Shown: positions 1 to 64,000 of the stretch, one piece after another
Numbering within the stretch: the stretch's first letter is position 1
Layout of the letters: each line of letters starts with the position of its first letter
NCBI RefSeq assembly: GCF_029320955.1
Contig: NZ_CP119757.1
Location: 1,984,001-2,048,000, forward strand
Source: Flavobacterium sp. YJ01
GTDB taxonomy: Bacteria > Bacteroidota > Bacteroidia > Flavobacteriales > Flavobacteriaceae
Length of the DNA: 64,000 bases
Reading direction: 5' to 3'
Translations under genes and position numbers: made by a program
The notes under the pieces: model-generated
The model's input: only the letters and a program-made list of their open reading frames with translations
The model's database searches: none
Told to the model about the DNA's origin: nothing

Positions 1-1498
1 TTACATTAACATTAATAACAGCATCGGCATTTTTAAGCAATTGCCTGCAATCTGGACTTAAATGTTGTAATTCTATTGTTTTATTTTCCTGATTATATTT
101 TTTAGTCAGATTGTTTAGCGCTTCAATTGCCGACATATCTGAAACTCTACTTTCTTTAAAATCGACAATAATATGATCTGGATCGTTTTTTATGTCGAAT
201 TTTTCAAGAAAAGTTGTCACTGAACCAAAGAATAACGGACCATAAATTTCGTAATGTTTTATTCCGTTTTCATCAATAAAATTTCGGGCACGAATTCTTT
301 TTGCACTTTCCCAAGCAAAAACCAAAGCTGAAATAATTACACCAATTAAAACTGCTAACGCCAGATTATGCAATACAATTGTAATTAAAGCAACTAGGAT
401 TCCAACGAAAATATCATGTTTAGGCATTTTATTAATAATCTTGAAACTTGCCCACTCAAATGTTGTGATTGCAACCATCATCATAACACCAACTAAAGCT
501 GCCATTGGCAATTTCCCAATTATAGGCGCGCCAAAAAGTATAATTGCTAAAATGGTTAAAGCTGCTATTATTCCCGAAAGTCTAGCTCTAGAACCCGCAC
601 CAAGATTTACTAAAGTTTGCGCAATCATCGGGCAGCCTCCCATTCCGTAAAAAAAACCGTTTAGAATATTCGAACTTCCTTGTGCGATGCATTCGCGATT
701 ACTGTTTCCACGAGTTCCGGTAATTTCGTCAACTAAATTCAGCGTGAGCAAACCTTCGGTCAAACCAACAGCTGCGACAATTATAGAATAGGGAAATATA
801 ATTTTTAAAGTTTCAAAAGAAATGGGAATATTTGGAATATGAAAAGGAGGAAATCCGCCTTGTACAGAAGCGATATCTTCAACCGTTTTGGTTTCGATAT
901 TAAAGATAATTACCAAAGCAAAAACAACCATAATAGCAACCAAAGATGCTGGAACCGCTTTTGTGATTTTAGGAAAAACCAAAACAATAGCAACAGTAAG
1001 TGCAACCAAACCAAGCATAATATACAAAGGAATACCTTGAAGCCAAGAAACCTGTCCGTTTACAATGGTTTTAAATTGTTCTAATTGCGACATAAAAATC
1101 ACAACCGCCAATCCGTTTACAAAACCAAACATAACGGGCTGTGGCACTAAACGAATAAATTTTCCGAGTTTAAAAAGTCCGATACAAATTTGCACCACAC
1201 CGCCAAGTGCAACGGCTGCAAAAACATATTCTATTCCGTGAGATTTCATCAGCGCAATAAGAACGATAACGGTTGCTCCCGCTCCGCCCGAAATCATTCC
1301 TGGTCTTCCTCCAAAAATAGCAGTCACCAGACCTGCTATAAAAGCGGCATATAATCCGACTAGTGGCGGAAATCCTGCCAAAATTGCAAATGACAAAGAT
1401 TCTGGAATCATGGTCATGGCAACGGTAAAACCCGCTAAAATTTCATTTTTATAATTAATCTTTTGAGAGAAATCGAAGAGTTGGAATGCTTTTTTCAT
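1..1498 (-). CDS. SulP family anion (sulfate-type) permease, 3' end beyond window
   Basis: Translation from the ATG at 1498 gives about 499 residues that stay open to the left edge, so the C-terminus is missing. The N-terminus carries the SulP-like stretch IPESLSFAILAGFPPLVGLY, followed by many hydrophobic membrane segments. The last ~90 visible residues form a STAS-type cytoplasmic domain (VDFKESRVSDMSAIEAL). SulP proteins are inner-membrane carriers or channels for sulfate, bicarbonate or related anions; the substrate cannot be read from sequence. The TAA in the first three bases of the plus-strand complement is out of frame and is not the stop. No transporter partner is visible next to it. 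Family assignment is firm, substrate unknown. Confidence 0.9.
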   Translation of the reverse strand, partial: MKKAFQLFDFSQKINYKNEILAGFTVAMTMIPESLSFAILAGFPPLVGLYAAFIAGLVTAIFGGRPGMISGGAGATVIVLIALMKSHGIEYVFAAVALGGVVQICIGLFKLGKFIRLVPQPVMFGFVNGLAVVIFMSQLEQFKTIVNGQVSWLQGIPLYIMLGLVALTVAIVLVFPKITKAVPASLVAIMVVFALVIIFNIETKTVEDIASVQGGFPPFHIPNIPISFETLKIIFPYSIIVAAVGLTEGLLTLNLVDEITGTRGNSNRECIAQGSSNILNGFFYGMGGCPMIAQTLVNLGAGSRARLSGIIAALTILAIILFGAPIIGKLPMAALVGVMMMVAITTFEWASFKIINKMPKHDIFVGILVALITIVLHNLALAVLIGVIISALVFAWESAKRIRARNFIDENGIKHYEIYGPLFFGSVTTFLEKFDIKNDPDHIIVDFKESRVSDMSAIEALNNLTKKYNQENKTIELQHLSPDCRQLLKNADAVINVNV

Positions 1499-1716
1499 AA
1501 GGCACAAAATTAGAAAAATTATATGCAAAAAAAGGACAAACCTTTCTGTAATAAAAAAGTATCATTCGCAATAGAAGAAGAAAAAACAGTGGTAATTATC
1601 CCAACTGTTTTAAAACAAAAAGAAAAATCGAAAGAATAATATCTGTCATTTTATAAATTTAATTCTACAACAATAAATTTACCGCAAAATACTTACAAAT
1701 AAATCAAATGTCGTAG

Positions 1717-1736
1717 CGTATTTACACCTGTTTTTT
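1717..1736 (-). repeat. dispersed repeat, copy 1
   Basis: On the minus strand this reads AAAAAACAGGTGTAAATACG and matches 19 of 20 bases of the plus-strand copy at 6885-6904. Looser similarity continues for about 30 more bases, including ATTTTG followed by GCGGTAAA or GCGTAAA. The two copies are in opposite orientation in two intergenic regions. Function unknown. Confidence 0.55.
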
Positions 1737-1754
1737 ATTTTATTGAGCTATTTA

Positions 1755-2027
1755 TTAATCTATTTTTTCGCAAGTATAACCTAAACAATGCACATAATCC
1801 ATAATGTTTTCACATTGTAAATCAATACCTTCTACTCGGAGTATTTTATCGCAATCTTCTAAATCAAAATTAATTTTATAGTCAGGAAATTGAGATTGTA
1901 TAACTGCAATTACATAATTTTTATCAGATTCTTTCTGAACATTTGTTTTAAAAATCTCCACAACCATATCTGCCTCTTTTAATTCTTTAAACTGGTACAT
2001 ATCACTTTGATTAAAAAGATTATACAA
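1755..2027 (-). CDS. small conserved-looking hypothetical protein
   Basis: A 90-residue acidic protein without signal peptide or membrane segment. The core (VVEIFKTNV near residue 22, then FPDYKINFDLEDCDKILRVEG) looks like a compact alpha/beta fold reminiscent of heavy-metal-associated (HMA) domains but has no CxxC, so no metal function is claimed. An internal Met at residue 21 (position 1967) may be the real start, because similar small Bacteroidota proteins begin with MVE-like residues. It stands alone, 256 bases from the SulP gene and divergent from the kinase gene. Probably real; function unknown. Confidence 0.6.
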   Translation of the reverse strand: MYNLFNQSDMYQFKELKEADMVVEIFKTNVQKESDKNYVIAVIQSQFPDYKINFDLEDCDKILRVEGIDLQCENIMDYVHCLGYTCEKID

Positions 2028-2243
2028 TATTTTTAGGGTTAAAAATTTTTACATATTTTCTTTTTGATCATAAATTCTGCTTTGATTTGAAAAGTTAAAA
2101 TTAAGTAAAAACTTTCAATAAAGCATTTTAAATTTAAGTAAATTCTTCTTTTTTAGAAATGTCAAAAATCTGAATTGCACTTATAAATTTATCATCAAAA
2201 CTCAATTCAAAAATATATCACAAACCGTTATTACAACAGCAAT

Positions 2244-2288
2244 TTTATACCAATGGCGTATGATTTATACGAACGGCGTTGGTATAAA
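2244..2288. repeat. inverted repeat upstream of the histidine kinase gene
   Basis: Ten-base perfect arms TTTATACCAA (2244-2253) and TTGGTATAAA (2279-2288) flank a 25-base spacer that itself contains two GGCGT words. It lies about 50 bases before the kinase start and could be an operator. The same arm word occurs once more at 6238-6247. Confidence 0.5.
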
Positions 2289-2326
2289 TTATTCTTTACA
2301 AATGGTTAAAAACTATACGATTATAT

Positions 2327-2334
2327 TATTTTTG
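2327..2334 (+). promoter_or_regulatory. candidate -7 promoter element (TAnnTTTG) of the two-component operon
   Basis: TATTTTTG matches the Bacteroidota -7 consensus TAnnTTTG. It ends only five bases before the ATG at 2340, so the transcript would have almost no leader. No good -33 TTG was found at standard spacing. Confidence 0.35.
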
Positions 2335-2339
2335 CCGTC

Positions 2340-3338
2340 ATGAAAATTCTCAAAATTTACCAAAATTTCTTTCTCAGAAATCTCATCGTACACACCTTTA
2401 TACTATTGGTGATTTTTGCCTGTGTTTATGACGAACTTCGTCTGGCTGGTCATGACTTTTGTTATATGGTCAGTAAAATTGCAATAGGATATTTTCCATG
2501 TATTCTTTGGATTACTGTTTTTAATCTATTTGTAATTAAAAAGTTATTATTCAAAAGAAAGGTAAAAGTTTTTTTTCTGCTGTTTTTAACTTACTGGACA
2601 TCTTTCTATTTTTTTATCAATTGGTTTTTTCCTTTGGTTGGTTTCGGAAATTTCAAAACATTGCAGATTTTATCGCTTCTTATCAACGGAATGTTTTTCT
2701 ATTTTATTCATGTCGTGATTACGAAAAAAATCATGGATGCCGATAAAGATATTATGAATTTCAAATCGGAACTTTCGTTTTTAAAACAGCAATTAAATCC
2801 ACATTTTTTGCTGAATGCGATGAATAATCTTTATGGAGAAGCATTAGCAGAACCGGATAAGGTTCCCGATCGAATTCTTAATCTTTCAGACATGCTGCGT
2901 TATCAGATTGAGGCTTCGAAAAAAGATTATGTTTTATTGGAAGAAGAAATTGCTTTCATTAAAAAATATATCGAATATTACACCTTTAGAAACGAAAGAC
3001 TTATTGTAAGCCAAGATATCGAAGGATTACATGATGAAATCGAAATTCCACCATTGTTCTTTTTACCTTTAGTTGAAAATGCTGTAAAATTTTCTGCTGA
3101 AACTGCTGAACCTTTCATCAATTTAGATTTAAAAGTAAAATGTCGAAGTGTAATTTTTACTTTGAAAAACAATTGTTTGGATTCGGAATCACGTCTTTCG
3201 AGTACCGGAATTGGAATTGAAAACCTAAAAGGACGTTTAGAAGTTTATGGCTTAAAACACGACTTGAGTTGTAAAAAAGAGAAAAATATGTTTACCGTAA
3301 AATTATCCATATGGCACTTACCTACCGCTGTCTTATAA
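2340..3338 (+). CDS. LytS/YehU-type sensor histidine kinase
   Basis: Membrane sensor kinase of the His_kinase (PF06580) family, 332 residues. Four hydrophobic segments fill residues ~10-125, with almost no extracytoplasmic domain. The phosphoacceptor is H155 in LNPHFLLNAMNN, followed by the N-box (LPLVENAVKFS) and a short G-box (GIGIENLKGRL), typical of LytS-like kinases. The next gene starts inside its 3' end (28-base overlap), so kinase and regulator are translationally coupled. Signal and target are unknown; in Bacteroidota such pairs regulate varied envelope or metabolic genes. Confidence 0.9.
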   Translation: MKILKIYQNFFLRNLIVHTFILLVIFACVYDELRLAGHDFCYMVSKIAIGYFPCILWITVFNLFVIKKLLFKRKVKVFFLLFLTYWTSFYFFINWFFPLVGFGNFKTLQILSLLINGMFFYFIHVVITKKIMDADKDIMNFKSELSFLKQQLNPHFLLNAMNNLYGEALAEPDKVPDRILNLSDMLRYQIEASKKDYVLLEEEIAFIKKYIEYYTFRNERLIVSQDIEGLHDEIEIPPLFFLPLVENAVKFSAETAEPFINLDLKVKCRSVIFTLKNNCLDSESRLSSTGIGIENLKGRLEVYGLKHDLSCKKEKNMFTVKLSIWHLPTAVL

Positions 3339-4024
3339 TTGATGACGAATCGCCGGCGCACAAAGCCTTGATTTCGCACATCTCAAAGTTTGACGAACTG
3401 GAACATTCCGGAAGTGCTTTTAATGGAATGGAAGCTATTAAACTGCTAAACGAAAACCAATACGATATTATTTTTCTCGACATTAATATGCCTGTAATTT
3501 CGGGCGTAGAATTAATGGAATTACAGCCTAATCGTCCGCTTACAATTGTAACAACAGCGTACTCAGATTTTGCACTTTCTGCTTATCAAAACGATGCTAT
3601 AGATTATCTCCTAAAACCTATTTCTCCCGATAAATTTGCCAAAGCAATAGAAAAAGCCAAAACCTTTCATTCTGGAAATAATCTTAAAAAGGAAGACAAC
3701 AGCAACGAAAAAGTGCTTTCATATCGTTCGAATGGACAAACAATAGAAACACCGTTGACTGATATTTTATATATAGAAAGTCTTGGCAATTATATGAAAT
3801 TATACAGCCGAAAATTGAAATCTCCAATTATTATTTACGGTTCGCTTGCTAGCATTTCTACCGAAATAGACTGTTCGCATTTTGTTCAGGTTCATCGTTC
3901 GTTTATTGTAAATACGAAGGAAATAACTTCAGTAATCAACAAAACCTTAACAATGAGCAATGGAGAAATTGTTCCTGTTGGGAGAAAATATCAGATTTTG
4001 TTGGATGGTTTTCCAATTAAGTAA
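3311..4024 (+). CDS. LytTR-family response regulator
   Basis: Cognate regulator of the overlapping kinase, 237 residues. The receiver domain (residues ~1-125) has the acidic pair D11/D12, phosphoacceptor D57 in FLDINMP, and the conserved lysine in YLLKPIS. The C-terminal half (~135-237) is a LytTR DNA-binding domain (FVQVHRSFIVNTKEI is diagnostic). LytTR regulators bind paired direct repeats; none could be assigned with confidence upstream of 2340. A hairpin terminator follows at 4047. Confidence 0.93.
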   Translation: MALTYRCLIIDDESPAHKALISHISKFDELEHSGSAFNGMEAIKLLNENQYDIIFLDINMPVISGVELMELQPNRPLTIVTTAYSDFALSAYQNDAIDYLLKPISPDKFAKAIEKAKTFHSGNNLKKEDNSNEKVLSYRSNGQTIETPLTDILYIESLGNYMKLYSRKLKSPIIIYGSLASISTEIDCSHFVQVHRSFIVNTKEITSVINKTLTMSNGEIVPVGRKYQILLDGFPIK

Positions 4025-4046
4025 TTTGATAATTAGATAATTTTTG

Positions 4047-4073
4047 AAAAGCTCAACCAAAAGTTGAGCTTTT
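4047..4073 (+). terminator. intrinsic terminator after the two-component operon
   Basis: Perfect 11-base stem AAAAGCTCAAC / GTTGAGCTTTT with a short A-rich loop, 23 bases after the regulator stop. Confidence 0.75.
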
Positions 4074-4246
4074 GTGTTTTTATTGATTTTGTAAAATCCC
4101 GTAAAACTACTTAATATAATGTAGTTTTTTATCAATATAATTGCCTGTAAATAAATTTATTAAGATTATGAATTTCCGTAAAACTTGAAGCACTAAAATT
4201 GTAATCTTTGATTTTATTTAGCAAATAACAAATTTTAATTATAATT

Positions 4247-6022
4247 ATGGCAAAAACAGTTAATGCAAAACTTTATAAAATTCAAGATTCAATTACTCAA
4301 GAAAGAAATGATAACGAAAAATTAATTGAAGATATCGTTCATACTTATAATTTAAAAACTGGAAACAAATTTTCAGAAATTGAACTTTCCGAAACTTCTA
4401 ATATAGATACATGGTTTGCAAAATTATACATTTTTACAACTGAAGCAAAACCACCTCACTGGCAGGATTTTTTATCTGATATTGTACAAAATGAACAAGA
4501 TTTAGAAAAGATTAAAATCCAATACTCTTCATTCGTTCTTTTTGTTTACAGTGATAATTCTATTTTTGTTATTTCTAAAGGATATTACGGACATTTTCTT
4601 CTAGAAGAATACATTGATACTTTCTTTGGATTGGAAGTATTATCTCGATTGGTAAACAAAAGCTCAACTGAAATTAAACAAATTGAAGAAAGAGGTTTGT
4701 TTGGAACTGAAATTGGCTCTCAACGTTATTTTAGAGAAAATTACAATCTTGCTTTTGAAGATGATTTTGGCAAGATATATAAAACAATGCTCGCCTCTAT
4801 AGAAGAAGATGATTTTGAAAAATTAGGTATTATACAAAAACGAACTTCTACAAAAAAATTATCAATTACAGGAAGTTCATCTCTTGAAGTTTCTTCAAAT
4901 TTCAATTATGAAGAATTAGTTGAGAGAATAATAAAAATTAAAGAAGTACTTGAAACTGATGGCGTCGAATTTAATCAGTTTTACAGATTACCCACATCTG
5001 AATTAAGCCCAATAAAAGATAGTTTAAATGAAAATTTATTAAGCTATGCATACAATTGCTATATCAATAATGAAACCATTGATTTCTACAGCCCAAATGT
5101 CTTTGAGTATTTACGATCAACTGAGGTAAGATTTTATAATAAGGATGGAATTTTCAAGGATATTCAATTCTGCTCTTCTTTTGGATATATAAATATCATG
5201 AATGAACTTGTAGAGAAGGAATTAATAAATGTTGCAACCGAAGATACTTTTGTAGAATCTTTACGAAATACTTTTGGTCATTACAGGGCAAATGAAAATG
5301 AAGATTTTAGCGTTGGTGTAAGCCTTGACCAATGGTTTTGTGGTGAAGTAGAATATAACGATAAAAAATATTTTAAGTTAGATAGCTCATGGTATTTTTA
5401 CAGGCATAGTTTAGACGAGCATTTAAACTCCTTCCTCTTAAATTTTGATTTTGAAAATAGCACTACTATTAACAAGCTTGAATCTTGGACTCAAGAATCA
5501 GAGGGATTGTATAATGAAAGTTATAAAAATCGTCAAGATTTCATAGTTGGTGATCGAGCATATTTGAATCTTATTGAAATGGCCGACATTATCAAAGTTA
5601 CTGATGCTAAAATCTACTTGTATCATGTTAAAAAAGGACTAGGCCAAGACACAAGAGCATTAATCAGTCAAATTAACAATGCTGCTCGCTATTTAACCTA
5701 CTTTAAAGATGAAGAGAATAATGCAGGATTAAAATCTTATTACAAAAGTATATGTGATAAACATTATAATGGAAATTCTTTAACTTTGAATATTAATGGT
5801 CAGCTAAATGACATTTCGGAAGATGAATTTATTCAAATATTCAAATCAGGTAAAAAATTTGCTTTCGTTTTTGTTTATTGCTCTGATAGTCCTTTATTAA
5901 TAAAAGAAGAAATTATTAATACTAAATCTAGGATTGCTAAACTTTCTTTAGTTTACATTATTAGAGATATGAAAAGAACAGATTTTGAATTACTGTTTGA
6001 ACGCATAAAAACGACGACTTAG
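4247..6022 (+). CDS. TIGR04141/DUF6119-like sporadically distributed protein (candidate nuclease-fold)
   Basis: A 591-residue soluble protein with no signal peptide or membrane helix. General architecture and phrases recall the TIGR04141 (DUF6119) family: an N-terminal part with GYYGHFLLEEYIDTFFGLEVL and RYFRENYNL, then a C-terminal block in which E444 and D447 precede YLYHVKKG (H460-V-K462) and a QINNAARYL segment. In the family, as I recall it, the block reads like D..IHVK followed by an SHLF-QG-type motif. The spacing resembles a PD-(D/E)xK nuclease core, but the pre-lysine acid is replaced and activity is unproven. It is a single gene in an AT-rich island, with a 222-base gap upstream and a 349-base gap downstream. 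Family name is moderately sure; a defence role is inference. Confidence 0.65.
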   Translation: MAKTVNAKLYKIQDSITQERNDNEKLIEDIVHTYNLKTGNKFSEIELSETSNIDTWFAKLYIFTTEAKPPHWQDFLSDIVQNEQDLEKIKIQYSSFVLFVYSDNSIFVISKGYYGHFLLEEYIDTFFGLEVLSRLVNKSSTEIKQIEERGLFGTEIGSQRYFRENYNLAFEDDFGKIYKTMLASIEEDDFEKLGIIQKRTSTKKLSITGSSSLEVSSNFNYEELVERIIKIKEVLETDGVEFNQFYRLPTSELSPIKDSLNENLLSYAYNCYINNETIDFYSPNVFEYLRSTEVRFYNKDGIFKDIQFCSSFGYINIMNELVEKELINVATEDTFVESLRNTFGHYRANENEDFSVGVSLDQWFCGEVEYNDKKYFKLDSSWYFYRHSLDEHLNSFLLNFDFENSTTINKLESWTQESEGLYNESYKNRQDFIVGDRAYLNLIEMADIIKVTDAKIYLYHVKKGLGQDTRALISQINNAARYLTYFKDEENNAGLKSYYKSICDKHYNGNSLTLNINGQLNDISEDEFIQIFKSGKKFAFVFVYCSDSPLLIKEEIINTKSRIAKLSLVYIIRDMKRTDFELLFERIKTTT

Positions 6023-6249
6023 TGTTTCGCTTTAACAAAACTAAAAAATTTTTGTTCAATCCACATTAAACAAAAATCTCACTTATAATTTTAAAATTAA
6101 ATAAAGAATTATTTTTCCTACAATATTAAATTAAAAAAATAAAATCTTTTTGTACTAAATCTAATACAATATCAAAACCCTGTATTCCCAGTAATTACAA
6201 GGTATTTCAAATTTACGAAAACGTTATATGTTTTTAATTTATACCAAAT

Positions 6250-6307
6250 AAAAATATACTTATATGAAATTTTGTGAATTATTTTCTTAAAAAATATACT
6301 TATACGA
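6250..6307 (+). repeat. two 18-base direct repeats exactly 40 bases apart
   Basis: AAAAATATACTTATATGA at 6250-6267 and the same with one change (T to C) at 6290-6307. The 40-base period is about four helical turns, and the pair ends 65 bases before the next gene, so an operator is plausible. The rest of the 349-base gap 6023-6371 is very AT-rich with nothing else recognised. Confidence 0.5.
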
Positions 6308-6371
6308 GTAATTTTTCTTACTTATTTATTTAAATTCGCGCGACACAACTACTAAGATTATTTTATAACCA

Positions 6372-6836
6372 ATGCGAATTTTTAATTTTTTTAGAAAATC
6401 AGATATAGAATGTCCGAGATGTCTTGGAAAAGGATTTGTTGACTGGGAAGATATCATTCGATTAAACCGACAATTAAAATGGGTTCCTGCTCCATGCGCC
6501 TATTGCGACGCCGTGGGAAGAGTACAAAAAGAAATGCTTTCTAAAGTTGCCGTAGACTGCATGTATCTAACAATAGATTTACCAGAATCTGTAATCGACA
6601 AAATAAAAGAAGGCGATCAGGAAACAATTGAAAAAGGTAAACAACGCGAACTTTTTGTTGATTCTCTAATACAATATGCAGAGCATCATTATCTGACTCA
6701 AAATATGGATGCCGAAAGTATTGCCACTTTATACCTAAATACTGAAGCTGAAAAAGCCAATTTTTCGGTAACAAAAGAAGAATTAATAAAATACATTCAA
6801 GGAGTTATCAATCTCAAAAAGTCGACTTTAAACTAA
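6372..6836 (+). CDS. four-cysteine (zinc-ribbon-like) hypothetical protein
   Basis: 154 residues, cytoplasmic. The N-terminus holds two CxxC pairs, C14-x2-C17-LGKG and C42-x2-C45, spaced like a DnaJ-type or rubredoxin-like zinc ribbon; the CxxCxGxG form recalls DnaJ zinc repeats but only one repeat is present. The remainder (residues ~55-150) is charged and helical with no recognised domain. Downstream there is only repeat-rich DNA. Zinc binding is inferred from the cysteines; role unknown. Confidence 0.7.
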   Translation: MRIFNFFRKSDIECPRCLGKGFVDWEDIIRLNRQLKWVPAPCAYCDAVGRVQKEMLSKVAVDCMYLTIDLPESVIDKIKEGDQETIEKGKQRELFVDSLIQYAEHHYLTQNMDAESIATLYLNTEAEKANFSVTKEELIKYIQGVINLKKSTLN

Positions 6837-6884
6837 ACAAAGCCTTTGCAACTTTATCACTTTGCACCTCTGCACCTTAAAAAC

Positions 6885-6904
6885 AAAAAACAGGTATAAA
6901 TACG
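6885..6904 (+). repeat. dispersed repeat, copy 2
   Basis: AAAAAACAGGTATAAATACG, 19/20 identical to the inverted copy at 1717-1736, continuing with weaker similarity to about 6945. It lies in the 454-base gap 6837-7290, which also holds the hairpin at 7016 and the long palindrome at 7101. Confidence 0.55.
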
Positions 6905-7015
6905 TATAGCCATGATTTTATTTTGGCGTAAACTTGCTGTGAATAATTTTTAGTTTAGAATAAGGTTTTCTCCTAGAAGGCTTTTAAATTTTTTGTCACT
7001 TTTTTTGGAACACAG

Positions 7016-7064
7016 AAAGTGGAATTTCAAATCGCTGGTACCGATATGAAATTTCACTTTTTTT
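7016..7064 (+). terminator. hairpin with T-run, possible terminator
   Basis: Arms 7016-7029 and 7047-7060 (AAAGTGGAATTTCA against TGAAATTTCACTTT, one mismatch), followed by a T-run. It is about 180 bases after the four-cysteine gene, so it may belong to a repeat rather than to that gene. Confidence 0.45.
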
Positions 7065-7100
7065 TGTGCTTACTCAAAAGGCAAAAAATACTCATCTTAC

Positions 7101-7204
7101 TTTGTCATCCTGAGGAACGAAGGATCGCACGCGGAAAGCAACAAAGATTGGCGATTCTCTTCACGGAGCTACTTATGTGATCCTTCGTTCCTCAGGATGA
7201 CAAA
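7101..7204. repeat. 104-base palindromic repeat with 26-base perfect arms
   Basis: Left arm 7101-7126 (begins TTTGTCATCCTGAGGAACGA) and right arm 7179-7204 are exact reverse complements around a 52-base loop. This resembles the widespread intergenic palindromes of the TGTCATCCTGAG type. No gene is inside. Confidence 0.8.
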
Positions 7205-7290
7205 CTGGATTCCTCTGCACCTTTGCACTTAAGAAAAAAGCAGTATTTTTGCGCTCAATAAACGCCACGAAATTAAAGCCCAAAATCGAC

Positions 7291-8521
7291 ATGAAGCGAG
7301 AACATTATATTCCGTTTAACAAAGAATTTTTACTCGAACAGCAAATTGCCGCTTTCGCTGAAGATGCTAAAAAAATCAGAAGATTTTAAAAAACTTTTCG
7401 ATATTGTCGAGCATTACTATCATTATGAATCTTTTAATCTCAATCGAAATATAAAACAGAATTATGCGCTTTACGATCCAGATTTAAGCGAAAAAGAACG
7501 CGAACAGTTTATCAATAAAAGTGATTTTCCTGTTTTTAAAGAAACGCTTTTGAAGGTTTTAGAACGTGGAAATTATTACAGAATTGATCAGAATGCTTTG
7601 GACAAAGCTTTTAAAGAATCTGATTTGATTGGCTTAAATCTTTCTATCGATTTTAATGCTTTTAAAGATTATGAACTTTACGCAAGAGGCCATCACAAAA
7701 CAAAGGAAAAAATTAAAAAATATTTCTTCTGGAAAAAAGAGGTCGAAATTGAATATTACGATCGTGTCTTAATTTATTTAAATTACAGCGACGCAGATTA
7801 TCTTAAAAGCAAAAAAGTCAAATTAGGAAAAATGCCAATTGATCCAGGTTCTATTGGATTGAAAATTTTCAAACGGGTTCCTAAAAACGATCTTGAAACC
7901 ATTTTTCCGAATGCAATTCCTAAAATGTCTTTAAAAGACAAAATGCTTCTTTGGATTCCAGCAGTTTTTGGTGGAATTTCGTTATTAAGCGCCAAAGTAA
8001 TTCCAGCTCTTATTAATATGTACGACGCGTATCAAACTGGAGAAACTATCGATTTACTTAACAGCAAAACTTCCTTAAATCAAGGTTTAATCGCTTTGGG
8101 AATCTTGGCTGTTTATTGCTTTCGTCAATACAATAATTTCATAAATAAGAAAATCAGGTATTCTAAAACTCTCTCTGACAGTTTGTATTTTAAAAATGTC
8201 GGGAATAACAGCGGAGCTTTCTACTCGCTTTTAAATTCGTCTGAAGAAGAAGCTTTAAAAGAAACTATTCTAGCTTATACTTTTTTACACGAAAGTGAAA
8301 AACCATTAACGGCTGAGGATCTTGACAATAAAATCGAATCTTGGTTTAAAACAAAACTAAATACCGATTTCGATTTTGACGTAAATGATGCTTTATTAAA
8401 ATTAAAAAGTATTGGACTTGGTTTAGAAAATAACGGAAAATGGTCTGTTTTGTCTTTAAACGAAGCTCTTGTTACAATTGACGAATTGTGGGATAATGTT
8501 TTTCAATATAATCAGAAATAG
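7291..8521 (+). CDS. DUF3754 family membrane protein, frameshifted near the N-terminus
   Basis: Two reading frames make one protein. ATG at 7291 opens MKREHYIPFNKEFLLEQQIA and runs to a stop at 7387. The +1 frame continues as SEDFKKLFDIVEHYYHYE to 8521 (about 410 residues in all). The frames join at a run of seven A's (7369-7375); six would restore a single frame. Two hydrophobic helices lie in the middle (around MLLWIPAVFGGISLL and GLIALGILAVYCF), and the C-terminal region is soluble. I recognise it as DUF3754 (TMEM143-like), function unknown. The lesion may be a real mutation, a sequencing error, or a site where transcript slippage restores the frame. A start within 7346-7376 would give a truncated but open protein. 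Confidence 0.75.
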
Positions 8522-8614
8522 TTTTTTGCCAGTTAGTTTTTCGTTTATGGTTCTCCGATTAACGTAAAAGAAATTTCATTAGATTTACTGCAACCTAACT
8601 ATAAAACCACAAAA

Positions 8615-9079
8615 ATGAGAACCTTAGACCAATGGTTTGCAGAATATGCTGTGAGCCACCAAAACCCAAAAAACAAAGCCATACACTACATTTGTGTACC
8701 AGCAATTTTCTTTTCGATTGTAGGATTGTTAATGAGTATTCCGAGTTCGATAATTTCAAATACGTTAAAACTAAATGCGCCAATTATCGAAAATTGGGCT
8801 TTTATCGTTTTGCTTTTTGTTCTTATTTTCTATATCAGATTATCAATTGCAATGGCCATAAAAATTGCTATTTTTTCTATGCTTTGTTTGGTTATAAATT
8901 ACTACATCGGACAATTTGTTCCGTTATGGGCTTTCTCAATTGGCGTATTTGTTATTGCCTGGATCGGACAATTTTACGGGCATAATATTGAAGGTAAAAA
9001 ACCATCTTTTCTTAAAGATTTACAGTTTTTATTAATTGGACCTGCTTGGGTTGTAGAGAATTTGTTTTCTAGAAAATAG
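8615..9079 (+). CDS. Mpo1-like (DUF962) membrane protein
   Basis: 154-residue polytopic protein with about four hydrophobic segments. It shows the DUF962/Mpo1 hallmarks: HQNPKNKAIHYICVP near the N-terminus and FYGHNIEGKKPS near the C-terminus. Yeast Mpo1 is an iron-dependent dioxygenase in the alpha-oxidation of 2-hydroxy fatty acids, and the conserved histidines here are the likely metal ligands; activity in this bacterium is inference, although Flavobacteria make hydroxylated sphingolipid-type lipids. The next gene starts 8 bases after its stop, suggesting a two-gene transcript. Confidence 0.85.
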   Translation: MRTLDQWFAEYAVSHQNPKNKAIHYICVPAIFFSIVGLLMSIPSSIISNTLKLNAPIIENWAFIVLLFVLIFYIRLSIAMAIKIAIFSMLCLVINYYIGQFVPLWAFSIGVFVIAWIGQFYGHNIEGKKPSFLKDLQFLLIGPAWVVENLFSRK

Positions 9080-9086
9080 ATTTAAA

Positions 9087-9953
9087 ATGAAAGCGGAAAA
9101 AACAAGTAGAACGGCACAATATATGGCGTTCTTTCGTGCATTGGAAACACAACGTAAAGAAAGATTGTTTTCAGATCCTTATGCCATCCATTTTATAGAT
9201 TCAAAATTAAGACTTGCAACTCAATTATATAAATTTCCAATTGTCGCAAAATATATTGACAATATTATCCAAAAAAAGATTCCAGGAGCTTTGTCTTCTG
9301 GAATTGCAAGAACAAAATATATTGATGATTTGCTTAAAAATGCAGTTTCAAACGGTGTAAAACAAGTTATAATTTTAGGTGCGGGTTTTGATACGAGAGC
9401 CGTTCGTCTTGATTTTCTAAAAAATGTTCCTGTAATAGAAATTGATCATCCGAATACATCAAATTTCAAAGCTGAAGTTTATAAAAACAGGATTGGGAAA
9501 ATTCCTCAAAACATACGTTTTCTTCAAATTGATTTTAACAACCAAAATCTAGAACAATTGGCACTGGAGAGTAATTTAGACTTTTCTAAACCAACTGCCA
9601 TAATTTGGGAAGGTGTAACAAATTATCTAACCGAAGATGCTGTAAAAAACACTTTTTCTTTTATTTCAAAATTCGCTGTAAACAGTCATATTATTTTTAC
9701 TTACATACATAAAAATATTCTCTTGAATCCAGAATCTTTTTTGGGCTGTAAAAAACTTCTGGAAGATCTTGAAAACCTTGAAGAACATTGGACATTTGGC
9801 TTTCTTCCCGAAGAACTTCAAAATTATTTAAAGCAGTTTGATATTGAACTTTTAGAAGATTTGGGCGCCAATGAATATCGTGAAAAATTTCTCAAAAAAC
9901 GATCTGAAAAAGGTTATGAATTTTACAGAACTGCGATTGGTGTAAAAAAGTAA
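9087..9953 (+). CDS. class I SAM-dependent methyltransferase (LCMT/TIGR00027 family)
   Basis: 288 residues, cytoplasmic. The N-terminus (TSRTAQYMAFFRALET, then DPYA) and the SAM-binding motif ILGAGFDTRAVRL identify the leucine-carboxyl-methyltransferase-like family. The motif IEIDHP and the later IWEGVTNYL fit the family's acidic and catalytic-loop motifs. In bacteria these enzymes O-methylate small acids or unknown substrates. Gene spacing (8 bases) suggests co-transcription with the Mpo1-like gene. Substrate not predictable. Confidence 0.88.
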   Translation: MKAEKTSRTAQYMAFFRALETQRKERLFSDPYAIHFIDSKLRLATQLYKFPIVAKYIDNIIQKKIPGALSSGIARTKYIDDLLKNAVSNGVKQVIILGAGFDTRAVRLDFLKNVPVIEIDHPNTSNFKAEVYKNRIGKIPQNIRFLQIDFNNQNLEQLALESNLDFSKPTAIIWEGVTNYLTEDAVKNTFSFISKFAVNSHIIFTYIHKNILLNPESFLGCKKLLEDLENLEEHWTFGFLPEELQNYLKQFDIELLEDLGANEYREKFLKKRSEKGYEFYRTAIGVKK

Positions 9954-10109
9954 ACCATTTAAAAAGATATACTTTCGATATAAAAATTTCAAAATAATTT
10001 TGTGTTTTTTGCTAATATTTTCTTAATAAAAAAACAACGGATGATATAATATTTACTTTTACAATTCGTTAAACAATTAAGAAATAAACAAATAAAAAAC
10101 CACAAAAAG

Positions 10110-11954
10110 ATGAAAAAAATCTACCTTTTGTTATTCTTTGCCGTTGTTAGCAATCTATTTTCTCAAAACGGAAAAATCTATCTAAAAAACTCAAAATTCA
10201 ACATTGGCAAACCCAATACGTATGTTTACGAACCTCCGAAAGGTCTTGTAATAGAAGAAAACGCTAAAGCAAATTTTCTCTACATTACGCCTACTGATTT
10301 TTCTTCTGACATAAGTCCGCTGAAAAAAAGTGGAAAACGTTATGAGTTTACCGCAAAAGTTCCTGATTCTGTCAGAGTAATTCTAGTAACAATAAACGAT
10401 TCACAAAAAATTGCAGACAGCAATAATGAAAAAGGTTATTCTGTACTTTTAAAAACACAAAATGATACTGAATTAGGAAAAAGTCTGATAAACGAAATAT
10501 ATGTTAGAAGCAATGGAGGTTACTTTTTTAGACTAAAATCAGATCCAAAAAGAGAAGATTTAATTGCTGAATATGATGCCATATTCGCAAAATATCCGAA
10601 ATTAAGAGATGATATCGTTTCTTTAGAATATTTATACACTAAAAAGTCTCTCAACAGAGAACAAGGAGAAAAAGACCTTCTATCTTTTGCCGATAAATGT
10701 GTACAAAAAAATACTGAAGAATATTTGACTGCTGCTTATAATATCTATAGTTCTAATAATGATACGCAAGATAAAGCTGTAAAATTGAGAAAAGAAATTT
10801 CAGAAAAGTATCCTGCAAATAGAATTGATGCAATGGATTTTATTCGAAAATTCTATGATCAGCCTAATAAAACAGAAGCTTCTATTTTAGAAAGCCTTAC
10901 TACTTTTAAAACAAAATATTCTAACGATACTTCTAAGAGGTCAATAAGCTATTTTTATTCTACTTTGGTGCCTATATACCTAGACAAAGGAGAATTGGAT
11001 AAGGCTATAGCCTGCGAACCTTATTTAAATCTTCCAGAAGACTCATACAATAATTTTGCTTGGGGCCAATCTGGCGGTGATCTAACAATGCCAGTAAAAG
11101 ATATTGATTTTGCTACAAAAGTTTCTAAACGATCATTAGACATTCTTGAAGCAAAACGAAAAGAATGTTACACTCCTGATTATAATGGCAAATTCAATAT
11201 GTTTGCTGATACTTATGCGCTCCTGCTTTATAAACAAGGCAAATATGAAGAAGCTTTTAAATACCAAAGCGGAGTTAAAGCACTAAACGGATTGGATGAT
11301 GGCGGAAAAGAACGCTATTTAGCAATGTTGGATAAAGTAAAAAGTAAAGATGAAGTAAAAGCTTATATTGAAGACGAAATTGGTAAAGGCAATACATCAC
11401 CTGCATTTCTTTCTAAACTTAAAGAAATTTACATTGAAAAGAAATTGCCTATGGCCGAATTTGATGCCATTCAGCAGAAAACAGATTTATTAGCAAAAGA
11501 AAACAAGAGCAAAGATCTTCTTTCAAAATTTGGAACCGCAACTGCTTACGATTTTACTCTTAAAAATATGGAAGGAAAAGAAATTAAACTTTCAGATTAT
11601 AAAGGCAAAATTGTTGTCCTTGATTTTTGGGCTACTTGGTGCGGGCCATGCAAAGCATCTTTTCCTAAAATGCAGGATTTAGTTACCAAATATAAAGGAA
11701 AAGACGTCGCTTTCTTATTTGTAAATACTTGGGAAAATGGCAAAGAAGACGAAATATTTAAAAAAGTGACAGGCTATATCACCGAGAAAAAATTTGACTT
11801 TAATGTTATTTTTGATTCTAAACAAGAAGTGGTCACAAATTATAAGATTGAAGCTATTCCAACACGTATTGTAATTGATAAAAATGGAAGTATTCTAGCT
11901 TATGATAACTCAAATACTAATATAGCTGAGCTTATTGAAGAGCAATTAAAATAA
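10110..11954 (+). CDS. secreted TlpA-type thioredoxin-fold protein with helical-repeat region
   Basis: 614 residues with a Sec signal peptide (MKKIYLLLFFAVVSNLFSQ). The first ~120 residues look like a beta domain, residues ~140-470 are helical and TPR-like, and the C-terminal ~145 residues form a TlpA/AhpC-TSA thioredoxin domain. W510-C511-G512-P513-C514 is the redox motif and AIPTRIVI supplies the cis-proline. Such Bacteroidota proteins reside in the periplasm or outer envelope and reduce or exchange disulfides. A 156-base AT-rich spacer precedes the gene. Domain call is firm; partner unknown. Confidence 0.9.
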   Translation: MKKIYLLLFFAVVSNLFSQNGKIYLKNSKFNIGKPNTYVYEPPKGLVIEENAKANFLYITPTDFSSDISPLKKSGKRYEFTAKVPDSVRVILVTINDSQKIADSNNEKGYSVLLKTQNDTELGKSLINEIYVRSNGGYFFRLKSDPKREDLIAEYDAIFAKYPKLRDDIVSLEYLYTKKSLNREQGEKDLLSFADKCVQKNTEEYLTAAYNIYSSNNDTQDKAVKLRKEISEKYPANRIDAMDFIRKFYDQPNKTEASILESLTTFKTKYSNDTSKRSISYFYSTLVPIYLDKGELDKAIACEPYLNLPEDSYNNFAWGQSGGDLTMPVKDIDFATKVSKRSLDILEAKRKECYTPDYNGKFNMFADTYALLLYKQGKYEEAFKYQSGVKALNGLDDGGKERYLAMLDKVKSKDEVKAYIEDEIGKGNTSPAFLSKLKEIYIEKKLPMAEFDAIQQKTDLLAKENKSKDLLSKFGTATAYDFTLKNMEGKEIKLSDYKGKIVVLDFWATWCGPCKASFPKMQDLVTKYKGKDVAFLFVNTWENGKEDEIFKKVTGYITEKKFDFNVIFDSKQEVVTNYKIEAIPTRIVIDKNGSILAYDNSNTNIAELIEEQLK

Positions 11955-12012
11955 GTATTCTCTTATTTATAAAGCAAAAAAAATGTATTTTTGATATACC
12001 TAAAATAAATTT

Positions 12013-12513
12013 ATGATACAGCTTATCTGGGGAATATTAAACATTACGGCATTTTTTGGATTTATCGCTTTTTGCATAAAAAAAGCAGTTGAAATTCGCC
12101 AGAAAATGGGACTTTTTGTTGCTGTTCTTTTTTCATTTTTTGCTTTGTCTTTTATTACAAAACCGGGCAATAGCTCAGAGTATAAAAAATTTGAGTTTGA
12201 AAATAAGAAAGTAAGCCAAAAAATAAATCGTAACACGCATTTCTCAGAGATTACTCTAGAAGACGATTTGGCAACAAAAATACAGTTGGGTGTTCTTCAT
12301 GATGATGAAAATGCAATTTCAGCAGTGGTTACCAGAAGTGGCTTTGTTAGCGGTACAGAATGGCAGACTCATAATATCTTTGTAAATAAATTGGAAAAAA
12401 AAGATAGCTATCAATATTCAGTCACAGGTACTAGAAAATGGAAAATTCTAGGCATTGAGTTATATTCAGAATTTAAACAATATAGAGGAATGAAAGAATT
12501 TAAACCTAAATAG
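12013..12513 (+). CDS. membrane-anchored hypothetical protein
   Basis: 166 residues. Two hydrophobic helices (residues ~3-22 and ~32-48) are followed by a soluble domain of about 115 residues rich in beta strands, ending with KILGIELYSEFKQY. No family recognised. Upstream TATTTTTG around 11985-11992 could be a -7 element. A hairpin terminator follows at 12542. The antisense frame over 12000-12236 is a shadow. Confidence 0.7.
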   Translation: MIQLIWGILNITAFFGFIAFCIKKAVEIRQKMGLFVAVLFSFFALSFITKPGNSSEYKKFEFENKKVSQKINRNTHFSEITLEDDLATKIQLGVLHDDENAISAVVTRSGFVSGTEWQTHNIFVNKLEKKDSYQYSVTGTRKWKILGIELYSEFKQYRGMKEFKPK

Positions 12514-12541
12514 ATTTTATATTTTCCTTCAAACAGATTCT

Positions 12542-12581
12542 AAAAGGACAAAGAAGAATTCTATCTTTTTTGTCCTTTTTT
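12542..12581 (+). terminator. intrinsic terminator
   Basis: AAAAGGACAAA pairs with TTTTTGTCCTTTT and ends in a T-run, 28 bases after the preceding stop. Confidence 0.65.
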
Positions 12582-12640
12582 AACATAAACCTATCTCTTT
12601 TAAAGCTAAAATCATTATCAATACATATTAATTAAAATAA

Positions 12641-13501
12641 ATGAGAAAACTTATTACTTTATTAGCCATAATCATTTTATTTTCTGCCTGCAAAAAATCT
12701 GAAAATACAACTGTTTCAAATTCGTCAGAAATAAAAAACGATAGTATTTCTGCCGATCATTCTGCATCTGAAGTGATTTCAGATTCTGGATCACTTTTGG
12801 ATTTATTCACTAAAAAGAAAGACGAAATTGTGTTAAAATTAAAATCTATTTCTGCTGAAGAAGCTAATACTTTATATGAAAAATATCATGAAGAAAATGG
12901 TTATTTACTACATAAAATAGACGAAAAAGAAGATCGTTTACTGCAAAATTTTTACAGCGAAAAAGATGCCGATAAAAAAGAAATCAAGTCTTTAAATGAT
13001 AAACTCTTAAAACATCAATTGCAATTTGATGAATTAGGAGAAGGTATTGTTGAAATTACCACAAAACCAGATTTTTATTATTCGCTTTTTAAAAACTATG
13101 TGACTCGAGATTACAAAGAATATTTGCTTTTGCAAAGCGAAGAAAACAAACAGCCTTATTCTGCAGATGCCGGACTTATTATTTCTTTTAAAGATTTAGG
13201 AGATCGCGTAGTTTCATGGGAAAATTTTATGAATAAATATCCAAATTCAAAATTAATGAAATCTGTAAAAGATGAGTACAAAATGTATCAGTTAGATTAT
13301 TTAATCGGAGAAGATAATACCCCAACTTATGAAAGAGCGACAGACGAAAAGTACATTTATCCAGAAAATATTGAGGAGTTTAACCGTTTTCTAAAAAAAT
13401 ACCCAAACAGCCCGACTGTGCCTTTAATTCATACTTTTATGGAAAATTTTAAAAACGAAAATATTGCAGAAATGCTGCGTGGAGCACAAGACAAATTATA
13501 A
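12641..13501 (+). CDS. lipoprotein, unknown function
   Basis: 286 residues with a lipoprotein signal (LLAIIILFSAC, acylated Cys17), followed by a Ser/Asp-rich linker typical of surface or periplasmic lipoproteins. The mature part is charged and helical (residues ~55-140), then has two YPNS motifs (NKYPNSKLMKSV and KKYPNSPTVPL) that suggest tetratricopeptide-like repeats. No enzyme motif seen. It is followed at 53 bases by a two-helix membrane protein. Confidence 0.75.
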   Translation: MRKLITLLAIIILFSACKKSENTTVSNSSEIKNDSISADHSASEVISDSGSLLDLFTKKKDEIVLKLKSISAEEANTLYEKYHEENGYLLHKIDEKEDRLLQNFYSEKDADKKEIKSLNDKLLKHQLQFDELGEGIVEITTKPDFYYSLFKNYVTRDYKEYLLLQSEENKQPYSADAGLIISFKDLGDRVVSWENFMNKYPNSKLMKSVKDEYKMYQLDYLIGEDNTPTYERATDEKYIYPENIEEFNRFLKKYPNSPTVPLIHTFMENFKNENIAEMLRGAQDKL

Positions 13502-13553
13502 ATTTAATATAACGATTTTCAAAATCCTTTAATTCTATAAAAACATCTATAAC

Positions 13554-13748
13554 ATGGAGAATAAAAATAATGTACCAGTATTTACTTTTAGTATTGTAGC
13601 AATCATTTTAGGCGTAGTGCTATATAAACAATTCGATTTTAATACGTTAACATTCGAAAAACCGGCATTGGCAATTGTTTATATTATAGTTTTTGTATTT
13701 TCAATTTTTGTTTTAATTAAAAACTTCACAAAAAGAGCTAAAAAATAA
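13554..13748 (+). CDS. small two-helix membrane protein
   Basis: 64 residues with hydrophobic segments at ~9-25 and ~39-56 and a basic C-terminus (NFTKRAKK). No family recognised. Being small and AT-rich it could be spurious, but the amphipathic pattern and the basic end look like a real membrane protein. It follows the lipoprotein gene in the same direction. Confidence 0.55.
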   Translation: MENKNNVPVFTFSIVAIILGVVLYKQFDFNTLTFEKPALAIVYIIVFVFSIFVLIKNFTKRAKK

Positions 13749-13850
13749 CACTGTTTTTTTACAAAAGCAGCTCAAGCAGTTTGTTATTTGAAGTTATATA
13801 AAGTCAGAAAAGGCATAAATCTAAATTTATAAAAAACAAAACTAGAAATT

Positions 13851-14444
13851 ATGAGAAAAATAATTGTTTTGTCAATGATTTCATTAGATGGCGTAATGCA
13901 AGCTCCAGGTGGTCCAGAAGAAGACACATCTGACGGTTTTAAATTTGGAGGCTGGACTGTGCCTTACGGCGACAAAGCTTATGATGATGCCGTTCAAAAA
14001 GAATTAAAACCCGCAGATTATCTTTTAGGCAGAAAAACATTTGAAATCTGGGAAAATTATTGGCCTGAACATTCTGAATTTTGGCCTGAAATTAATAACG
14101 GAAATAAATATGTTCTCTCTAAAACCAGAAAAAAATCAGATTGGAAAAATTCTATTTTCATAGAAAGTCTTGCTGAAATAGAGAAATTGAAAGATTCTGA
14201 TGGTTTAGATATTCACGTTTGGGGCAGTAGCGAACTCATTCATTTATTATTAAAAAATAATTTAGTTGACGAACTTCGCTTAAAAATTCATCCTTTGTTA
14301 CTTGGAAAAGGAAAAAAGCTTTTTGATGATAAAGCTGATCCGTCTGCATTTTCTTTAATTGAAAGCACTGTCACCACAACTGGAGTAATTTTAGCTAATT
14401 ATATCCGAAATGGGGAAATTAAAACTGGAAATGCGATAATCTAA
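13851..14444 (+). CDS. dihydrofolate reductase family (RibD C-terminal-like) protein
   Basis: 197 residues. MRKIIVLSMISLDGVMQAPGG, then YLLGRKTFEIWENYWPEH, WGSSELIHLLL and LLLGKGKKLF are the typical motifs of the RibD_C/YwjB-like family, which binds NADPH but usually is not a housekeeping DHFR. Substrate unknown. The next gene begins six bases after the stop, so the two may be co-transcribed. Confidence 0.9.
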   Translation: MRKIIVLSMISLDGVMQAPGGPEEDTSDGFKFGGWTVPYGDKAYDDAVQKELKPADYLLGRKTFEIWENYWPEHSEFWPEINNGNKYVLSKTRKKSDWKNSIFIESLAEIEKLKDSDGLDIHVWGSSELIHLLLKNNLVDELRLKIHPLLLGKGKKLFDDKADPSAFSLIESTVTTTGVILANYIRNGEIKTGNAII

Positions 14445-14449
14445 TATAT

Positions 14450-15559
14450 ATGAAGAAAAATACCTTAACATTCATTTTAATCTTTTTCAGCTTAGTGATT
14501 CTCGCTCAGGATAAAGTAACAAATGAACTGAAAAACTTATCAGACACTCAGCAATTTGACAAAATAATTAGTCAATACACTTCTGAATATAAAGATTTAT
14601 CAGCAAAATCCCTCTATTATATTGGACTTGCTTATTATATGAAAGAAGACGATGCAAATTGTATTAAATTCATGGATTTATCTATAAATAAAGACAGCAA
14701 AGATCCTGCGCCCGCTTATATAAAAGCTTCTACATTAAACTATATGGGTAAATACAATGAAGCTATAACTTATTTTCAAAACGCAATCAATTTAAATCCA
14801 AATGATGCAGAATCTTATAGTGGACTTGGGGATTCTTATTATCAAATCAAAGAGATTAATTTATCACTTGAAAATTATAAGAAAGCAACACTCCAAAAGG
14901 AATGTCCAAACAGACCTTATTTGATGTTAGCTCAAATTTATTACGAACAAAAAGAAAATGATAAAGCACTAGAAGCATATTATACAGCGAAATCAAAAAT
15001 CTCAAAAGAGTCTGATTCATACATAAATGTCTTATTTAACATTGGACTTTTAGAATCTTTAAAAGGAAATTACGAAAAAGCAGAGCCCGTTTTTATGGAA
15101 CTTATTCAATTAGATCCCACTGATTATCACTCCTATGCAAAACTCATTCAAATTTATTATCATAAAAAAGAATATGAAAAAGCAAAACCTTACAAAGATA
15201 AGCTCTATGAGGCGTATGCAAAGGGAGAATTAAAAGACAATTTAAAAGATATGTTTTGTTATGACCAATTTAAATGGAATGGCTATCAGGTTCAAGCATT
15301 TGAACGCTACGAAAATAAAAACAAAGGAAATATTTATAACAAACATGTCTTTTATTTAATTGACAATTCAGGTCAAATTATCTTGAGAGTACAAACCGAG
15401 TTTTCACCAGTTTCTATCGAATTGGGCGGGACAAAATATCTCCTTTGCGCCAGTAAAGGGAACACACATTACAACTCAGGAATAGGATTTAATGATGACT
15501 TAAATTATAGTGACTTAAAAACGGAAGCTATTAAACTCTTTGAAAAATATAGTAAGTAA
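14450..15559 (+). CDS. secreted tetratricopeptide-repeat protein
   Basis: 369 residues with a signal peptide (MKKNTLTFILIFFSLVILAQ). TPR units run from about residue 45 to 260 (for example GKYNEAITYFQNAINLNPND and GNYEKAEPVFMELIQLDPTD). The C-terminal ~100 residues are a non-TPR beta-rich part ending LFEKYSK with two cysteines, unrecognised. Probably periplasmic scaffold; partners not evident. A strong hairpin lies 55 bases downstream. Confidence 0.85.
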   Translation: MKKNTLTFILIFFSLVILAQDKVTNELKNLSDTQQFDKIISQYTSEYKDLSAKSLYYIGLAYYMKEDDANCIKFMDLSINKDSKDPAPAYIKASTLNYMGKYNEAITYFQNAINLNPNDAESYSGLGDSYYQIKEINLSLENYKKATLQKECPNRPYLMLAQIYYEQKENDKALEAYYTAKSKISKESDSYINVLFNIGLLESLKGNYEKAEPVFMELIQLDPTDYHSYAKLIQIYYHKKEYEKAKPYKDKLYEAYAKGELKDNLKDMFCYDQFKWNGYQVQAFERYENKNKGNIYNKHVFYLIDNSGQIILRVQTEFSPVSIELGGTKYLLCASKGNTHYNSGIGFNDDLNYSDLKTEAIKLFEKYSK

Positions 15560-15613
15560 AGTTATTTCATTTGTTTTAATATTCTCAAGAAACATACAGG
15601 AATTATATAAATC

Positions 15614-15651
15614 AAAAAGCGCAAGCCTTATTTTATTGGCTTGCGCTTTTT
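15614..15651. terminator. strong bidirectional hairpin terminator
   Basis: Perfect 14-base stem AAAAAGCGCAAGCC / GGCTTGCGCTTTTT around a 10-base loop. Confidence 0.85.
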
Positions 15652-15659
15652 GTAATGTG

Positions 15660-15700
15660 ACCTTGACGGTGCAGAATTCGAACCATTTACGAGAAGATTT
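15660..15700 (-). other. possible tRNA 3'-end relic
   Basis: On the minus strand GGTTCGAATTCTGCACCG resembles a T-loop followed by an acceptor-like GTCAAGGTCAC. The T-stem does not pair and no 5' half is found, so this is at most a decayed or partial tRNA, perhaps an old integration scar. Confidence 0.25.
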
Positions 15701-15753
15701 AAAAATATTGAATAATGTTTATTAGTTTTATCTTTTAAAAATAATCATATTTT

Positions 15754-16671
15754 ATGAAAAGACAATACGTAATATATTTTGTTATTTTGTTTTTTGCAAT
15801 TGGTTGTAAAAAGAACGCAATCGACAAACTGGAAGTTAAAAAAGACACTTTAAAAAGTACAGCTGATATAGTAAAAACCATAGGTGATACAACTGCTAAA
15901 CTTTCAAAAAAGGAAAATAGATATGTTAATAATATTACTGATATTTCAAAAGACTCAGTTATTGCCTGTAGGTATTTTGAATTAATGTATTCGACAAATG
16001 GCGCAAAAACTTGGAAAAATATTAAAACATCATTGATTTTTAAAGATATAACTTTTACTGATAAAAAGGTTCTTGTTGGAATTGATAGTTGGATGGGAAT
16101 TCACGAATCGGATTATTCACGAATACATATTTCAAAAGATTTTGGAAATTCTTGGGAAACAATAACTTTTGATACTAGAAAATTTTTTCCAATGGAAGTA
16201 ATTTCAAGTCCAAAGGAACAGCTTTATGTTCGTACAGCTGAAAATAAGGTCTATAAATTTCAAGGGACTGATTATAAGAAAGACTGGGTATATGTAAAAA
16301 CGATACCAGAAGCGGAATATACAAGAGATGTAGTTGATTATCCATATGGAATAAATGATGAAAGTGATAGCATGAAGCTTTATAAAAAAAGTAAGAATAA
16401 AACGGACACGTTGGTTTACTTAGATTTATGCAGTGAAGCTAGAGAAATAGTTCAAAAAGATAAAGTGGTACATATTTCAGGAACTGGAACAGATAAAAAA
16501 ACGGGTAAACAATATGGGTATTATGGGCAGTTAATAGATGATAAAACATTGAAACAATATAAATTTCCAGGTTGGTTTACAAATATTAAAAAAACCAAAT
16601 TTAATGTATATATCATGTGTGAAGATGGGTTGTATATCGTAAAAGATGGAAAAATAAAACAGTTGTACTAA
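15754..16671 (+). CDS. lipoprotein with BNR/sialidase-like repeats
   Basis: 305 residues with lipoprotein signal (LFFAIGC, Cys18). Repeats of the Asp-box type are visible: SRIHISKDFGNSWETITF and STNGAKTWKNIKT match S-x-D/N-x-G-x-x-W. This suggests a beta-propeller similar to exo-alpha-sialidase or photosystem assembly factor folds, but no catalytic residues can be assigned. Located in the envelope. It precedes the tRNA-Arg/yqeY region and is the last plus-strand gene before the dcw block. Confidence 0.75.
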   Translation: MKRQYVIYFVILFFAIGCKKNAIDKLEVKKDTLKSTADIVKTIGDTTAKLSKKENRYVNNITDISKDSVIACRYFELMYSTNGAKTWKNIKTSLIFKDITFTDKKVLVGIDSWMGIHESDYSRIHISKDFGNSWETITFDTRKFFPMEVISSPKEQLYVRTAENKVYKFQGTDYKKDWVYVKTIPEAEYTRDVVDYPYGINDESDSMKLYKKSKNKTDTLVYLDLCSEAREIVQKDKVVHISGTGTDKKTGKQYGYYGQLIDDKTLKQYKFPGWFTNIKKTKFNVYIMCEDGLYIVKDGKIKQLY

Positions 16672-16757
16672 GTCTAATAAAAAAATAAGATAACTTTATT
16701 TAGTTCTCTTTATTAAAAAATTGTTCAGTCAACTTATTTTAGGACGAGACAAAACAT

Positions 16758-16792
16758 AAAAAAGCCTATTTCAAAACGAAACAGGCTTTTTT
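16758..16792. terminator. bidirectional hairpin terminator beside tRNA-Arg
   Basis: AAAAAAGCCT / AGGCTTTTTT with an inner TTTC/GAAA extension. It ends three bases before the tRNA 3' end on the minus strand and also follows the lipoprotein gene. Confidence 0.8.
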
Positions 16793-16794
16793 AG

Positions 16795-16868
16795 TGACCC
16801 CGGAGGGGTTCGAACCCCCAACCCTCAGAGCCGAAATCTGATATTCTATCCAGTTGAACTACGAGGTC
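16795..16868 (-). tRNA. tRNA-Arg (anticodon TCG)
   Basis: 74-nt cloverleaf on the minus strand. Acceptor GACCTCG pairs with CGGGGTC, the anticodon loop TTTCGGC (anticodon TCG, codon CGA) sits on stem TCAGA/TCTGA, and the T-loop is TTCGAAC. CCA is not encoded. Discriminator base A. Confidence 0.93.
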
Positions 16869-16880
16869 AGTTTATTTATG

Positions 16881-16937
16881 ATTTTAGATTTTAGATTACT
16901 GATTGGAATATAAAATCTACAGTCTAAAATCTAAAAT
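16881..16937. repeat. TAGATTT-heptad inverted repeat without cargo
   Basis: ATTTTAGATTTTAGATT (16881-16897) faces a 16/17 reverse complement at 16921-16937. The same 17-base arms flank the four-helix-bundle gene at 25779-26250. Confidence 0.6.
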
Positions 16938-16943
16938 TATTAT

Positions 16944-17393
16944 TTACGAAAGTAATTTTTTTACAATTGTAGAAATGGTTTTTCCTTCAGCAGTTCCGCC
17001 TAATTGAGCAGATGCTAATCCCATTACTTTACCCATTGAAGCAATTCCTGAAGCACCTGTTTCAGCAATGATTTTTGCGATTACAGCTTCTACTTCTTCT
17101 TCGCTTAATTGAGCTGGTAAAAACTTCTCGATTACCGCAACCTGAGCCAATTCTGGTTCAGCCAAATCAGGACGGTTTTGTTCTGTAAAGATTCTTGCGC
17201 TTTCTTTACGAGTTTTAACCAGTCTTTGAAGTAATTTAATTTCTTCGTCTTCTGATAAATCTTCTTTAGATCCTGAAGCAGTTGAAGCCAATAACAATTC
17301 AGATTTTACTGCTCTTAAAGCTTCTAAAGCAACAGTATCTTTTGCTTTCATGGCTGTTTTGATCTCGTCCATGATTTGTGTTTGTAAACTCAT
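16944..17393 (-). CDS. yqeY: GatB/YqeY domain protein
   Basis: 149 residues, the usual size for stand-alone YqeY. The sequence MSLQTQIMDEIKTAMKAKDT, LRAVKSELLLA, FLPAQLSEEEVEAVI and MGKVMGL matches the family whose fold is the tRNA-binding tail of GatB and GlnRS. Its exact role is unsettled. In Flavobacteria it follows ftsZ, as here, separated by a terminator and a palindromic repeat, so it probably has its own promoter. Confidence 0.92.
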   Translation of the reverse strand: MSLQTQIMDEIKTAMKAKDTVALEALRAVKSELLLASTASGSKEDLSEDEEIKLLQRLVKTRKESARIFTEQNRPDLAEPELAQVAVIEKFLPAQLSEEEVEAVIAKIIAETGASGIASMGKVMGLASAQLGGTAEGKTISTIVKKLLS

Positions 17394-17474
17394 GTTTATG
17401 TTGTATTTAAAATAAGCAATGCTTATTAATTGATGTATGAACTAGGTGTTTTAATTAAAACAAATATTTCTAGT

Positions 17475-17541
17475 TTGTCAGGCCGAGCGAAGTCGAAGCC
17501 CTTTAAGACAAAAAGCCCTTCGACTTCGCTCAGGGTGACAA
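17475..17541. repeat. palindromic intergenic repeat between ftsZ and yqeY
   Basis: Arms 17475-17504 and 17511-17541 share the perfect core GAGCGAAGTCGAAG / CTTCGACTTCGCTC, of the common TTGTCA...GAGCGAAGTCGAAG interspersed type. Confidence 0.75.
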
Positions 17542-17607
17542 TATTGTTTTTAAAATACTATCTTAAAAGTCAAATTTTTAAATTCTGTGCGAAGATAAAA
17601 AAAATAA

Positions 17608-17633
17608 CCCGAAAATTAAATCCAATTTTCGGG
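17608..17633 (-). terminator. intrinsic terminator of the dcw cluster after ftsZ
   Basis: CCCGAAAATT / AATTTTCGGG perfect stem, followed on the minus strand by TTATTTTTTTT, 27 bases after the ftsZ stop. Confidence 0.85.
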
Positions 17634-17659
17634 CTATCCTAATATTATGATGCTAAAAA

Positions 17660-19636
17660 TTAATCTACGTTATCGTGCAAAAATGAATTGTTTGAACGTA
17701 TTTGTAAATCGTTGTTACTATCTGTTCCAACAGAAATTCTAGAATTTGCATTATTAGATTGCGAATTAGACAAGTCAATTCCTAATCTTTTGTAAGCTGG
17801 CTCTTTTTCCAACTCGTCAATTCTAGAAACATTATTATGGAATTTATAGTTAAACTCTTTTAGTTTCTTTCTTCTTTCTTCAGCTCTTAAACGCAATGTT
17901 TCTTCAATAGTTAATTCTAAAGGAGAAACTTCAGAAGTTGTAGAAAAATCTGGCTGGCTAGCAAAATCAACTCTTGGTTTCAAAGTGATGTTTAATTCTT
18001 CTGGAACAACATCTTCAACCACTTTTTCAACTGGTTTAGAAGCCAATAAATCGTTCTCTACTTCCATATATTCTTCTAGAGAATATCTTACAACTCCGTT
18101 ATCTGAAACTTCTGTTACAGGCACAAACTGAACAGGATCATTAACTTTTATTTCACGAGTTTCATTTGTCAATTCGAATAAAACTCTATTATCTTCTACA
18201 ACTGGCTCTCTTTTTACAGGCTCTTGTTTAAACAAAGGAAGATCAAAAGAAAAAGTTGTTTGTTCTTCTTTTTCAAATACTCTTTGTTGCTGTACTGGCT
18301 GTTGTATTTGCTGAACAGGCACTTCTGGAGCAGAGATTGTAAAATCAATATCTGTAATTGGCGAAACAATTTCGAAAGTTACATCTAGATTTTTGATAAA
18401 CTCAGACATTACCACCAATTCTTCCTGATTGATTGCTGGAGCAACAGCTTGAACCGGAGTTGGAGCAAATGTTTCATCTTCATCATCCGTCAAATCAAAA
18501 ACTACTTTATCTTCAACTTTTGCTGTAGGAGTATCTACTGTTAAGTCGAAAGAAGAAAGTGGTTTGTTTGTTAAATTATGAACACTTCTTTGCTCATCTT
18601 CTAACGTATGAATGATTTTTTTAGGTTCTGTATTTACAATTTCATTTTGTTGTTCTACATCAAATCCTGTTGCAATAATCGTTACAGCGATTGCTTCACC
18701 AAGGGTTTCGTCTTCACCAACTCCCATGATGATATTTGCATTGTAACCCGCTTCGGCTTGAATGTGATCGTTGATTTCTCCGATTTCATCAAGAGTAATC
18801 TCGTTAGTTCCAGAAACGATAAGCAACAATACGTTTTTGGCACCTGTAATTTTATTATCGTTTAACAACGGAGAATCTAAAGCTGAGATAATTGCATCTT
18901 TCGCTCTGTTTTCACCAGCTGCCACAGAAGATCCCATGATAGCAGTTCCGCTGTTTGATAAAACAGTTTTTGCATCACGTAAATCGATATTTTGAGTGTA
19001 GTGGTGCGTAATTACTTCAGCAATACCTCTTGAGGCAGTTGCCAAAACTTCATCCGCTTTAGAAAATCCTGCTTTGAAACCAAGATTTCCGTATACTTCT
19101 CTTAATTTATTATTGTTGATTACGATTAAAGAATCTACTTGCTTACGCAATTTTTCGATTCCAATAATCGCTTGCTCCTGACGTACTTTCCCCTCAAATT
19201 GAAACGGAATTGTCACGATACCAACAGTTAATATTTCTCTTTCTTTTGCTAATTGAGCAATTACCGGAGCTGCACCAGTTCCAGTTCCTCCACCCATACC
19301 GGCAGTGATAAATACCATCTTAGTATTTCTATCCAACATTTTTTCAATATCAGAAATACTTTCGATAGCAGATTGCTGTCCAACATCTGGATTTGCTCCC
19401 GCTCCTAATCCTTCAGTCAAATTAACTCCTAATTGGATTTTATTTGGAACCGAACTATTTTGAAGCGCTTGTGAATCGGTATTACAAACGATAAAATCTA
19501 CGCCTTTAATACCTTGTTTAAACATGTGGTTAATTGCGTTACTACCGCCTCCACCAACACCTATGACTTTGATTACATTTGATTGATTTTTTGGTAAATC
19601 AAATGAAATACTTCCAAATTCTGAGTTGCTCATCAT
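17660..19636 (-). CDS. ftsZ: cell division protein FtsZ, with long C-terminal extension
   Basis: Tubulin-like GTPase that forms the Z ring. The GTPase core (~residues 15-330) has GVGGGGSNAINHM, the tubulin signature GMGGGTGTGAAP and the T7 loop NNNKLREV. At 658 residues it is far longer than E. coli FtsZ (383): about 300 residues of acidic, Gln/Pro/Val-rich, low-complexity linker follow the core, then EETLRLRAEERRKKLKEFNYKF and a terminal LGIDLSN region. Last gene of the dcw run, 91 bases after ftsA. Confidence 0.97.
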   Translation of the reverse strand: MMSNSEFGSISFDLPKNQSNVIKVIGVGGGGSNAINHMFKQGIKGVDFIVCNTDSQALQNSSVPNKIQLGVNLTEGLGAGANPDVGQQSAIESISDIEKMLDRNTKMVFITAGMGGGTGTGAAPVIAQLAKEREILTVGIVTIPFQFEGKVRQEQAIIGIEKLRKQVDSLIVINNNKLREVYGNLGFKAGFSKADEVLATASRGIAEVITHHYTQNIDLRDAKTVLSNSGTAIMGSSVAAGENRAKDAIISALDSPLLNDNKITGAKNVLLLIVSGTNEITLDEIGEINDHIQAEAGYNANIIMGVGEDETLGEAIAVTIIATGFDVEQQNEIVNTEPKKIIHTLEDEQRSVHNLTNKPLSSFDLTVDTPTAKVEDKVVFDLTDDEDETFAPTPVQAVAPAINQEELVVMSEFIKNLDVTFEIVSPITDIDFTISAPEVPVQQIQQPVQQQRVFEKEEQTTFSFDLPLFKQEPVKREPVVEDNRVLFELTNETREIKVNDPVQFVPVTEVSDNGVVRYSLEEYMEVENDLLASKPVEKVVEDVVPEELNITLKPRVDFASQPDFSTTSEVSPLELTIEETLRLRAEERRKKLKEFNYKFHNNVSRIDELEKEPAYKRLGIDLSNSQSNNANSRISVGTDSNNDLQIRSNNSFLHDNVD

Positions 19637-19727
19637 CTTTTTGGTTTTTTGAAATTCTTATTAAGTACATTTTTTACTTCTTGACTTGGGGCAAGAAAGT
19701 AATTTCCTTCTTCTTGTTTTATTCTAA

Positions 19728-21140
19728 TTATTCTGCGTTGTCTAAAAATTCTTTGATTTTGTCGACATAACGATCAAAAAACGATCGTCTTATTTTTGTT
19801 TCTGTAGATTCATTTTTAGAAGCTTTCTGACTTACAACTTCTCTTTCTTCTTCGATTGTATCTACTTTCTCAACGTAATTTTCTTCTACTTCGTATCGCT
19901 GTACTGGAGTTGGAGGAGCGTTTCTGTAAACTACTTTTGGCTGCTCGTTAACCAATTCCATTCTAACAGCACTTTGTGAGCTGTTTTCGATACTGTTCAT
20001 CACTAATCCAACTGCTGTTGCAAACAAAGGACTAGAAATTTCTTCGCCAGAATTTCCTGCCAAATGCTCATTTGGATATCCAATTCTTGTATCCATTCCC
20101 GTAATGTATTCAACCAATTGTTTGATGTGCTTTAATTGTGCTCCACCACCTGTTAATACAATACCTGCAATTAGTTTTTTGCGAGGATCTTCGTGACCGT
20201 ATGCTTTAATTTCTGCAAAAACCTGCTCAACAATTTCCACAACACGAGCGTGGATAATTTTTGATAGATTTTTTAATGAAATCTCTTTTGGTTCTCTTCC
20301 TCTTAAACCTGGAATAGAAACAATCTCGTTGTCTTTATTTTCTCCCGGCCAAGCAGATCCAAATTTGATTTTCAAAAGCTCTGCCTGTTTTTCAATAATA
20401 GAACATCCTTCTTTGATATCGTCTGTAATTACATTTCCTCCGAAAGGAATTACAGCTGTATGACGAATGATACCATCTTTGAAAATTGCCAAATCTGTTG
20501 TTCCGCCACCAATATCAATAAGCGCCACACCAGCTTCTTTTTCTTCTTGACTTAAAACAGCATCTGCCGAAGCCAATGGTTCTAATGTCAATCCAGACAA
20601 TTCAATTCCTGAACTTTGAATACATCTTCCAACATTTCTGATTGAAGATGCCTGACCAACTACAACGTGAAAACTAGATTCTAATCTTCCGCCGTACATT
20701 CCGATTGGCTCTTTAATTTCAGACTGTCCGTCGATTTTAAATTCCTGCGGTAAAACGTGAATGATTTCTTCTCCTGGTAACATCGCCAGTTTATTTACCT
20801 GATCGATTAGGAGCTGAATATCATTTTCGCCAATTACTTCTTCAGGATTATTTCTGCTGATGTAATCTGTATGCTGAATACTTCTGATGTGTTGACCTGC
20901 AATTCCAACAACAACATCTTTAATTTTGTAACCTGAATTATTTTCTGCTTCGATTATCGCTTGTTGAATCGATTGAATCGTCTGCGTAATGTTGTTTACT
21001 ACTCCTCTGGCAACACCCAAACTTTTGGATTTACCAATGCCCAAAATCTCCAACTTACCATACTCATTTTTCTTGCCGATCATGGCAACGATTTTGGTTG
21101 TTCCAATATCTAGACCTACTGCAATATTATCTTTTTCCAT
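19728..21140 (-). CDS. ftsA: cell division protein FtsA
   Basis: 470-residue actin-like ATPase that tethers FtsZ to the inner membrane. The N-terminus (AVGLDIGTTKIVAMIG) and ALIDIGGGTTDLAIF are the actin phosphate-binding motifs, and LTGGGAQLKHI is the adenosine motif. The C-terminal tail (SFFDRYVDKIKEFLDNAE) can form the amphipathic membrane-targeting helix, reached through a ~60-residue acidic linker. It starts 6 bases after ftsQ ends. Confidence 0.97.
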   Translation of the reverse strand: MEKDNIAVGLDIGTTKIVAMIGKKNEYGKLEILGIGKSKSLGVARGVVNNITQTIQSIQQAIIEAENNSGYKIKDVVVGIAGQHIRSIQHTDYISRNNPEEVIGENDIQLLIDQVNKLAMLPGEEIIHVLPQEFKIDGQSEIKEPIGMYGGRLESSFHVVVGQASSIRNVGRCIQSSGIELSGLTLEPLASADAVLSQEEKEAGVALIDIGGGTTDLAIFKDGIIRHTAVIPFGGNVITDDIKEGCSIIEKQAELLKIKFGSAWPGENKDNEIVSIPGLRGREPKEISLKNLSKIIHARVVEIVEQVFAEIKAYGHEDPRKKLIAGIVLTGGGAQLKHIKQLVEYITGMDTRIGYPNEHLAGNSGEEISSPLFATAVGLVMNSIENSSQSAVRMELVNEQPKVVYRNAPPTPVQRYEVEENYVEKVDTIEEEREVVSQKASKNESTETKIRRSFFDRYVDKIKEFLDNAE

Positions 21141-21146
21141 TTTCTA

Positions 21147-21869
21147 TTATTTAGTGCAAACTACTTGTTCCGTAAACCTAAGGTCAATTTTTTTGTATTT
21201 GTATAACGAACTATCTAAAACTGCTTTTTGAAAAAACGCTTTATAGTTTCTAAATTTCTTATCAACATTCATTGTTCTACCAAAATCTATGAAGTAATCA
21301 TAGTTACGGTTAAACATTTTTAAGCTTCCATTCGGCATAATCTCTATAGCAATGATGTTTTTTTTCAAAAACGCATCGTCATAAATTGTGCGAAATAAAG
21401 CTGCTAAATCTTCGTTATTTTTTTCATTAATTGCCCCTGAAACAAGAGGAACTCTCGCAGTGAAATTGTCCGACAAGGGCATTTTATTACCCTCGTAATC
21501 AATATAAAAAGAAGAACCGCCGTCATAAACTCTTGCTATGGGCGTCTTCTGTTTTACTACTGCTTTTAGAACTCCGTCGATACTTACAAAAACATTTGAC
21601 TTTTCAATCATCTCTTGTGTATCGAGGGTTTTCTCTATCTTATTCAAATCTAGTTCATCTTTTCTAATACTGGAAGCGTCTCTTTTATTTTCTATCAACA
21701 ATTTATTAACCGTTTCTGGTTTCACAAAAAGCGTATTTTCTCCTACAAAAACAACCATAGATTTTTTCAATTTTCTATCTCCATTTCGATGTTGTGCGAA
21801 AGAATATAGAAAAAGAACAAGTCCAATAATGAGTACTAATCGAATATTTGTCCAATTAAATATTTTCAT
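21147..21869 (-). CDS. ftsQ: cell division protein FtsQ/DivIB
   Basis: 240 residues: one N-terminal transmembrane helix (residues ~8-26) followed by a periplasmic POTRA-like and beta domain. Divergent in sequence, as FtsQ usually is, but the size, topology and position between murC and ftsA make the call safe. It overlaps murC by 14 bases, so it is translationally coupled. The protein links FtsL/FtsB-type proteins to the division machinery. Confidence 0.88.
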   Translation of the reverse strand: MKIFNWTNIRLVLIIGLVLFLYSFAQHRNGDRKLKKSMVVFVGENTLFVKPETVNKLLIENKRDASSIRKDELDLNKIEKTLDTQEMIEKSNVFVSIDGVLKAVVKQKTPIARVYDGGSSFYIDYEGNKMPLSDNFTARVPLVSGAINEKNNEDLAALFRTIYDDAFLKKNIIAIEIMPNGSLKMFNRNYDYFIDFGRTMNVDKKFRNYKAFFQKAVLDSSLYKYKKIDLRFTEQVVCTK

Positions 21870-23226
21870 TTAAAACTTTTTTAATTGACGGAACCATTTC
21901 TCCCAGATCACCAGCTCCAATTGTTACAATAATAGGTGCATCACTGGCTTTAATTTCACCTAATAAATCTTCTTTTGCAACAATTTTTTTGTTCGTATTT
22001 GTCATTTTACCCAAAAGCCACTCAGAATTAACACCTTCCATCGGAAGTTCTCTTGCTGGGTAAATATCCATCAAAAACACTTCATCAAACTGTGATAAGC
22101 TTGCCGCAAATCCGTCCACAAAATCTCTTGTTCTGCTGAATAAATGCGGCTGGAAAATTGCTAAAACTTTACGTCCTGGATATAATTCTCTAACTGCCTG
22201 ATGAACAGCATTTATTTCTGTCGGATGATGTGCATAATCATCAATATATACTAAATTTTCACTCTTAATTTGATACGAAAAACGTCTTCTAATTCCGTTG
22301 AATGAAGCAATGGCTTTTGCAATAGAATCGGTCGGGGTGCCGAATGTCTTGGCCATTGCAATAGCCATCAATCCATTCATTAAATTGTGTCTTCCAGGCA
22401 ATCCGAAACGCAAATCCTTCATAATTTCTGATGGCGTCTGCACATCAAAAACATAAGCCCCATCTTCAATGCGAACATTAAAAGCCTTATAAACAGCATC
22501 TTCATTTACAGCACATTGAACTCCCTCTAAAGGCAATTCTTTTGTAATGAAGAGATTATTCTTATCCTCAACTTTTGAAGCAAATTCTCTAAAAGAAGCT
22601 TCAATTGCATCACTTGTTCCATAAATATCCAAATGATCTGCATCCATCGAAGTTACACATGCGATATCTGGACGCAAATGCAAAAACGATCTATCAAATT
22701 CGTCTGCTTCTACAACCGTTACTGTTTTACCGCTTCCAATTAAGTTTGAATTGTAATTTTCTACAATTCCTCCGATGAAAGCTGTTACATCAGCACCACT
22801 TTGAAACAAAATATGCCCCAAAATACTAGATGTTGTAGTTTTTCCGTGCGTTCCTGCAACTGCAAAACAGAAAGTATCTCTACTTATGATTCCAAGAACT
22901 TCAGCACGCTTTTTAACCTCATAATGTCTTTCTATAAAATAATTCCATTCTGAATGAGTTTTTGGAACAGCTGGCGTATATATTACCAACGTATTCTCTA
23001 CGTAATAATCAGTCGGAATTAAACTAATATTATCTTCAAAATGAATGTCAATACCACTTTCAATCAATTCATTAGTCAGCATAGAAGGCGTTTTGTCGTA
23101 ACCTGAAACTTGTTTTCCAATAAACTTGAAATAACGAGCCAAGGCACTCATTCCGATTCCTCCGATACCAATAAAATAAACGTTTTGTATTTGATTTAAA
23201 TTCATTTTTTTTTCTGCTTTAAGCAT
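21856..23226 (-). CDS. murC: UDP-N-acetylmuramate--L-alanine ligase MurC
   Basis: Adds L-Ala to UDP-MurNAc in the cytoplasm. Contains the Mur-ligase N-terminal Rossmann motif (FIGIGGIGMSALA), the ATP loop AGTHGKTTTSSI and DDYAHHPTEI. Two ATGs are possible: 23226 (456 residues) and 23205, where MNLNQIQNVYFIGIGG matches the usual MurC N-terminus better; I prefer 23205. About 90 bases of AAGCTT-rich spacer separate it from murG. Confidence 0.96.
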   Translation of the reverse strand: MLKAEKKMNLNQIQNVYFIGIGGIGMSALARYFKFIGKQVSGYDKTPSMLTNELIESGIDIHFEDNISLIPTDYYVENTLVIYTPAVPKTHSEWNYFIERHYEVKKRAEVLGIISRDTFCFAVAGTHGKTTTSSILGHILFQSGADVTAFIGGIVENYNSNLIGSGKTVTVVEADEFDRSFLHLRPDIACVTSMDADHLDIYGTSDAIEASFREFASKVEDKNNLFITKELPLEGVQCAVNEDAVYKAFNVRIEDGAYVFDVQTPSEIMKDLRFGLPGRHNLMNGLMAIAMAKTFGTPTDSIAKAIASFNGIRRRFSYQIKSENLVYIDDYAHHPTEINAVHQAVRELYPGRKVLAIFQPHLFSRTRDFVDGFAASLSQFDEVFLMDIYPARELPMEGVNSEWLLGKMTNTNKKIVAKEDLLGEIKASDAPIIVTIGAGDLGEMVPSIKKVLNENI

Positions 23227-23318
23227 TAAGCCTTAAGCTTTAAGCTTCTGACTTTTGTCTTTATATTATTTGATTCTCTTATATTCTTTTAATCAGCATA
23301 AAGCTTACTGCTTATAGC

Positions 23319-24410
23319 CTATAGCTTAATAAGCTTCACAATCTGAGCCACAATATCTTGTGTTGCTTTTGGTCTTGCTAGTTTTTTAATATTATCACTT
23401 AATTGTTTTTGTTTGCCATCATCTTTCAGCAGCGCTTCAAAAACGATACTAAATTGTTCGTTCAGCTCAGATTCTTTCAACAAAATAGCACCTTTTGCAT
23501 CTACAATTGCTTGCGCATTTTTGGTTTGATGATCTTCGGCCACATTCGGAGATGGAATAAAAATCACTGGTTTTCCAACAATACATAATTCTGATACTGA
23601 CGAAGCTCCCGCACGTGAAATTATTACATCCGATGCTGCGTAAACAAAATCCATTCTCTCAATAAAATCAACCACTTTCACATTCGGCTGATTGTATTTT
23701 TTATAATCTTCAAAATATAATTTTCCGCATTGCCAGATTACCTGAACATCTTGCGAAAGGAAATTCTGCAATTCTTTTTCAATTAACTGATTGATTCTTC
23801 TTGCTCCTAAACTTCCTCCTAAAACCAATAATGTTTTTTTGTTCGGATCTAAGTTGTAAAAAGCAATTGCTTCGTCACGTTTACTTTCGATATCAATCAA
23901 ATCCTGACGAACTGGATTTCCAGTCAATACAATTTTCTCTTTTGGAAAAAAACGCTCTAAATTCTGATATGCCACACAAATTGCATTGGCTTTTTTACTC
24001 AATAATTTATTGGTTATTCCAGGAAAAGAATTTTGCTCTTGAACCACAGTTGGAATTCCCGCTGAACCCGCCGCTTGCAACAAAGGCCCGCTTGCAAAAC
24101 CACCTGTACCGATTACAACATTCGGTTTAAATTTTTTAATTATCCTTTTTGACTCCAATAAACTGCTTGCCAATTTTAACGGAAACATCAAGTTTTGTAA
24201 AGTCAATTTTCGTTGTAAACCAGCAATCCAAAGACCTTTTATTTCGTAACCTGCTTGAGGCACTTTTTGCATTTCCATTTTATCTTTGGCACCTACAAAA
24301 AGAAATTCAGCATCTGGGAATTGTAATTTCAATTCATTTGCAATAGCAATTGCAGGATAGATATGTCCTCCTGTTCCTCCTCCGCTAAGTATGAATTTAT
24401 ACTTTGTCAT
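23319..24410 (-). CDS. murG: UDP-GlcNAc:lipid I GlcNAc transferase MurG
   Basis: 363-residue GT28 glycosyltransferase converting lipid I to lipid II on the inner face of the membrane. Motifs: [16 protein letters not shown] at the N-terminus, [12 protein letters not shown], and [12 protein letters not shown] with [14 protein letters not shown] in the UDP-binding C-domain. Length matches the family. Lies 45 bases after ftsW. Confidence 0.97.
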
Positions 24411-24455
24411 CTTTCTAAAAATTACAACTTTTTAAAAAACTTTTATATTTTAACT

Positions 24456-25766
24456 CTATTTACTTAAAACCGCATTCATCGGATTTCTCGAATTATCTTC
24501 TATAGAATAAGCAGGTTCTTCATCATATACTTCTTGAGGAATCACATCATCTTCTGCCAATTCTTTATCGATCAAACGCTGTAAAGCTTCTTTTCTTTTT
24601 TCTTTTTCTAATTTTTCTTCCGCGATTTCTTCTTCTTTTTTCGTCACGCTGATTATAATTCCGAGTCCCAAACAGGTCATCCAGATTGAACTTCCTCCAC
24701 TACTTATCAATGGTAATGTTTGTCCGGTTACTGGCAATAATTCAACTGCAACGGCCATATTGATCATTGCTTGAAATATCATCGGAAATCCAACACCAAC
24801 AACTACTAGCTTTCCAAATAAAGTTGGCGCTTTATGCGAAGCAATTACAAATCGGAATAAAAGCAATAAGTAAAGAATTACAATTGAAACTCCACCAACC
24901 AAACCGTATTCTTCAACAATAATCGCATAAATAAAATCGGAAGAAGATTGTGGCAAGAAGTTTTTCTGAACGCTTTTTCCTGGTCCTAATCCTCCTAATT
25001 TTCCTGATGCAATTGCAATTTTTGCTTTTTCTATCTGATAATCGTCTTCGTCTGGTTTATCGGTTGTAAAGTTGGTAATACGACTTTCCCAAGTAGAAAC
25101 CCTGCTAAAGAATCTCGAATCCGGAAAGGCTTTGGCTACCAAAAGGAAAAATGCCAACATTGCAATTCCTGAACCAATAATAAATCCGATATATTTTAAA
25201 GGATATTTTCCAATGAACGTTAGCATTAAAACCATTGCAAAAATCAACGCTGTGGTTGAAAAGTTTGCTGGTAAAATCAACATTAATGTAATAAATACCG
25301 GAATCCAAAGCTGAATTAATGACGTTTGAAAAGGTTCATTTTCTTCTTTGGTTTTTGATAAATATCTTGCTACATAAATAAAAAGAACGATTGACGCTAA
25401 TGTCGATGTTTGAAACGTGATTCCGATAAAAGGAACCTGAATCCAACGACTTGCATTTGCCCCTGCAATTACAGTTCCTTTCAATAACGTATAAAGCAAT
25501 AAGAACCAAACAATAGGCAACGCAATTTTAGAAATAGCTCTAAAATAATGATACGGTACTTTGTGAACCCAATAAATAATCAAGAAACCGATACAAATAT
25601 GAGCCAAATGTTTTAGCAAATACCCCAAAGTATTTCCTGTTCCGTGACCAATATATGCCAAATTACTACTCGCACTAAAAACAGGCATAAACGAAAACAA
25701 CGCCAATAAAGCCACGAATGACCATATTACCCTATCTCCTTTTAGTTTGTTTACCAATTGCTTCAT
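24456..25766 (-). CDS. ftsW: SEDS glycosyltransferase FtsW
   Basis: 436 residues with about ten membrane helices, belonging to the SEDS (FtsW/RodA/SpoVE) family of peptidoglycan polymerases. Typical features: the IMFQAMINMAVAVELLPVTG stretch near the C-terminal part and PLISSGGSS. An acidic cytoplasmic tail of ~65 residues follows the last helix. It works with the FtsI-type transpeptidase encoded upstream in this cluster. Separated from murD by the four-helix-bundle insert. Confidence 0.95.
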   Translation of the reverse strand: MKQLVNKLKGDRVIWSFVALLALFSFMPVFSASSNLAYIGHGTGNTLGYLLKHLAHICIGFLIIYWVHKVPYHYFRAISKIALPIVWFLLLYTLLKGTVIAGANASRWIQVPFIGITFQTSTLASIVLFIYVARYLSKTKEENEPFQTSLIQLWIPVFITLMLILPANFSTTALIFAMVLMLTFIGKYPLKYIGFIIGSGIAMLAFFLLVAKAFPDSRFFSRVSTWESRITNFTTDKPDEDDYQIEKAKIAIASGKLGGLGPGKSVQKNFLPQSSSDFIYAIIVEEYGLVGGVSIVILYLLLLFRFVIASHKAPTLFGKLVVVGVGFPMIFQAMINMAVAVELLPVTGQTLPLISSGGSSIWMTCLGLGIIISVTKKEEEIAEEKLEKEKRKEALQRLIDKELAEDDVIPQEVYDEEPAYSIEDNSRNPMNAVLSK

Positions 25767-25778
25767 TGTAGATTTCTG

Positions 25779-26250
25779 ATTTTAGATTTTAGATTATTTT
25801 CCAAAACCTTCGGTTTTTATTGATTGATTCTATTATTTACTGTTTTTAAACTACTCACAAAAATTGCTGTTAATTCATTTGCTTCTTTTAACAATGCTTC
25901 TAATTCTTCTTTAGCAATCCACATTTTTTCTTTTATTATTTCTAACCAAAATAAAGTTTCGTCTGATTCTTCTAAAACGATATTCATTTTGGCTACAAAT
26001 TCTCTATCACTTCTGGCTCGACAAACTGCTCGATAATTTGCTCCAACAGATGTTCCGCTCCTCACTATTTGATTAGTTATCGATCTAATCACATTTGTGT
26101 TTGGCATTTTTTCAGCCAATTCAATTATCATTAAAGAGAACTTTTTTGTTCTCATCTTCATTTCATCCGTCGTCATAAAAAAGAACTTAAAATATTTAAT
26201 AATCTAAAATTTCAAAGTTTAGAGAAAATCTAAAATCTAAAATCTAAAAT
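25779..26250. repeat. 17-base inverted repeats flanking the four-helix-bundle gene
   Basis: ATTTTAGATTTTAGATT at 25779-25795 and its exact reverse complement at 26234-26250 (with a third overlapping heptad unit at 26227). The right arm touches the murD stop codon. An equivalent pair without a gene is at 16881-16937. Confidence 0.7.
25817..26176 (-). CDS. four helix bundle protein (23S rRNA IVP / S23 family)
   Basis: 119 residues, all helical, with the family pattern: LAEKMPNTNVIRSITNQIVRSG then SVGANYRAVCRARSDREFVAKM and ESDETLFWLEII. These proteins were first seen as ORFs inside intervening sequences of 23S rRNA genes (Leptospira, Coxiella); free-standing copies are common in Bacteroidota and their role is unknown. 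It sits between murD and ftsW in the same direction, bracketed by inverted heptad repeats, so it interrupts an otherwise normal dcw order. An alternative start is M6 at 26161. Confidence 0.9.
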   Translation of the reverse strand: MTTDEMKMRTKKFSLMIIELAEKMPNTNVIRSITNQIVRSGTSVGANYRAVCRARSDREFVAKMNIVLEESDETLFWLEIIKEKMWIAKEELEALLKEANELTAIFVSSLKTVNNRINQ

Positions 26251-27581
26251 CATAAATTATGTACCGCTTGTTTGAATTGTTTTCCTCTGTCTTCGTAGTT
26301 TTCGAATAAATCGAAACTTGCGCAGGCTGGAGACAATAAAACTGCATCACCTTTTTCTGTTAATCTTTGAGCTGTTTTCACAGCATCATTCATATTATTA
26401 ACTTCAACCATAATATCAACAACATTTCCGAAAGCATCGATAATTTTGCGATTGTCAACTCCTAAACAAATAATTGCTTTTACTTTTTCGCGAACTAATG
26501 ACATTAATTCGTTGTAATCATTTCCTTTATCAACACCTCCAACAATCCAAACTGTTGGAACATTCATACTGTCCAAAGCAAAGAAAGTAGCATTTACGTT
26601 AGTTGCTTTTGAATCGTTGATATATTGAACGTTTTGAATTTTTAATACTTTTTCTAAACGGTGCTCAACACCTTGAAAATTAGATAAACTTTCGCGAATT
26701 GTTGCATTTCTAATTTGCATCAATTTTGCTACAGAGCTTGCTGCCATTGCGTTTTTCATGTTATGTTTTCCTTCTAACGCAATGTGTTCTGTGTCCATTG
26801 TAAACTCTTCTTGGTTGATCTTAATTTCCATTTTGTTGTTATTTATAGAAGCCCCTTCATCGAATGATTTCGTCAATGAAAAAGGAATTAATTTTGCTTT
26901 TGTTTTGTTCTTTTTTAGCCATTCTGTACTCGCTTCATCATCTGCATCATAAATTAGATAATCGCTTTCGGTCTGGTTCATCGTTATTCGAAATTTCGAA
27001 TTGATATAATTTTCATATTTATATTCGTATCGATCTAAATGATCCGGACTAATGTTTGTTATAATGGCAATATCCGGTCGGTAATCTATAATTCCGTCTA
27101 ACTGAAAACTGCTTAATTCAAGAACGTAAACATCATATTTATTTTCTGCAACCTGCCAGGCGAAACTCTTTCCGATATTTCCTCCAAGTCCAACATTCAA
27201 TCCTGCGTATTTCAGCAAATGATGTGTTAGCATTGTCGTGGTTGTTTTTCCATTACTTCCTGTTATTCCAATTGTCATTGCTTCTGTGTAAGGAATTGCA
27301 AATTCAATTTCCGAAATCACCTTTACTCCAGCGGCAATAAGCTTTTTTACTATCGGAGATTTATCTGGAATTCCTGGACTTTTCATTACCACATCAGCAT
27401 TTAGAATTAGATCTTCTGTGTGCTGCTCTTCTTCCCAAGGAATTTTATTAATGATAAGAACTTCTTTGTAACTCTCTTTTATCTTTCCAAAATCCGATAC
27501 AAAAACCTCATATCCTTGTTTTTTACCGAGGATCGCGGTTCCTACACCACTTTCTCCTCCACCTAAAACTACTAGCCTCAT
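26250..27581 (-). CDS. murD: UDP-N-acetylmuramoylalanine--D-glutamate ligase MurD
   Basis: 443-residue Mur ligase adding D-Glu. Motifs: VLGGGESGVGTAI at the N-terminus, ATP loop GITGSNGKTTTTMLT, HNMKNAMAA and INDSKATNVNAT. Length and motif order match the family. Its start directly abuts the end of mraY with no gap, indicating coupling. Its stop abuts the repeat arm at 26250. Confidence 0.97.
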   Translation of the reverse strand: MRLVVLGGGESGVGTAILGKKQGYEVFVSDFGKIKESYKEVLIINKIPWEEEQHTEDLILNADVVMKSPGIPDKSPIVKKLIAAGVKVISEIEFAIPYTEAMTIGITGSNGKTTTTMLTHHLLKYAGLNVGLGGNIGKSFAWQVAENKYDVYVLELSSFQLDGIIDYRPDIAIITNISPDHLDRYEYKYENYINSKFRITMNQTESDYLIYDADDEASTEWLKKNKTKAKLIPFSLTKSFDEGASINNNKMEIKINQEEFTMDTEHIALEGKHNMKNAMAASSVAKLMQIRNATIRESLSNFQGVEHRLEKVLKIQNVQYINDSKATNVNATFFALDSMNVPTVWIVGGVDKGNDYNELMSLVREKVKAIICLGVDNRKIIDAFGNVVDIMVEVNNMNDAVKTAQRLTEKGDAVLLSPACASFDLFENYEDRGKQFKQAVHNL

Positions 27582-28814
27582 CTATCTTAATTTTAGTGTA
27601 ATGATTGATAAAATGGCTAACATTACGGCAACAATCCAAAAACGGGTTACGATTTTACTTTCGTGATATCCTTTTTTCTGGTAATGATGATGAAGAGGCG
27701 CCATCAAAAAGATTCTTCTACCTTCGCCAAAACGTTTCTTTGTATATTTAAAATAAAAAACTTGTATAACTACTGAAGCACTTTCTGCTAAGAAAATTCC
27801 GCAGAATAATACAATCAAGATTTCTTTTCTAACTGCAATTGCCAATACTGCGATAATTCCTCCAATTGTTAAACTTCCCGTATCTCCCATAAAAACCGAA
27901 GCTGGATAAGAGTTATACCAAAGGAAACCAATCAACGCTCCTACGAATGCCGATATAAAGACCGTCATTTCTCCCGAATTTGGGATGTACATGATGTTAA
28001 GGTAATTCGAGAAAATGATATTTCCAGAAACAAACGTAAAAATTCCGAGCGCGAGAACAGATATTGCCGAGGTTCCTGCGGCGAGACCGTCGATTCCGTC
28101 TGTTAGATTTGCTCCGTTTGAAACTGCTGTAATAATGAAAATTACAACTGGAATAAAAATCAACCAAGCCCATTTTTCATATCCATCTCCCATAAAAGAC
28201 AATACTTCCGCATAATCAAATTCGTTGTTTTTTACGAAAGGGATTGTTGTTGCTGTAGATTTCTCCTCAACTGGCGCTGGAAGTACAACAGTAGTATTTG
28301 CTGCTGTTCTAAAAACATCTGTACGACCTGTATCTGTTCTTACCGTAACCGCAGGATTAAAATAAAGAACTGCTCCAACGATGATTCCTAAACCAACTTG
28401 ACCAATTACTTTAAAAATACCTTTAAGTCCTTGTTTATCTTTTTTGAATATTTTGATATAATCGTCCACAAAACCAATTGTTCCCATCCATAGCGTAGTA
28501 ACAATCAGCAAAACGATGTAAATATTATGCAATCGAGCAAATAACAAAACAGGCAGCAAGGTTGCAAAAATGATAATCAATCCACCCATTGTTGGCGTAC
28601 CAGCTTTTTCATTTTGACCTGCTAGACCAAGTTCTCTAACTGTTTCTCCTACTTGCTGACGACGCAAAAAGTTAATTATCCTTTTACCATAAATAGTCGA
28701 CAAAAGCAACGAAAGCATAAATGCCAAAGCTGATCTAAATGTGATGTACTGGAAAACTCCCGTTCCAGGAAGGTCCAATGTTTTATCAAAATATTCGAAT
28801 AAATAGTACAGCAT
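27582..28814 (-). CDS. mraY: phospho-N-acetylmuramoyl-pentapeptide transferase MraY
   Basis: 410-residue multi-spanning enzyme making lipid I from UDP-MurNAc-pentapeptide and undecaprenyl phosphate. Signature sequences: [26 protein letters not shown] and [11 protein letters not shown]. Compared with ~360 residues in E. coli there is an insert of about 50 residues after [13 protein letters not shown], rich in Thr and Ala, probably an extra-membrane loop. It follows murE after an 81-base gap. Confidence 0.97.
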
Positions 28815-28895
28815 ATTTCCTTATTTTTTTAAATTCCAATTTTGAAATTTCAAATTCCAATTGTGTGGTGGCATTTGAACTTAAAAAATCTTTTA

Positions 28896-30359
28896 TTATT
28901 TATTTAGTTGTTCTAAAATCTCTTTTATGGTTTCCATATCATCAAAATGATGGCGAACACCATTTATTTCTTGATATGTTTCATGTCCTTTTCCTGCAAT
29001 TAGAATAATATCTTTTGGCTGAGCCAATTGACAAGCGGTTTTTATAGCTTGTTTTCTATCTGTAATTCTCAGCATTTTTTTGTAATTCTGAGGCTCAACT
29101 CCCTGCTCCATTTCATCCAAAATAACTTCTGGATCTTCATTTCTCGGATTATCAGAGGTCAACACTGCTTTATCACTTAAATCTGAAGCGATTTTTGCCA
29201 TTATCGGACGTTTTGTTTTATCTCTGTTTCCTCCGCATCCAACAACAGTAATTAACTGTTCATTTTTTGTTCGAATGTCATTGATTGTTTTCAAAACATT
29301 TTCAAGGGCATCTGGCGTATGGGCGTAATCTACGACAGCGGTAATTCCGCCATCTGATACGATATACTGAAAACGTCCCGAAACGCTTTCTAAATCAGAC
29401 AATAAACGCAACGCTTCAAGACTATCAATTCCGAGCTCTACAGCCGTTCCGTAAATAGCTAAAACATTGTATGCGTTGAAAGTACCAATCAGTTTTACCC
29501 AAACTTCATTATCATTAACTTTCAGTAATAATCCAGATAATTGGCTTTCTAAAATCTGAGCTCTATAATCTGCATACGATTTTAAAGCGTAAGTCAATTT
29601 TTTAGCCACCGTATTCTGAAGCATCACAGAACCATTTTTATCATCAATATTTGATAACACAAAAGCTGATTTAGGAAGCGAGTCAAAAAATGACTTTTTA
29701 ACATCTCTATATTCAGCAAATGTTGGATGATAATCTAAATGATCGTGAGAAAGATTCGTAAAAATTCCGCCTACAAAATGCAATGCTTCTGTACGTTTTT
29801 GGTGAATTCCATGCGAACTAACTTCCATAAAACAATGTGTAACTCCAGCTTCGACCATTTCATTTAAATAATGATTGATTGTCAAAGAATCTGGTGTTGT
29901 ATGCGTTGCTGGGTATTCTGTTTTATCTACTACAATTTTTACTGTTGATAATAAACCAACTTTAAAACCTGCTTTTTCGAACAATTGAAACAATAATGAC
30001 GCAATTGTTGTTTTACCATTTGTTCCTGTTACACCAACTAATTTTAATTTCGCAGACGGATCTTCAAAATAATTAGCTGCCATAAAAGCCAAAGCCGCAT
30101 TGGTGTCTTTAACTTGAATATAAGTTACTTCAGCAATAGTATTTTCATGAAGCGTATCACAAATAATTGCTTTTGCTCCAAGCTGAATCGCTTTTTCAAT
30201 GTAATCATGTCCATCTGAAAGTGAACCACGAATAGCTACAAAAACATCATTTGATTCTACTTTACGTGAATCGAATTCAATTTTATGAATAGCAATATCT
30301 GTCGAACCTTTTACAGATTCGATAGCTACTTTATATAATATGTCTTTTAATACTTTCAC
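28896..30359 (-). CDS. murE: UDP-MurNAc-tripeptide synthetase MurE
   Basis: 487 residues. ATP loop GVTGTNGKTTIASLL, the carbamylated-lysine region (THTTPDSLTINHYL), DYAHTPDALENVL and TSDNPRNEDPEVILDEM. The DNPR motif is the one associated with meso-diaminopimelate as substrate, so this should be the DAP-adding enzyme. Overlaps the end of the transpeptidase gene by 4 bases (ATGA type). Confidence 0.96.
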   Translation of the reverse strand: MKVLKDILYKVAIESVKGSTDIAIHKIEFDSRKVESNDVFVAIRGSLSDGHDYIEKAIQLGAKAIICDTLHENTIAEVTYIQVKDTNAALAFMAANYFEDPSAKLKLVGVTGTNGKTTIASLLFQLFEKAGFKVGLLSTVKIVVDKTEYPATHTTPDSLTINHYLNEMVEAGVTHCFMEVSSHGIHQKRTEALHFVGGIFTNLSHDHLDYHPTFAEYRDVKKSFFDSLPKSAFVLSNIDDKNGSVMLQNTVAKKLTYALKSYADYRAQILESQLSGLLLKVNDNEVWVKLIGTFNAYNVLAIYGTAVELGIDSLEALRLLSDLESVSGRFQYIVSDGGITAVVDYAHTPDALENVLKTINDIRTKNEQLITVVGCGGNRDKTKRPIMAKIASDLSDKAVLTSDNPRNEDPEVILDEMEQGVEPQNYKKMLRITDRKQAIKTACQLAQPKDIILIAGKGHETYQEINGVRHHFDDMETIKEILEQLNK

Positions 30360-32365
30360 GATAATTCTAATACAATTGTTGTGTTTTTGCTTATACTAGT
30401 TCCAGCTTGAATAGATTGATTCTTCACTTTCCCCATTCCATTTACTTTTACTTTCAAACCTAAATTTTCCAGTAAAGCAATTGCATCCATTCCTGGCATT
30501 CCTTTTAAATTCGGAATCTGATTACTCTTTTTATTAGCTTCAACAGTATATTTATTATAACTATCATCCTGCTTTGGAATCCTAGTATCTAATTTTTTAA
30601 TTTTATTTGTCGAAGGTGCATCTGTAAAAATCTTTTGAGCAATTCTTTTAAAAACTGGTCCTGCCACATCTGCTCCGTAATAATTATTCTTAGCTGTATT
30701 TGGCTTATGAACCACTACAATACAAGAATACTTTGGATGATCAGCTGGAAAATAACCTACGAAAGATGATGCATAATACAATGCTGATTTTCCTTCTTTT
30801 CCACCATAATTCATTTGAGCCGTTCCTGTTTTTCCTGCCATCGAAAAATCTTTCGAATACAATTTAGAACCCGTTCCTTTTTTAACCACATTAAGCAATA
30901 CCGCTTTCACTTTCTTTAATGTTTCTGGCGAACAAACTTTTGGATTTATCACTTCAACATCAAATTTCTTGATGGTTTTATTCCATTCTTTAATTTCTGA
31001 TACGAACTGCGGTTTTACCATTACTCCGTCATTTGCAACCGAATTGTAGAATGCCAAAGTCTGCATTGGCGTCACAGAAACTCCGTATCCAAATGCCATC
31101 CACGGAAGTGAAACTCCAGACCAATGTTTGTCTCCCGGCTGTGGAATATACGGCCTTCCTTCTCCTTTAAAATGCAATCCTAATGTCTTATTTAATCCGT
31201 AACTATTGATATGATTGACAAATTTTGATGGATTGCTTTTATACCCTTCATAAACTGCCTGAACCATAACTGTATTTGACGAAAGTTCAAATCCGCGTGC
31301 TAAAGAAACTTTACCGTAACCACCATTATGCGAATCGCGTACTGATCTTCCGTAATATTTTACAATACCATTGTGACTATCATAAACCGTACTTGTATCG
31401 GCTACTTTATCTTCTAAAATCGCCATCAAATCAACCAATTTAAAAGTCGATCCTGGTTCGTGAGATTCTGCAATTGCATAATTTGTTGTTTCGTAATACG
31501 ATCCGTCTTCTGCTCTTCCTAAATTAGAAATTGCCTTTACATGTCCCGTTTGCGTTTCCATAACAACTACACAACCGTGATCTGCTTCGTAATCTTGCAA
31601 TTGTTTCAACAAAGCATGGTGCGCGATATCCTGAATAAAAACATCTATCGTAGAAATTACATCATAACCGTCAATTGGATCAACTTCGTTTACATCACGA
31701 ATAGGCTTCCACTGTCCTTTTGCAATTTTTTGCTTTAGAATTTTACCATCTTTTCCGTTTAGGTAATTTTTAAAAGCCCATTCAATTCCTTTTCCAACCT
31801 CTACCCCGGTTGCTGGATCAATTTTGTCGTAACCAATGGTTCTTTCAGCAATTTTTCCAATTGGATGTTTTCTAACCGTTTCTTGTTCAACAATAATTCC
31901 GCCTTTAAAAGCGCCTAAATTGAACAATGGAAAACTTTTTATTTTTACATATTCAGTATAACTCAGCTTACGAGCAATCAAATAATAACGATTTTTATTC
32001 TCACGCGCTTTTCTTAATTCTTTTTGAAAATAACTGCTTGGCTTATCCAAAACTGTTGCCAACGAATCTGACAATGGTTTTACATATTTCTCAAAAGTTT
32101 CTGTTTTTGGCGCTTTTGCATCAAAACGAATCTCGTAATTCGGAATTGACGTAGCTAATAAACTTCCGTCAGCAGAATAAATATTTCCTTTATTGGCCGG
32201 AATTACAAAGTTTCTAACAGTACGCTGTTTTGCCAGTTTTCTGTAATAATCTCCATCAACCCATTGAATATTGGTTAATTTAACAACAATAGCAATTGCC
32301 ATCACAAAGATGAAAACTGCTACGAGGTAAATTCTGTAGGATATATGTTTATCGTCTACTGCCAT
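30356..32365 (-). CDS. ftsI: FtsI/PBP3-type class B penicillin-binding protein with PASTA domain
   Basis: 669 residues: N-terminal membrane helix (~10-30), a pedestal/dimerisation domain, then the transpeptidase domain with SxxK in EPGSTFKLVDL, the SSN motif in FELSSNTVMVQA and KTG in MAGKTGTAQMNY. The last ~60 residues (IPNLKGMPGMDAIALLENLGLKV) form one PASTA domain. Septal transpeptidase partner of FtsW. It overlaps ftsL by 10 bases. The PASTA tail is unlike E. coli FtsI but common in Bacteroidota. Confidence 0.96.
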   Translation of the reverse strand: MAVDDKHISYRIYLVAVFIFVMAIAIVVKLTNIQWVDGDYYRKLAKQRTVRNFVIPANKGNIYSADGSLLATSIPNYEIRFDAKAPKTETFEKYVKPLSDSLATVLDKPSSYFQKELRKARENKNRYYLIARKLSYTEYVKIKSFPLFNLGAFKGGIIVEQETVRKHPIGKIAERTIGYDKIDPATGVEVGKGIEWAFKNYLNGKDGKILKQKIAKGQWKPIRDVNEVDPIDGYDVISTIDVFIQDIAHHALLKQLQDYEADHGCVVVMETQTGHVKAISNLGRAEDGSYYETTNYAIAESHEPGSTFKLVDLMAILEDKVADTSTVYDSHNGIVKYYGRSVRDSHNGGYGKVSLARGFELSSNTVMVQAVYEGYKSNPSKFVNHINSYGLNKTLGLHFKGEGRPYIPQPGDKHWSGVSLPWMAFGYGVSVTPMQTLAFYNSVANDGVMVKPQFVSEIKEWNKTIKKFDVEVINPKVCSPETLKKVKAVLLNVVKKGTGSKLYSKDFSMAGKTGTAQMNYGGKEGKSALYYASSFVGYFPADHPKYSCIVVVHKPNTAKNNYYGADVAGPVFKRIAQKIFTDAPSTNKIKKLDTRIPKQDDSYNKYTVEANKKSNQIPNLKGMPGMDAIALLENLGLKVKVNGMGKVKNQSIQAGTSISKNTTIVLELS

Positions 32366-32703
32366 ATTCTTTTAAAGAAACTTTTTTCTTCTTCTTTTTT
32401 AACTTCTATTTTCACTGGAGGAACCGTCGACGGAAAAATTTGTTTTTCTAACATTTTATCCGAAATGGTTGACTCCATTTTTAGCTTCATTAATTCTGAA
32501 CGTCGATCTACAAATTCAGATCGCAATTCTTTTGTTTCATTATTCAACTTTGCGATTTCAAAAACCTTTTGTTCGTATCGTTGTGTATTGGCAATCATCA
32601 AAATGGCCAGCAGAATTATAAAGACGATAAATCGCCAGTTTTTTACTGCATCATCATGAATCAGGAATCTTGCTTTTAATATGCTAAATACACCACTTTT
32701 CAT
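32356..32703 (-). CDS. ftsL: FtsL-like cell division protein
   Basis: 115-residue bitopic protein: short cytoplasmic start, one membrane helix (~residues 25-43, FIVFIILLAILMIANTQ) and a periplasmic coiled-coil (KVFEIAKLNNETKELRSEF). Sequence identity of FtsL is always low; the call rests on topology and position between rsmH and ftsI. It overlaps the next gene, so it is translationally coupled to ftsI. Confidence 0.88.
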   Translation of the reverse strand: MKSGVFSILKARFLIHDDAVKNWRFIVFIILLAILMIANTQRYEQKVFEIAKLNNETKELRSEFVDRRSELMKLKMESTISDKMLEKQIFPSTVPPVKIEVKKEEEKSFFKRIWQ

Positions 32704-32724
32704 TATTTTCTACCTTAATATATA

Positions 32725-33633
32725 TTATAGCTTTTCTGCAACTCTTAATTTGGCACTTCTTGCTCTATTATTAATTTTGATTTCCTCGTTGTCTGGAACA
32801 ATCAATTTTCCAATAGTTTTAAATGGAACCGAAAAGTTTCCGTAAAAATCTCTTTCTGGTTCTCCTTCAAACATTCCGTTTTTTATAAACCTTTTTACCA
32901 ATCTATCTTCTAAAGAATGATATGAGATCACCGAAAATCTTCCGCCTGGTTTTAAGATCTCTAACGATTGCTCAATAAATTCTTTTAAAACATCCATTTC
33001 TTGATTTACTTCAATTCGAATTGCCTGATATATTTGAGCCAATACTTTATTTCGAACTTTCTCAGGTAAAAATTTCTTCAAAACGTCTTTCAATTCATCT
33101 GTCGTTTTGATCGGATAATCTTTTCTCGCCTCAACAATTGTTCTTGCTAAAACTGGCGCGTTTTTCAATTCTCCATAATCAAAAAAAACGCGACGTAAAT
33201 CCTGTTCTTCATATTCGTTAACCACTCGATAAGCACTCAAATCATTTTTTTGACTCATCCGCATATCTAATTCGGCATCAAATCTTGTAGAAAAACCTCT
33301 TTCCGGAACATCAAACTGATGTGATGAAACGCCTAAATCAGCTAAAATTCCATCAACTGCTTTTACTCCGTGAAAACGTAAAAATCTTTTTATGAACCTA
33401 AAATTTTCGTTTATCAAAGTAAACCTTTCGTCTGGCAAAGCATTAGCAAGCGCATCTTCGTCTTGATCAAATGCAAACAGCTTTCCGTTTGGCCCTAATC
33501 TTCTTAAAATCTCCTTTGAATGACCACCGCCTCCAAACGTAACATCTACATACACCCCATCAGGTTTAATATCTAAACCATCTACAGTTGGATAAAGCAA
33601 AACCGGATTATGATATTCCATCTTCGTCGTCAT
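32725..33633 (-). CDS. rsmH: 16S rRNA (cytosine1402-N4)-methyltransferase RsmH
   Basis: 302-residue SAM-dependent methyltransferase (MraW). Motifs: YHNPVLL, DVTFGGGGHSKEIL, ADLGVSSHQFD, RGFSTRFDAELDMRM and SYHSLEDRLVKRF. The second Met (residue 5, 33621) is the better match to the usual start. Either start lies inside the 3' end of mraZ, so the two are coupled. Standard second gene of the cluster. Confidence 0.97.
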   Translation of the reverse strand: MTTKMEYHNPVLLYPTVDGLDIKPDGVYVDVTFGGGGHSKEILRRLGPNGKLFAFDQDEDALANALPDERFTLINENFRFIKRFLRFHGVKAVDGILADLGVSSHQFDVPERGFSTRFDAELDMRMSQKNDLSAYRVVNEYEEQDLRRVFFDYGELKNAPVLARTIVEARKDYPIKTTDELKDVLKKFLPEKVRNKVLAQIYQAIRIEVNQEMDVLKEFIEQSLEILKPGGRFSVISYHSLEDRLVKRFIKNGMFEGEPERDFYGNFSVPFKTIGKLIVPDNEEIKINNRARSAKLRVAEKL

Positions 33634-34081
33634 TAATATTTCCCATTACTTCTTCGGCTAAATCTGCAAAATCCATATCTTCGCCGCTTATTGATTTTTC
33701 GTATAAATCCTTATCCCAGATTTCTACTATATTAACCGCAGATGAAAAAACTACATCTTTAGAAATACTCGCAAACGTTACCAAATCTTTTGGAACCAGC
33801 AATCTCCCTAATGCATCAACCTCAACCACTTTAACACCAGCCGTAAACCTTCTAATGAAATCGTTGTTCTTTTTCACAAAGCGATTAAGCTTGTTGATTT
33901 TTTTCATCATTAAATCCCATTCTTCCATAGGATATAATTCTAAACACTGCTGAAAAACAGAACGCTTCAAAACGAATCCGCTTTGAAGAGAAGCCGTCAA
34001 TTGCTTTTTTAAAGGCGCAGGCATCATTAGCCTTCCTTTAGCATCGACTTTACACTCATATGTTCCAACAATTGTGTTCAA
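33608..34081 (-). CDS. mraZ: transcriptional regulator MraZ
   Basis: 157 residues with two tandem SpoVT/AbrB-type swapped-hairpin domains: VGTYECKVDAKGRLMMPAPL near residue 5 and VVEVDALGRLLVPKDL near residue 85. MraZ represses its own dcw operon in E. coli and acts on it in Mollicutes by binding short direct repeats. First gene of the dcw run; its own upstream region carries five GTGGT boxes at 34127-34186 that fit autoregulation. Confidence 0.95.
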   Translation of the reverse strand: MNTIVGTYECKVDAKGRLMMPAPLKKQLTASLQSGFVLKRSVFQQCLELYPMEEWDLMMKKINKLNRFVKKNNDFIRRFTAGVKVVEVDALGRLLVPKDLVTFASISKDVVFSSAVNIVEIWDKDLYEKSISGEDMDFADLAEEVMGNINDDEDGIS

Positions 34082-34107
34082 AAAAAACTAGTTAACATGT
34101 TATACAG

Positions 34108-34115
34108 CAAAAATA
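34108..34115 (-). promoter_or_regulatory. candidate -7 element of the dcw promoter
   Basis: TATTTTTG on the minus strand (TAnnTTTG consensus), 27 bases before the mraZ ATG. The nearest MraZ-like box begins 12 bases upstream, covering the -33 region. Confidence 0.55.
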
Positions 34116-34125
34116 TAAAAAAAAA

Positions 34126-34186
34126 TACCACATTTTACCACTTTATACCACTTTGTTAATAAGTTTAACCACTTCGCCACCACTTT
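34126..34186 (-). promoter_or_regulatory. MraZ operator candidate: five GTGGT boxes
   Basis: On the plus strand TACCA starts at 34126, 34136 and 34146, an exact 10-base period, giving GTGGT words on the minus strand (AAAGTGGTAT-like). Two more ACCACTT words start at 34168 and 34179. The form resembles known MraZ sites: TGGGN repeats at 10-base period in E. coli and AAAGTG-type repeats in Mycoplasma. The rest of the 378-base gap 34082-34459 is AT-rich. Confidence 0.75.
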
Positions 34187-34424
34187 CTATAATTCACAAT
34201 CAATCAATACCTTAACTATAAATTAACAGATTTACAAATACATTAATCATTCAAAAAAATAATGCGCTAATTTTCTTAAAAATTTGATTATAATGCAGTT
34301 TTCTTAACATTTACATAATTTACCAAAAACCACATTAATTACTGATTTTTAACCGCTTACAACTTCTACTAAAATTATCTAGTTAAAAAATGGCAGCAAA
34401 AATTCATTTTTATTTATTTAACCC

Positions 34425-34432
34425 TATATTTG
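34425..34432 (+). promoter_or_regulatory. candidate -7 promoter element of the hydrolase gene
   Basis: TATATTTG matches TAnnTTTG 28 bases before the start codon at 34460. Confidence 0.45.
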
Positions 34433-34459
34433 TCGAAATTGAAATTGGCATTAGATTAG

Positions 34460-35224
34460 ATGGACAAACACTATAAAAAAGAAGGCAAATACAGCTATTT
34501 TGAAGCTGGAGAAGGAACTCCAATTGTTATTCTGCATGGATTAATGGGAGGTCTTAGTAACTTTGATGGTGTAGCACAATATTTCCCGACAAAAGGATAT
34601 AAAGTTGTTATTCCTGATTTGCCAATATACACGCAAAGCATTTTAAAAACGAACGTAAAAAGTTTCGCGAAATACGTAAAAGACTTTATCACTTTTAAGG
34701 GTTTTGACAAAGTAATTCTTTTAGGAAATTCTCTTGGAGGACATATCGCTTTGTATCACACTAAACTTTACCCTGAGAAAGTTGCGGGACTTGTAATAAC
34801 TGGTAGCTCTGGACTTTACGAAAGCGCAATGGGCGATAGTTACCCAAGAAGAGGCGATTACGAATACATTAAAAAGAAGGCTGAAGATGTATTTTACGAT
34901 CCTAAAATCGCTACTCCTGAATTGATTGATGAAGTTTATGCAACAGCAAATGACCGAATAAAATTAATCAAAACTTTGACGATTGCCAAGAGTGCAATTC
35001 GTCATAATATGGCCAAAGATTTACCAAAAATGAATGTAGAAACCTGCATTATTTGGGGTAAAAACGACTCTGTAACACCGCCAAATGTTGCCGAAGAATT
35101 TGATAAATTATTGCCAAATTCTACTTTGTACTGGATTGACAAATGCGGACACGCTGCAATGATGGAACATCCAGATGAATTTAACGAAATTCTGGAGAAA
35201 TGGCTTACTGAGCAGAAATTATAG
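34460..35224 (+). CDS. alpha/beta-fold hydrolase
   Basis: 254 residues. Oxyanion region VILHGLMGG, nucleophile elbow GNSLGGH (Ser91), acid in WGKNDSVTPP and catalytic His in KCGHAAMMEHP: a complete catalytic triad. Closest in look to MhpC/proline-iminopeptidase-like esterases; substrate unknown. It lies divergent from mraZ and 39 bases ahead of engB, with an AGGAGG-like sequence (AAGGAGGTTTT) in between, so both may be one transcript. Confidence 0.93.
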   Translation: MDKHYKKEGKYSYFEAGEGTPIVILHGLMGGLSNFDGVAQYFPTKGYKVVIPDLPIYTQSILKTNVKSFAKYVKDFITFKGFDKVILLGNSLGGHIALYHTKLYPEKVAGLVITGSSGLYESAMGDSYPRRGDYEYIKKKAEDVFYDPKIATPELIDEVYATANDRIKLIKTLTIAKSAIRHNMAKDLPKMNVETCIIWGKNDSVTPPNVAEEFDKLLPNSTLYWIDKCGHAAMMEHPDEFNEILEKWLTEQKL

Positions 35225-35263
35225 TAAACTTTCGATTTTAAGGAGGTTTTAAAAACAAAAGAC

Positions 35264-35884
35264 ATGAAAATTAATACCGCCGAATTTATTATCAGTAATT
35301 CTGATGCTTCAAAATGCCCGACTGAATTCTTGCCGGAATATGCATTTATAGGCCGATCAAACGTTGGTAAATCATCTTTGATTAATATGCTTACCAACAA
35401 TAAAAATTTAGCAAAAACCTCTAGCAGACCTGGAAAAACACAATTAATCAATCATTTTAAAATCAATAACAATTGGTTTTTGGTCGATTTGCCTGGTTAT
35501 GGTTATGCGAAAGTTTCTAAGAAAACAAAATCTGTTTTTCAGCAATTTATTACTGATTATTTTGAAAATAGAGAACAATTAGTTTGTGCTTTTGTTTTAA
35601 TTGATATTCGTCATGAAGCGCAGAAAATAGACATTGAATTTATGTCTTATATGGGAGAAAGCGAAATTCCGTTTTGTATTATTTTTACAAAAGCTGATAA
35701 AATTAGCAGAACAAAAATTGACTCTCATATTGCTGCTTACAAAAAACAAATGTACGCTAATAATTGGGCTGAAATGCCACAATATTTTGTAACCTCATCT
35801 ACAGAATTAACTGGAAAAGAACAAGTTCTATCTTATATTGACGAAGTAAATCAGGAAGTATTTAAAAACAATTCAGGTTTTTAA
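35264..35884 (+). CDS. engB: ribosome biogenesis GTPase EngB (YihA/YsxC)
   Basis: 206-residue P-loop GTPase needed for 50S subunit assembly. G1 GRSNVGKSSLINML (about residue 30), G2/G3 region SSRPGKTQLINHF and VDLPGYGYAKV, G4 TKADK, then SSTELTGKEQVLSYI. Length is normal. An AAGGAGG sequence stands at 35241, unusually well matched to anti-Shine-Dalgarno for this phylum. Terminator at 35901. Confidence 0.96.
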   Translation: MKINTAEFIISNSDASKCPTEFLPEYAFIGRSNVGKSSLINMLTNNKNLAKTSSRPGKTQLINHFKINNNWFLVDLPGYGYAKVSKKTKSVFQQFITDYFENREQLVCAFVLIDIRHEAQKIDIEFMSYMGESEIPFCIIFTKADKISRTKIDSHIAAYKKQMYANNWAEMPQYFVTSSTELTGKEQVLSYIDEVNQEVFKNNSGF

Positions 35885-35900
35885 AAAATAAAAAAGCAAT

Positions 35901-35946
35901 AAAAAAATCCCAAATTCCAACTACAATTGGATTTTGGGATTTTTTA
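35901..35946. terminator. strong terminator after engB
   Basis: AAAAAATCCCAAATTCCAA pairs imperfectly with TTGGATTTTGGGATTTTTT around a 6-base loop. It serves the convergent genes engB and the membrane protein at 35961. Confidence 0.85.
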
Positions 35947-35960
35947 TTTTTGGGCTTTTC

Positions 35961-36632
35961 TTACTCTGCCATTTTACTTTCAATACTTTTCTTTGCTGTT
36001 CTTCTAAAGTTTAAAGATTTCCATTCTTTATAAATTAAAACCTGATAAAGAATATAGAACAGAGAATTAAAAAACCACAAATCAAGTATAAAAGGTTCCG
36101 TAAAAATTACCGAATCTGTATTTCCAGATAAAAAAATACTCGCGCTACTTGTTAAGTAAATAATGAGTCCGTTGCAAAAATAGAAGTAGTCGTGCTTAAC
36201 ATTTTTCAAATTCGAAACAATATAATAAAAAGCATAAAGAAGCAACGGAATCGAAGTTATTGCTATTTCAATCAAATTAAATTCCCAATAAAGTGACGGA
36301 GTTCTATAATATTGAATGCTTAAAAAAAGTAAAACAGAAATCAACACTGCCAATATAGTTTTCTTTAATATTTTATTTTCAAAGGAATTATAGAAAAAGA
36401 AACTCAATGATATAAACTGAAAATTGAAATAATAATGCGAAAGAAAAAAATTGGAATTCGGATAGAGAAATCCGATAATATTGCAAAGTAATTCCACACA
36501 AAACAAAAGAACCAAATATGCTGTAACAATGCGATATAGCACATCTCTCTTTTTGCAAGTAATATAAAACCTAATTGCATTGGCAAGTAAAAAAAACAAT
36601 CCTACGAGGCTTACCAGAAAAGGAAATAGCAT
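35961..36632 (-). CDS. multi-spanning membrane protein, unknown function
   Basis: From the ATG at 36632 this is 223 residues with about seven hydrophobic helices (MLFPFLVSLVGLFFLLANAI onward) and a short basic cytoplasmic tail (FRRTAKKSIESKMAE). A longer reading from 36680 would use TTG and overlap the gldBC terminator, so I reject it. The topology resembles the 7TM sensor part of Bacteroidota histidine kinases without kinase domain. No family named. Same strand as gldC but separated by a terminator. Confidence 0.75.
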   Translation of the reverse strand: MLFPFLVSLVGLFFLLANAIRFYITCKKRDVLYRIVTAYLVLLFCVELLCNIIGFLYPNSNFFLSHYYFNFQFISLSFFFYNSFENKILKKTILAVLISVLLFLSIQYYRTPSLYWEFNLIEIAITSIPLLLYAFYYIVSNLKNVKHDYFYFCNGLIIYLTSSASIFLSGNTDSVIFTEPFILDLWFFNSLFYILYQVLIYKEWKSLNFRRTAKKSIESKMAE

Positions 36633-36670
36633 GTTATTAATTTTGGGGATGATATTGCAAATAAAACACA

Positions 36671-36717
36671 AAAATCCCAAATCTCACTTTTAAGGATGAA
36701 ATTTGGGACTTTTTTTA
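36671..36717 (-). terminator. terminator after gldC
   Basis: TCCCAAAT / ATTTGGGA stem flanked by A and T runs, 20 bases after the gldC stop on the minus strand. Confidence 0.7.
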
Positions 36718-36736
36718 TTGATTTTTAAGCTTCTTC

Positions 36737-37069
36737 TTACTTAGTAAGCTCTAATTTTTCTGCGAAGTAGTCACAGAAATCTTTCATAGTATCAGACATT
36801 TTTTCGTCATCTGTTGCACGCTTGAACGTATCCGCCATCGCAACTAAAGTTTGATGAAAGAAAATCTTCATTTCATCTACAGGCATATCTTTTGTCCATA
36901 AATCGATACGCATTGTTTCTTTCGCTTTGCTGTCCCAAATAGACAGCATAATTGCTTTTGCTTCTTCAGCTTGTACACCGCCGTCTTGCGCGCTCCACGT
37001 TAATTTTTCTGGAACACGGTTTTCATCTAATTCAACATTGAATCTTATCTCTGAGTTTATATTTGCCAT
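36737..37069 (-). CDS. gldC: gliding motility protein GldC
   Basis: 110-residue cytoplasmic protein recognised by INSEIRFNVELDENRVPEKLTW and DLWTKDMPVDEMKIFFHQTL. In Flavobacterium johnsoniae gldC sits directly after gldB, as here; it supports but is not essential for gliding. Start and gldB stop share position 37069, so the two are coupled. Confidence 0.93.
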   Translation of the reverse strand: MANINSEIRFNVELDENRVPEKLTWSAQDGGVQAEEAKAIMLSIWDSKAKETMRIDLWTKDMPVDEMKIFFHQTLVAMADTFKRATDDEKMSDTMKDFCDYFAEKLELTK

Positions 37070-38028
37070 TATTTCTTGGGTTTATATTTTGATTTTTCGA
37101 AGATTTCTTTTGCATCAATTTTAAATAATTCTGCCAAAGAAACTTCACTATTATTTTTCATGTAAGAACGTACCATCTGCCAGCCAATCCAAGCTCCAAT
37201 TCGGCCTGGAGAATCGTTATCAATTTCTAGAAAGAATTTAGAAAAAGGTGCTGGTGTCATAAATCGAGTTCTCAATTTAGGATCATCGCTATAAAGCATT
37301 TCGTTTTCTATAAAATACCTCCAGATGTAAGCTTCATTTTCTTCACACCACTTTATTTGTTCTGGAGTATATCCCATTCTTTCTGCATCTGTATAATCTG
37401 GAAGCAATAAATCTTTAGCGTAAAGCTGTTTTCCTTCAAAAACCATTTGCGCCACCAGACTTCTATCTGGAGAATCTGGAATATTACGATAAGAAAAACT
37501 AGAAACCACGTCTGGCATAATCTGTCTTTCTTCAAAATTTTGTTTTAGATAATTCGGAAACTCGTAAAACTTATGATCTTTTCCTAAGTACAATTCCAGC
37601 GCCACAATCACAAGACTGTCTGCGTAAATTGCTTTTGCATTATAATCCATTTCTCCAATTACGGTAATTACTTTTGGAATTTTAGTTTTAGGAAAATAAT
37701 ATTTTACGTGCTGAAAAAGCGCATCAAACTCTTTATGAACAGGTTCAAAATTACCATACTTTTTCTGTACTTCATCATAAAGTTCTTTCCAAATAGGATC
37801 GTTCATTTTTTGCAACCAGACATTATCATCATTACCCGCAGGAAAAAAGAATGGATATTGTTTTTTTACCTGTGCGAGGTCTTGGGGTTTAGTTTCGAAA
37901 AACACCTTATCAAAACGCTCTACTTTAATATCAACAGGGATTTCTTCTACTGCTTTTTCGACCTTACTTTTTTGATTGCAGGACAAAAAAAACAGGCATA
38001 GAACCACTGCAAAGCGATAAATTTTCAT
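37069..38028 (-). CDS. gldB: gliding motility lipoprotein GldB
   Basis: 319 residues with lipoprotein signal (VVLCLFFLSC, Cys17). The body (DIKVERFDKVFFETKPQDL, QYPFFFPAGNDD, YSDDPKLRTRFMTPAPFSKF, DNDSPGRIGAWIGWQMVRSYM) matches GldB, required for gliding and linked to the type IX secretion machinery. The HTH-free, DUF2268-like C-terminal fold is of unknown biochemical role. It is divergent from nadE across 99 bases. Confidence 0.94.
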   Translation of the reverse strand: MKIYRFAVVLCLFFLSCNQKSKVEKAVEEIPVDIKVERFDKVFFETKPQDLAQVKKQYPFFFPAGNDDNVWLQKMNDPIWKELYDEVQKKYGNFEPVHKEFDALFQHVKYYFPKTKIPKVITVIGEMDYNAKAIYADSLVIVALELYLGKDHKFYEFPNYLKQNFEERQIMPDVVSSFSYRNIPDSPDRSLVAQMVFEGKQLYAKDLLLPDYTDAERMGYTPEQIKWCEENEAYIWRYFIENEMLYSDDPKLRTRFMTPAPFSKFFLEIDNDSPGRIGAWIGWQMVRSYMKNNSEVSLAELFKIDAKEIFEKSKYKPKK

Positions 38029-38127
38029 TTTATTTTAATTAGATTTGTGTTATCAGAATTTAAAGTAGTTGTATACTCAAAATAATTCTGCAAATATACA
38101 TCCCTGTACTTTAAAACTTAAACTATT

Positions 38128-38934
38128 ATGGCTAAAAAAAGCACAATTCAGACAGAAAAAGTAAATACGCATATTGTAGAGTGGCTAAAAAATTACGCTA
38201 ACAATGCAAAAGTAAACGGTTTTGTAATAGGAATCTCAGGAGGAGTTGATTCTGCTGTAACTTCAACTTTATGCGCGCAGACAGGACTGAAAGTTTTATG
38301 TGTTGAAATGCCTATTCATCAGGCAGAAAGCCAAGTTAGCAGAGCGAAAGAACATATTGATCAGCTGAAAAAGCGTTTTCCAAATGTTTCTGATGTTCAA
38401 ACAGATCTAACTGCTGTTTTTGAATCTTTCAAAAGTGCTGTTCCTAAAACAGATGATGAAGCGAAAGTAAATTTAGCATTAGCCAATACTCGTGCGCGCA
38501 TCAGAATGACTTCTTTATATTATTTAGCTGGAATTCATGGTTTATTGGTTGCCGGAACTGGAAACAAAGTGGAAGATTTCGGCGTAGGTTTTTATACAAA
38601 ATATGGAGATGGCGGTGTCGATTTGAGTCCAATTGCAGATTTAATGAAATCTGACGTTTATGCTTTAGGAGATTTTTTGCAAATTCCACAATCAATTTTA
38701 ACAGCTGCACCGACCGATGGATTATTTGGAGATAACCGTACAGATGAAGACCAATTAGGAGCTAGTTATGACGAATTAGAGTGGGCAATGTTGGCTGCGG
38801 AGTCAGGAAATACGGCAACTGACTTCGACGGGAGAGAAAAATCTGTCTTCGAAATTTATAAACGATTAAACACCAGCAACAAGCATAAAATGGACCCAAT
38901 TCCGGTTTGTTTGATACCAAAAACGTTAAAATAA
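38128..38934 (+). CDS. nadE: ammonia-dependent NAD+ synthetase NadE
   Basis: 268 residues. PP-loop ATP pyrophosphatase motif GISGGVDSAVTS at about residue 32, then GTGNKVEDFGVGFYTKYGDGGVDLSPI and a C-terminal PIPVCLIPK. No glutaminase domain, so ammonia should be the nitrogen donor. Converts deamido-NAD to NAD in the cytoplasm. The divergent gldBC operon and the following regulator are not obviously related to it. Confidence 0.95.
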   Translation: MAKKSTIQTEKVNTHIVEWLKNYANNAKVNGFVIGISGGVDSAVTSTLCAQTGLKVLCVEMPIHQAESQVSRAKEHIDQLKKRFPNVSDVQTDLTAVFESFKSAVPKTDDEAKVNLALANTRARIRMTSLYYLAGIHGLLVAGTGNKVEDFGVGFYTKYGDGGVDLSPIADLMKSDVYALGDFLQIPQSILTAAPTDGLFGDNRTDEDQLGASYDELEWAMLAAESGNTATDFDGREKSVFEIYKRLNTSNKHKMDPIPVCLIPKTLK

Positions 38935-39026
38935 AAGATTTTAACATTCTAAGAAAGATATTACAGAATTTATTTATTAATTTTACCACTCCAAAAACAT
39001 GAACAATTCTAAAAAAGGTAAAAATT

Positions 39027-39656
39027 ATGATTAAAGTATGTCTAGCAGACAATCATCCTGTTACGCACTTTGGCGTTAAGTCTTATTTCAAAGACCACGA
39101 TCAAATTTCAATTGTTGCCAACGTAGGCAATTTTTCAATGGTTAGAGATATTCTTCAGACGAAGGAAATCGACATTCTAATCTTAGATTTAGAGTTAGAA
39201 GGCCTTTCAAGTATCTTTGAAATTAAATCTATCTTAAAAAATTTCCCAAAAACAAAAATTGTTATTTTCAGTGATCTTGCTGAGCAAATGTACGCTCCAA
39301 ACGCAATTAAAGCAGGAGTTTCTGGGTATGTACACAAAACAGAAAAACTTGAAACATTAGGTCATTCTATTATTAAAGTACACGAAGGAAAAATTATCAT
39401 CAACGAAACAGTACGCAAAAACATGGCACTTATTGCGAAACAAAGCAAAAGCGAGCGTCTGTACAGAAAACTTTCTAACCGTGAAATCGAGGTTTTACGT
39501 TATTTAAGTGATGGTAAGAAAAATAATGAAATCTCTAAAATCTTAAATCTGAACGAAAAAACGATCAGTACTTACAAACTGAGATTATTAACTAAATTGA
39601 ATGTTACTAATTTAGTTGACTTGGTTAACAAAGCGAAGACTTTAGAAATTATTTAA
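39027..39656 (+). CDS. NarL/FixJ-type response regulator (LuxR HTH)
   Basis: 209 residues. Receiver domain ~1-125 with acidic D8 and phosphoacceptor D54 (LILDLELE), but the following GLSSIFEI lacks the common proline. LuxR-type HTH at ~149-205 (LSNREIEVLRYLSDGKKNNEISKILNL then KTISTYKLRLLTKL). No kinase gene is adjacent, so its partner is elsewhere. RBS AAAGG lies 7-11 bases before the ATG. Terminator at 39701. Confidence 0.93.
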   Translation: MIKVCLADNHPVTHFGVKSYFKDHDQISIVANVGNFSMVRDILQTKEIDILILDLELEGLSSIFEIKSILKNFPKTKIVIFSDLAEQMYAPNAIKAGVSGYVHKTEKLETLGHSIIKVHEGKIIINETVRKNMALIAKQSKSERLYRKLSNREIEVLRYLSDGKKNNEISKILNLNEKTISTYKLRLLTKLNVTNLVDLVNKAKTLEII

Positions 39657-39700
39657 TTACAATTCGAAAATCTTAATCTTTAAGAAATTCGAGAAACTAT

Positions 39701-39744
39701 AAAACTCTATCTTTTTTGATTTATCAGATAAGATAGAGTTTTTT
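39701..39744. terminator. bidirectional terminator between the regulator and dnaG
   Basis: AAAACTCTATCTT / AAGATAGAGTTTT perfect 13-base stem between convergent genes. Confidence 0.85.
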
Positions 39745-39749
39745 CCTTT

Positions 39750-41816
39750 TTAGTGATACGGCACAACTACACGACCTAATTTCCTAGAAAAATTATTTAG
39801 TAATTTTGAATAATCTATAACCATACTCAAAACTTCCGAATTATCTTCTTGCGGATCTGTTAATAAAGAATTCTTTAATTCCGCAATTATTGCAGACACC
39901 AAATACCATCTCATAGCAAATATGGTCTCCGAAACATTCTGCTCGATCGTTTCACTTTTTTGTTTTGGAAAAATATTCTGCCCTTCCCAATTATGAATGG
40001 TTAATCTTTCATCTTCCATTAAGATATTGGTTACTTCCTGAGCAAATTCAGGCTGCAAATGCATCAAATACTTATCTAAACTAAAAGTCTCATTCTGATT
40101 ATAAAAATCGATAAGATTACTATAAATATTCTGAAATAAAACATTCGACAATTCTATCTCATCTTCCTGAAGGCTTAAATATATTTTTTCGAATACTTTA
40201 TACTGTCTTTTTTCCGAAACTTCTTTTACATTTCCTTCTTCATCTGCTTTCAAGAAAACATCTTCAAAATCTTCTACTAGATTTCCGTACAAAAGTAAAA
40301 CCTCAATGACTTTTCTTTCGAAACCATATAAAATATCTACTTTTTGAGCTTGCTCTTGCGGATAATATCCTGGATCACCTGGATAATCATCTGGCGGACC
40401 ATTTCTTGGATCTTCTGGATCTCCTCCAGAAAATGTACCTGCTTGCGGAGGCTGATTTCTATGGACTTCAAAAGGTCTTTGTTCTTGTTTCTGTTTTTTA
40501 TTTGCTTCAGCAATATCTTTCTGAATCAATTGCGCCAAAGTACTCGTCAAGACCTGCTCCGAAATATCCATGATTCGAGCACATTCCTGAATATAAACTT
40601 CACGCTGAATACGGTCTGGAATTTTAGAAATACTCGTAACCATATCACGAATCAGATCTGCCTTTTTTATCGGATCATTCTTGGCTTCGCCCATTAAAAT
40701 CGAAGCCTTAAATTGTATAAAATCTTTACTGTTATTTTCTAAATAGGCAACTAAATCTTCATGAGAATTTTTTCGAGCAAAACTATCAGGATCTTCTCCA
40801 TCAGGAAAAGAACAAACTCTCACATTCATCCCTTCTTCCAAAATCAAATCGATTCCTCGAATAGAAGCACGCAAACCAGCCGCATCTCCATCAAAAAGAA
40901 CAGTGATATTTCTTGTCAAACGGTTTATTAAACGAATCTGATCTGGCGTTAAAGCTGTTCCAGAAGAAGCTACAACATTTTCAATTCCGGTTTGACTGAA
41001 CTGAATAACATCTGTATAACCTTCTACCAAATAACAATTGTTTTGTTTGGCAATAGCTTGTTTAGCATGATAAATTCCGTAAAGCACTTTACTTTTATGG
41101 TAAATATCACTTTCTGGCGAATTCAGGTATTTTGCCGCTTTTTTATCATTCGTTAAAATACGTCCACCAAAACCTAAAACACGACCAGACATGCTTTGAA
41201 TTGGAAACATTACACGGCCTTTAAATCGGTCAAACGGACGATCTTCTCTAGCGATTGTTAAACCTGTGCTTTCTAAAAATTCTAATTTATATCCTTTTCC
41301 TAAGGCTTCTTTCGTCAAAGCATCCCAAGTTTCTGGCGAATATCCTAAATTGAATTTTTTGATGGTTTCGTTTGTAAATCCTCTTTCTTTAAAATAAGAT
41401 AATCCAATTGCTTTTCCTTCTTCAGAGTTTATCAAAACATCTTGAAAATATTTGGCCGCGAATTCAGAAACCAGATACATACTTTCTCGAATATCTGTAT
41501 TTGCTTTTTCTGCTTCCGATTGTTCGGTTTCTTCAATTTCGATATTGTATTTTTTCGCTAAATATCGAATCGCTTCCGGATAAGTAAATTGCGAATGCTC
41601 CATTAAGAACTTAACCGAGTTTCCTCCTTTTCCAGTACTAAAATCTTTCCAGATTCCTTTTGCTGGAGAAACCATGAACGAAGGAGAACGCTCATCGGAA
41701 AACGGACTCAGACCTTTAAAGTTACTTCCTGCACGTTTCAAATTCACAAAATCGCCAATAACCTCCTCTACTCGAGCAGTTTCAAAAACAGAATCAATGG
41801 TATTTTGCGAAATCAA
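39750..41816 (-). CDS. dnaG: DNA primase DnaG, zinc ligands missing
   Basis: About 688 residues from a TTG at 41816 (ISQNTIDSVFETARVEEVIG is the family N-terminus). A longer GTG reading from 41924 would run through the terminator at 41892-41921 and is rejected. The TOPRIM domain has YLVEGYTDVIQF and TVLFDGDAAGLRA; RNAP-like basic domain before it. In the N-terminal domain the normal CPFH...CFGC ligands read S37-PF-S40 and D58-FS-T61, so all four zinc ligands are lost while KGGN and the fold context remain. A Pro/Gly-rich linker precedes the C-terminal helicase-binding region. Synthesises Okazaki primers. Confidence 0.93.
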   Translation of the reverse strand: MISQNTIDSVFETARVEEVIGDFVNLKRAGSNFKGLSPFSDERSPSFMVSPAKGIWKDFSTGKGGNSVKFLMEHSQFTYPEAIRYLAKKYNIEIEETEQSEAEKANTDIRESMYLVSEFAAKYFQDVLINSEEGKAIGLSYFKERGFTNETIKKFNLGYSPETWDALTKEALGKGYKLEFLESTGLTIAREDRPFDRFKGRVMFPIQSMSGRVLGFGGRILTNDKKAAKYLNSPESDIYHKSKVLYGIYHAKQAIAKQNNCYLVEGYTDVIQFSQTGIENVVASSGTALTPDQIRLINRLTRNITVLFDGDAAGLRASIRGIDLILEEGMNVRVCSFPDGEDPDSFARKNSHEDLVAYLENNSKDFIQFKASILMGEAKNDPIKKADLIRDMVTSISKIPDRIQREVYIQECARIMDISEQVLTSTLAQLIQKDIAEANKKQKQEQRPFEVHRNQPPQAGTFSGGDPEDPRNGPPDDYPGDPGYYPQEQAQKVDILYGFERKVIEVLLLYGNLVEDFEDVFLKADEEGNVKEVSEKRQYKVFEKIYLSLQEDEIELSNVLFQNIYSNLIDFYNQNETFSLDKYLMHLQPEFAQEVTNILMEDERLTIHNWEGQNIFPKQKSETIEQNVSETIFAMRWYLVSAIIAELKNSLLTDPQEDNSEVLSMVIDYSKLLNNFSRKLGRVVVPYH

Positions 41817-41847
41817 TGTGTGTGCGGTTTTAAAAGTTGAGAGCTTG

Positions 41848-41855
41848 CAAAAATA
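41848..41855 (-). promoter_or_regulatory. candidate -7 promoter element of dnaG
   Basis: TATTTTTG on the minus strand, between the upstream terminator and the TTG start at 41816. It supports the shorter dnaG reading. No clear -33 TTG. Confidence 0.45.
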
Positions 41856-41891
41856 CGTAAATCCTATCGTAATTTTGCAGCTTTTTAAAAC

Positions 41892-41921
41892 AAAAAAGCA
41901 TCTCGATGGAGATGCCTTTTT
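41892..41921 (-). terminator. terminator of the sigma-factor operon
   Basis: GCATCTC / GAGATGC stem bordered by A and T runs, 25 bases after the outer-membrane protein stop. Confidence 0.8.
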
Positions 41922-41945
41922 CACTAACTAAACTTAATTTCATTC

Positions 41946-43037
41946 TTAATTGAAATCGAAGCGAATACCTAACGAAATATTATTTTCATCAACAGTATTA
42001 TTTTTGAAAACTGAATTTAAATCATATTTCAAATACAAGCTTATTTCTTTATAACCTATATAAGAGCTTAATCCGTAAACAAAATTATTAACATTATAAT
42101 CGCCTTTGGTCTTTTGTGTGGTTTTGTAATCATTGTCTTCAAATTTCAAAATCTGTTTCGATTTTACATTGATTCCCGCATATCCTCCAAATCCCATTCG
42201 GAATCCTCTATGCGTTCTAAAATATGTTTTCCCGTCATGATTACCATCTTTCGAAAAATCAAATTCTAAATGAACTGGCGCCACTAAATACACATTTCTA
42301 AAACGAGATTCTTTTAAATGTATCGGATTGGTCACTAAATCTGTCTGGTCACCATTTACAACAAAACTGCGATTATCTGTTGGTCGAAGATTGTTGTACA
42401 TTAATGAAAGTCCGTATTTGGCATGCAGTAAATTATTATCGTTTAAAATTCTGGAATTAAAAGTTAAACCCCATTCGTAAAAATGCGATCCGATAAAATT
42501 ATAATTTGAATCCTGCAGTTCACCATCGATCATTGTACTATTTAAACCCATTGCAAATACAAATTGAGAAGTCGTTCTTTTAGATTCTCTTTTTACTTTG
42601 TCATCTTCTCCTTTATAGACCTTCATTGCAGGAATATTTATTTCCCTTTTATGCGGATTGATTGAGTCACTGCTAGTGCCAATTACCAAAACCGTCCCTT
42701 CTTTTGTTTTATTGTAATTCACTTTGCCGTCTACTTTTTCTTGAACCAATTCTTGTAATTTTTCCTGTTCGATGGCAACTCTATTTTCAATATTACGAGC
42801 TCTTTTTTCCGCAAACTCTTTTTTCCTTTTTTCAGCTTCTTCTTTTGAAATTGTTCCTTCGACTAATTGATTATTGACCTCATCAACTTCCTTTTTTAAA
42901 GCTGCTTTCTCTTCATTTGTTATATTTTCAATAGCAACAGCAATTGTTTTCGCTTTGTTCTCAAAAGTTTCTTGCCCTACTACTTTAGTGACGAATAAGA
43001 AAACTAAGAGAAATAAATAAATGGTAAAATTTTTCAT
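41946..43037 (-). CDS. secreted protein: coiled-coil then outer-membrane-like beta domain
   Basis: 363 residues with signal peptide (MKNFTIYLFLLVFLFVTKVVGQ). Residues ~25-110 are a highly charged helix, probably a coiled coil (EEKAALKKEVDEVNNQLVEG and on). The remaining ~230 residues alternate short beta strands ending in LGIRFDFN with a terminal aromatic, like an outer-membrane barrel. No family name recognised. Third gene after a sigma factor and a membrane protein, 39 bases downstream, so likely their effector or target. Confidence 0.75.
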   Translation of the reverse strand: MKNFTIYLFLLVFLFVTKVVGQETFENKAKTIAVAIENITNEEKAALKKEVDEVNNQLVEGTISKEEAEKRKKEFAEKRARNIENRVAIEQEKLQELVQEKVDGKVNYNKTKEGTVLVIGTSSDSINPHKREINIPAMKVYKGEDDKVKRESKRTTSQFVFAMGLNSTMIDGELQDSNYNFIGSHFYEWGLTFNSRILNDNNLLHAKYGLSLMYNNLRPTDNRSFVVNGDQTDLVTNPIHLKESRFRNVYLVAPVHLEFDFSKDGNHDGKTYFRTHRGFRMGFGGYAGINVKSKQILKFEDNDYKTTQKTKGDYNVNNFVYGLSSYIGYKEISLYLKYDLNSVFKNNTVDENNISLGIRFDFN

Positions 43038-43076
43038 GATTGTTGTTTTAGTTTGATTGATTTGATTGATGATTAT

Positions 43077-43805
43077 TTAATTTTTAACATTTCGATTTTC
43101 TACTGCCACTTTTACCGTATGATAGCTTTTGTTGATTTTTGCAATCATTTTTTCTCTAAATGAAAGTTCCAATTCTCCGTCTACCTGATCTAATAAGTCG
43201 TTAGAATTAATTTTTACTTTTGGTTTTGATTTAACCGTATTTTCTGCTAAAATTTTAGTTTCAGCCGTTTCTAGTAATTGATCGACATTTTCTTTTTTAG
43301 AAATTTCTGCAATTACTGCTTCATTATTTGATGATTGTTTTTCTTGATTGTTTTTGATGATGACTGAAGACTCCGCTATTTGATTTGATTCATTTTTTAT
43401 AGATTTATTTGAAATTTGATTCCCTACTTTTTCTTTTTTATTTAAAGTTTCTTCCGAAGTTTTTTCAGCAACAACAGTTTCGTTTTTTTTCGAATCAACT
43501 TCGTTTAAAATTGGTTTAGTCGTTGATTCTTTTTCGATTTCCTTTTCAACAACGATTGTTTTTGTTGGTTCTGCAGTATTTTTATTTTGATTGAAAAAAA
43601 TAGTTCCAACCAATAAAAAACCGATAAAACTTGCGGCGATATAAAGCCATTTTCTTTTTGATTTCTTCGAATCAAGTTTAATTGGCTTTTTCTCTTCGGC
43701 TACACTCAACATAGCGTCCAATCGATCCCAAGCTTTGTTGCTTGGTTCAATTTTACGTTCGTTTAGTTTTTCACGGAAATCCTTTTCAAAATTATTCGGT
43801 TCCAT
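43077..43805 (-). CDS. single-pass membrane protein, candidate anti-sigma factor
   Basis: 242 residues. N-terminal ~45 residues are cytoplasmic (FEKDFREKLNERKIEPSNKAW, with a DRLDAML helix), one membrane helix sits at ~48-68 (KWLYIAASFIGFLLVGTIFF), and a low-complexity Glu/Lys/Asn/Ser periplasmic region follows. It overlaps the sigma gene by 14 bases. The arrangement of a short cytoplasmic helix, one span and disordered periplasmic part fits an anti-sigma role in Bacteroidota, but there is no ZAS zinc motif and no FecR domain, so this is inference from position. Confidence 0.7.
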   Translation of the reverse strand: MEPNNFEKDFREKLNERKIEPSNKAWDRLDAMLSVAEEKKPIKLDSKKSKRKWLYIAASFIGFLLVGTIFFNQNKNTAEPTKTIVVEKEIEKESTTKPILNEVDSKKNETVVAEKTSEETLNKKEKVGNQISNKSIKNESNQIAESSVIIKNNQEKQSSNNEAVIAEISKKENVDQLLETAETKILAENTVKSKPKVKINSNDLLDQVDGELELSFREKMIAKINKSYHTVKVAVENRNVKN

Positions 43806-44352
43806 TATCTTGTTTTTTTAGAATAGTAATTTGTGTTTGCAGCATTTTTCTAGCGTGCGATAATTGCGATTTCGATGTTCCTTCATTAATGCCTAACATC
43901 TTGGCAATTTCATTGTGTTTGTAACCTTCAATGGCGTATAAATTGAAAACCATTTTATAGCCGTCGGGCAAAGCATCAATTAAATATTGAATCTGTTCTA
44001 CCGTAAACTGGCTGTCAATTTCATTAAAACTTTCTTCAACAAAAAATTCATCTTCGGCAAATTTTACTTTTTTCTGAACTCTTAAATACGAAATGCATTC
44101 GTTAACCATAATTCGGCGGATCCAGCCTTCAAAGCTTCCTTTGTGTTCGAAGTTTTTCAAATTCGTAAACACTTTCATGAAAGCGGTTATCATTACATCT
44201 TCGGCCAATTGAATGTCTTTTATATATTGTCGACATACACTCAACATTTTAGAAGAAAACTTACTATAAATCTGCTGCTGCGCCTGACGATTATTTTCGA
44301 CAGCCAGCTTTATGATTTTGGTTTCTTCTTGATGTAACTGGATAATTTTCAT
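43792..44352 (-). CDS. ECF-type RNA polymerase sigma factor
   Basis: 186 residues. Region 2 (SKMLSVCRQYIKDIQLAEDVMITAFMKVFTNL then FEGWIRRIMVNECISYLR) and region 4 (LPDGYKMVFNLYAIEGYKHNEIAKMLGINEGTSKSQLSHARKML) are both intact. Class sigma-70 ECF, close to the SigW/RpoE style found with Bacteroidota anti-sigma genes. Translationally coupled to the next gene. Regulon unknown. Confidence 0.94.
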   Translation of the reverse strand: MKIIQLHQEETKIIKLAVENNRQAQQQIYSKFSSKMLSVCRQYIKDIQLAEDVMITAFMKVFTNLKNFEHKGSFEGWIRRIMVNECISYLRVQKKVKFAEDEFFVEESFNEIDSQFTVEQIQYLIDALPDGYKMVFNLYAIEGYKHNEIAKMLGINEGTSKSQLSHARKMLQTQITILKKQDNGTE

Positions 44353-44465
44353 TAATAAGCTTTTCGGTTTTGGTTTTAGAAACAGACTTCTATTAGCATA
44401 GACGATTGTCGATTTAAAATGGTTGCACGGGAGAAAAAAAATAATTAAACAATTAGAAAATTAGC

Positions 44466-44512
44466 CAATTAGATAATTGATTTACAACAAAGTATAACCA
44501 ATTATCTAATTG
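44466..44512. repeat. AT-rich inverted repeat
   Basis: CAATTAGATAATTG (44466-44479) and its exact reverse complement (44499-44512), with a looser outer layer of AATTAG words, in the 191-base gap 44353-44543 between the sigma gene and the prenyl synthase. Confidence 0.55.
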
Positions 44513-44543
44513 ACACATTTTCTTATTATCTAATTTAAAAAGA

Positions 44544-45521
44544 TTATTTTTTTCTTTCGATTACGTAGTTTACCATCAAAGTCAAAGCATCTTTAAACTC
44601 AGAATCTTCAAAGTTTTGAAGTAATGCAAGTGCTTCCTGCTGGAATTCGACCATTTTGTTTTCGGCGTAAGCCAAACCATTATTGTTTTTTACAAAGGCA
44701 ATAACTTCTTTTACGCGTTTTTTGTCTTTGTTGTGGTTTTTGATGGAGTTTATCAACCACTTTTTTTCTTGCGGAGTACAAGTATTTAAAACGTGAATTA
44801 AAGGCAAAGTCATTTTTTGCTCCTTAATATCTATTCCGGTTGGTTTTCCGATGGCTTCTTCGCTGTAATCGAATAAATCGTCTTTAATTTGAAATGCCAT
44901 TCCGATTAGTTCACCGAATTTACGCATGTTTTCTACCTGAATATCGTCTTCGATTACGGCTTTCGCGCCAAGCGCACAACAAGCTGCAATAAGTGTTGCG
45001 GTTTTCTTTCTGATGATTTCGTAATAAACGTCTTCGGTAATATCAAGTCGGCGGGCTTTTTCTATTTGAAGCAATTCACCTTCGCTCATTTCGCGAACAG
45101 CAACAGAAATAATTCTCAATAAATCGAAATCGCCGTTATCTATAGAAAGCAATAAACCTTTTGAAAGTAAATAATCTCCAACTAAAACAGCAATTTTATT
45201 TTTCCAAAGCGCGTTGATGGAGAAAAATCCGCGACGGCGATTACTATCGTCTACTACGTCATCATGAACTAAAGTTGCGGTATGAATCAATTCGATTACC
45301 GAAGCTCCACGATAGGTTCTTTCGTTTACAATACCGCCAGAAACCATTTTTGCAGTAAGAAAAACAAACATTGGACGCATCTGTTTTCCCTTGCGGTTTA
45401 CGATGTAATAAGTGATTCGGTTTAGTAATGCAACCTTTGAAGTCATCGATTCATGGAACTTTTTTTCGAAAAGTTCCATTTCGTTAAAAATAGGCTGCTT
45501 TATTTGAGACGTAATATTCAT
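44544..45521 (-). CDS. trans-isoprenyl diphosphate synthase (polyprenyl synthetase)
   Basis: 325 residues. First Asp-rich motif LVHDDVVDDSNRRRG and second FQIKDDLFDYS, with the conserved KGKQMRPM start, identify an IspA/IspB-type medium- to long-chain synthase. The likely product is the menaquinone side chain (Flavobacteria typically use menaquinone-6), but chain length cannot be read with certainty; the residue just before the first motif region governs it. Stands alone on the minus strand. Confidence 0.93.
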   Translation of the reverse strand: MNITSQIKQPIFNEMELFEKKFHESMTSKVALLNRITYYIVNRKGKQMRPMFVFLTAKMVSGGIVNERTYRGASVIELIHTATLVHDDVVDDSNRRRGFFSINALWKNKIAVLVGDYLLSKGLLLSIDNGDFDLLRIISVAVREMSEGELLQIEKARRLDITEDVYYEIIRKKTATLIAACCALGAKAVIEDDIQVENMRKFGELIGMAFQIKDDLFDYSEEAIGKPTGIDIKEQKMTLPLIHVLNTCTPQEKKWLINSIKNHNKDKKRVKEVIAFVKNNNGLAYAENKMVEFQQEALALLQNFEDSEFKDALTLMVNYVIERKK

Positions 45522-45668
45522 TTAAACACCAAATATACTATTTTAAATAAAAAAACGTTGTGTATTTTAGGTTAGGATTTAAATAATTTATCCTTCAACC
45601 TGAAAAAAACACCAAAAATAGTTCTAACTAATACTGATTTGAATTCATTAACCCAAACTATTTATTAT

Positions 45669-46529
45669 ATGAAAACAAAATTTTTATTAATTGGTACTTT
45701 TATTACTATGTCTTTTTTTATCGGCTGTAGTTCTGATGAAAAAACAAATGATGGATCAGGAAAAGCGATTACGAACGAAGAAATTATAACCAATTCCAAA
45801 ATCGACGCTTCTGTAGAAGATGTGACAAATATTGCTGAAGATCAATTTAGTGCACAACTCAATGTAAATGCAAAACCAGGCGGACCAATAAAGAATTTCT
45901 TGCCAAGCTGCGCTACAATTACAACAGTTTTAACCAATAATACTTGGACAAAAACGGTGGATTTTGGCGTTGAAGGCTGTACTTTAAATAACGGAAATAC
46001 AGTAAAAGGAAAAATGGTCGTTTCTTTTTCGAATGATTTTAGTTCTTCGACACAAACAATCAGCTACACTTTTGAAGGATTTTATCATAATGGTAAAAAA
46101 ATTCAGGGAAGCAAAAGTATTGTGAGAACAATTAAAGAAACTAATATTTTGGTAACTGCGCATCCGGTTTCAACGGCTTCGATAGATTTGACCATTACTT
46201 TTGACGACGGTGGTGTTTATACCAGAAAGGGAACTTTGATAAAAGAAATGACATCTGGTTACGATACTTGGTTTGATTGGGATGATAATGCTTTTGTAGT
46301 AACTGGAAGCGGTTCTACAACTTTCCCGAATGGAGATACTTTTTCGGCAGAAATTACTACTCCTTTAGAATTTAATGCTTCTTGCAGAAAATCTTTTGCC
46401 GTAAAAGGAATTGTTTCTATTACCAAAAATGGTGCTTCGGCAACCATAGATTACGGAAACGGAGATTGCGACACGCTTGCGAAAGTAACAAAAGACGGAG
46501 TTACAGAAGAAATAGATTTGAAAAAATAA
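45669..46529 (+). CDS. lipoprotein, unknown function
   Basis: 286 residues from ATG 45669 (a longer reading from 45639 adds 10 residues before the signal peptide and is less likely). Lipobox FFIGC, Cys20, then Ser/Asp-rich linker. The mature protein is beta-rich with two related halves: CTLNNGNTVKGKMVVSFSND and TFPNGDTFSAEITTPLEF. It has paired cysteines (CATITT, CTLNNG, CRKS, CDTL). No family recognised. Hairpin terminator immediately downstream. Confidence 0.75.
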   Translation: MKTKFLLIGTFITMSFFIGCSSDEKTNDGSGKAITNEEIITNSKIDASVEDVTNIAEDQFSAQLNVNAKPGGPIKNFLPSCATITTVLTNNTWTKTVDFGVEGCTLNNGNTVKGKMVVSFSNDFSSSTQTISYTFEGFYHNGKKIQGSKSIVRTIKETNILVTAHPVSTASIDLTITFDDGGVYTRKGTLIKEMTSGYDTWFDWDDNAFVVTGSGSTTFPNGDTFSAEITTPLEFNASCRKSFAVKGIVSITKNGASATIDYGNGDCDTLAKVTKDGVTEEIDLKK

Positions 46530-46546
46530 TATCCTTTTTGCCCAAG

Positions 46547-46593
46547 AAAAAAGCATTAAAAACCAGAAATATTCTCGTTTTTAATGCTTTTTT
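46547..46593. terminator. strong terminator after the lipoprotein
   Basis: AAAAAAGCATTAAAAAC pairs with GTTTTTAATGCTTTTTT. Confidence 0.9.
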
Positions 46594-46610
46594 TTATTTG
46601 TAATATTCAA

Positions 46611-46734
46611 ATGTCCCGAAGGGACATGTATCAACATTGTCAATATTATTTTCTACCGATGAGATATTCCTAACGGAATATATTCTGATAATTTTTCTGC
46701 CGAGCTTATAGTTTAAACTTCCTAACGGAATATT
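46611..46734. repeat. cluster of short palindromes (ATGTCCC-GGGACAT and TTCCTAACGGAA types)
   Basis: ATGTCCCGAAGGGACAT at 46611-46627, ATATTCCTAACGGAATAT at 46664-46681 and CTTCCTAACGGAATATT at 46718-46734. Typical interspersed intergenic repeat composition; fills the gap to rlmN. Confidence 0.7.
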
Positions 46735-46746
46735 TGTGGTAAATTT

Positions 46747-47793
46747 TTATTCTGCTTCTTTATTGGCTAATTGTCCGCAAGCGGCATCGATATCTTTTCC
46801 TCGACTTCTTCTCACTTTTACTACTACTCCGATATTTTCTAATGCTTCTATGTAAGCCATAATCGATTCTTCTGAAGCTTGTTGGAATTCACCGTCATCA
46901 ATTGGGTTGTATTCAATTAAATTGACTTTACACGGTACATATTTACAGAATTTCACTAAGGCATCAACCGAAGCTTTATCATCGTTTATTCCTTTCCAAA
47001 CTACATATTCGTAAGAAATTTTGCTTTTTGTTTTTCTATACCAATATTCTAATGCTTCTCGTAAATCTTTTAATGGGAAGTTTTTACTGAAAGGCATAAT
47101 ACGTGCGCGAGTTTCATCAATTGCCGAGTGTAAAGAAACGGCTAGTTTAAACTTCACATCGTCATCTGCCATTTTTTTGATCATTTTCGGAATTCCAGAA
47201 GTCGAAACCATGATTCGTTTTGGAGACATTCCTAAACCTTCTTCAGAAGTAATCATATCGATCGCTTTAATGACATTATTATAATTCATTAAAGGTTCTC
47301 CCATTCCCATAAAAACAATATTCGAAAGCGGATGATTGTAGTACAAACGACTTTCTTTATCGATAGCTAAAACTTGGTCGTAAATTTCGCCTGGTTCTAG
47401 ATTACGCATTCTTTTTAATCTTGCAGTCGCACAGAAATTACAATCTAAACTGCACCCGACTTGACTCGACACACAAGCAGTAGTTCTAGTTTCAGTCGGA
47501 ATTAAAACAGATTCAACCACAAGTCCGTCGTGAAGTCTTACGGCATTTTTTACAGTTCCGTCGCTACTTTTCTGCATTGTATCAACCTTAATGTGATTGA
47601 TTACAAAACTATTTTCAAGCATTGATCTCGTAGACTTTGCTACGTTTGTCATGTCTTCAAAACTGTGAGCTCCTTTGCTCCATAACCATTCATAAACCTG
47701 ATTTCCGCGAAAAGCTTTATCTCCATTTTCAACAAAAAAATCGCGAAGCTGGTCTTTTGATAAGGCGCGTATGTCTTTTTTCTCCATTTGCAT
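46747..47793 (-). CDS. rlmN: 23S rRNA (adenine2503-C2)/tRNA methyltransferase RlmN
   Basis: 348-residue radical SAM enzyme. The C-x3-C-x2-C cluster motif is in GCSLDCNFCATA; other signatures are SSQVGCS, VFMGMGEPLMNYNNV and KVNLIEYNP. The two methyl-transfer cysteines expected by the family are CVSSQ region and CGQL near the end. Methylates A2503 of 23S rRNA and A37 of some tRNAs. Divergent from the YceI region, with a 333-base gap. Confidence 0.96.
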   Translation of the reverse strand: MQMEKKDIRALSKDQLRDFFVENGDKAFRGNQVYEWLWSKGAHSFEDMTNVAKSTRSMLENSFVINHIKVDTMQKSSDGTVKNAVRLHDGLVVESVLIPTETRTTACVSSQVGCSLDCNFCATARLKRMRNLEPGEIYDQVLAIDKESRLYYNHPLSNIVFMGMGEPLMNYNNVIKAIDMITSEEGLGMSPKRIMVSTSGIPKMIKKMADDDVKFKLAVSLHSAIDETRARIMPFSKNFPLKDLREALEYWYRKTKSKISYEYVVWKGINDDKASVDALVKFCKYVPCKVNLIEYNPIDDGEFQQASEESIMAYIEALENIGVVVKVRRSRGKDIDAACGQLANKEAE

Positions 47794-47990
47794 GCTGCAA
47801 AGTTAATCACTTTTGTCATTTTTCTTAGCTTTTTAAATACATTCTTAAAATCTACTTGAAAAAAGACGAATTATTAAAGCTTTCGCAAAAAACACATAAC
47901 ATAATAATAGACAAATATTTACAATCGAATTATTCTTCACAAAAAAATTGAATTGAGTTTGAATTAATCTATTCATCCTTTACAGTAAAG

Positions 47991-48053
47991 ATTTAATAAA
48001 ACTTTTGCCATGATTTTTATCATTCCTTTTGGCTAATGTGAACAATAATTTTG
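47991..48053 (+). promoter_or_regulatory. FNR/CRP-type promoter of the first yceI gene
   Basis: Palindrome ATGATTTTTATCAT (48010-48023; half-sites TGAT/ATCA, the core of the FNR-class site) with a perfect -7 element TAATTTTG at 48046-48053. The palindrome centre lies 36.5 bases before the end of the -7 element, near -42 from the expected start, which is class II activator geometry. Shares 29 of 33 bases (47991-48023) with the second yceI promoter. Confidence 0.7.
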
Positions 48054-48126
48054 ATCAAAGAAACCAAGGTTAGTTCTCAACCACTATCGAACTCACCTGA
48101 TTAAAATTAACCTATACATAATCAAG

Positions 48127-48687
48127 ATGAAAACAATTAAATCAATCCTATTAACGGTAATCTTTACAACCGCTTCATTACAAATAAATGCACAAAGAAC
48201 TTACAATGTAACTGCAAATTCGACATTTGAAGTTGCAGGAACTTCTACCGTACACGATTGGGTAATGAAATCTACAGAAGGAACCGGAACAGCCAACTTA
48301 ACCATCAAAGATTCTAAGCTGGTAGGAATTAACAGCTTAAACATATCATTATTAGCCGAAAGTTTAAAAAGCTACAAAACCAGTATGGATAAAGTAGCGT
48401 ATGAAGCTCTTGACACTGAAAATCATCAAACTATTGAATACACTTTAAAATCAGCAGTAAAAGCAGACGAAACAACTTGGAACTTAACTGGAGTTTATAC
48501 TATTGCTGGCGTAAGTAAAGAATTTGTAACTCAAGTAAGAATAACATTCTCTAATGGAACTTTGACTTTACAGGGTTCTAACCAAATCACGTTTGGCGAT
48601 TTTGAAATGACTCCTCCAAAAGCGGCACTTGGAGTTGTAAAAGCGGGCAAAGATTTAACAGTGATTTTCAATATCATTTTAAGCTAA
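48127..48687 (+). CDS. YceI family secreted protein (first copy)
   Basis: 186 residues with signal peptide (TTASLQINAQ end). The YceI lipocalin-like barrel pattern is clear: AGTSTVHDWVMKSTEGTGTANL, then MDKVAYEALDTENHQTIEYTL, WNLTGVYTIAGVSKEF and ITFGDFEMTPPKAALGVVKAG. YceI proteins are periplasmic and bind isoprenoid quinone-like or amphiphilic ligands. About 64% similar in pattern to the next gene, which has the same promoter architecture. Likely transcribed alone, since 303 bases and a second promoter follow. Confidence 0.92.
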   Translation: MKTIKSILLTVIFTTASLQINAQRTYNVTANSTFEVAGTSTVHDWVMKSTEGTGTANLTIKDSKLVGINSLNISLLAESLKSYKTSMDKVAYEALDTENHQTIEYTLKSAVKADETTWNLTGVYTIAGVSKEFVTQVRITFSNGTLTLQGSNQITFGDFEMTPPKAALGVVKAGKDLTVIFNIILS

Positions 48688-48844
48688 AAAGAATCAATTC
48701 TAATGTTAAAATAAATACACTTTTTAAGTTTTTATTTTCTCTAACTAAATGTTAAAAACTAACAATTTAATAAAATTCGACACCGCTTTTTGTCTTAGTG
48801 ATCGGTTTTACAAAAAATGAAAACGTTGTAGTTATTAAATACCT

Positions 48845-48907
48845 ATTTAATAAAATTTTAACAATGATTTTTATCATGTCTTGAATTGATATATAGAAGG
48901 ATCTTTG
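48845..48907 (+). promoter_or_regulatory. FNR/CRP-type promoter of the second yceI operon
   Basis: Same palindrome ATGATTTTTATCAT (48864-48877) inside the same 33-base block, and a near-consensus -7 element GATCTTTG (48900-48907; first base deviates) at exactly the same 36.5-base spacing as in the first promoter. The remaining part of the 303-base gap holds AT-rich DNA only. Confidence 0.65.
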
Positions 48908-48990
48908 ATACAAATTAAAACAACATTCTTAGTACTAATTAGAAACTGGCCGACACATTAACTCATTCTTTAAAATAAAAACATGACAAA

Positions 48991-49557
48991 ATGAAAACAA
49001 ATACCTTAAAATTTTTAGCCGTTGTTACTGCATTTTTAGGAATTACAACAATTGCTACAGCACAAAAATCTTACGCTTTAGACAAATCTACTTTCTCAGT
49101 CGCTGGAACCTCAACACTTCATGACTGGGAAATGAAGTCGGCTTCTGGAACTGGAACTGCTTCACTTAATATCGCTAACGGAAAACTAACAGATATCGAA
49201 GCATTAACAATAAATCTTCCTGCTGAAACTGTAAAAAGCGAGAAAAAGAGCATGGATAAAGTAGCTTATGAAACTTTAAAAACTGATAAAAACAAAAATA
49301 TCAAATACGTTCTAAAATCTGCTGAAAAAGTAAACGAAACAACTTGGGAACTTACAGGAACTTATACCATTGCTGGAGTTAGCAAAGTATACAAAACGAC
49401 TGTAAAAACAGCTGTTACAAAAGATGGTTTAAATCTGCAAGGATCAAACAAAATCACTTTTACAGATTTCGGAATGAAATCGCCAACTGCAATGCTTGGC
49501 ACCATTAAAACAGGACAAGACCTAACCATAAAATTTAATTTAAACTTTAATTTATAA
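48991..49557 (+). CDS. YceI family secreted protein (second copy)
   Basis: 188 residues with signal peptide (FLGITTIATAQ end). Same barrel motifs as the first copy: VAGTSTLHDWEMKSASGTGTA, MDKVAYETLKTDKNKNIKYVL, WELTGTYTIAGVSKVYKT, ITFTDFGMKSPTAMLGTIKTG. It is the first gene of an operon with the beta-barrel protein, which starts only 5 bases after its stop. Confidence 0.93.
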   Translation: MKTNTLKFLAVVTAFLGITTIATAQKSYALDKSTFSVAGTSTLHDWEMKSASGTGTASLNIANGKLTDIEALTINLPAETVKSEKKSMDKVAYETLKTDKNKNIKYVLKSAEKVNETTWELTGTYTIAGVSKVYKTTVKTAVTKDGLNLQGSNKITFTDFGMKSPTAMLGTIKTGQDLTIKFNLNFNL

Positions 49558-49562
49558 TTGCC

Positions 49563-51014
49563 ATGAAGAAGATTTATATCCTATTTATTACATTAATAAG
49601 TACGTTTGCTGTTGAGGCACAAGTTAGTTTTGGAAACATGCAAAACCAAATTTCTAGAGGAAAAGATGGTATCAACGTTTTCGACGTACAAAAAGACAAC
49701 AGAGAATTTAAAGGTCTTAGCATTGACTTTGGTGGGGCTTTCAATATGGATTTTCAAGCAACAAATTCATTCAACGACCAGCCTGCTAGTTCTACTACTA
49801 TCACTACAACACCTACCGGGACTACAACTAGAACAATTACAGGATATCGTTTAATGAATACTGAAAACAATTTTACGCTACCTGCTGCAGATATGTACAT
49901 TGGTGCTCAATTGTTTGACGGAGTAAGAGTAAATTTAGATGTTTATTTAGCGTCAAGACACCACAATGATTCTTATGTAAAAGGTGGCTACTTACAAATT
50001 GACAAGTTAGACTTCATCAAAAAAGATTTCTTGGCTGATGTAATGAAATATGCTACAATTAAAATTGGACAAATGGAGAACAATTTTGGTGATGCTCACT
50101 TTAGAGGTTCTGATAATGGTAACACAATCAAAAATGCATTTGTTGGAAACAATATTATGTATTCTTTCTCTACAGAAATGGGTATGGAGGTTTACTACAA
50201 CAGAAGCGGATGGGTAAGTATGTTAGGTGTTACAAATGGTAATTTAAATCAAAGTAATGAAGAAGTTTTTTACCCTTCTGGTCCGAACGCAAATACAACA
50301 CATAGCCCTTCAATCTTAGCTAAATTTGGTTATGACAAACAGATTAATGAAGATTTAAGAATAAGATTAACTGGTTCTTACTACCATAATGCAAATCTTG
50401 GTAACGCAAACATCTATTCTGCAAATAGATCAGGATTTGGTTATTGGGGTATCTTGAATAATAATGCTTATAAAAATACTATTACTAAGACCGATGCTAA
50501 CGGAAATGTTATTTCTACAACTACTACTGATGTTGCTACTAGTTTTAGCAAAACATCTACTCCAGAGGCAACGTTCAATCCTAATTTCAAAAATTGGGCT
50601 ACAACATACATGATTAACCCTTTTATAAAATATAAAGGACTTGAATTCTTCGGAACGATCGAATTAGCTTCAGGAGGAGACAAAGCAGGAACTGATGACA
50701 AACGTACTGCTAATCAATATGCTTCAGAGCTTATTTACAGATTTGGAAAAACAGAACAATTCTATCTAGGAGGAAAATACAATACAGTATCTGGAAAATT
50801 ATCTAATGCCGATGCTAAAGAAGTTACTGTAGATAAATTTGAAGCAAGTGCTGGTTGGTTTATGACTAAAAACATCTTAGCTAAATTAAACTACGTTAAT
50901 CAAAACTATAAAAACTACTCACAATTTACAGGAGATCCTGCTACTGGAAATGTAAATAACTTTTATGGTGGTAAGTTTAATGGTTTAGTATTCGAAGCAG
51001 TAATTGCATTCTAA
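49563..51014 (+). CDS. outer-membrane beta-barrel (porin-like) protein
   Basis: 483 residues with signal peptide (LFITLISTFAVEAQ). The body alternates short amphipathic strands with Gly/Asn/Thr loops and ends in AGLVFEAVIAF-like terminal aromatic, as outer-membrane barrels do (KFNGLVFEAVIAF). Segments YLASRHHNDSYVKGGYLQID and IKIGQMENNFGDAHFRGSDNG recall phosphate-selective or anion porins. Co-transcribed between two YceI-type genes (gaps 5 and 11 bases). Substrate unknown; the context suggests transport of a ligand bound by the YceI proteins. Confidence 0.8.
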   Translation: MKKIYILFITLISTFAVEAQVSFGNMQNQISRGKDGINVFDVQKDNREFKGLSIDFGGAFNMDFQATNSFNDQPASSTTITTTPTGTTTRTITGYRLMNTENNFTLPAADMYIGAQLFDGVRVNLDVYLASRHHNDSYVKGGYLQIDKLDFIKKDFLADVMKYATIKIGQMENNFGDAHFRGSDNGNTIKNAFVGNNIMYSFSTEMGMEVYYNRSGWVSMLGVTNGNLNQSNEEVFYPSGPNANTTHSPSILAKFGYDKQINEDLRIRLTGSYYHNANLGNANIYSANRSGFGYWGILNNNAYKNTITKTDANGNVISTTTTDVATSFSKTSTPEATFNPNFKNWATTYMINPFIKYKGLEFFGTIELASGGDKAGTDDKRTANQYASELIYRFGKTEQFYLGGKYNTVSGKLSNADAKEVTVDKFEASAGWFMTKNILAKLNYVNQNYKNYSQFTGDPATGNVNNFYGGKFNGLVFEAVIAF

Positions 51015-51025
51015 TATATAAAAAA

Positions 51026-51577
51026 ATGAAAACGAGATTTTCAATATTAATTATGGGTTTAGCAATTTTCTTTTTCTTAGGAAGTGCTAAACCCACTTTT
51101 TTACCAGAAGATACGGCTGTGGTAATAAATAAAATTAAAATAGAAATCACAGGACTATCTACAGTTGGCAAGTACAATTGCTCTAACACCTTTAATATAA
51201 AGGACACCGTTTATGTAAATTGTGCTAAAAAGAACACTTTCAATACCGATATTAAAATGTCAAATTTCGATTGTGGCAACAAAATAATGACAAAGGATTT
51301 GCAAGGAACTGTAAAGGTGAAAAAATTTCCAAACAGCACAGTAAGTATTACTGATATTAAAAAAGATGGTAAAAATTACAAATGCACGCTAAACTTTTAC
51401 ATTACCGACAAAACACTGAAATACAAAGATTTCATCTTATACAATTCCGACGATAAGATTCAAGGAACATTAAATTTAAAATTCTCTGATATCGAATTAG
51501 AAGCTCCGGTAAAAATGGCTGGTCTTATAAAAGTAAAAGATGATATTATTATAAATTTCAGTTTATATAAAAATTAA
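51026..51577 (+). CDS. divergent YceI-like secreted protein with four cysteines
   Basis: 183 residues with an N-terminal hydrophobic signal (LIMGLAIFFFLGSA). The strand order and the ending (IQGTLNLKFSDIELEAPVKMAGLIKVKDDIIINFSL) align with the YceI ending of the two neighbours, so it is a remote YceI relative. Unlike them it has cysteines in KYNCSN, VNCAKK, NFDCGN and YKCTLN, suggesting disulfides or metal/haem-ligand binding. Last gene of the operon, 11 bases after the barrel gene. Confidence 0.75.
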   Translation: MKTRFSILIMGLAIFFFLGSAKPTFLPEDTAVVINKIKIEITGLSTVGKYNCSNTFNIKDTVYVNCAKKNTFNTDIKMSNFDCGNKIMTKDLQGTVKVKKFPNSTVSITDIKKDGKNYKCTLNFYITDKTLKYKDFILYNSDDKIQGTLNLKFSDIELEAPVKMAGLIKVKDDIIINFSLYKN

Positions 51578-51740
51578 AAAAAATTATCTTCTCTATTCAG
51601 AATTGAAAAATTTTGGCATAAGAATTGTCTTGCTCTCGAAAGAAAAATAATCTTACAAAGAGCTCAATCATTTTAAAATTTGTATTTTTATTTTTCAGCC
51701 ATTAACCTTTAAGTTTTATCAACCTAAAAAAATTGAAATT

Positions 51741-52106
51741 ATGAAAAAACAGATTTTAAGTTTAGCTGTTATCGCTTTATTAGCATTCGCTGTTCAGTCA
51801 TGCGAGAAAAAAGAAACAAAACCTGCTGAAGACGAATTAACTCTTGGAAACAAAGTTGACTCATTGACAACGGATATTGAAGAAGTTAAAGATAGTGCTG
51901 TAAGTAAAGCTGAAAGCGCTGCGACTAAAGCTAAAGATGCGACTGAAACTGCAGCTCAAGACGTTAAAGACGCTACTAAAAAAGCTGCTGAAGACGTAAA
52001 AGATGCGACTAAAAAAGGAGCAGAAAAAGTTGAAAATGCTGCAAAAGCTGCAAAAGACGGAACTGTAAAAACAGCTAAAGAAGTAAATGAAGCTTTGAAA
52101 AAATAA
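51741..52106 (+). CDS. small lipoprotein with amphipathic heptad/11-mer repeats
   Basis: 121 residues; lipoprotein signal (ALLAFAVQSC, Cys21). The mature half consists of repeats of the LEA/apolipoprotein kind (KAKDAT, QDVKDATKKA, EDVKDATKKG, EKVENAAKAA, KEVNEALKK), a long amphipathic helix. Homologous-looking proteins occur widely in Flavobacteria with no assigned function; membrane or stress protection is a guess. Strong terminator at 52131. Confidence 0.8.
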   Translation: MKKQILSLAVIALLAFAVQSCEKKETKPAEDELTLGNKVDSLTTDIEEVKDSAVSKAESAATKAKDATETAAQDVKDATKKAAEDVKDATKKGAEKVENAAKAAKDGTVKTAKEVNEALKK

Positions 52107-52130
52107 GCAAATTAAAAACTAACAAACGGA

Positions 52131-52158
52131 AACCATTCGCCATAAACGAATGGTTTTT
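52131..52158 (+). terminator. terminator after the repeat lipoprotein
   Basis: AACCATTCG / CGAATGGTT stem with a T7 run. It shows that the next gene does not start at 52150. Confidence 0.85.
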
Positions 52159-52221
52159 TTATGCCAAATAGTTCGCCAATATTTTTTGTATTTTTGTCTT
52201 CAAATTACAAGATACTACAAC

Positions 52222-52863
52222 ATGCATTTTATATCACAAGAATTAGAAGATTACATCGAACAGCATTCGGAAAATGAACCAGAATTGTTGGCTAAACTCA
52301 ATAAAGAAACCTACCAAAAAATACTTTTACCAAGAATGTTAAGCGGCCATTTCCAAGGTCGTGTTTTAAGTATGTTATCTAAATTGATTCGTCCTGTAAA
52401 TATTCTAGAAATTGGTACTTACACAGGTTACGCAGCATTGTGTTTATGTGAAGGAATGCAGGAAAACGGGCAATTGCACACAATTGACATCAAAGAAGAA
52501 TTAGTTGATTTCCAAAGAAAATATTTTGATGCATCGCCTTGGGGAAAACAAATTTTTCAGCATTTGGGTGAAGCTGTAAATATCATTCCAGATTTAGACG
52601 TAAAATTTGATTTGGTTTTTATTGATGCGGATAAAGAAAACTACCTCAATTATTGGGAAATGATTGTTCCAAAAATGAATAAAGGCGGAATTATTTTATC
52701 GGATAATGTTTTATGGAGCGGAAAAATTTTAGAGCCAGTTCATCCAAATGATGTTAGCACAAAAGTACTTTTAGAATACAATCAGCTTTTAAAAGATGAT
52801 CCAAGAGTCGAAACTGTTCTTCTGCCAATTCGTGATGGATTGACGGTTAGTAGAGTTCTTTAA
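52222..52863 (+). CDS. class I SAM-dependent O-methyltransferase (COMT-like family 3)
   Basis: 213 residues from ATG 52222. SAM motif ILEIGTYTGYAALCLCEGM, then IDIKEE, DLVFIDADKENYLNYWEM and GGIILSDNVLWSGKI, matching catechol-type O-methyltransferases (family 3). A -7 element TATTTTTG at 52189-52196 lies just upstream, supporting this start over 52150, which would overlap the previous terminator. Substrate is probably a catechol or small phenol, unproven. Confidence 0.92.
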   Translation: MHFISQELEDYIEQHSENEPELLAKLNKETYQKILLPRMLSGHFQGRVLSMLSKLIRPVNILEIGTYTGYAALCLCEGMQENGQLHTIDIKEELVDFQRKYFDASPWGKQIFQHLGEAVNIIPDLDVKFDLVFIDADKENYLNYWEMIVPKMNKGGIILSDNVLWSGKILEPVHPNDVSTKVLLEYNQLLKDDPRVETVLLPIRDGLTVSRVL

Positions 52864-52875
52864 TTTTTTGAGGTT

Positions 52876-53131
52876 CTAAGGTTCTGAGATGCTAAGCTTC
52901 TAAGGTATAAATTGATTTAAACTTATTTTGATTTGCCTCCTGCTTTAGCTGGAGATAATGGTTTTTCATAAAAGATAAGGCTTTAGCCAAATACTCATTT
53001 GTATTTTGGCTAAAGCCTTTTTAACATTATTATAATAAAAAAACTCCAGCTAAAGCTGGAGCCAATTCAATTATATAATTTTTTAAAATCCAAAAGAAAA
53101 ACCTTCGAAGCTTAGCATCTCAGAAACTTAG
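52876..53131. mobile_element. 256-base nested palindromic element (MITE-like candidate)
   Basis: Terminal inverted repeats of 30 bases with 28 matches (52876-52905 and 53102-53131). Inside lie a second pair, 17/18 matches (52937-52954 and CTCCAGCTAAAGCTGGAG at 53044-53061, itself nearly palindromic), and a central hairpin (52978-52994 with 53001-53022: GGCTTTAGCCAAATAC / GTATTTTGGCTAAAGCC). No coding sequence. It fills the gap between two convergent genes. May be a non-autonomous element or a large terminator-type repeat; no target-site duplication could be verified. Confidence 0.5.
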
Positions 53132-53143
53132 CTCCTTTAAAAT

Positions 53144-53707
53144 CTATCCCGGAAAATATTGCGGTTTCAATTTTCTGTACACTAAATAAATAAGCGATCC
53201 GAAAAGTGCTCCAAAGAAATATCCAGCAAGAATATCTCCTGGAAAATGCAAACCTAAATAAATTCGGCTGTAAGCAAATATTAAAGGCCATAAAAACAAG
53301 AAGCCAATATATTTAAAATAACGTCTTAAAACCCAAAATAAGAAAGTTGCAACTGCCATTGTATTTGCAGCGTGTCCAGAGAAAAAACTAAACGATTTTC
53401 TAGAATCCACAACTCTGATAATTGTATTTACTTCTGGATCATTACAAGGTCGTAAACGCTGAAAAGTATGTTTAAATAAATTACAAGTCTGATCTGTAAA
53501 AGCAATCAGAACTGCTATAAAAAGCAATAAATACAGAGTCTGCTTACCTCCTATTTTTTTATAAATAAGATAAAAAAGCAATAGAAAAAATGGTGTCCAA
53601 TACAACTGCTGAGTAATAATCAGCCAAAGTTTATCATAAGTTTCAGAACCTAATCCGTTAAGATATATTAAGAGATTTTTATCTAATTCCTTTATTGTTT
53701 CAAGCAT
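53144..53707 (-). CDS. PAP2 family membrane phosphatase
   Basis: 187 residues with about five membrane helices. The three phosphatase motifs are present: KHTFQRLRP (KX6RP), SFFSGHAANT (SGH) and SRIYLGLHFPGD (SRxxxxxHxxxD). Such enzymes dephosphorylate lipid phosphates (undecaprenyl or phosphatidate type); the exact lipid is unknown. Shares position 53707 with the end of the tatA gene. Confidence 0.93.
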   Translation of the reverse strand: MLETIKELDKNLLIYLNGLGSETYDKLWLIITQQLYWTPFFLLLFYLIYKKIGGKQTLYLLLFIAVLIAFTDQTCNLFKHTFQRLRPCNDPEVNTIIRVVDSRKSFSFFSGHAANTMAVATFLFWVLRRYFKYIGFLFLWPLIFAYSRIYLGLHFPGDILAGYFFGALFGSLIYLVYRKLKPQYFPG

Positions 53708-54054
53708 TATCTTTGGCGTTTAATAGGTCCAGAAAGTGTATCAATATCTTCTTTTACTTTTTCGATTTCATTGGTTGTATCTCCTAAAAGATTTCCTGTA
53801 TCTCCGAGTAAATTAGATTTTGCATTATTAATTTCTGCATTAATATTTCCTGTGATATCAGTCAAAGATTTAGAATCGAGACCGTTGGCCTCAGCTCCTT
53901 TTTGAATTTCACTTTTAATATCATTAGTTGCATTTTTTAACTGAGCCATAGCTTTTCCCATTGTACGAGCAATTTCTGGAACTTTATCTGAACCAAAAAG
54001 CATTAGTACTATAAACAGTATAAAAACTAATTCTCCTCCTCCTATACCAAACAT
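53707..54054 (-). CDS. tatA: Sec-independent twin-arginine translocase subunit TatA/TatB
   Basis: 115 residues: N-terminal membrane helix (LVFILFIVLMLFG) followed by the amphipathic helix KVPEIARTMGKAMAQLKNA and a disordered acidic tail, as in TatA/E. Length is longer than E. coli TatA, nearer to TatB, and Bacteroidota often have a single TatA-like protein. Could be bifunctional. No tatC here. Confidence 0.88.
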   Translation of the reverse strand: MFGIGGGELVFILFIVLMLFGSDKVPEIARTMGKAMAQLKNATNDIKSEIQKGAEANGLDSKSLTDITGNINAEINNAKSNLLGDTGNLLGDTTNEIEKVKEDIDTLSGPIKRQR

Positions 54055-54150
54055 AACTTTTATTTTTGTTGACGCAAAGATATTAAATTTTGCACCTTAG
54101 AGTTTTAAAATTAACTTAAAAAGTCCTTTAAAATGCATTTATTAAAAAAG

Positions 54151-54190
54151 AAAAAAGTTCATTAGGCTTTTTATACCCAATGAACTTTTC
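54151..54190. terminator. terminator between tatA and the M1 peptidase gene
   Basis: AAAAAAGTTCATT / AATGAACTTTT stem with a T-rich loop, 18 bases from the M1 stop on the minus strand. Confidence 0.7.
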
Positions 54191-54207
54191 TCTAACTTTT
54201 TATTTAT

Positions 54208-56451
54208 TTAGTCAAATTTTGACTTTGTTTCTACTTTTGGCCAAGAATTATTTGTTACATCAATATCTGCCGTAAGCAATTTTGGATCAACTTGAATACT
54301 CTTAATTGCTTTAGTTGTAGCGTATACTTTTCTAGCAGATTCATTCCCTTTTCTCCAGATTTGCGCTGGATATTTGTAATTATCTTTTGTACCGTCTTCG
54401 TATGTAATTTCAACTAAAATTGGCATAATCATTCCGCCTGGTTTATTAAACTCTACTTCATAGAAATATTTAGGCGATTTGATACTTGCTTTTTCTTCAG
54501 CTGTAAAAGTCTGATCTACATAATCAGCTAAAGTTTTAAATTCTTCAACTTGTAATGCCTTTTTAGAAGAGGCTTTTACTTCTGCATTATCTCCAGCAAC
54601 TAAATAAACAAAAGGTCCTTTTTCAAAACCAAAACGGCCTTTTCTAACTTTTACATTTTTAAGATCAGCAGTTGGCGTTTCTGAAACATAGTATTGTTTT
54701 ACTTCTTTAATTCCGATATCTACGAAATCTGTTGAGTAGAACCAACCTCTCCAAAACCAATCCAAATCTACTGCCGAAGCGTCTTCCATCGTTCTAAAGA
54801 AATCTTCTGGAGTTGGATGTTTGAACTTCCATCTGTTTGCATACGTTTTAAAAGCGTGATCAAACAATTCTCTCCCCATAACTACTTCTCTCAAAATATT
54901 AAGACCTGTAGCTGGTTTTCCGTAAGCGTTATTTCCAAATTGGTGAATTGTTTCTGAATTCGACATAATTGGTTCCAAGAACTTTTGATCACCACTCATG
55001 TATGGAACAATATTTTTTGCCGGTCCTCTTCTAGAAGGAAAATTAGAATCTAATTCTTGTTCTGCCAAATATTCTAAAAATGAATTTAAACCTTCATCCA
55101 TCCAAGTCCATTGACGCTCGTCTGAATTTACAATCATAGGAAAGAAAGTATGTCCAACTTCATGAATAACAACGCCAATCATTCCGTTTTTAACCTCTTT
55201 ACTCGTTACGCCATTTTCGTCTGGACGACCATAATTCCAGCAAATCATTGGATATTCCATCCCTTGATCTTCTGCAGAAACTGAAACTGCTTTTGGATAA
55301 GGATAATCAAAAGTATGAGATGAATAGCTTTTTAAAGTATGCGCTACAACCATTGTAGACGTTTCTCCCCAAAGCGGATTTGATTCTTTCGGATAAACAG
55401 ATTCTGCCATAACAGTTCTGTTTCCGATTTTTACAGCCATTGCATCGTAAATGAATTTTCTTGAAGAAGCAATTCCGAAATCACGAACATTTTTAGCACT
55501 AAATTTCCAAGTTTTTTTCTTTTCAGAAAAACCTTTTTCAGCCGCTTCTGCTTCTGCTTGCGTTACAATAACAACTGGTTTATCAAATGATTTTTGAGCT
55601 TGTTCGTATCTTTTTACTTGTTCTGCTGTAAAAACTTCGCTTCTATTCATCAATTCTCCAGTCGCATCAATTACGTGATCCGCAGGAACTGTAATGTTTA
55701 CATCAAAATTTCCGAAAGGAAGAGCAAACTCTCCGCTTCCCCAAAACTGCATATTCTGCCATCCTTCAACATCATTATAAACTGCCATTCTTGGATAGAA
55801 TTGCGCAATTACATATAATTTATTACCGTCTTTCTCGAATAATTCATATCCAGAACGACCGCCTTCTTTTCTGTAATTATTGATATTGTACCACCATTTT
55901 ATTGAAAAAGAAATTTTTTCTCCAGGTTTTAAAGGCGAAGTCAAATTAATACGCATCATTGTCTCGTTGATCGTATACGACATCGCATTTCCTTTTGCAT
56001 CTTTTACCTGCTCAATATTAAAACCGCGTTCTAAATCCTTCTTTAAATATTTAGAAGAAAACCCATCAAGTGGCAAAACCTGACTAATTTTATCACTTTC
56101 TGCTAGTGAAGTTTGTGTATTGGCTCTAGCCTGATTTTGATCTAATTGAATCCATAGATACTCTAAAGAATCTGGAGAATTATTGCTATATGTAATAACC
56201 TCAGATCCGCTTAATTTTGAATTTTTATCGTCTAATTCAATATCAATTTTGTAATCGGCTTGTTGCTGATAATAAGCTGGTCCTGGAGCACCAGAAGCGG
56301 TACGAAACATATTTGGAGTAGCCAATAAATCGTACATCTGGCTAAATTTGTTGGTATCGTATTTTCCTTGTTGTCTAACAGGGGCAGTTCCTGCGTTTTC
56401 TTGTGCAACTAAAAATGCAGGAAAAAGCAATAATAATGAAAGTTTTTTCAT
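54208..56451 (-). CDS. secreted M1 family zinc metallopeptidase
   Basis: 747 residues with signal peptide (LSLLLLFPAFLVAQ). Gluzincin signature HEVGH (~residue 430) with the second zinc glutamate 18 residues on in WTWMDEGLNSFLEY; the substrate motif is DQGMEYPMI in place of GAMEN. N-terminal beta domain precedes. Cleaves N-terminal residues or dipeptides from peptides; in Flavobacteria these are periplasmic or surface enzymes. Follows the DUF6702 gene by 66 bases and is probably the end of the secreted-protein operon. Confidence 0.93.
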   Translation of the reverse strand: MKKLSLLLLFPAFLVAQENAGTAPVRQQGKYDTNKFSQMYDLLATPNMFRTASGAPGPAYYQQQADYKIDIELDDKNSKLSGSEVITYSNNSPDSLEYLWIQLDQNQARANTQTSLAESDKISQVLPLDGFSSKYLKKDLERGFNIEQVKDAKGNAMSYTINETMMRINLTSPLKPGEKISFSIKWWYNINNYRKEGGRSGYELFEKDGNKLYVIAQFYPRMAVYNDVEGWQNMQFWGSGEFALPFGNFDVNITVPADHVIDATGELMNRSEVFTAEQVKRYEQAQKSFDKPVVIVTQAEAEAAEKGFSEKKKTWKFSAKNVRDFGIASSRKFIYDAMAVKIGNRTVMAESVYPKESNPLWGETSTMVVAHTLKSYSSHTFDYPYPKAVSVSAEDQGMEYPMICWNYGRPDENGVTSKEVKNGMIGVVIHEVGHTFFPMIVNSDERQWTWMDEGLNSFLEYLAEQELDSNFPSRRGPAKNIVPYMSGDQKFLEPIMSNSETIHQFGNNAYGKPATGLNILREVVMGRELFDHAFKTYANRWKFKHPTPEDFFRTMEDASAVDLDWFWRGWFYSTDFVDIGIKEVKQYYVSETPTADLKNVKVRKGRFGFEKGPFVYLVAGDNAEVKASSKKALQVEEFKTLADYVDQTFTAEEKASIKSPKYFYEVEFNKPGGMIMPILVEITYEDGTKDNYKYPAQIWRKGNESARKVYATTKAIKSIQVDPKLLTADIDVTNNSWPKVETKSKFD

Positions 56452-56517
56452 AAAAAGTTAAATGGTAATTTGTCAGGCTGTGAAAATAGTAATTAATACA
56501 TAATTTCACGACTTCAT

Positions 56518-57024
56518 TTAATATTTTAACACTTCTTTCCTTGAAGATTGTGTAAAAAGAACACTCTTTTTGGTATCAAATGCTGAAATATGTGTAATGT
56601 TTTGCTGTTCTGAGTTCCAATCCACTAAGATTGTATTCGAAATTTCTAATGTTTTAAACTTATCAATATCCTTAATTCTAGAATAACAAACCAGAACATC
56701 GCCCGCTTCGACTTCTTTAGATAAAAAAGTTATTTTTTTTGATTGACCATTTACTTTTATCAAAAAGTTTTCTGAAAGATATTTTTCGAATAAATCGAGA
56801 TCTGCCTGTGTTTCTTTTTCGGTACCTACAAAAGTTTTTTTATGGTACTTTTTTTCCATCGCATTATTCAAATCATCAATAAAAATGCGCGAAGTTATCT
56901 GAATCATCTTTTTTTCGGCAACATAATTTACCTGAAAAACTCCGACATAAAATTTGTGAAAAGTAAATGCGGAAGACAATACAAATACAACCGCAAGAAA
57001 ACAGTAAACTAATTTATTTTTCAT
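56518..57024 (-). CDS. DUF6702-type secreted protein
   Basis: 168 residues, signal peptide (FLAVVFVLSSAFTFHKF). The body (HKFYVGVFQVNYVAEKKMIQITSR and DLNNAMEKKYHKK) matches, as I recall, DUF6702, a small Bacteroidota family often encoded next to M1 peptidases. No catalytic residues known. Overlaps the preceding gene by four bases and precedes the peptidase gene, so it is likely functionally tied to it. Confidence 0.75.
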   Translation of the reverse strand: MKNKLVYCFLAVVFVLSSAFTFHKFYVGVFQVNYVAEKKMIQITSRIFIDDLNNAMEKKYHKKTFVGTEKETQADLDLFEKYLSENFLIKVNGQSKKITFLSKEVEAGDVLVCYSRIKDIDKFKTLEISNTILVDWNSEQQNITHISAFDTKKSVLFTQSSRKEVLKY

Positions 57025-57776
57025 TTTTGAGCAGAAGCCGCTTTCTTAAATTCTTTATTCTTGTTAATCATGAAATCTATCAATTGGAATTTCTGATCTG
57101 GATCAACCATTTGTTTTGAGTGCGGATCGTTGGAACAATACATTAAAAACAATTCGATTTCATCTTCTTTAAGACTTAATGTATTGGTATAAAAGTCTTT
57201 TGTAAAATTATCTTTCGCATATTCCACAAAAGCGATATCCGTTATTTCTTCGTCTTTTATGTCATCTTTTTTCTTAAGAAGTTTTTTGACATCTTTAAAA
57301 ATACGAACAAAATCCATTCCGTATTTTATCGTTTGATCTGACATCATCGCATTGTTTTTTGCTGTAGATTGCTTATCATCTTCAAACTGCATATCTACAA
57401 TACCTTGCGAACCGCCTCCAAGCGCTTTGACTTTTAATTCTTTATGAACAACAACTTCTTTAAGCTGATTATTTACTAAATCTAATTTTACCTTAAAAAG
57501 CACCTCAGCACAATCTTTCTCTGTTAAAATGATTTTTTTTGATTGAAATGCCAAACCAGAAAACAACAATGTATCTTTTGGCCGCGCCATAATATCAAAT
57601 AAACCACCTGAACCAATAAATGTTCTGACATTGGCATTAATATTCATTACGTAACCACTTTCAATGGCTAAAAAGTCATTTAAAACTTGACCATGTAATG
57701 GCTTCCTTGAACCGTTTTGCCCTAATACAATTTGACAAAATAAGCAGACAACGAGTATTCCTAATTTATTTTTCAT
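57021..57776 (-). CDS. CarboxypepD_reg-like secreted protein, divergent paralog 4
   Basis: 251 residues with signal peptide (GILVVCLFCQIVLGQ). The N-terminal beta-sandwich resembles carboxypeptidase regulatory domains (HGQVLNDFLAIESGYVMNINANV, then LLFSGLAFQSKKI). Unlike the three upstream paralogs it lacks the GQKKYTxAER motif and has a Gly-rich joint (GGGSQGIVDMQF) and a C-terminal helical part ending FMINKNKEFKKA. Overlaps both neighbours in the same direction. Function unknown. Confidence 0.78.
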   Translation of the reverse strand: MKNKLGILVVCLFCQIVLGQNGSRKPLHGQVLNDFLAIESGYVMNINANVRTFIGSGGLFDIMARPKDTLLFSGLAFQSKKIILTEKDCAEVLFKVKLDLVNNQLKEVVVHKELKVKALGGGSQGIVDMQFEDDKQSTAKNNAMMSDQTIKYGMDFVRIFKDVKKLLKKKDDIKDEEITDIAFVEYAKDNFTKDFYTNTLSLKEDEIELFLMYCSNDPHSKQMVDPDQKFQLIDFMINKNKEFKKAASAQK

Positions 57777-58494
57777 TTTCGAGAATTGTTAGATATTTTC
57801 TTGCTAGATCTGTGATTAAAAACATACTCATTGTTTTGTTTTTACTATTCAAAGATACAGCAAAATCGGCATCTTCCACACAAAATAATTGAAATCCTTT
57901 TATATCAGCAACCGGAATCTTCAATCTATCCGTGTAATAATTCTCTTCAAAAAGATATTCTAGTTTTCTAAAAAGCGCTTCTTTTTTCTCCACATTTACT
58001 TCTTTTTTCAGCATAGTAGTTCGACCTGAAATGGCATTCAAGAGTTTATCTACCGAAGTAGAAGTTGCCGTATAAACTTTTCTTTCTGCTGGAGTATATT
58101 TTTTTTGTCCGTATGGAATTATTCCTAAATTTTCAGCTGTGATATTTGCATTTTCATTAACTACAACCTCTTTCAATTCGACTTCTTTCGCTGTCATTTT
58201 AACAATTAAAATATTAGGATAAAAATCGCCAGATACAACTCTATGTTTCAATGGTTCAAGGTTTACAGCAGAAAAAACCAAAACATCTCCTTCTTTAACC
58301 TGCATCGAAAAATTACCTTCAGAATCTGAAACGGTTGCTACTTGAGTCGCGTTATTGATAATATTAATTCCTTCAATTGGTGTAGAATGTTCTACTACTT
58401 TCCCAACCAGCTGTTTTAAATCATTTTTTTGTCCAAAACAGATTTGAACTAATAAAACCAGAACAATTATAGATATGTTTTTACTTATTTTCAC
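57766..58494 (-). CDS. CarboxypepD_reg-like secreted protein, paralog 3
   Basis: 242 residues with signal peptide (IIVLVLLVQICFGQ). Beta-sandwich N-domain (LVGKVVEHSTPIEGINIINN, DSEGNFSMQVKEGDVLVFSA), then the family motif IPYGQKKYTPAERKVYTAT at about residues 122-143, followed by a C-terminal ~95-residue helical domain (EKKEALFRKLEYLFEENYYTDRLKIP). The paralogs share this layout. Overlaps the previous gene by 14 and the next by 11 bases. Confidence 0.82.
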   Translation of the reverse strand: MKISKNISIIVLVLLVQICFGQKNDLKQLVGKVVEHSTPIEGINIINNATQVATVSDSEGNFSMQVKEGDVLVFSAVNLEPLKHRVVSGDFYPNILIVKMTAKEVELKEVVVNENANITAENLGIIPYGQKKYTPAERKVYTATSTSVDKLLNAISGRTTMLKKEVNVEKKEALFRKLEYLFEENYYTDRLKIPVADIKGFQLFCVEDADFAVSLNSKNKTMSMFLITDLARKYLTILENEK

Positions 58495-59254
58495 TAGAAA
58501 TTATTTCTTTATACTTGACAGCCAATTCTCCTAGAAGAAACTCCGTCGAAGTTTTATTTTTTGAATTTAAAACCGTGCAAAATTCGTTGTTTTCAATCAC
58601 AAAAAGTTTAAATTCATTTACATTTTCTTTGGCTATTTGCAACTTTTGAACAAAGTAGACATCATCAAACAAATAACCTAATTTGAGAAGATTTTTTTCC
58701 TTTTTCTCAATCTCTACATTTGCTTTTAATCGTTTTGTTCTTCCATTAATTTTATTGATTAACGGATCAAGCTGCATCGATCCTCCTAAAAGACCTAATA
58801 ACATTATCGGTTTAAAATCTCCCGCTGTCGCTAATTGCCTTTCTGCCTGCGAATATTTTTTCTGTCCTTTAGGAATTATACCTAAATTTTCAGCCGTTAT
58901 AGCAGTATTTTCGTCAACAATAACTTCTTGCAATTCAAGCTCTTTTATTGTCATTTCGATTAACAATTCTGAAGATCTTAAATCATCTTTTGTAATTCGT
59001 CTTTTTAAAGGATTCAAATTAACAGCTGAAAAAACCAAAATTTCATTTTCTTTTACTGAAATTGAAAAATCACCTTGCGAATCTGAAATCGTAGATATTT
59101 GCGAATTATTATTGATTACATTAACCCCTTCAACTGGTTTAGAACTTAAAACTATCTTTCCATGCAACAGCTTTAATTCTGTCTGTCCAAAACCAGTTTG
59201 AACAAAAAACAGAAAAAAAACAGCAGATATGGCTTTACTTGTTTCCAACGGCAA
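58481..59254 (-). CDS. CarboxypepD_reg-like secreted protein, paralog 2
   Basis: 257 residues with signal peptide (AVFFLFFVQTGFGQ). Same domains: LHGKIVLSSKPVEGVNVINNN, DSQGDFSISVKENEILVFSA, IPKGQKKYSQAERQLATA, then a Gly-rich spacer (MLLGLLGGSMQLDPLINKI) and helical C-domain ending STEFLLGELAVKYKEII. Almost identical ending with paralog 1 (59235-60002). Overlaps it by 20 bases. Confidence 0.82.
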   Translation of the reverse strand: MPLETSKAISAVFFLFFVQTGFGQTELKLLHGKIVLSSKPVEGVNVINNNSQISTISDSQGDFSISVKENEILVFSAVNLNPLKRRITKDDLRSSELLIEMTIKELELQEVIVDENTAITAENLGIIPKGQKKYSQAERQLATAGDFKPIMLLGLLGGSMQLDPLINKINGRTKRLKANVEIEKKEKNLLKLGYLFDDVYFVQKLQIAKENVNEFKLFVIENNEFCTVLNSKNKTSTEFLLGELAVKYKEIISSENK

Positions 59255-60002
59255 GCATTTCTTTATATTTTACCGCTAACTCGCCCAACAAGAATTCTGT
59301 CGAAGTTTTATTTTTCGAATTTAAAATTACTGTAAACTTGTCGTTTTCTATTGCATAATATTCAAATCCTTTTACATATTCCGCAGGAATTTTTAATCTG
59401 TCAATAAAATGTTCCAAACTAAACATATTTTCTAAAAGCCTCATTAAAAACTCTTTTTTCTCTACAGCCACTTCCTTTTTTAACATCGCTGTTCTTCCTG
59501 AGAAAAAATTAAGCAAAGGATCAGCAGAAATAGATCCACCCACCATTCCGCCTCCATTTGCAGTTGCATTCAATGCCGTTGCCGTATGCAATTTTCTTTC
59601 TGCTTCAGTATATTTTTTCTGACCATAAGGTATTACACCTAAACTTTCTGCACTGATATTATCATATTTTTTAATAACAACTTCTTGCAGCTGATACATG
59701 ACCATATTTAGTTTTACAGCAAAATTAAGATTCGAAAAATCTTCTGATTTTAATAAAACTCTTTTTTCTTTATAACTTATAGAAGAAAAAACCAAAACAT
59801 CATCTGGTTTTGCTAAAATCGAAAAAGATCCAGAAGTATCTGTTGTAACAGTTTCTTCTGTCTGAGCATTAATTACATAGATACCGCTCAAATCTGAAGT
59901 ATTTGATTCGACTTTTCCATTTATAACAGATCGATCTTGTACTTGAGAGATACAAGTTTGCGCCACTAAAACAACTAAAAAGAAAGTAATTTTCTGAATC
60001 AA
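59235..60002 (-). CDS. CarboxypepD_reg-like secreted protein, paralog 1
   Basis: 255 residues with signal peptide (ITFFLVVLVAQTCIS). Domains as in the paralogs: INGKVESNTSDLSGIYVINA, DTSGSFSILAKPDDVLVFSS, IPYGQKKYTEAERKLHTATA and a Gly-rich NGGGMVGGSISADPLLNFFSG hinge before the C-domain (LMRLLENMFSLEHFIDRLKIP). First gene of the five- or six-gene minus-strand operon ending at the M1 peptidase. Upstream, 60003-60165 is AT-rich with no clear site. Confidence 0.82.
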   Translation of the reverse strand: MIQKITFFLVVLVAQTCISQVQDRSVINGKVESNTSDLSGIYVINAQTEETVTTDTSGSFSILAKPDDVLVFSSISYKEKRVLLKSEDFSNLNFAVKLNMVMYQLQEVVIKKYDNISAESLGVIPYGQKKYTEAERKLHTATALNATANGGGMVGGSISADPLLNFFSGRTAMLKKEVAVEKKEFLMRLLENMFSLEHFIDRLKIPAEYVKGFEYYAIENDKFTVILNSKNKTSTEFLLGELAVKYKEMLAVGNK

Positions 60003-60165
60003 AATGAAATAAATTAAAAATATTCTTAAAACGGTAAAAATATCTCAATACGCTCCAAATTTAATATTAACGACTTGGTAAAAAAATGTTAATTAAAATT
60101 TTGAAAATCCACATAAAAACAGACTTTTTAATACCTTTAACAAACAAATTACCATTTTATAAATC

Positions 60166-60873
60166 ATGAAAAGCATTATCATCGCAAGCACCTCAACTTT
60201 GCACGGAGGTGGATATTTAGAATACATTTTACCTGTTTTACAATCGCATTTTAAAAATTGCAAAAGCATTTTGTTTATTCCTTACGCGCGTCCTAGCGGT
60301 ATTTCGCACGACGAATACACACAGAAAGCTAAAGAAGCATTTGCAAAAATAGACATCGAAGTTAAAGGAATTCACGAATTTGAAAATCCGCAAGATGCTG
60401 TAAAAAATGCAGAAGGAATTTTTACAGGCGGAGGAAACACATTTTTATTGGTTACTCAGCTTTACAGAAACAATATCATGCAGTTACTTTCTGAAACTGT
60501 AAAAAATGGCACGCCTTATTTAGGATCAAGCGCCGGAAGCAATATTTGCGGATTATCGATGCAAACCACAAACGATATGCCTATCATTTATCCGCCAAGT
60601 TTCCAGACTTTAGGATTAATCCCTTTCAACTTAAATCCGCATTATTTAGACGCAGATTTGCAATCTAAACATATGGGAGAAACCCGCGAAACTAGAATTA
60701 AAGAATTTCATGCTTTTAATTCGATTCCCGTTTTAGGTTTAAGAGAAGGAAGCTGGCTAGAAGTTAAAGGAGAAAAAATCACTTTGAAAGGAGATTTGTC
60801 AGCGCGTTTATTCCAACAAAATAAAACTCCAATTGAACTAGAAGCTGAAAGTGATTTAAGCAACCTGAACTAA
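60166..60873 (+). CDS. pepE: dipeptidase E (S51 family)
   Basis: 235 residues, cytoplasmic. Nucleophile motif LGSSAGSNICGL with the preceding GGGNTFLL, and LNPHYLDAD, typical of PepE, which hydrolyses Asp-X dipeptides. Length equals E. coli PepE (229). Stands alone, divergent from the secreted-protein operon. Confidence 0.93.
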   Translation: MKSIIIASTSTLHGGGYLEYILPVLQSHFKNCKSILFIPYARPSGISHDEYTQKAKEAFAKIDIEVKGIHEFENPQDAVKNAEGIFTGGGNTFLLVTQLYRNNIMQLLSETVKNGTPYLGSSAGSNICGLSMQTTNDMPIIYPPSFQTLGLIPFNLNPHYLDADLQSKHMGETRETRIKEFHAFNSIPVLGLREGSWLEVKGEKITLKGDLSARLFQQNKTPIELEAESDLSNLN

Positions 60874-60878
60874 TATCT

Positions 60879-60956
60879 AAACCATGTAAGTTATATAAGT
60901 TCATTTAAAAAAGGTTTGAACCAAAACTTAATTTACTTAAATAACTTACATGGTTT
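60879..60956. repeat. inverted repeat after pepE
   Basis: AAACCATGTAAGTTAT at 60879-60894 faces ATAACTTACATGGTTT at 60941-60956, with a looser inner stem (AAGTT/AACTT). Confidence 0.6.
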
Positions 60957-60973
60957 AAAAAAAGAATAAAAAC

Positions 60974-61004
60974 AAAAAAGCCTCAAACATTGTTTGAGGC
61001 TTTT
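60974..61004. terminator. terminator between pepE and the tRNA-Gly pair
   Basis: AAAAAAGCCTCAAAC / GTTTGAGGCTTTT, ending 5 bases before the tRNA 3' end on the minus strand. Confidence 0.88.
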
Positions 61005-61008
61005 GAAG

Positions 61009-61081
<73 letters not shown>

Positions 61082-61152
61082 ATTAACAGGGTGCAAATAT
61101 AAACAATTTTAATCTTTAAAAAAATAAAAATCTAAAAATTATTTATTTTTAG

Positions 61153-61225
<73 letters not shown>

Positions 61226-61361
61226 ATTGGTGGTGCAAATATAAAAAGAAAGTTCAGTTCAAAACAAGCTTTTTCGCAAAAAAATTCAAGAAAAAACAAC
61301 AATTATTTATAACTTATTTAAAATTAAAAAGTTATAAAAGTAATATTTTTCAAAAAAAATC

Positions 61362-61805
61362 ATGATTACAATTAAAGAAATTACATCAAAAGAAACTTTT
61401 ATTGTTCGTTAGTTATTTTTAAAAGCAGAAAAACCAATAGAAAGCCGTATCTTCGAAGGAGATGATTTAGAAACAATACATTATTTTCGGATAATTTGTT
61501 AATAAAAAATTAATAGGAATTACTTCCTTGTTTCAAAAAATCAACACTATATTTGCCGAGCAAAATCAAGACCAAATTCTTGGAATGCCAGTTTTAGAAA
61601 CGCATCAAAAATGAGATTTGGAGAGACTTTCGTCAAACATTGCAAAACCTACTGCAATGCAAACAAAGTTGATTTGATTTGGTTTAACGCCAGAACGGCA
61701 GCTGTTGGCTTTTATCAAAAATTGAATTATCAACCCCCAGATAAATCATTTGATATTAAGGACGTCGGCGAACATTATTTGATGTTTAAAAAATTACAAG
61801 AATGA
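61362..61805 (+). pseudogene. degenerate GNAT acetyltransferase
   Basis: The ATG at 61362 opens MITIKEITSKETFIVR, then hits an in-frame TAG at 61410. The reading continues in other frames as KPIESRIFEGDD, KLIGITSLFQK, DQILGMPVLETHQK and finally VDLIWFNARTAAVGFYQKLNYQPPD, the acetyl-CoA binding part of a GNAT protein. At least two more frame changes (around 61490-61515 and near 61610, both in A-runs) are needed. An open C-terminal fragment of 64 residues (61611-61805) remains but lacks the N-half. Clear pseudogene. Its end overlaps the next gene's start by 4 bases. Confidence 0.8.
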
Positions 61806-63385
61806 AAAAACTTTACTTTTTATTGGTAATATGTATTGTTATGGGTTGTAAAAAAGACACGCCCAAACCAGTTCCTGCTGCCCCTAAAAAAGCACCAGCA
61901 ATTATACTTACTGATGAAAGAAAAGTAGATATTGATACCGCTATAATTGGCGCTTATAAAAGCGAAACTCTGAAACAATTTTATATCGCTTCTGAAAACC
62001 AAACCGTTTGGGGCAATCTTCAGAAGAGAAAATACGTTTTAGCTCAATTAGAAAAATCAGAAGAATTAGGTTTAAATCCTGAAGATTATAAGGCATCTCA
62101 ACTGAAAAAATTTGAAACTAGAATAAGTTCTCTAAGCGATAAAGATTTAGCAACTTATGATATTTTGCTGACTTATAATTTTGAAAAATACCTAAATGAT
62201 TTATACAGAGGAAAACTAGATCCTAAGAAACTTTATGGTAATTGGGATCTCGATGAAAAGGCATTTGATGTAAATAATGTTTTAATTAAAGCTTTTAATA
62301 AAAACAAATTAGACAGCATTGTTGACAATATTCAGCCAAAAACCCAAACTTACAAACAGCTTTTAAAAGCACTTGAAATCATCAATGCTTTTCCTGACGA
62401 TGAGATCAAAACAATCGAATCGGTAGAAAAAATTGTTTTAAACGATACCAATTCCGCTTTAATAAATATTAAAAAAAGATTACGCTATTGGAACGATCTT
62501 ACCGGAAGAGATAGCCTTACAAAGATATATGACAGCAAAACTTTTGAAGCTGTTAAAAAATTTCAGGAAAGACACGGTTTGGCCGCAGACGGAGTTATTG
62601 GAGTTGGAACAATTAAAGCATTGAATTATTCGAAAGAACAAAGAAAAGAACAGATTATTGCCAATTTAGAGCGTTGGAGATGGTACCCAAATGAATTTGC
62701 AGAGAATTATTTCATTATAAATATTCCCGATTACAGCCTTAATGTTGTAGAAAATCAAGACACTACTTTAGTTCGAAATGTTGTGGTTGGAACAAGCAAA
62801 AGAAGAACACCTATTATTACTTCGGTTTTAAAAACAGTGGTTTTTAATCCGACTTGGACAGTTCCTCCAACAATTTTGAAAGAAGATGTTGTTCCTGCAA
62901 TGAAACGAAATCGAAATTATTTATCTAAAAAGAATATCACTATTTATGATTCTTCTGGAAATGTTGTCGATCCTGTTAATTGGAACGAAAACAAACCAAA
63001 CAATTATCGCTACGTCCAAAGTCCTGGGTATTCTAATTCGTTAGGTTTAATGAAAATTTTATTTCCAAATCATCATAGCGTTTATCTTCACGACACCAAT
63101 CATCGTAACATTTTTGGACGAAATAATCGTTCTATGAGTTCTGGATGTGTACGTGTTGAAAATCCGCTAGAATTGGCGCAACACATTTTGGATGTAGATG
63201 GTAACTGGCCACAAGATAGAATTGACACCATCATAGCGACTAAAAAAACAATGAGCTTTAAAATCACTAAAAAATATGCATTATATCAGTGGTATTGGAC
63301 AGCTTGGAGCAAAAAAAATCAGCTCCTTTTTAGAGCTGATATTTATAATCTAGATTCGGATTTATATGCTAAATTAAGAAATTAG
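61802..63385 (+). CDS. YcbB-type L,D-transpeptidase lipoprotein
   Basis: 527 residues with lipoprotein signal (VICIVMGC, Cys16). N-terminal scaffold domain, then a peptidoglycan-binding-1 helix domain (~257-283, FEAVKKFQERHGLAADGVIG) and a YkuD catalytic domain with HDTN...SSGCVR, catalytic Cys449. Layout matches the YcbB/LdtD group, which makes 3-3 crosslinks. C-terminal ~50 residues beyond the catalytic core. Overlaps the convergent next gene by 12 bases. Confidence 0.93.
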   Translation: MKKLYFLLVICIVMGCKKDTPKPVPAAPKKAPAIILTDERKVDIDTAIIGAYKSETLKQFYIASENQTVWGNLQKRKYVLAQLEKSEELGLNPEDYKASQLKKFETRISSLSDKDLATYDILLTYNFEKYLNDLYRGKLDPKKLYGNWDLDEKAFDVNNVLIKAFNKNKLDSIVDNIQPKTQTYKQLLKALEIINAFPDDEIKTIESVEKIVLNDTNSALINIKKRLRYWNDLTGRDSLTKIYDSKTFEAVKKFQERHGLAADGVIGVGTIKALNYSKEQRKEQIIANLERWRWYPNEFAENYFIINIPDYSLNVVENQDTTLVRNVVVGTSKRRTPIITSVLKTVVFNPTWTVPPTILKEDVVPAMKRNRNYLSKKNITIYDSSGNVVDPVNWNENKPNNYRYVQSPGYSNSLGLMKILFPNHHSVYLHDTNHRNIFGRNNRSMSSGCVRVENPLELAQHILDVDGNWPQDRIDTIIATKKTMSFKITKKYALYQWYWTAWSKKNQLLFRADIYNLDSDLYAKLRN

Positions 63386-64000
63386 CCTCTCTTCCATCGC
63401 GAAACTTCTTGATGGATGATAAATATATAAACACGATTTATCTTTTATTAATTGAATGATTTCATTTGTCAACTCAACCGGAAGCGCAGGACAACCTTGA
63501 CTTCTTCCTAATCTTTTATGATCTCTAATAAATGACTCAGATACATAATCTGCACCGTGCATTACAACACCTCTTTCGCGAGCATTATCATTTACACCAT
63601 TTTCTAAACCATCTAAACGAAGAGATGCACCATGTTTTCCTTGGTAGATTTCTCCCGTTGCATAAAATCCTAAACTGCTTTTGAAAGAAGAATTAAGATT
63701 TGAAAATGCTGAAGCAAATTCTTCTCCAGTATTTCTACCGTGTGCAACAAGCGAATTGTATAAAATGGTATTTGTTGTCAAATCAATAACCCACAGACGT
63801 TTTGTATTTGATGACAAACTAAAATCAATAAGAGTCAAGATATTTTTCTTGATAACTCCTCTCTCTTTCAACAAATAAAATCCCTTTAAAGCTTCCGAAA
63901 AAGTTTTAAGTTCTGGCATTTTAAAATTGTTTGAATTTAGGGCACTGTAAACGCTTTCGATTTTTGAATCAACAGTTACTTTTTCAACTTTAGCAATCGT
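63374..64000 (-). CDS. murein L,D-transpeptidase catalytic domain family (YkuD_2) protein, 5' end beyond window
   Basis: At least 208 residues, open to the right edge in frame: upstream of the ATG at 63919 the reading continues (TIAKVEKVTVDSKIESVYSA), so the start lies past the window. Motifs VAHGRNTGEEFASAF, FYATGEIYQGKHGASLRLDGLE, VMHGADYVS and GRSQGCPALP (catalytic Cys) define the YkuD_2 family. Exact target is unknown; a role in envelope remodelling is likely. Convergent with the YcbB-type gene. Confidence 0.9.
   Translation of the reverse strand, partial: TIAKVEKVTVDSKIESVYSALNSNNFKMPELKTFSEALKGFYLLKERGVIKKNILTLIDFSLSSNTKRLWVIDLTTNTILYNSLVAHGRNTGEEFASAFSNLNSSFKSSLGFYATGEIYQGKHGASLRLDGLENGVNDNARERGVVMHGADYVSESFIRDHKRLGRSQGCPALPVELTNEIIQLIKDKSCLYIYHPSRSFAMEERLIS

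Follow-up and report, generated by a model that had tools for sequence, protein, structure and literature searches.

Twin predicted Crp/Fnr-type promoters of a Flavobacterium yceI-porin operon share a rigid geometry with genes of micro-oxic respiration and denitrification

The stretch of the Flavobacterium sp. YJ01 genome analyzed here (64,000 nucleotides, hereafter the window) carries on its plus strand two neighboring genes for secreted YceI-domain proteins, yceI-1 (48127..48687; 186 aa) and yceI-2 (48991..49557; 188 aa), whose products are 53% identical. Five nucleotides after yceI-2 begins the gene for a putative outer-membrane porin of 483 aa (49563..51014), an order that is conserved, and the unit ends with yceI-3 (51026..51577), encoding a divergent YceI-domain protein of 183 aa. 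All three YceI proteins exceed the PF04264 gathering score of 23.7 (37.6, 40.3, and 27.7 bits for yceI-1, yceI-2, and yceI-3, respectively). The 483-aa protein has no Pfam or NCBIfam match in a profile search, some of its relatives are named Porin by their sources, and its AlphaFold2 model is too poor to use (mean pLDDT 39.5). A YceI protein of the window matches polyisoprenoid-binding structures (5w2x and relatives) weakly over residues 68-179 (E 6.6e-4), and one may guess that the YceI module handles quinones or isoprenoids when oxygen is low. Elsewhere in the window (57021-60002, minus strand), four overlapping neighboring genes encode proteins that look related by eye and are perhaps tandem paralogs.

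Each of the two yceI genes is preceded by the same 14-base palindrome, ATGATTTTTATCAT, a predicted Crp/Fnr-type operator at 48010..48023 (+) for yceI-1 and at 48864..48877 (+) for yceI-2, exactly where the preliminary description had placed them. The 33-base block with 29 identities reported there was confirmed by a manual count for 47991-48023 against 48845-48877, and the similarity extends further, to a 38-nt repeat (84%) shared by the upstream regions. Downstream of the operators lie the predicted -7 elements, described earlier as being of the TAnnTTTG type; this holds for TAATTTTG of yceI-1 (48046..48053, +), whereas GATCTTTG of yceI-2 (48900..48907, +) departs from the consensus at its first base. 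Upstream of the operators are A/T-rich blocks, TTTAATAAAACTTTT directly 5' of that of yceI-1 (47992..48006, +; about -66 to -52) and TTTAATAAAATTTT 5' of that of yceI-2 (48846..48859, +). Further upstream of the yceI-2 operator, several relatives retain AAAACGTTGTAGTTATTAAATAC (48820-48842), which coincides in part with one arm of an imperfect inverted repeat.

Class II activators, as known from FNR and CRP, are centered at -41.5. On the F. psychrophilum transcription-start map, TAnnTTTG occupies -12 to -5 (PMC9723704). The -7 element had been said to end 36.5 bases from the palindrome center, and this distance is exact at both promoters; with the G of the -7 box at -5, as on that map, both palindromes would be centered at -41.5, as in a Crp/Fnr class II promoter. 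The same placement predicts transcription starts at 48058 and 48912, each one base upstream of the position proposed originally (48059 and 48913). The predicted +1 base is A in 96% of 79 yceI promoters with <80% mutual identity; since these were selected for having the site, their core and -7 box are conserved by construction but the +1 base is not, and an A five bases after the -7 G fits a start at that position. The 23-nt spacer between core and box mostly varies in sequence among these promoters.

Within the window the exact ATGATTTTTATCAT occurs only at the two yceI sites, and in the entire genome, a single contig of 5,483,844 bases, only three times, the third copy lying upstream of the copper nitrite reductase gene nirK. 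A broader search for TGATN4ATCA followed by TANNTTTG at any gap of 8-38 nt gave 13 matches, seven at gap 23 and three at gap 24, versus one match for a reversed control pattern in the same scan; the concentration of 10 of the 13 in two of 31 gaps has a binomial probability of about 3e-10. The genome-wide palindrome scan proposed in the preliminary description did not refute it, with matches clustering at gaps 23-24 rather than being scattered without promoter spacing. Relaxing the box to NANNTTTG at gaps 21-25 raised the number to 18 (control, 2). All 11 exact gap-23 matches sit 24-213 nt 5' of a gene on the same strand, a later in-frame ATG being taken for the genes at two loci (L044 and L048). 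Allowing one mismatch at gap 23 adds 50 sites, for a total of 61 against 15 in the control, so a good part of these one-mismatch sites may be due to chance.

The genes downstream of the gap-23 sites, as identified by profile search, include several with respiratory functions: a NarK-like transporter (below the curated cut-off, its gene truncated at the end of the locus), HemN, a cytochrome c with a Sec-type NosZ after it (below cut-off and likewise truncated), CcoN, and NirK. The others are yceI-1, yceI-2, a polyprenyl synthetase, UspA, a small barrel-like protein that falls just short of its cut-off, and a CBS-type protein for which the matches are only partial. Judged by these annotations, the set looks like a regulon of micro-oxic respiration and denitrification plus a few envelope and other genes. 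The site also recurs 5' of ccoN at gap 23 in all 19 fetched neighborhoods that include this gene; gaps of 22-25 were searched, and the core is exact in eight and relaxed in 11. Expression of ccoN, hemN, and nirK is expected to need activation at low oxygen. Genes for cbb3 oxidase and heme synthesis go up in F. psychrophilum under oxygen limitation, according to the accessible part of the source (PMC9723704). One of the gap-23 loci (L044, 2639653-2639695) has an operator of the same type with the -7 box TATCTTTG between the polyprenyl synthetase gene and a fourth YceI gene, whose 173-aa product scores well and has no evident signal peptide. The site beside these two genes is a second hint at a connection with isoprenoid lipids.

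Across 150 Flavobacterium genomes, which are related and so not independent counts, the exact pattern occurs 486 times (control, 6), with at least one match in 132 genomes. Relatives of yceI-2 are present in 50 of the 150. Among 48 close yceI genes (at least 50% identity, the two of the window included), 42 have the exact core and four a core with one mismatch, all at gap 23, and the site is absent from two (yceI-2 of G091, and G046). A set of 79 named Flavobacterium loci gave the same picture: 57 exact, 14 with one mismatch, and eight without a site, all 71 positives having gap 23 with gaps of 15-31 allowed. The eight lack it at the tested gene and include L188, where the upstream sequence covers just 218 nt, and the nearest named relative (L126), whose yceI-2 is 96% identical; in L126 the site is missing at yceI-2 and present at yceI-1. 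The genes are most commonly arranged as rlmN / yceI-1 / yceI-2 / porin / yceI-3 (46 of 90 loci); in the remaining orders, yceI-1 is missing, stands alone, or follows yceI-3. From this survey the twin promoters are best read as the product of a tandem duplication in which the first yceI would have been copied together with its promoter.

More distant yceI-porin operons likewise tend to carry the site. A relaxed form, TGA[TC]N4[AG]TCA, was found at gap 23 (22-24 allowed) in 13 of 15, versus none in 20 repeats with shuffled sequences, and was not found at L093 and L100, where the porins are more divergent (39% identity). Nor was a site found at seven distant loci with a YceI hit where the fetched stretch holds no porin (L108-L114); four of the seven gave no tblastn match either. 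YceI alone is not a simple predictor of the site, but close yceI-1 genes without a porin do carry it: one such gene (L107) has the site, as do loci with only yceI-1, such as L196 and L198-L204 (exact) and L197 (one mismatch).

Of 299 genomes of the family, 78 have the porin. We analyzed the best 30 of these 78 loci, which are not a random sample and comprise that of YJ01 and 29 from 28 other genera. A YceI gene precedes the porin in all 30. Among the 29 operons of other genera, 19 have a relaxed core followed by [TG]A..TTTG and 23 by NA..TTTG, all at gap 23; with the YJ01 locus included the numbers are 20/30 and 24/30. In shuffled sequences, the stricter [TG]A..TTTG test was positive in a mean of 0.01 of 30 regions (maximum 1). 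All 24 matching loci keep gap 23 although gaps of 15-31 were allowed, and six loci have no match at any gap in this range. Together with the 71 of 71 named Flavobacterium loci, this points to selection for a fixed spacing between operator and -7 box. In a sample of the phylum, the exact gap-23 pattern occurs in 85 of 296 genomes, including all 18 of the genus (YJ01 among them) and all 12 from the rest of the family; the control pattern turned up twice.

A third element of these promoters appears to be more specific. The A/T-rich block TTTAATAAAA(C/T)TTTT, at about -66 to -52, is kept across yceI promoters and is weak in 12 other promoters of the class in the YJ01 genome, where the best alignments reach 7-10 of 14 matches versus 13 and 14 at the two yceI promoters. 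The block may be a contact for the alpha subunit of RNA polymerase or the site of a second regulator.

Seven proteins encoded in the YJ01 genome exceed the cut-off for the Crp HTH domain. One of these, L049 (921405-922085), is an FNR-like protein whose gene lies beside the cbb3 oxidase genes and starts 2.6 kb from the ccoN operator; another, L050 (206858-207532), is a paralog with 76% identity. L049 exceeds the cut-offs for PF00027 (cNMP-like domain) and PF13545 (HTH), and its best NCBIfam match is Fnr (NF008365; residues 3-226 on 19-244), with 84.7 bits where the curated cut-off is 228. The [4Fe-4S] cluster of FNR is held by Cys20, Cys23, Cys29, and Cys122, and its recognition helix contains E209, S212, and R213. 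By the profile offset, C4, C7, and C106 of L049 align with Cys20, Cys23, and Cys122 and are cysteine in 21 of 21 aligned sequences, whereas the place of Cys29 (L049 position 13) is taken by Ser in 20 and Thr in one. Similarly, E191 and R195 of the recognition helix are kept but Ile194 replaces Ser212 in all 21. With three of the four cluster cysteines and Ile at the specificity-determining Ser, L049 is FNR-like but, by its curated score, fourth cysteine, and recognition helix, not FNR proper. C53, C132, and C193 are also invariant in the 21 sequences, so that another cluster ligand is possible.

The operators themselves differ from the classical FNR site at their outer bases. In 145 distinct exact sites, mostly from yceI promoters, the position flanking TGAT on the outside holds A in 137, C in seven, and T in one, and that flanking ATCA holds T in 127, G in 18, and A in none; a few of the genus matches listed do have A or C outside ATCA. 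An altered contact at the place of FNR Ser212 would fit this shift from TTGAT...ATCAA. The L049 type is found in 134 of the 150 genus genomes and in all 31 with a close yceI gene. Two L049-type matches (E <= 1e-30) occur only in YJ01 and G031 among the 134 positives. L049, or its paralog L050, is the most likely regulator of the yceI sites. Its presence tracks that of the sites imperfectly: 10 of the 16 genomes without the L049 type (E <= 1e-30) still have an exact match, and 12 of the 134 with it have none, the mean number of exact sites being 1.25 in the former group and 3.48 in the latter. In 11 of 20 fetched neighborhoods (L224-L227, L230, L233, L237-L240, and L243), a second operator of the same type lies just 5' of the FNR-like gene and points away from it, possibly controlling the neighboring divergent gene.

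The proposal in the preliminary description that a Crp/Fnr regulator activates both yceI units gains support from the gap-23 regulon, from conservation, and from the predicted -41.5 geometry, and that of redox or respiratory control from the sharing of sites with genes for micro-oxic respiration and denitrification. Because the same rigidly spaced site precedes these genes, a fall in oxygen very probably turns the yceI operon on. We consider it likely that L049 or L050, acting from the -41.5 sites, switches on yceI-1 and yceI-2-porin-yceI-3 together with the respiratory genes, the twin promoters having arisen by duplication. Under this model, each palindrome would be bound by a dimer of the Crp/Fnr family in the class II activator position, acting on a Bacteroidota-type sigma-A promoter with its TAnnTTTG -7 box. 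A fall in oxygen would render L049 (or L050) active, and the active regulator would turn on both yceI units alongside the cbb3 oxidase, hemN, the NarK-like transporter, nirK, and the nosZ unit. The second yceI promoter would stem from the copying of yceI in tandem with its promoter. The sequences show the geometry, the shared regulon, and the conservation, from which we infer that the regulator activates and does not repress, that oxygen is the signal, and which paralog binds. Literature searches turned up neither expression nor binding data on yceI for the Flavobacterium group.

Other readings of the same sites have to be weighed. They could be real Crp/Fnr operators at which yceI is activated by a regulator of the L054/L055 type (198 aa, lacking the N-terminal CxxC) that senses nitric oxide or another denitrification signal and not oxygen. 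The L054 gene is divergent from hemN, with the cytochrome c/nosZ operator some 7 kb away, the L055 gene stands just before another site, and genomes with regulators of this type carry more sites than those without (4.24 vs. 2.36). However, six of the 31 genomes with close yceI genes (G010, G030, G046, G094, G112, and G142) have a best L055 match of only 4.9e-19 to 7.9e-12, yet five of these six have an exact yceI site, and the L049 type, unlike the L055 type, is present in all 31. L055 as the sole regulator is weakened by the lack of a good match in those six genomes, and we regard this reading as unlikely.

Repression of yceI by a Crp/Fnr protein at these sites would parallel the enteric bacteria, where yceI goes down 3.1-, 5.0-, and 6.0-fold at low oxygen in three enterobacteria (PMC3349551) and where the E. 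coli gene is listed as a member of the FnrS regulon (PMC3792023). The E. coli effect is, however, attributed in part or more to a small RNA (PMC3792023) and not to an operator at -41.5, and the predicted Flavobacterium operator is clear of the -7 box with a spacing equal to that at ccoN, hemN, and nirK, so we judge repression improbable. Finally, the paralogy of yceI-1 and yceI-2 (53% identity) and the 38-nt repeat shared by their upstream regions might suggest that the twin sites are functionless leftovers of a tandem duplication combined with chance palindromes in A/T-rich DNA. Chance palindromes are ruled out by spacing and conservation, the relaxed core and -7 box recurring at the same gap in 23 of the 29 genomes that represent 28 other genera and almost never in shuffled sequences. 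Duplication leftovers are likewise ruled out because the site is kept where an operon has just one such yceI, both in distant relatives and in other genera; we give this last reading next to no credence.

Activation by an L049-type regulator at low oxygen would make this promoter class a low-oxygen regulon, amenable to testing, in a large group of bacteria from soil and water; we found no earlier description of one in the open-licence literature. It would also place the poorly understood YceI proteins and their partner porin in a respiratory program, with a predicted sign opposite to that in enterics, and the fixed geometry allows further regulon members to be found by pattern alone. More speculatively, and with low confidence, an FNR-like sensor with three cysteines, reading an operator code of its own (ATGAT-N4-ATCAT/G, rigidly centered at -41.5), could rule a family-wide low-oxygen regulon of the Flavobacteriaceae. 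In it, yceI-porin-yceI would be a dedicated envelope module that transports or shields isoprenoid or quinone lipids, or exports some lipophilic compound, at the shift to cbb3 respiration and denitrification, contrary to what enterics do, and the yceI-specific A/T block would boost expression via the alpha subunit of RNA polymerase or a second factor.

The enteric yceJ-yceI system resembles the one described here in having a YceI-domain protein with oxygen-related control (available parts of PMC3792023 and PMC3349551). It differs in that yceI goes down without oxygen, with the FnrS small RNA implicated in the text available, so that the predicted sign in Flavobacterium is reversed, and in that yceJ (cytochrome b561) stands beside yceI in the regulated sets, with no porin mentioned in those parts of the two sources (PMC3792023, PMC3349551). 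To the polyisoprenoid-binding YceI structures (5w2x and relatives), the window proteins have only marginal similarity.

Closer parallels are found among the Crp/Fnr regulons. Class II promoters of E. coli FNR have TTGAT-N4-ATCAA centered at -41.5, and the Flavobacterium sites share the TGAT-N4-ATCA core, the predicted -41.5 center, targets in low-oxygen metabolism and denitrification, and a candidate regulator of the Crp/Fnr family. They differ in having a TAnnTTTG -7 box in place of TATAAT and an outer base of A or C on the left and T or G on the right, and in the candidate regulator Ile stands where FNR has Ser212, and Ser or Thr where it has Cys29. The FnrL/FixK and DNR/NnrR-type regulons of the Pseudomonadota have cbb3 oxidase, hemN, nirK, nosZ, and nitrate transport among their targets, the same classes as in the gap-23 set, which differs from them in belonging to another phylum and another promoter class and in having a YceI-porin operon as a member. 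By these comparisons, the Flavobacterium system appears to work like a class II regulon of the FNR/FnrL type, though in a phylum whose promoter consensus differs.
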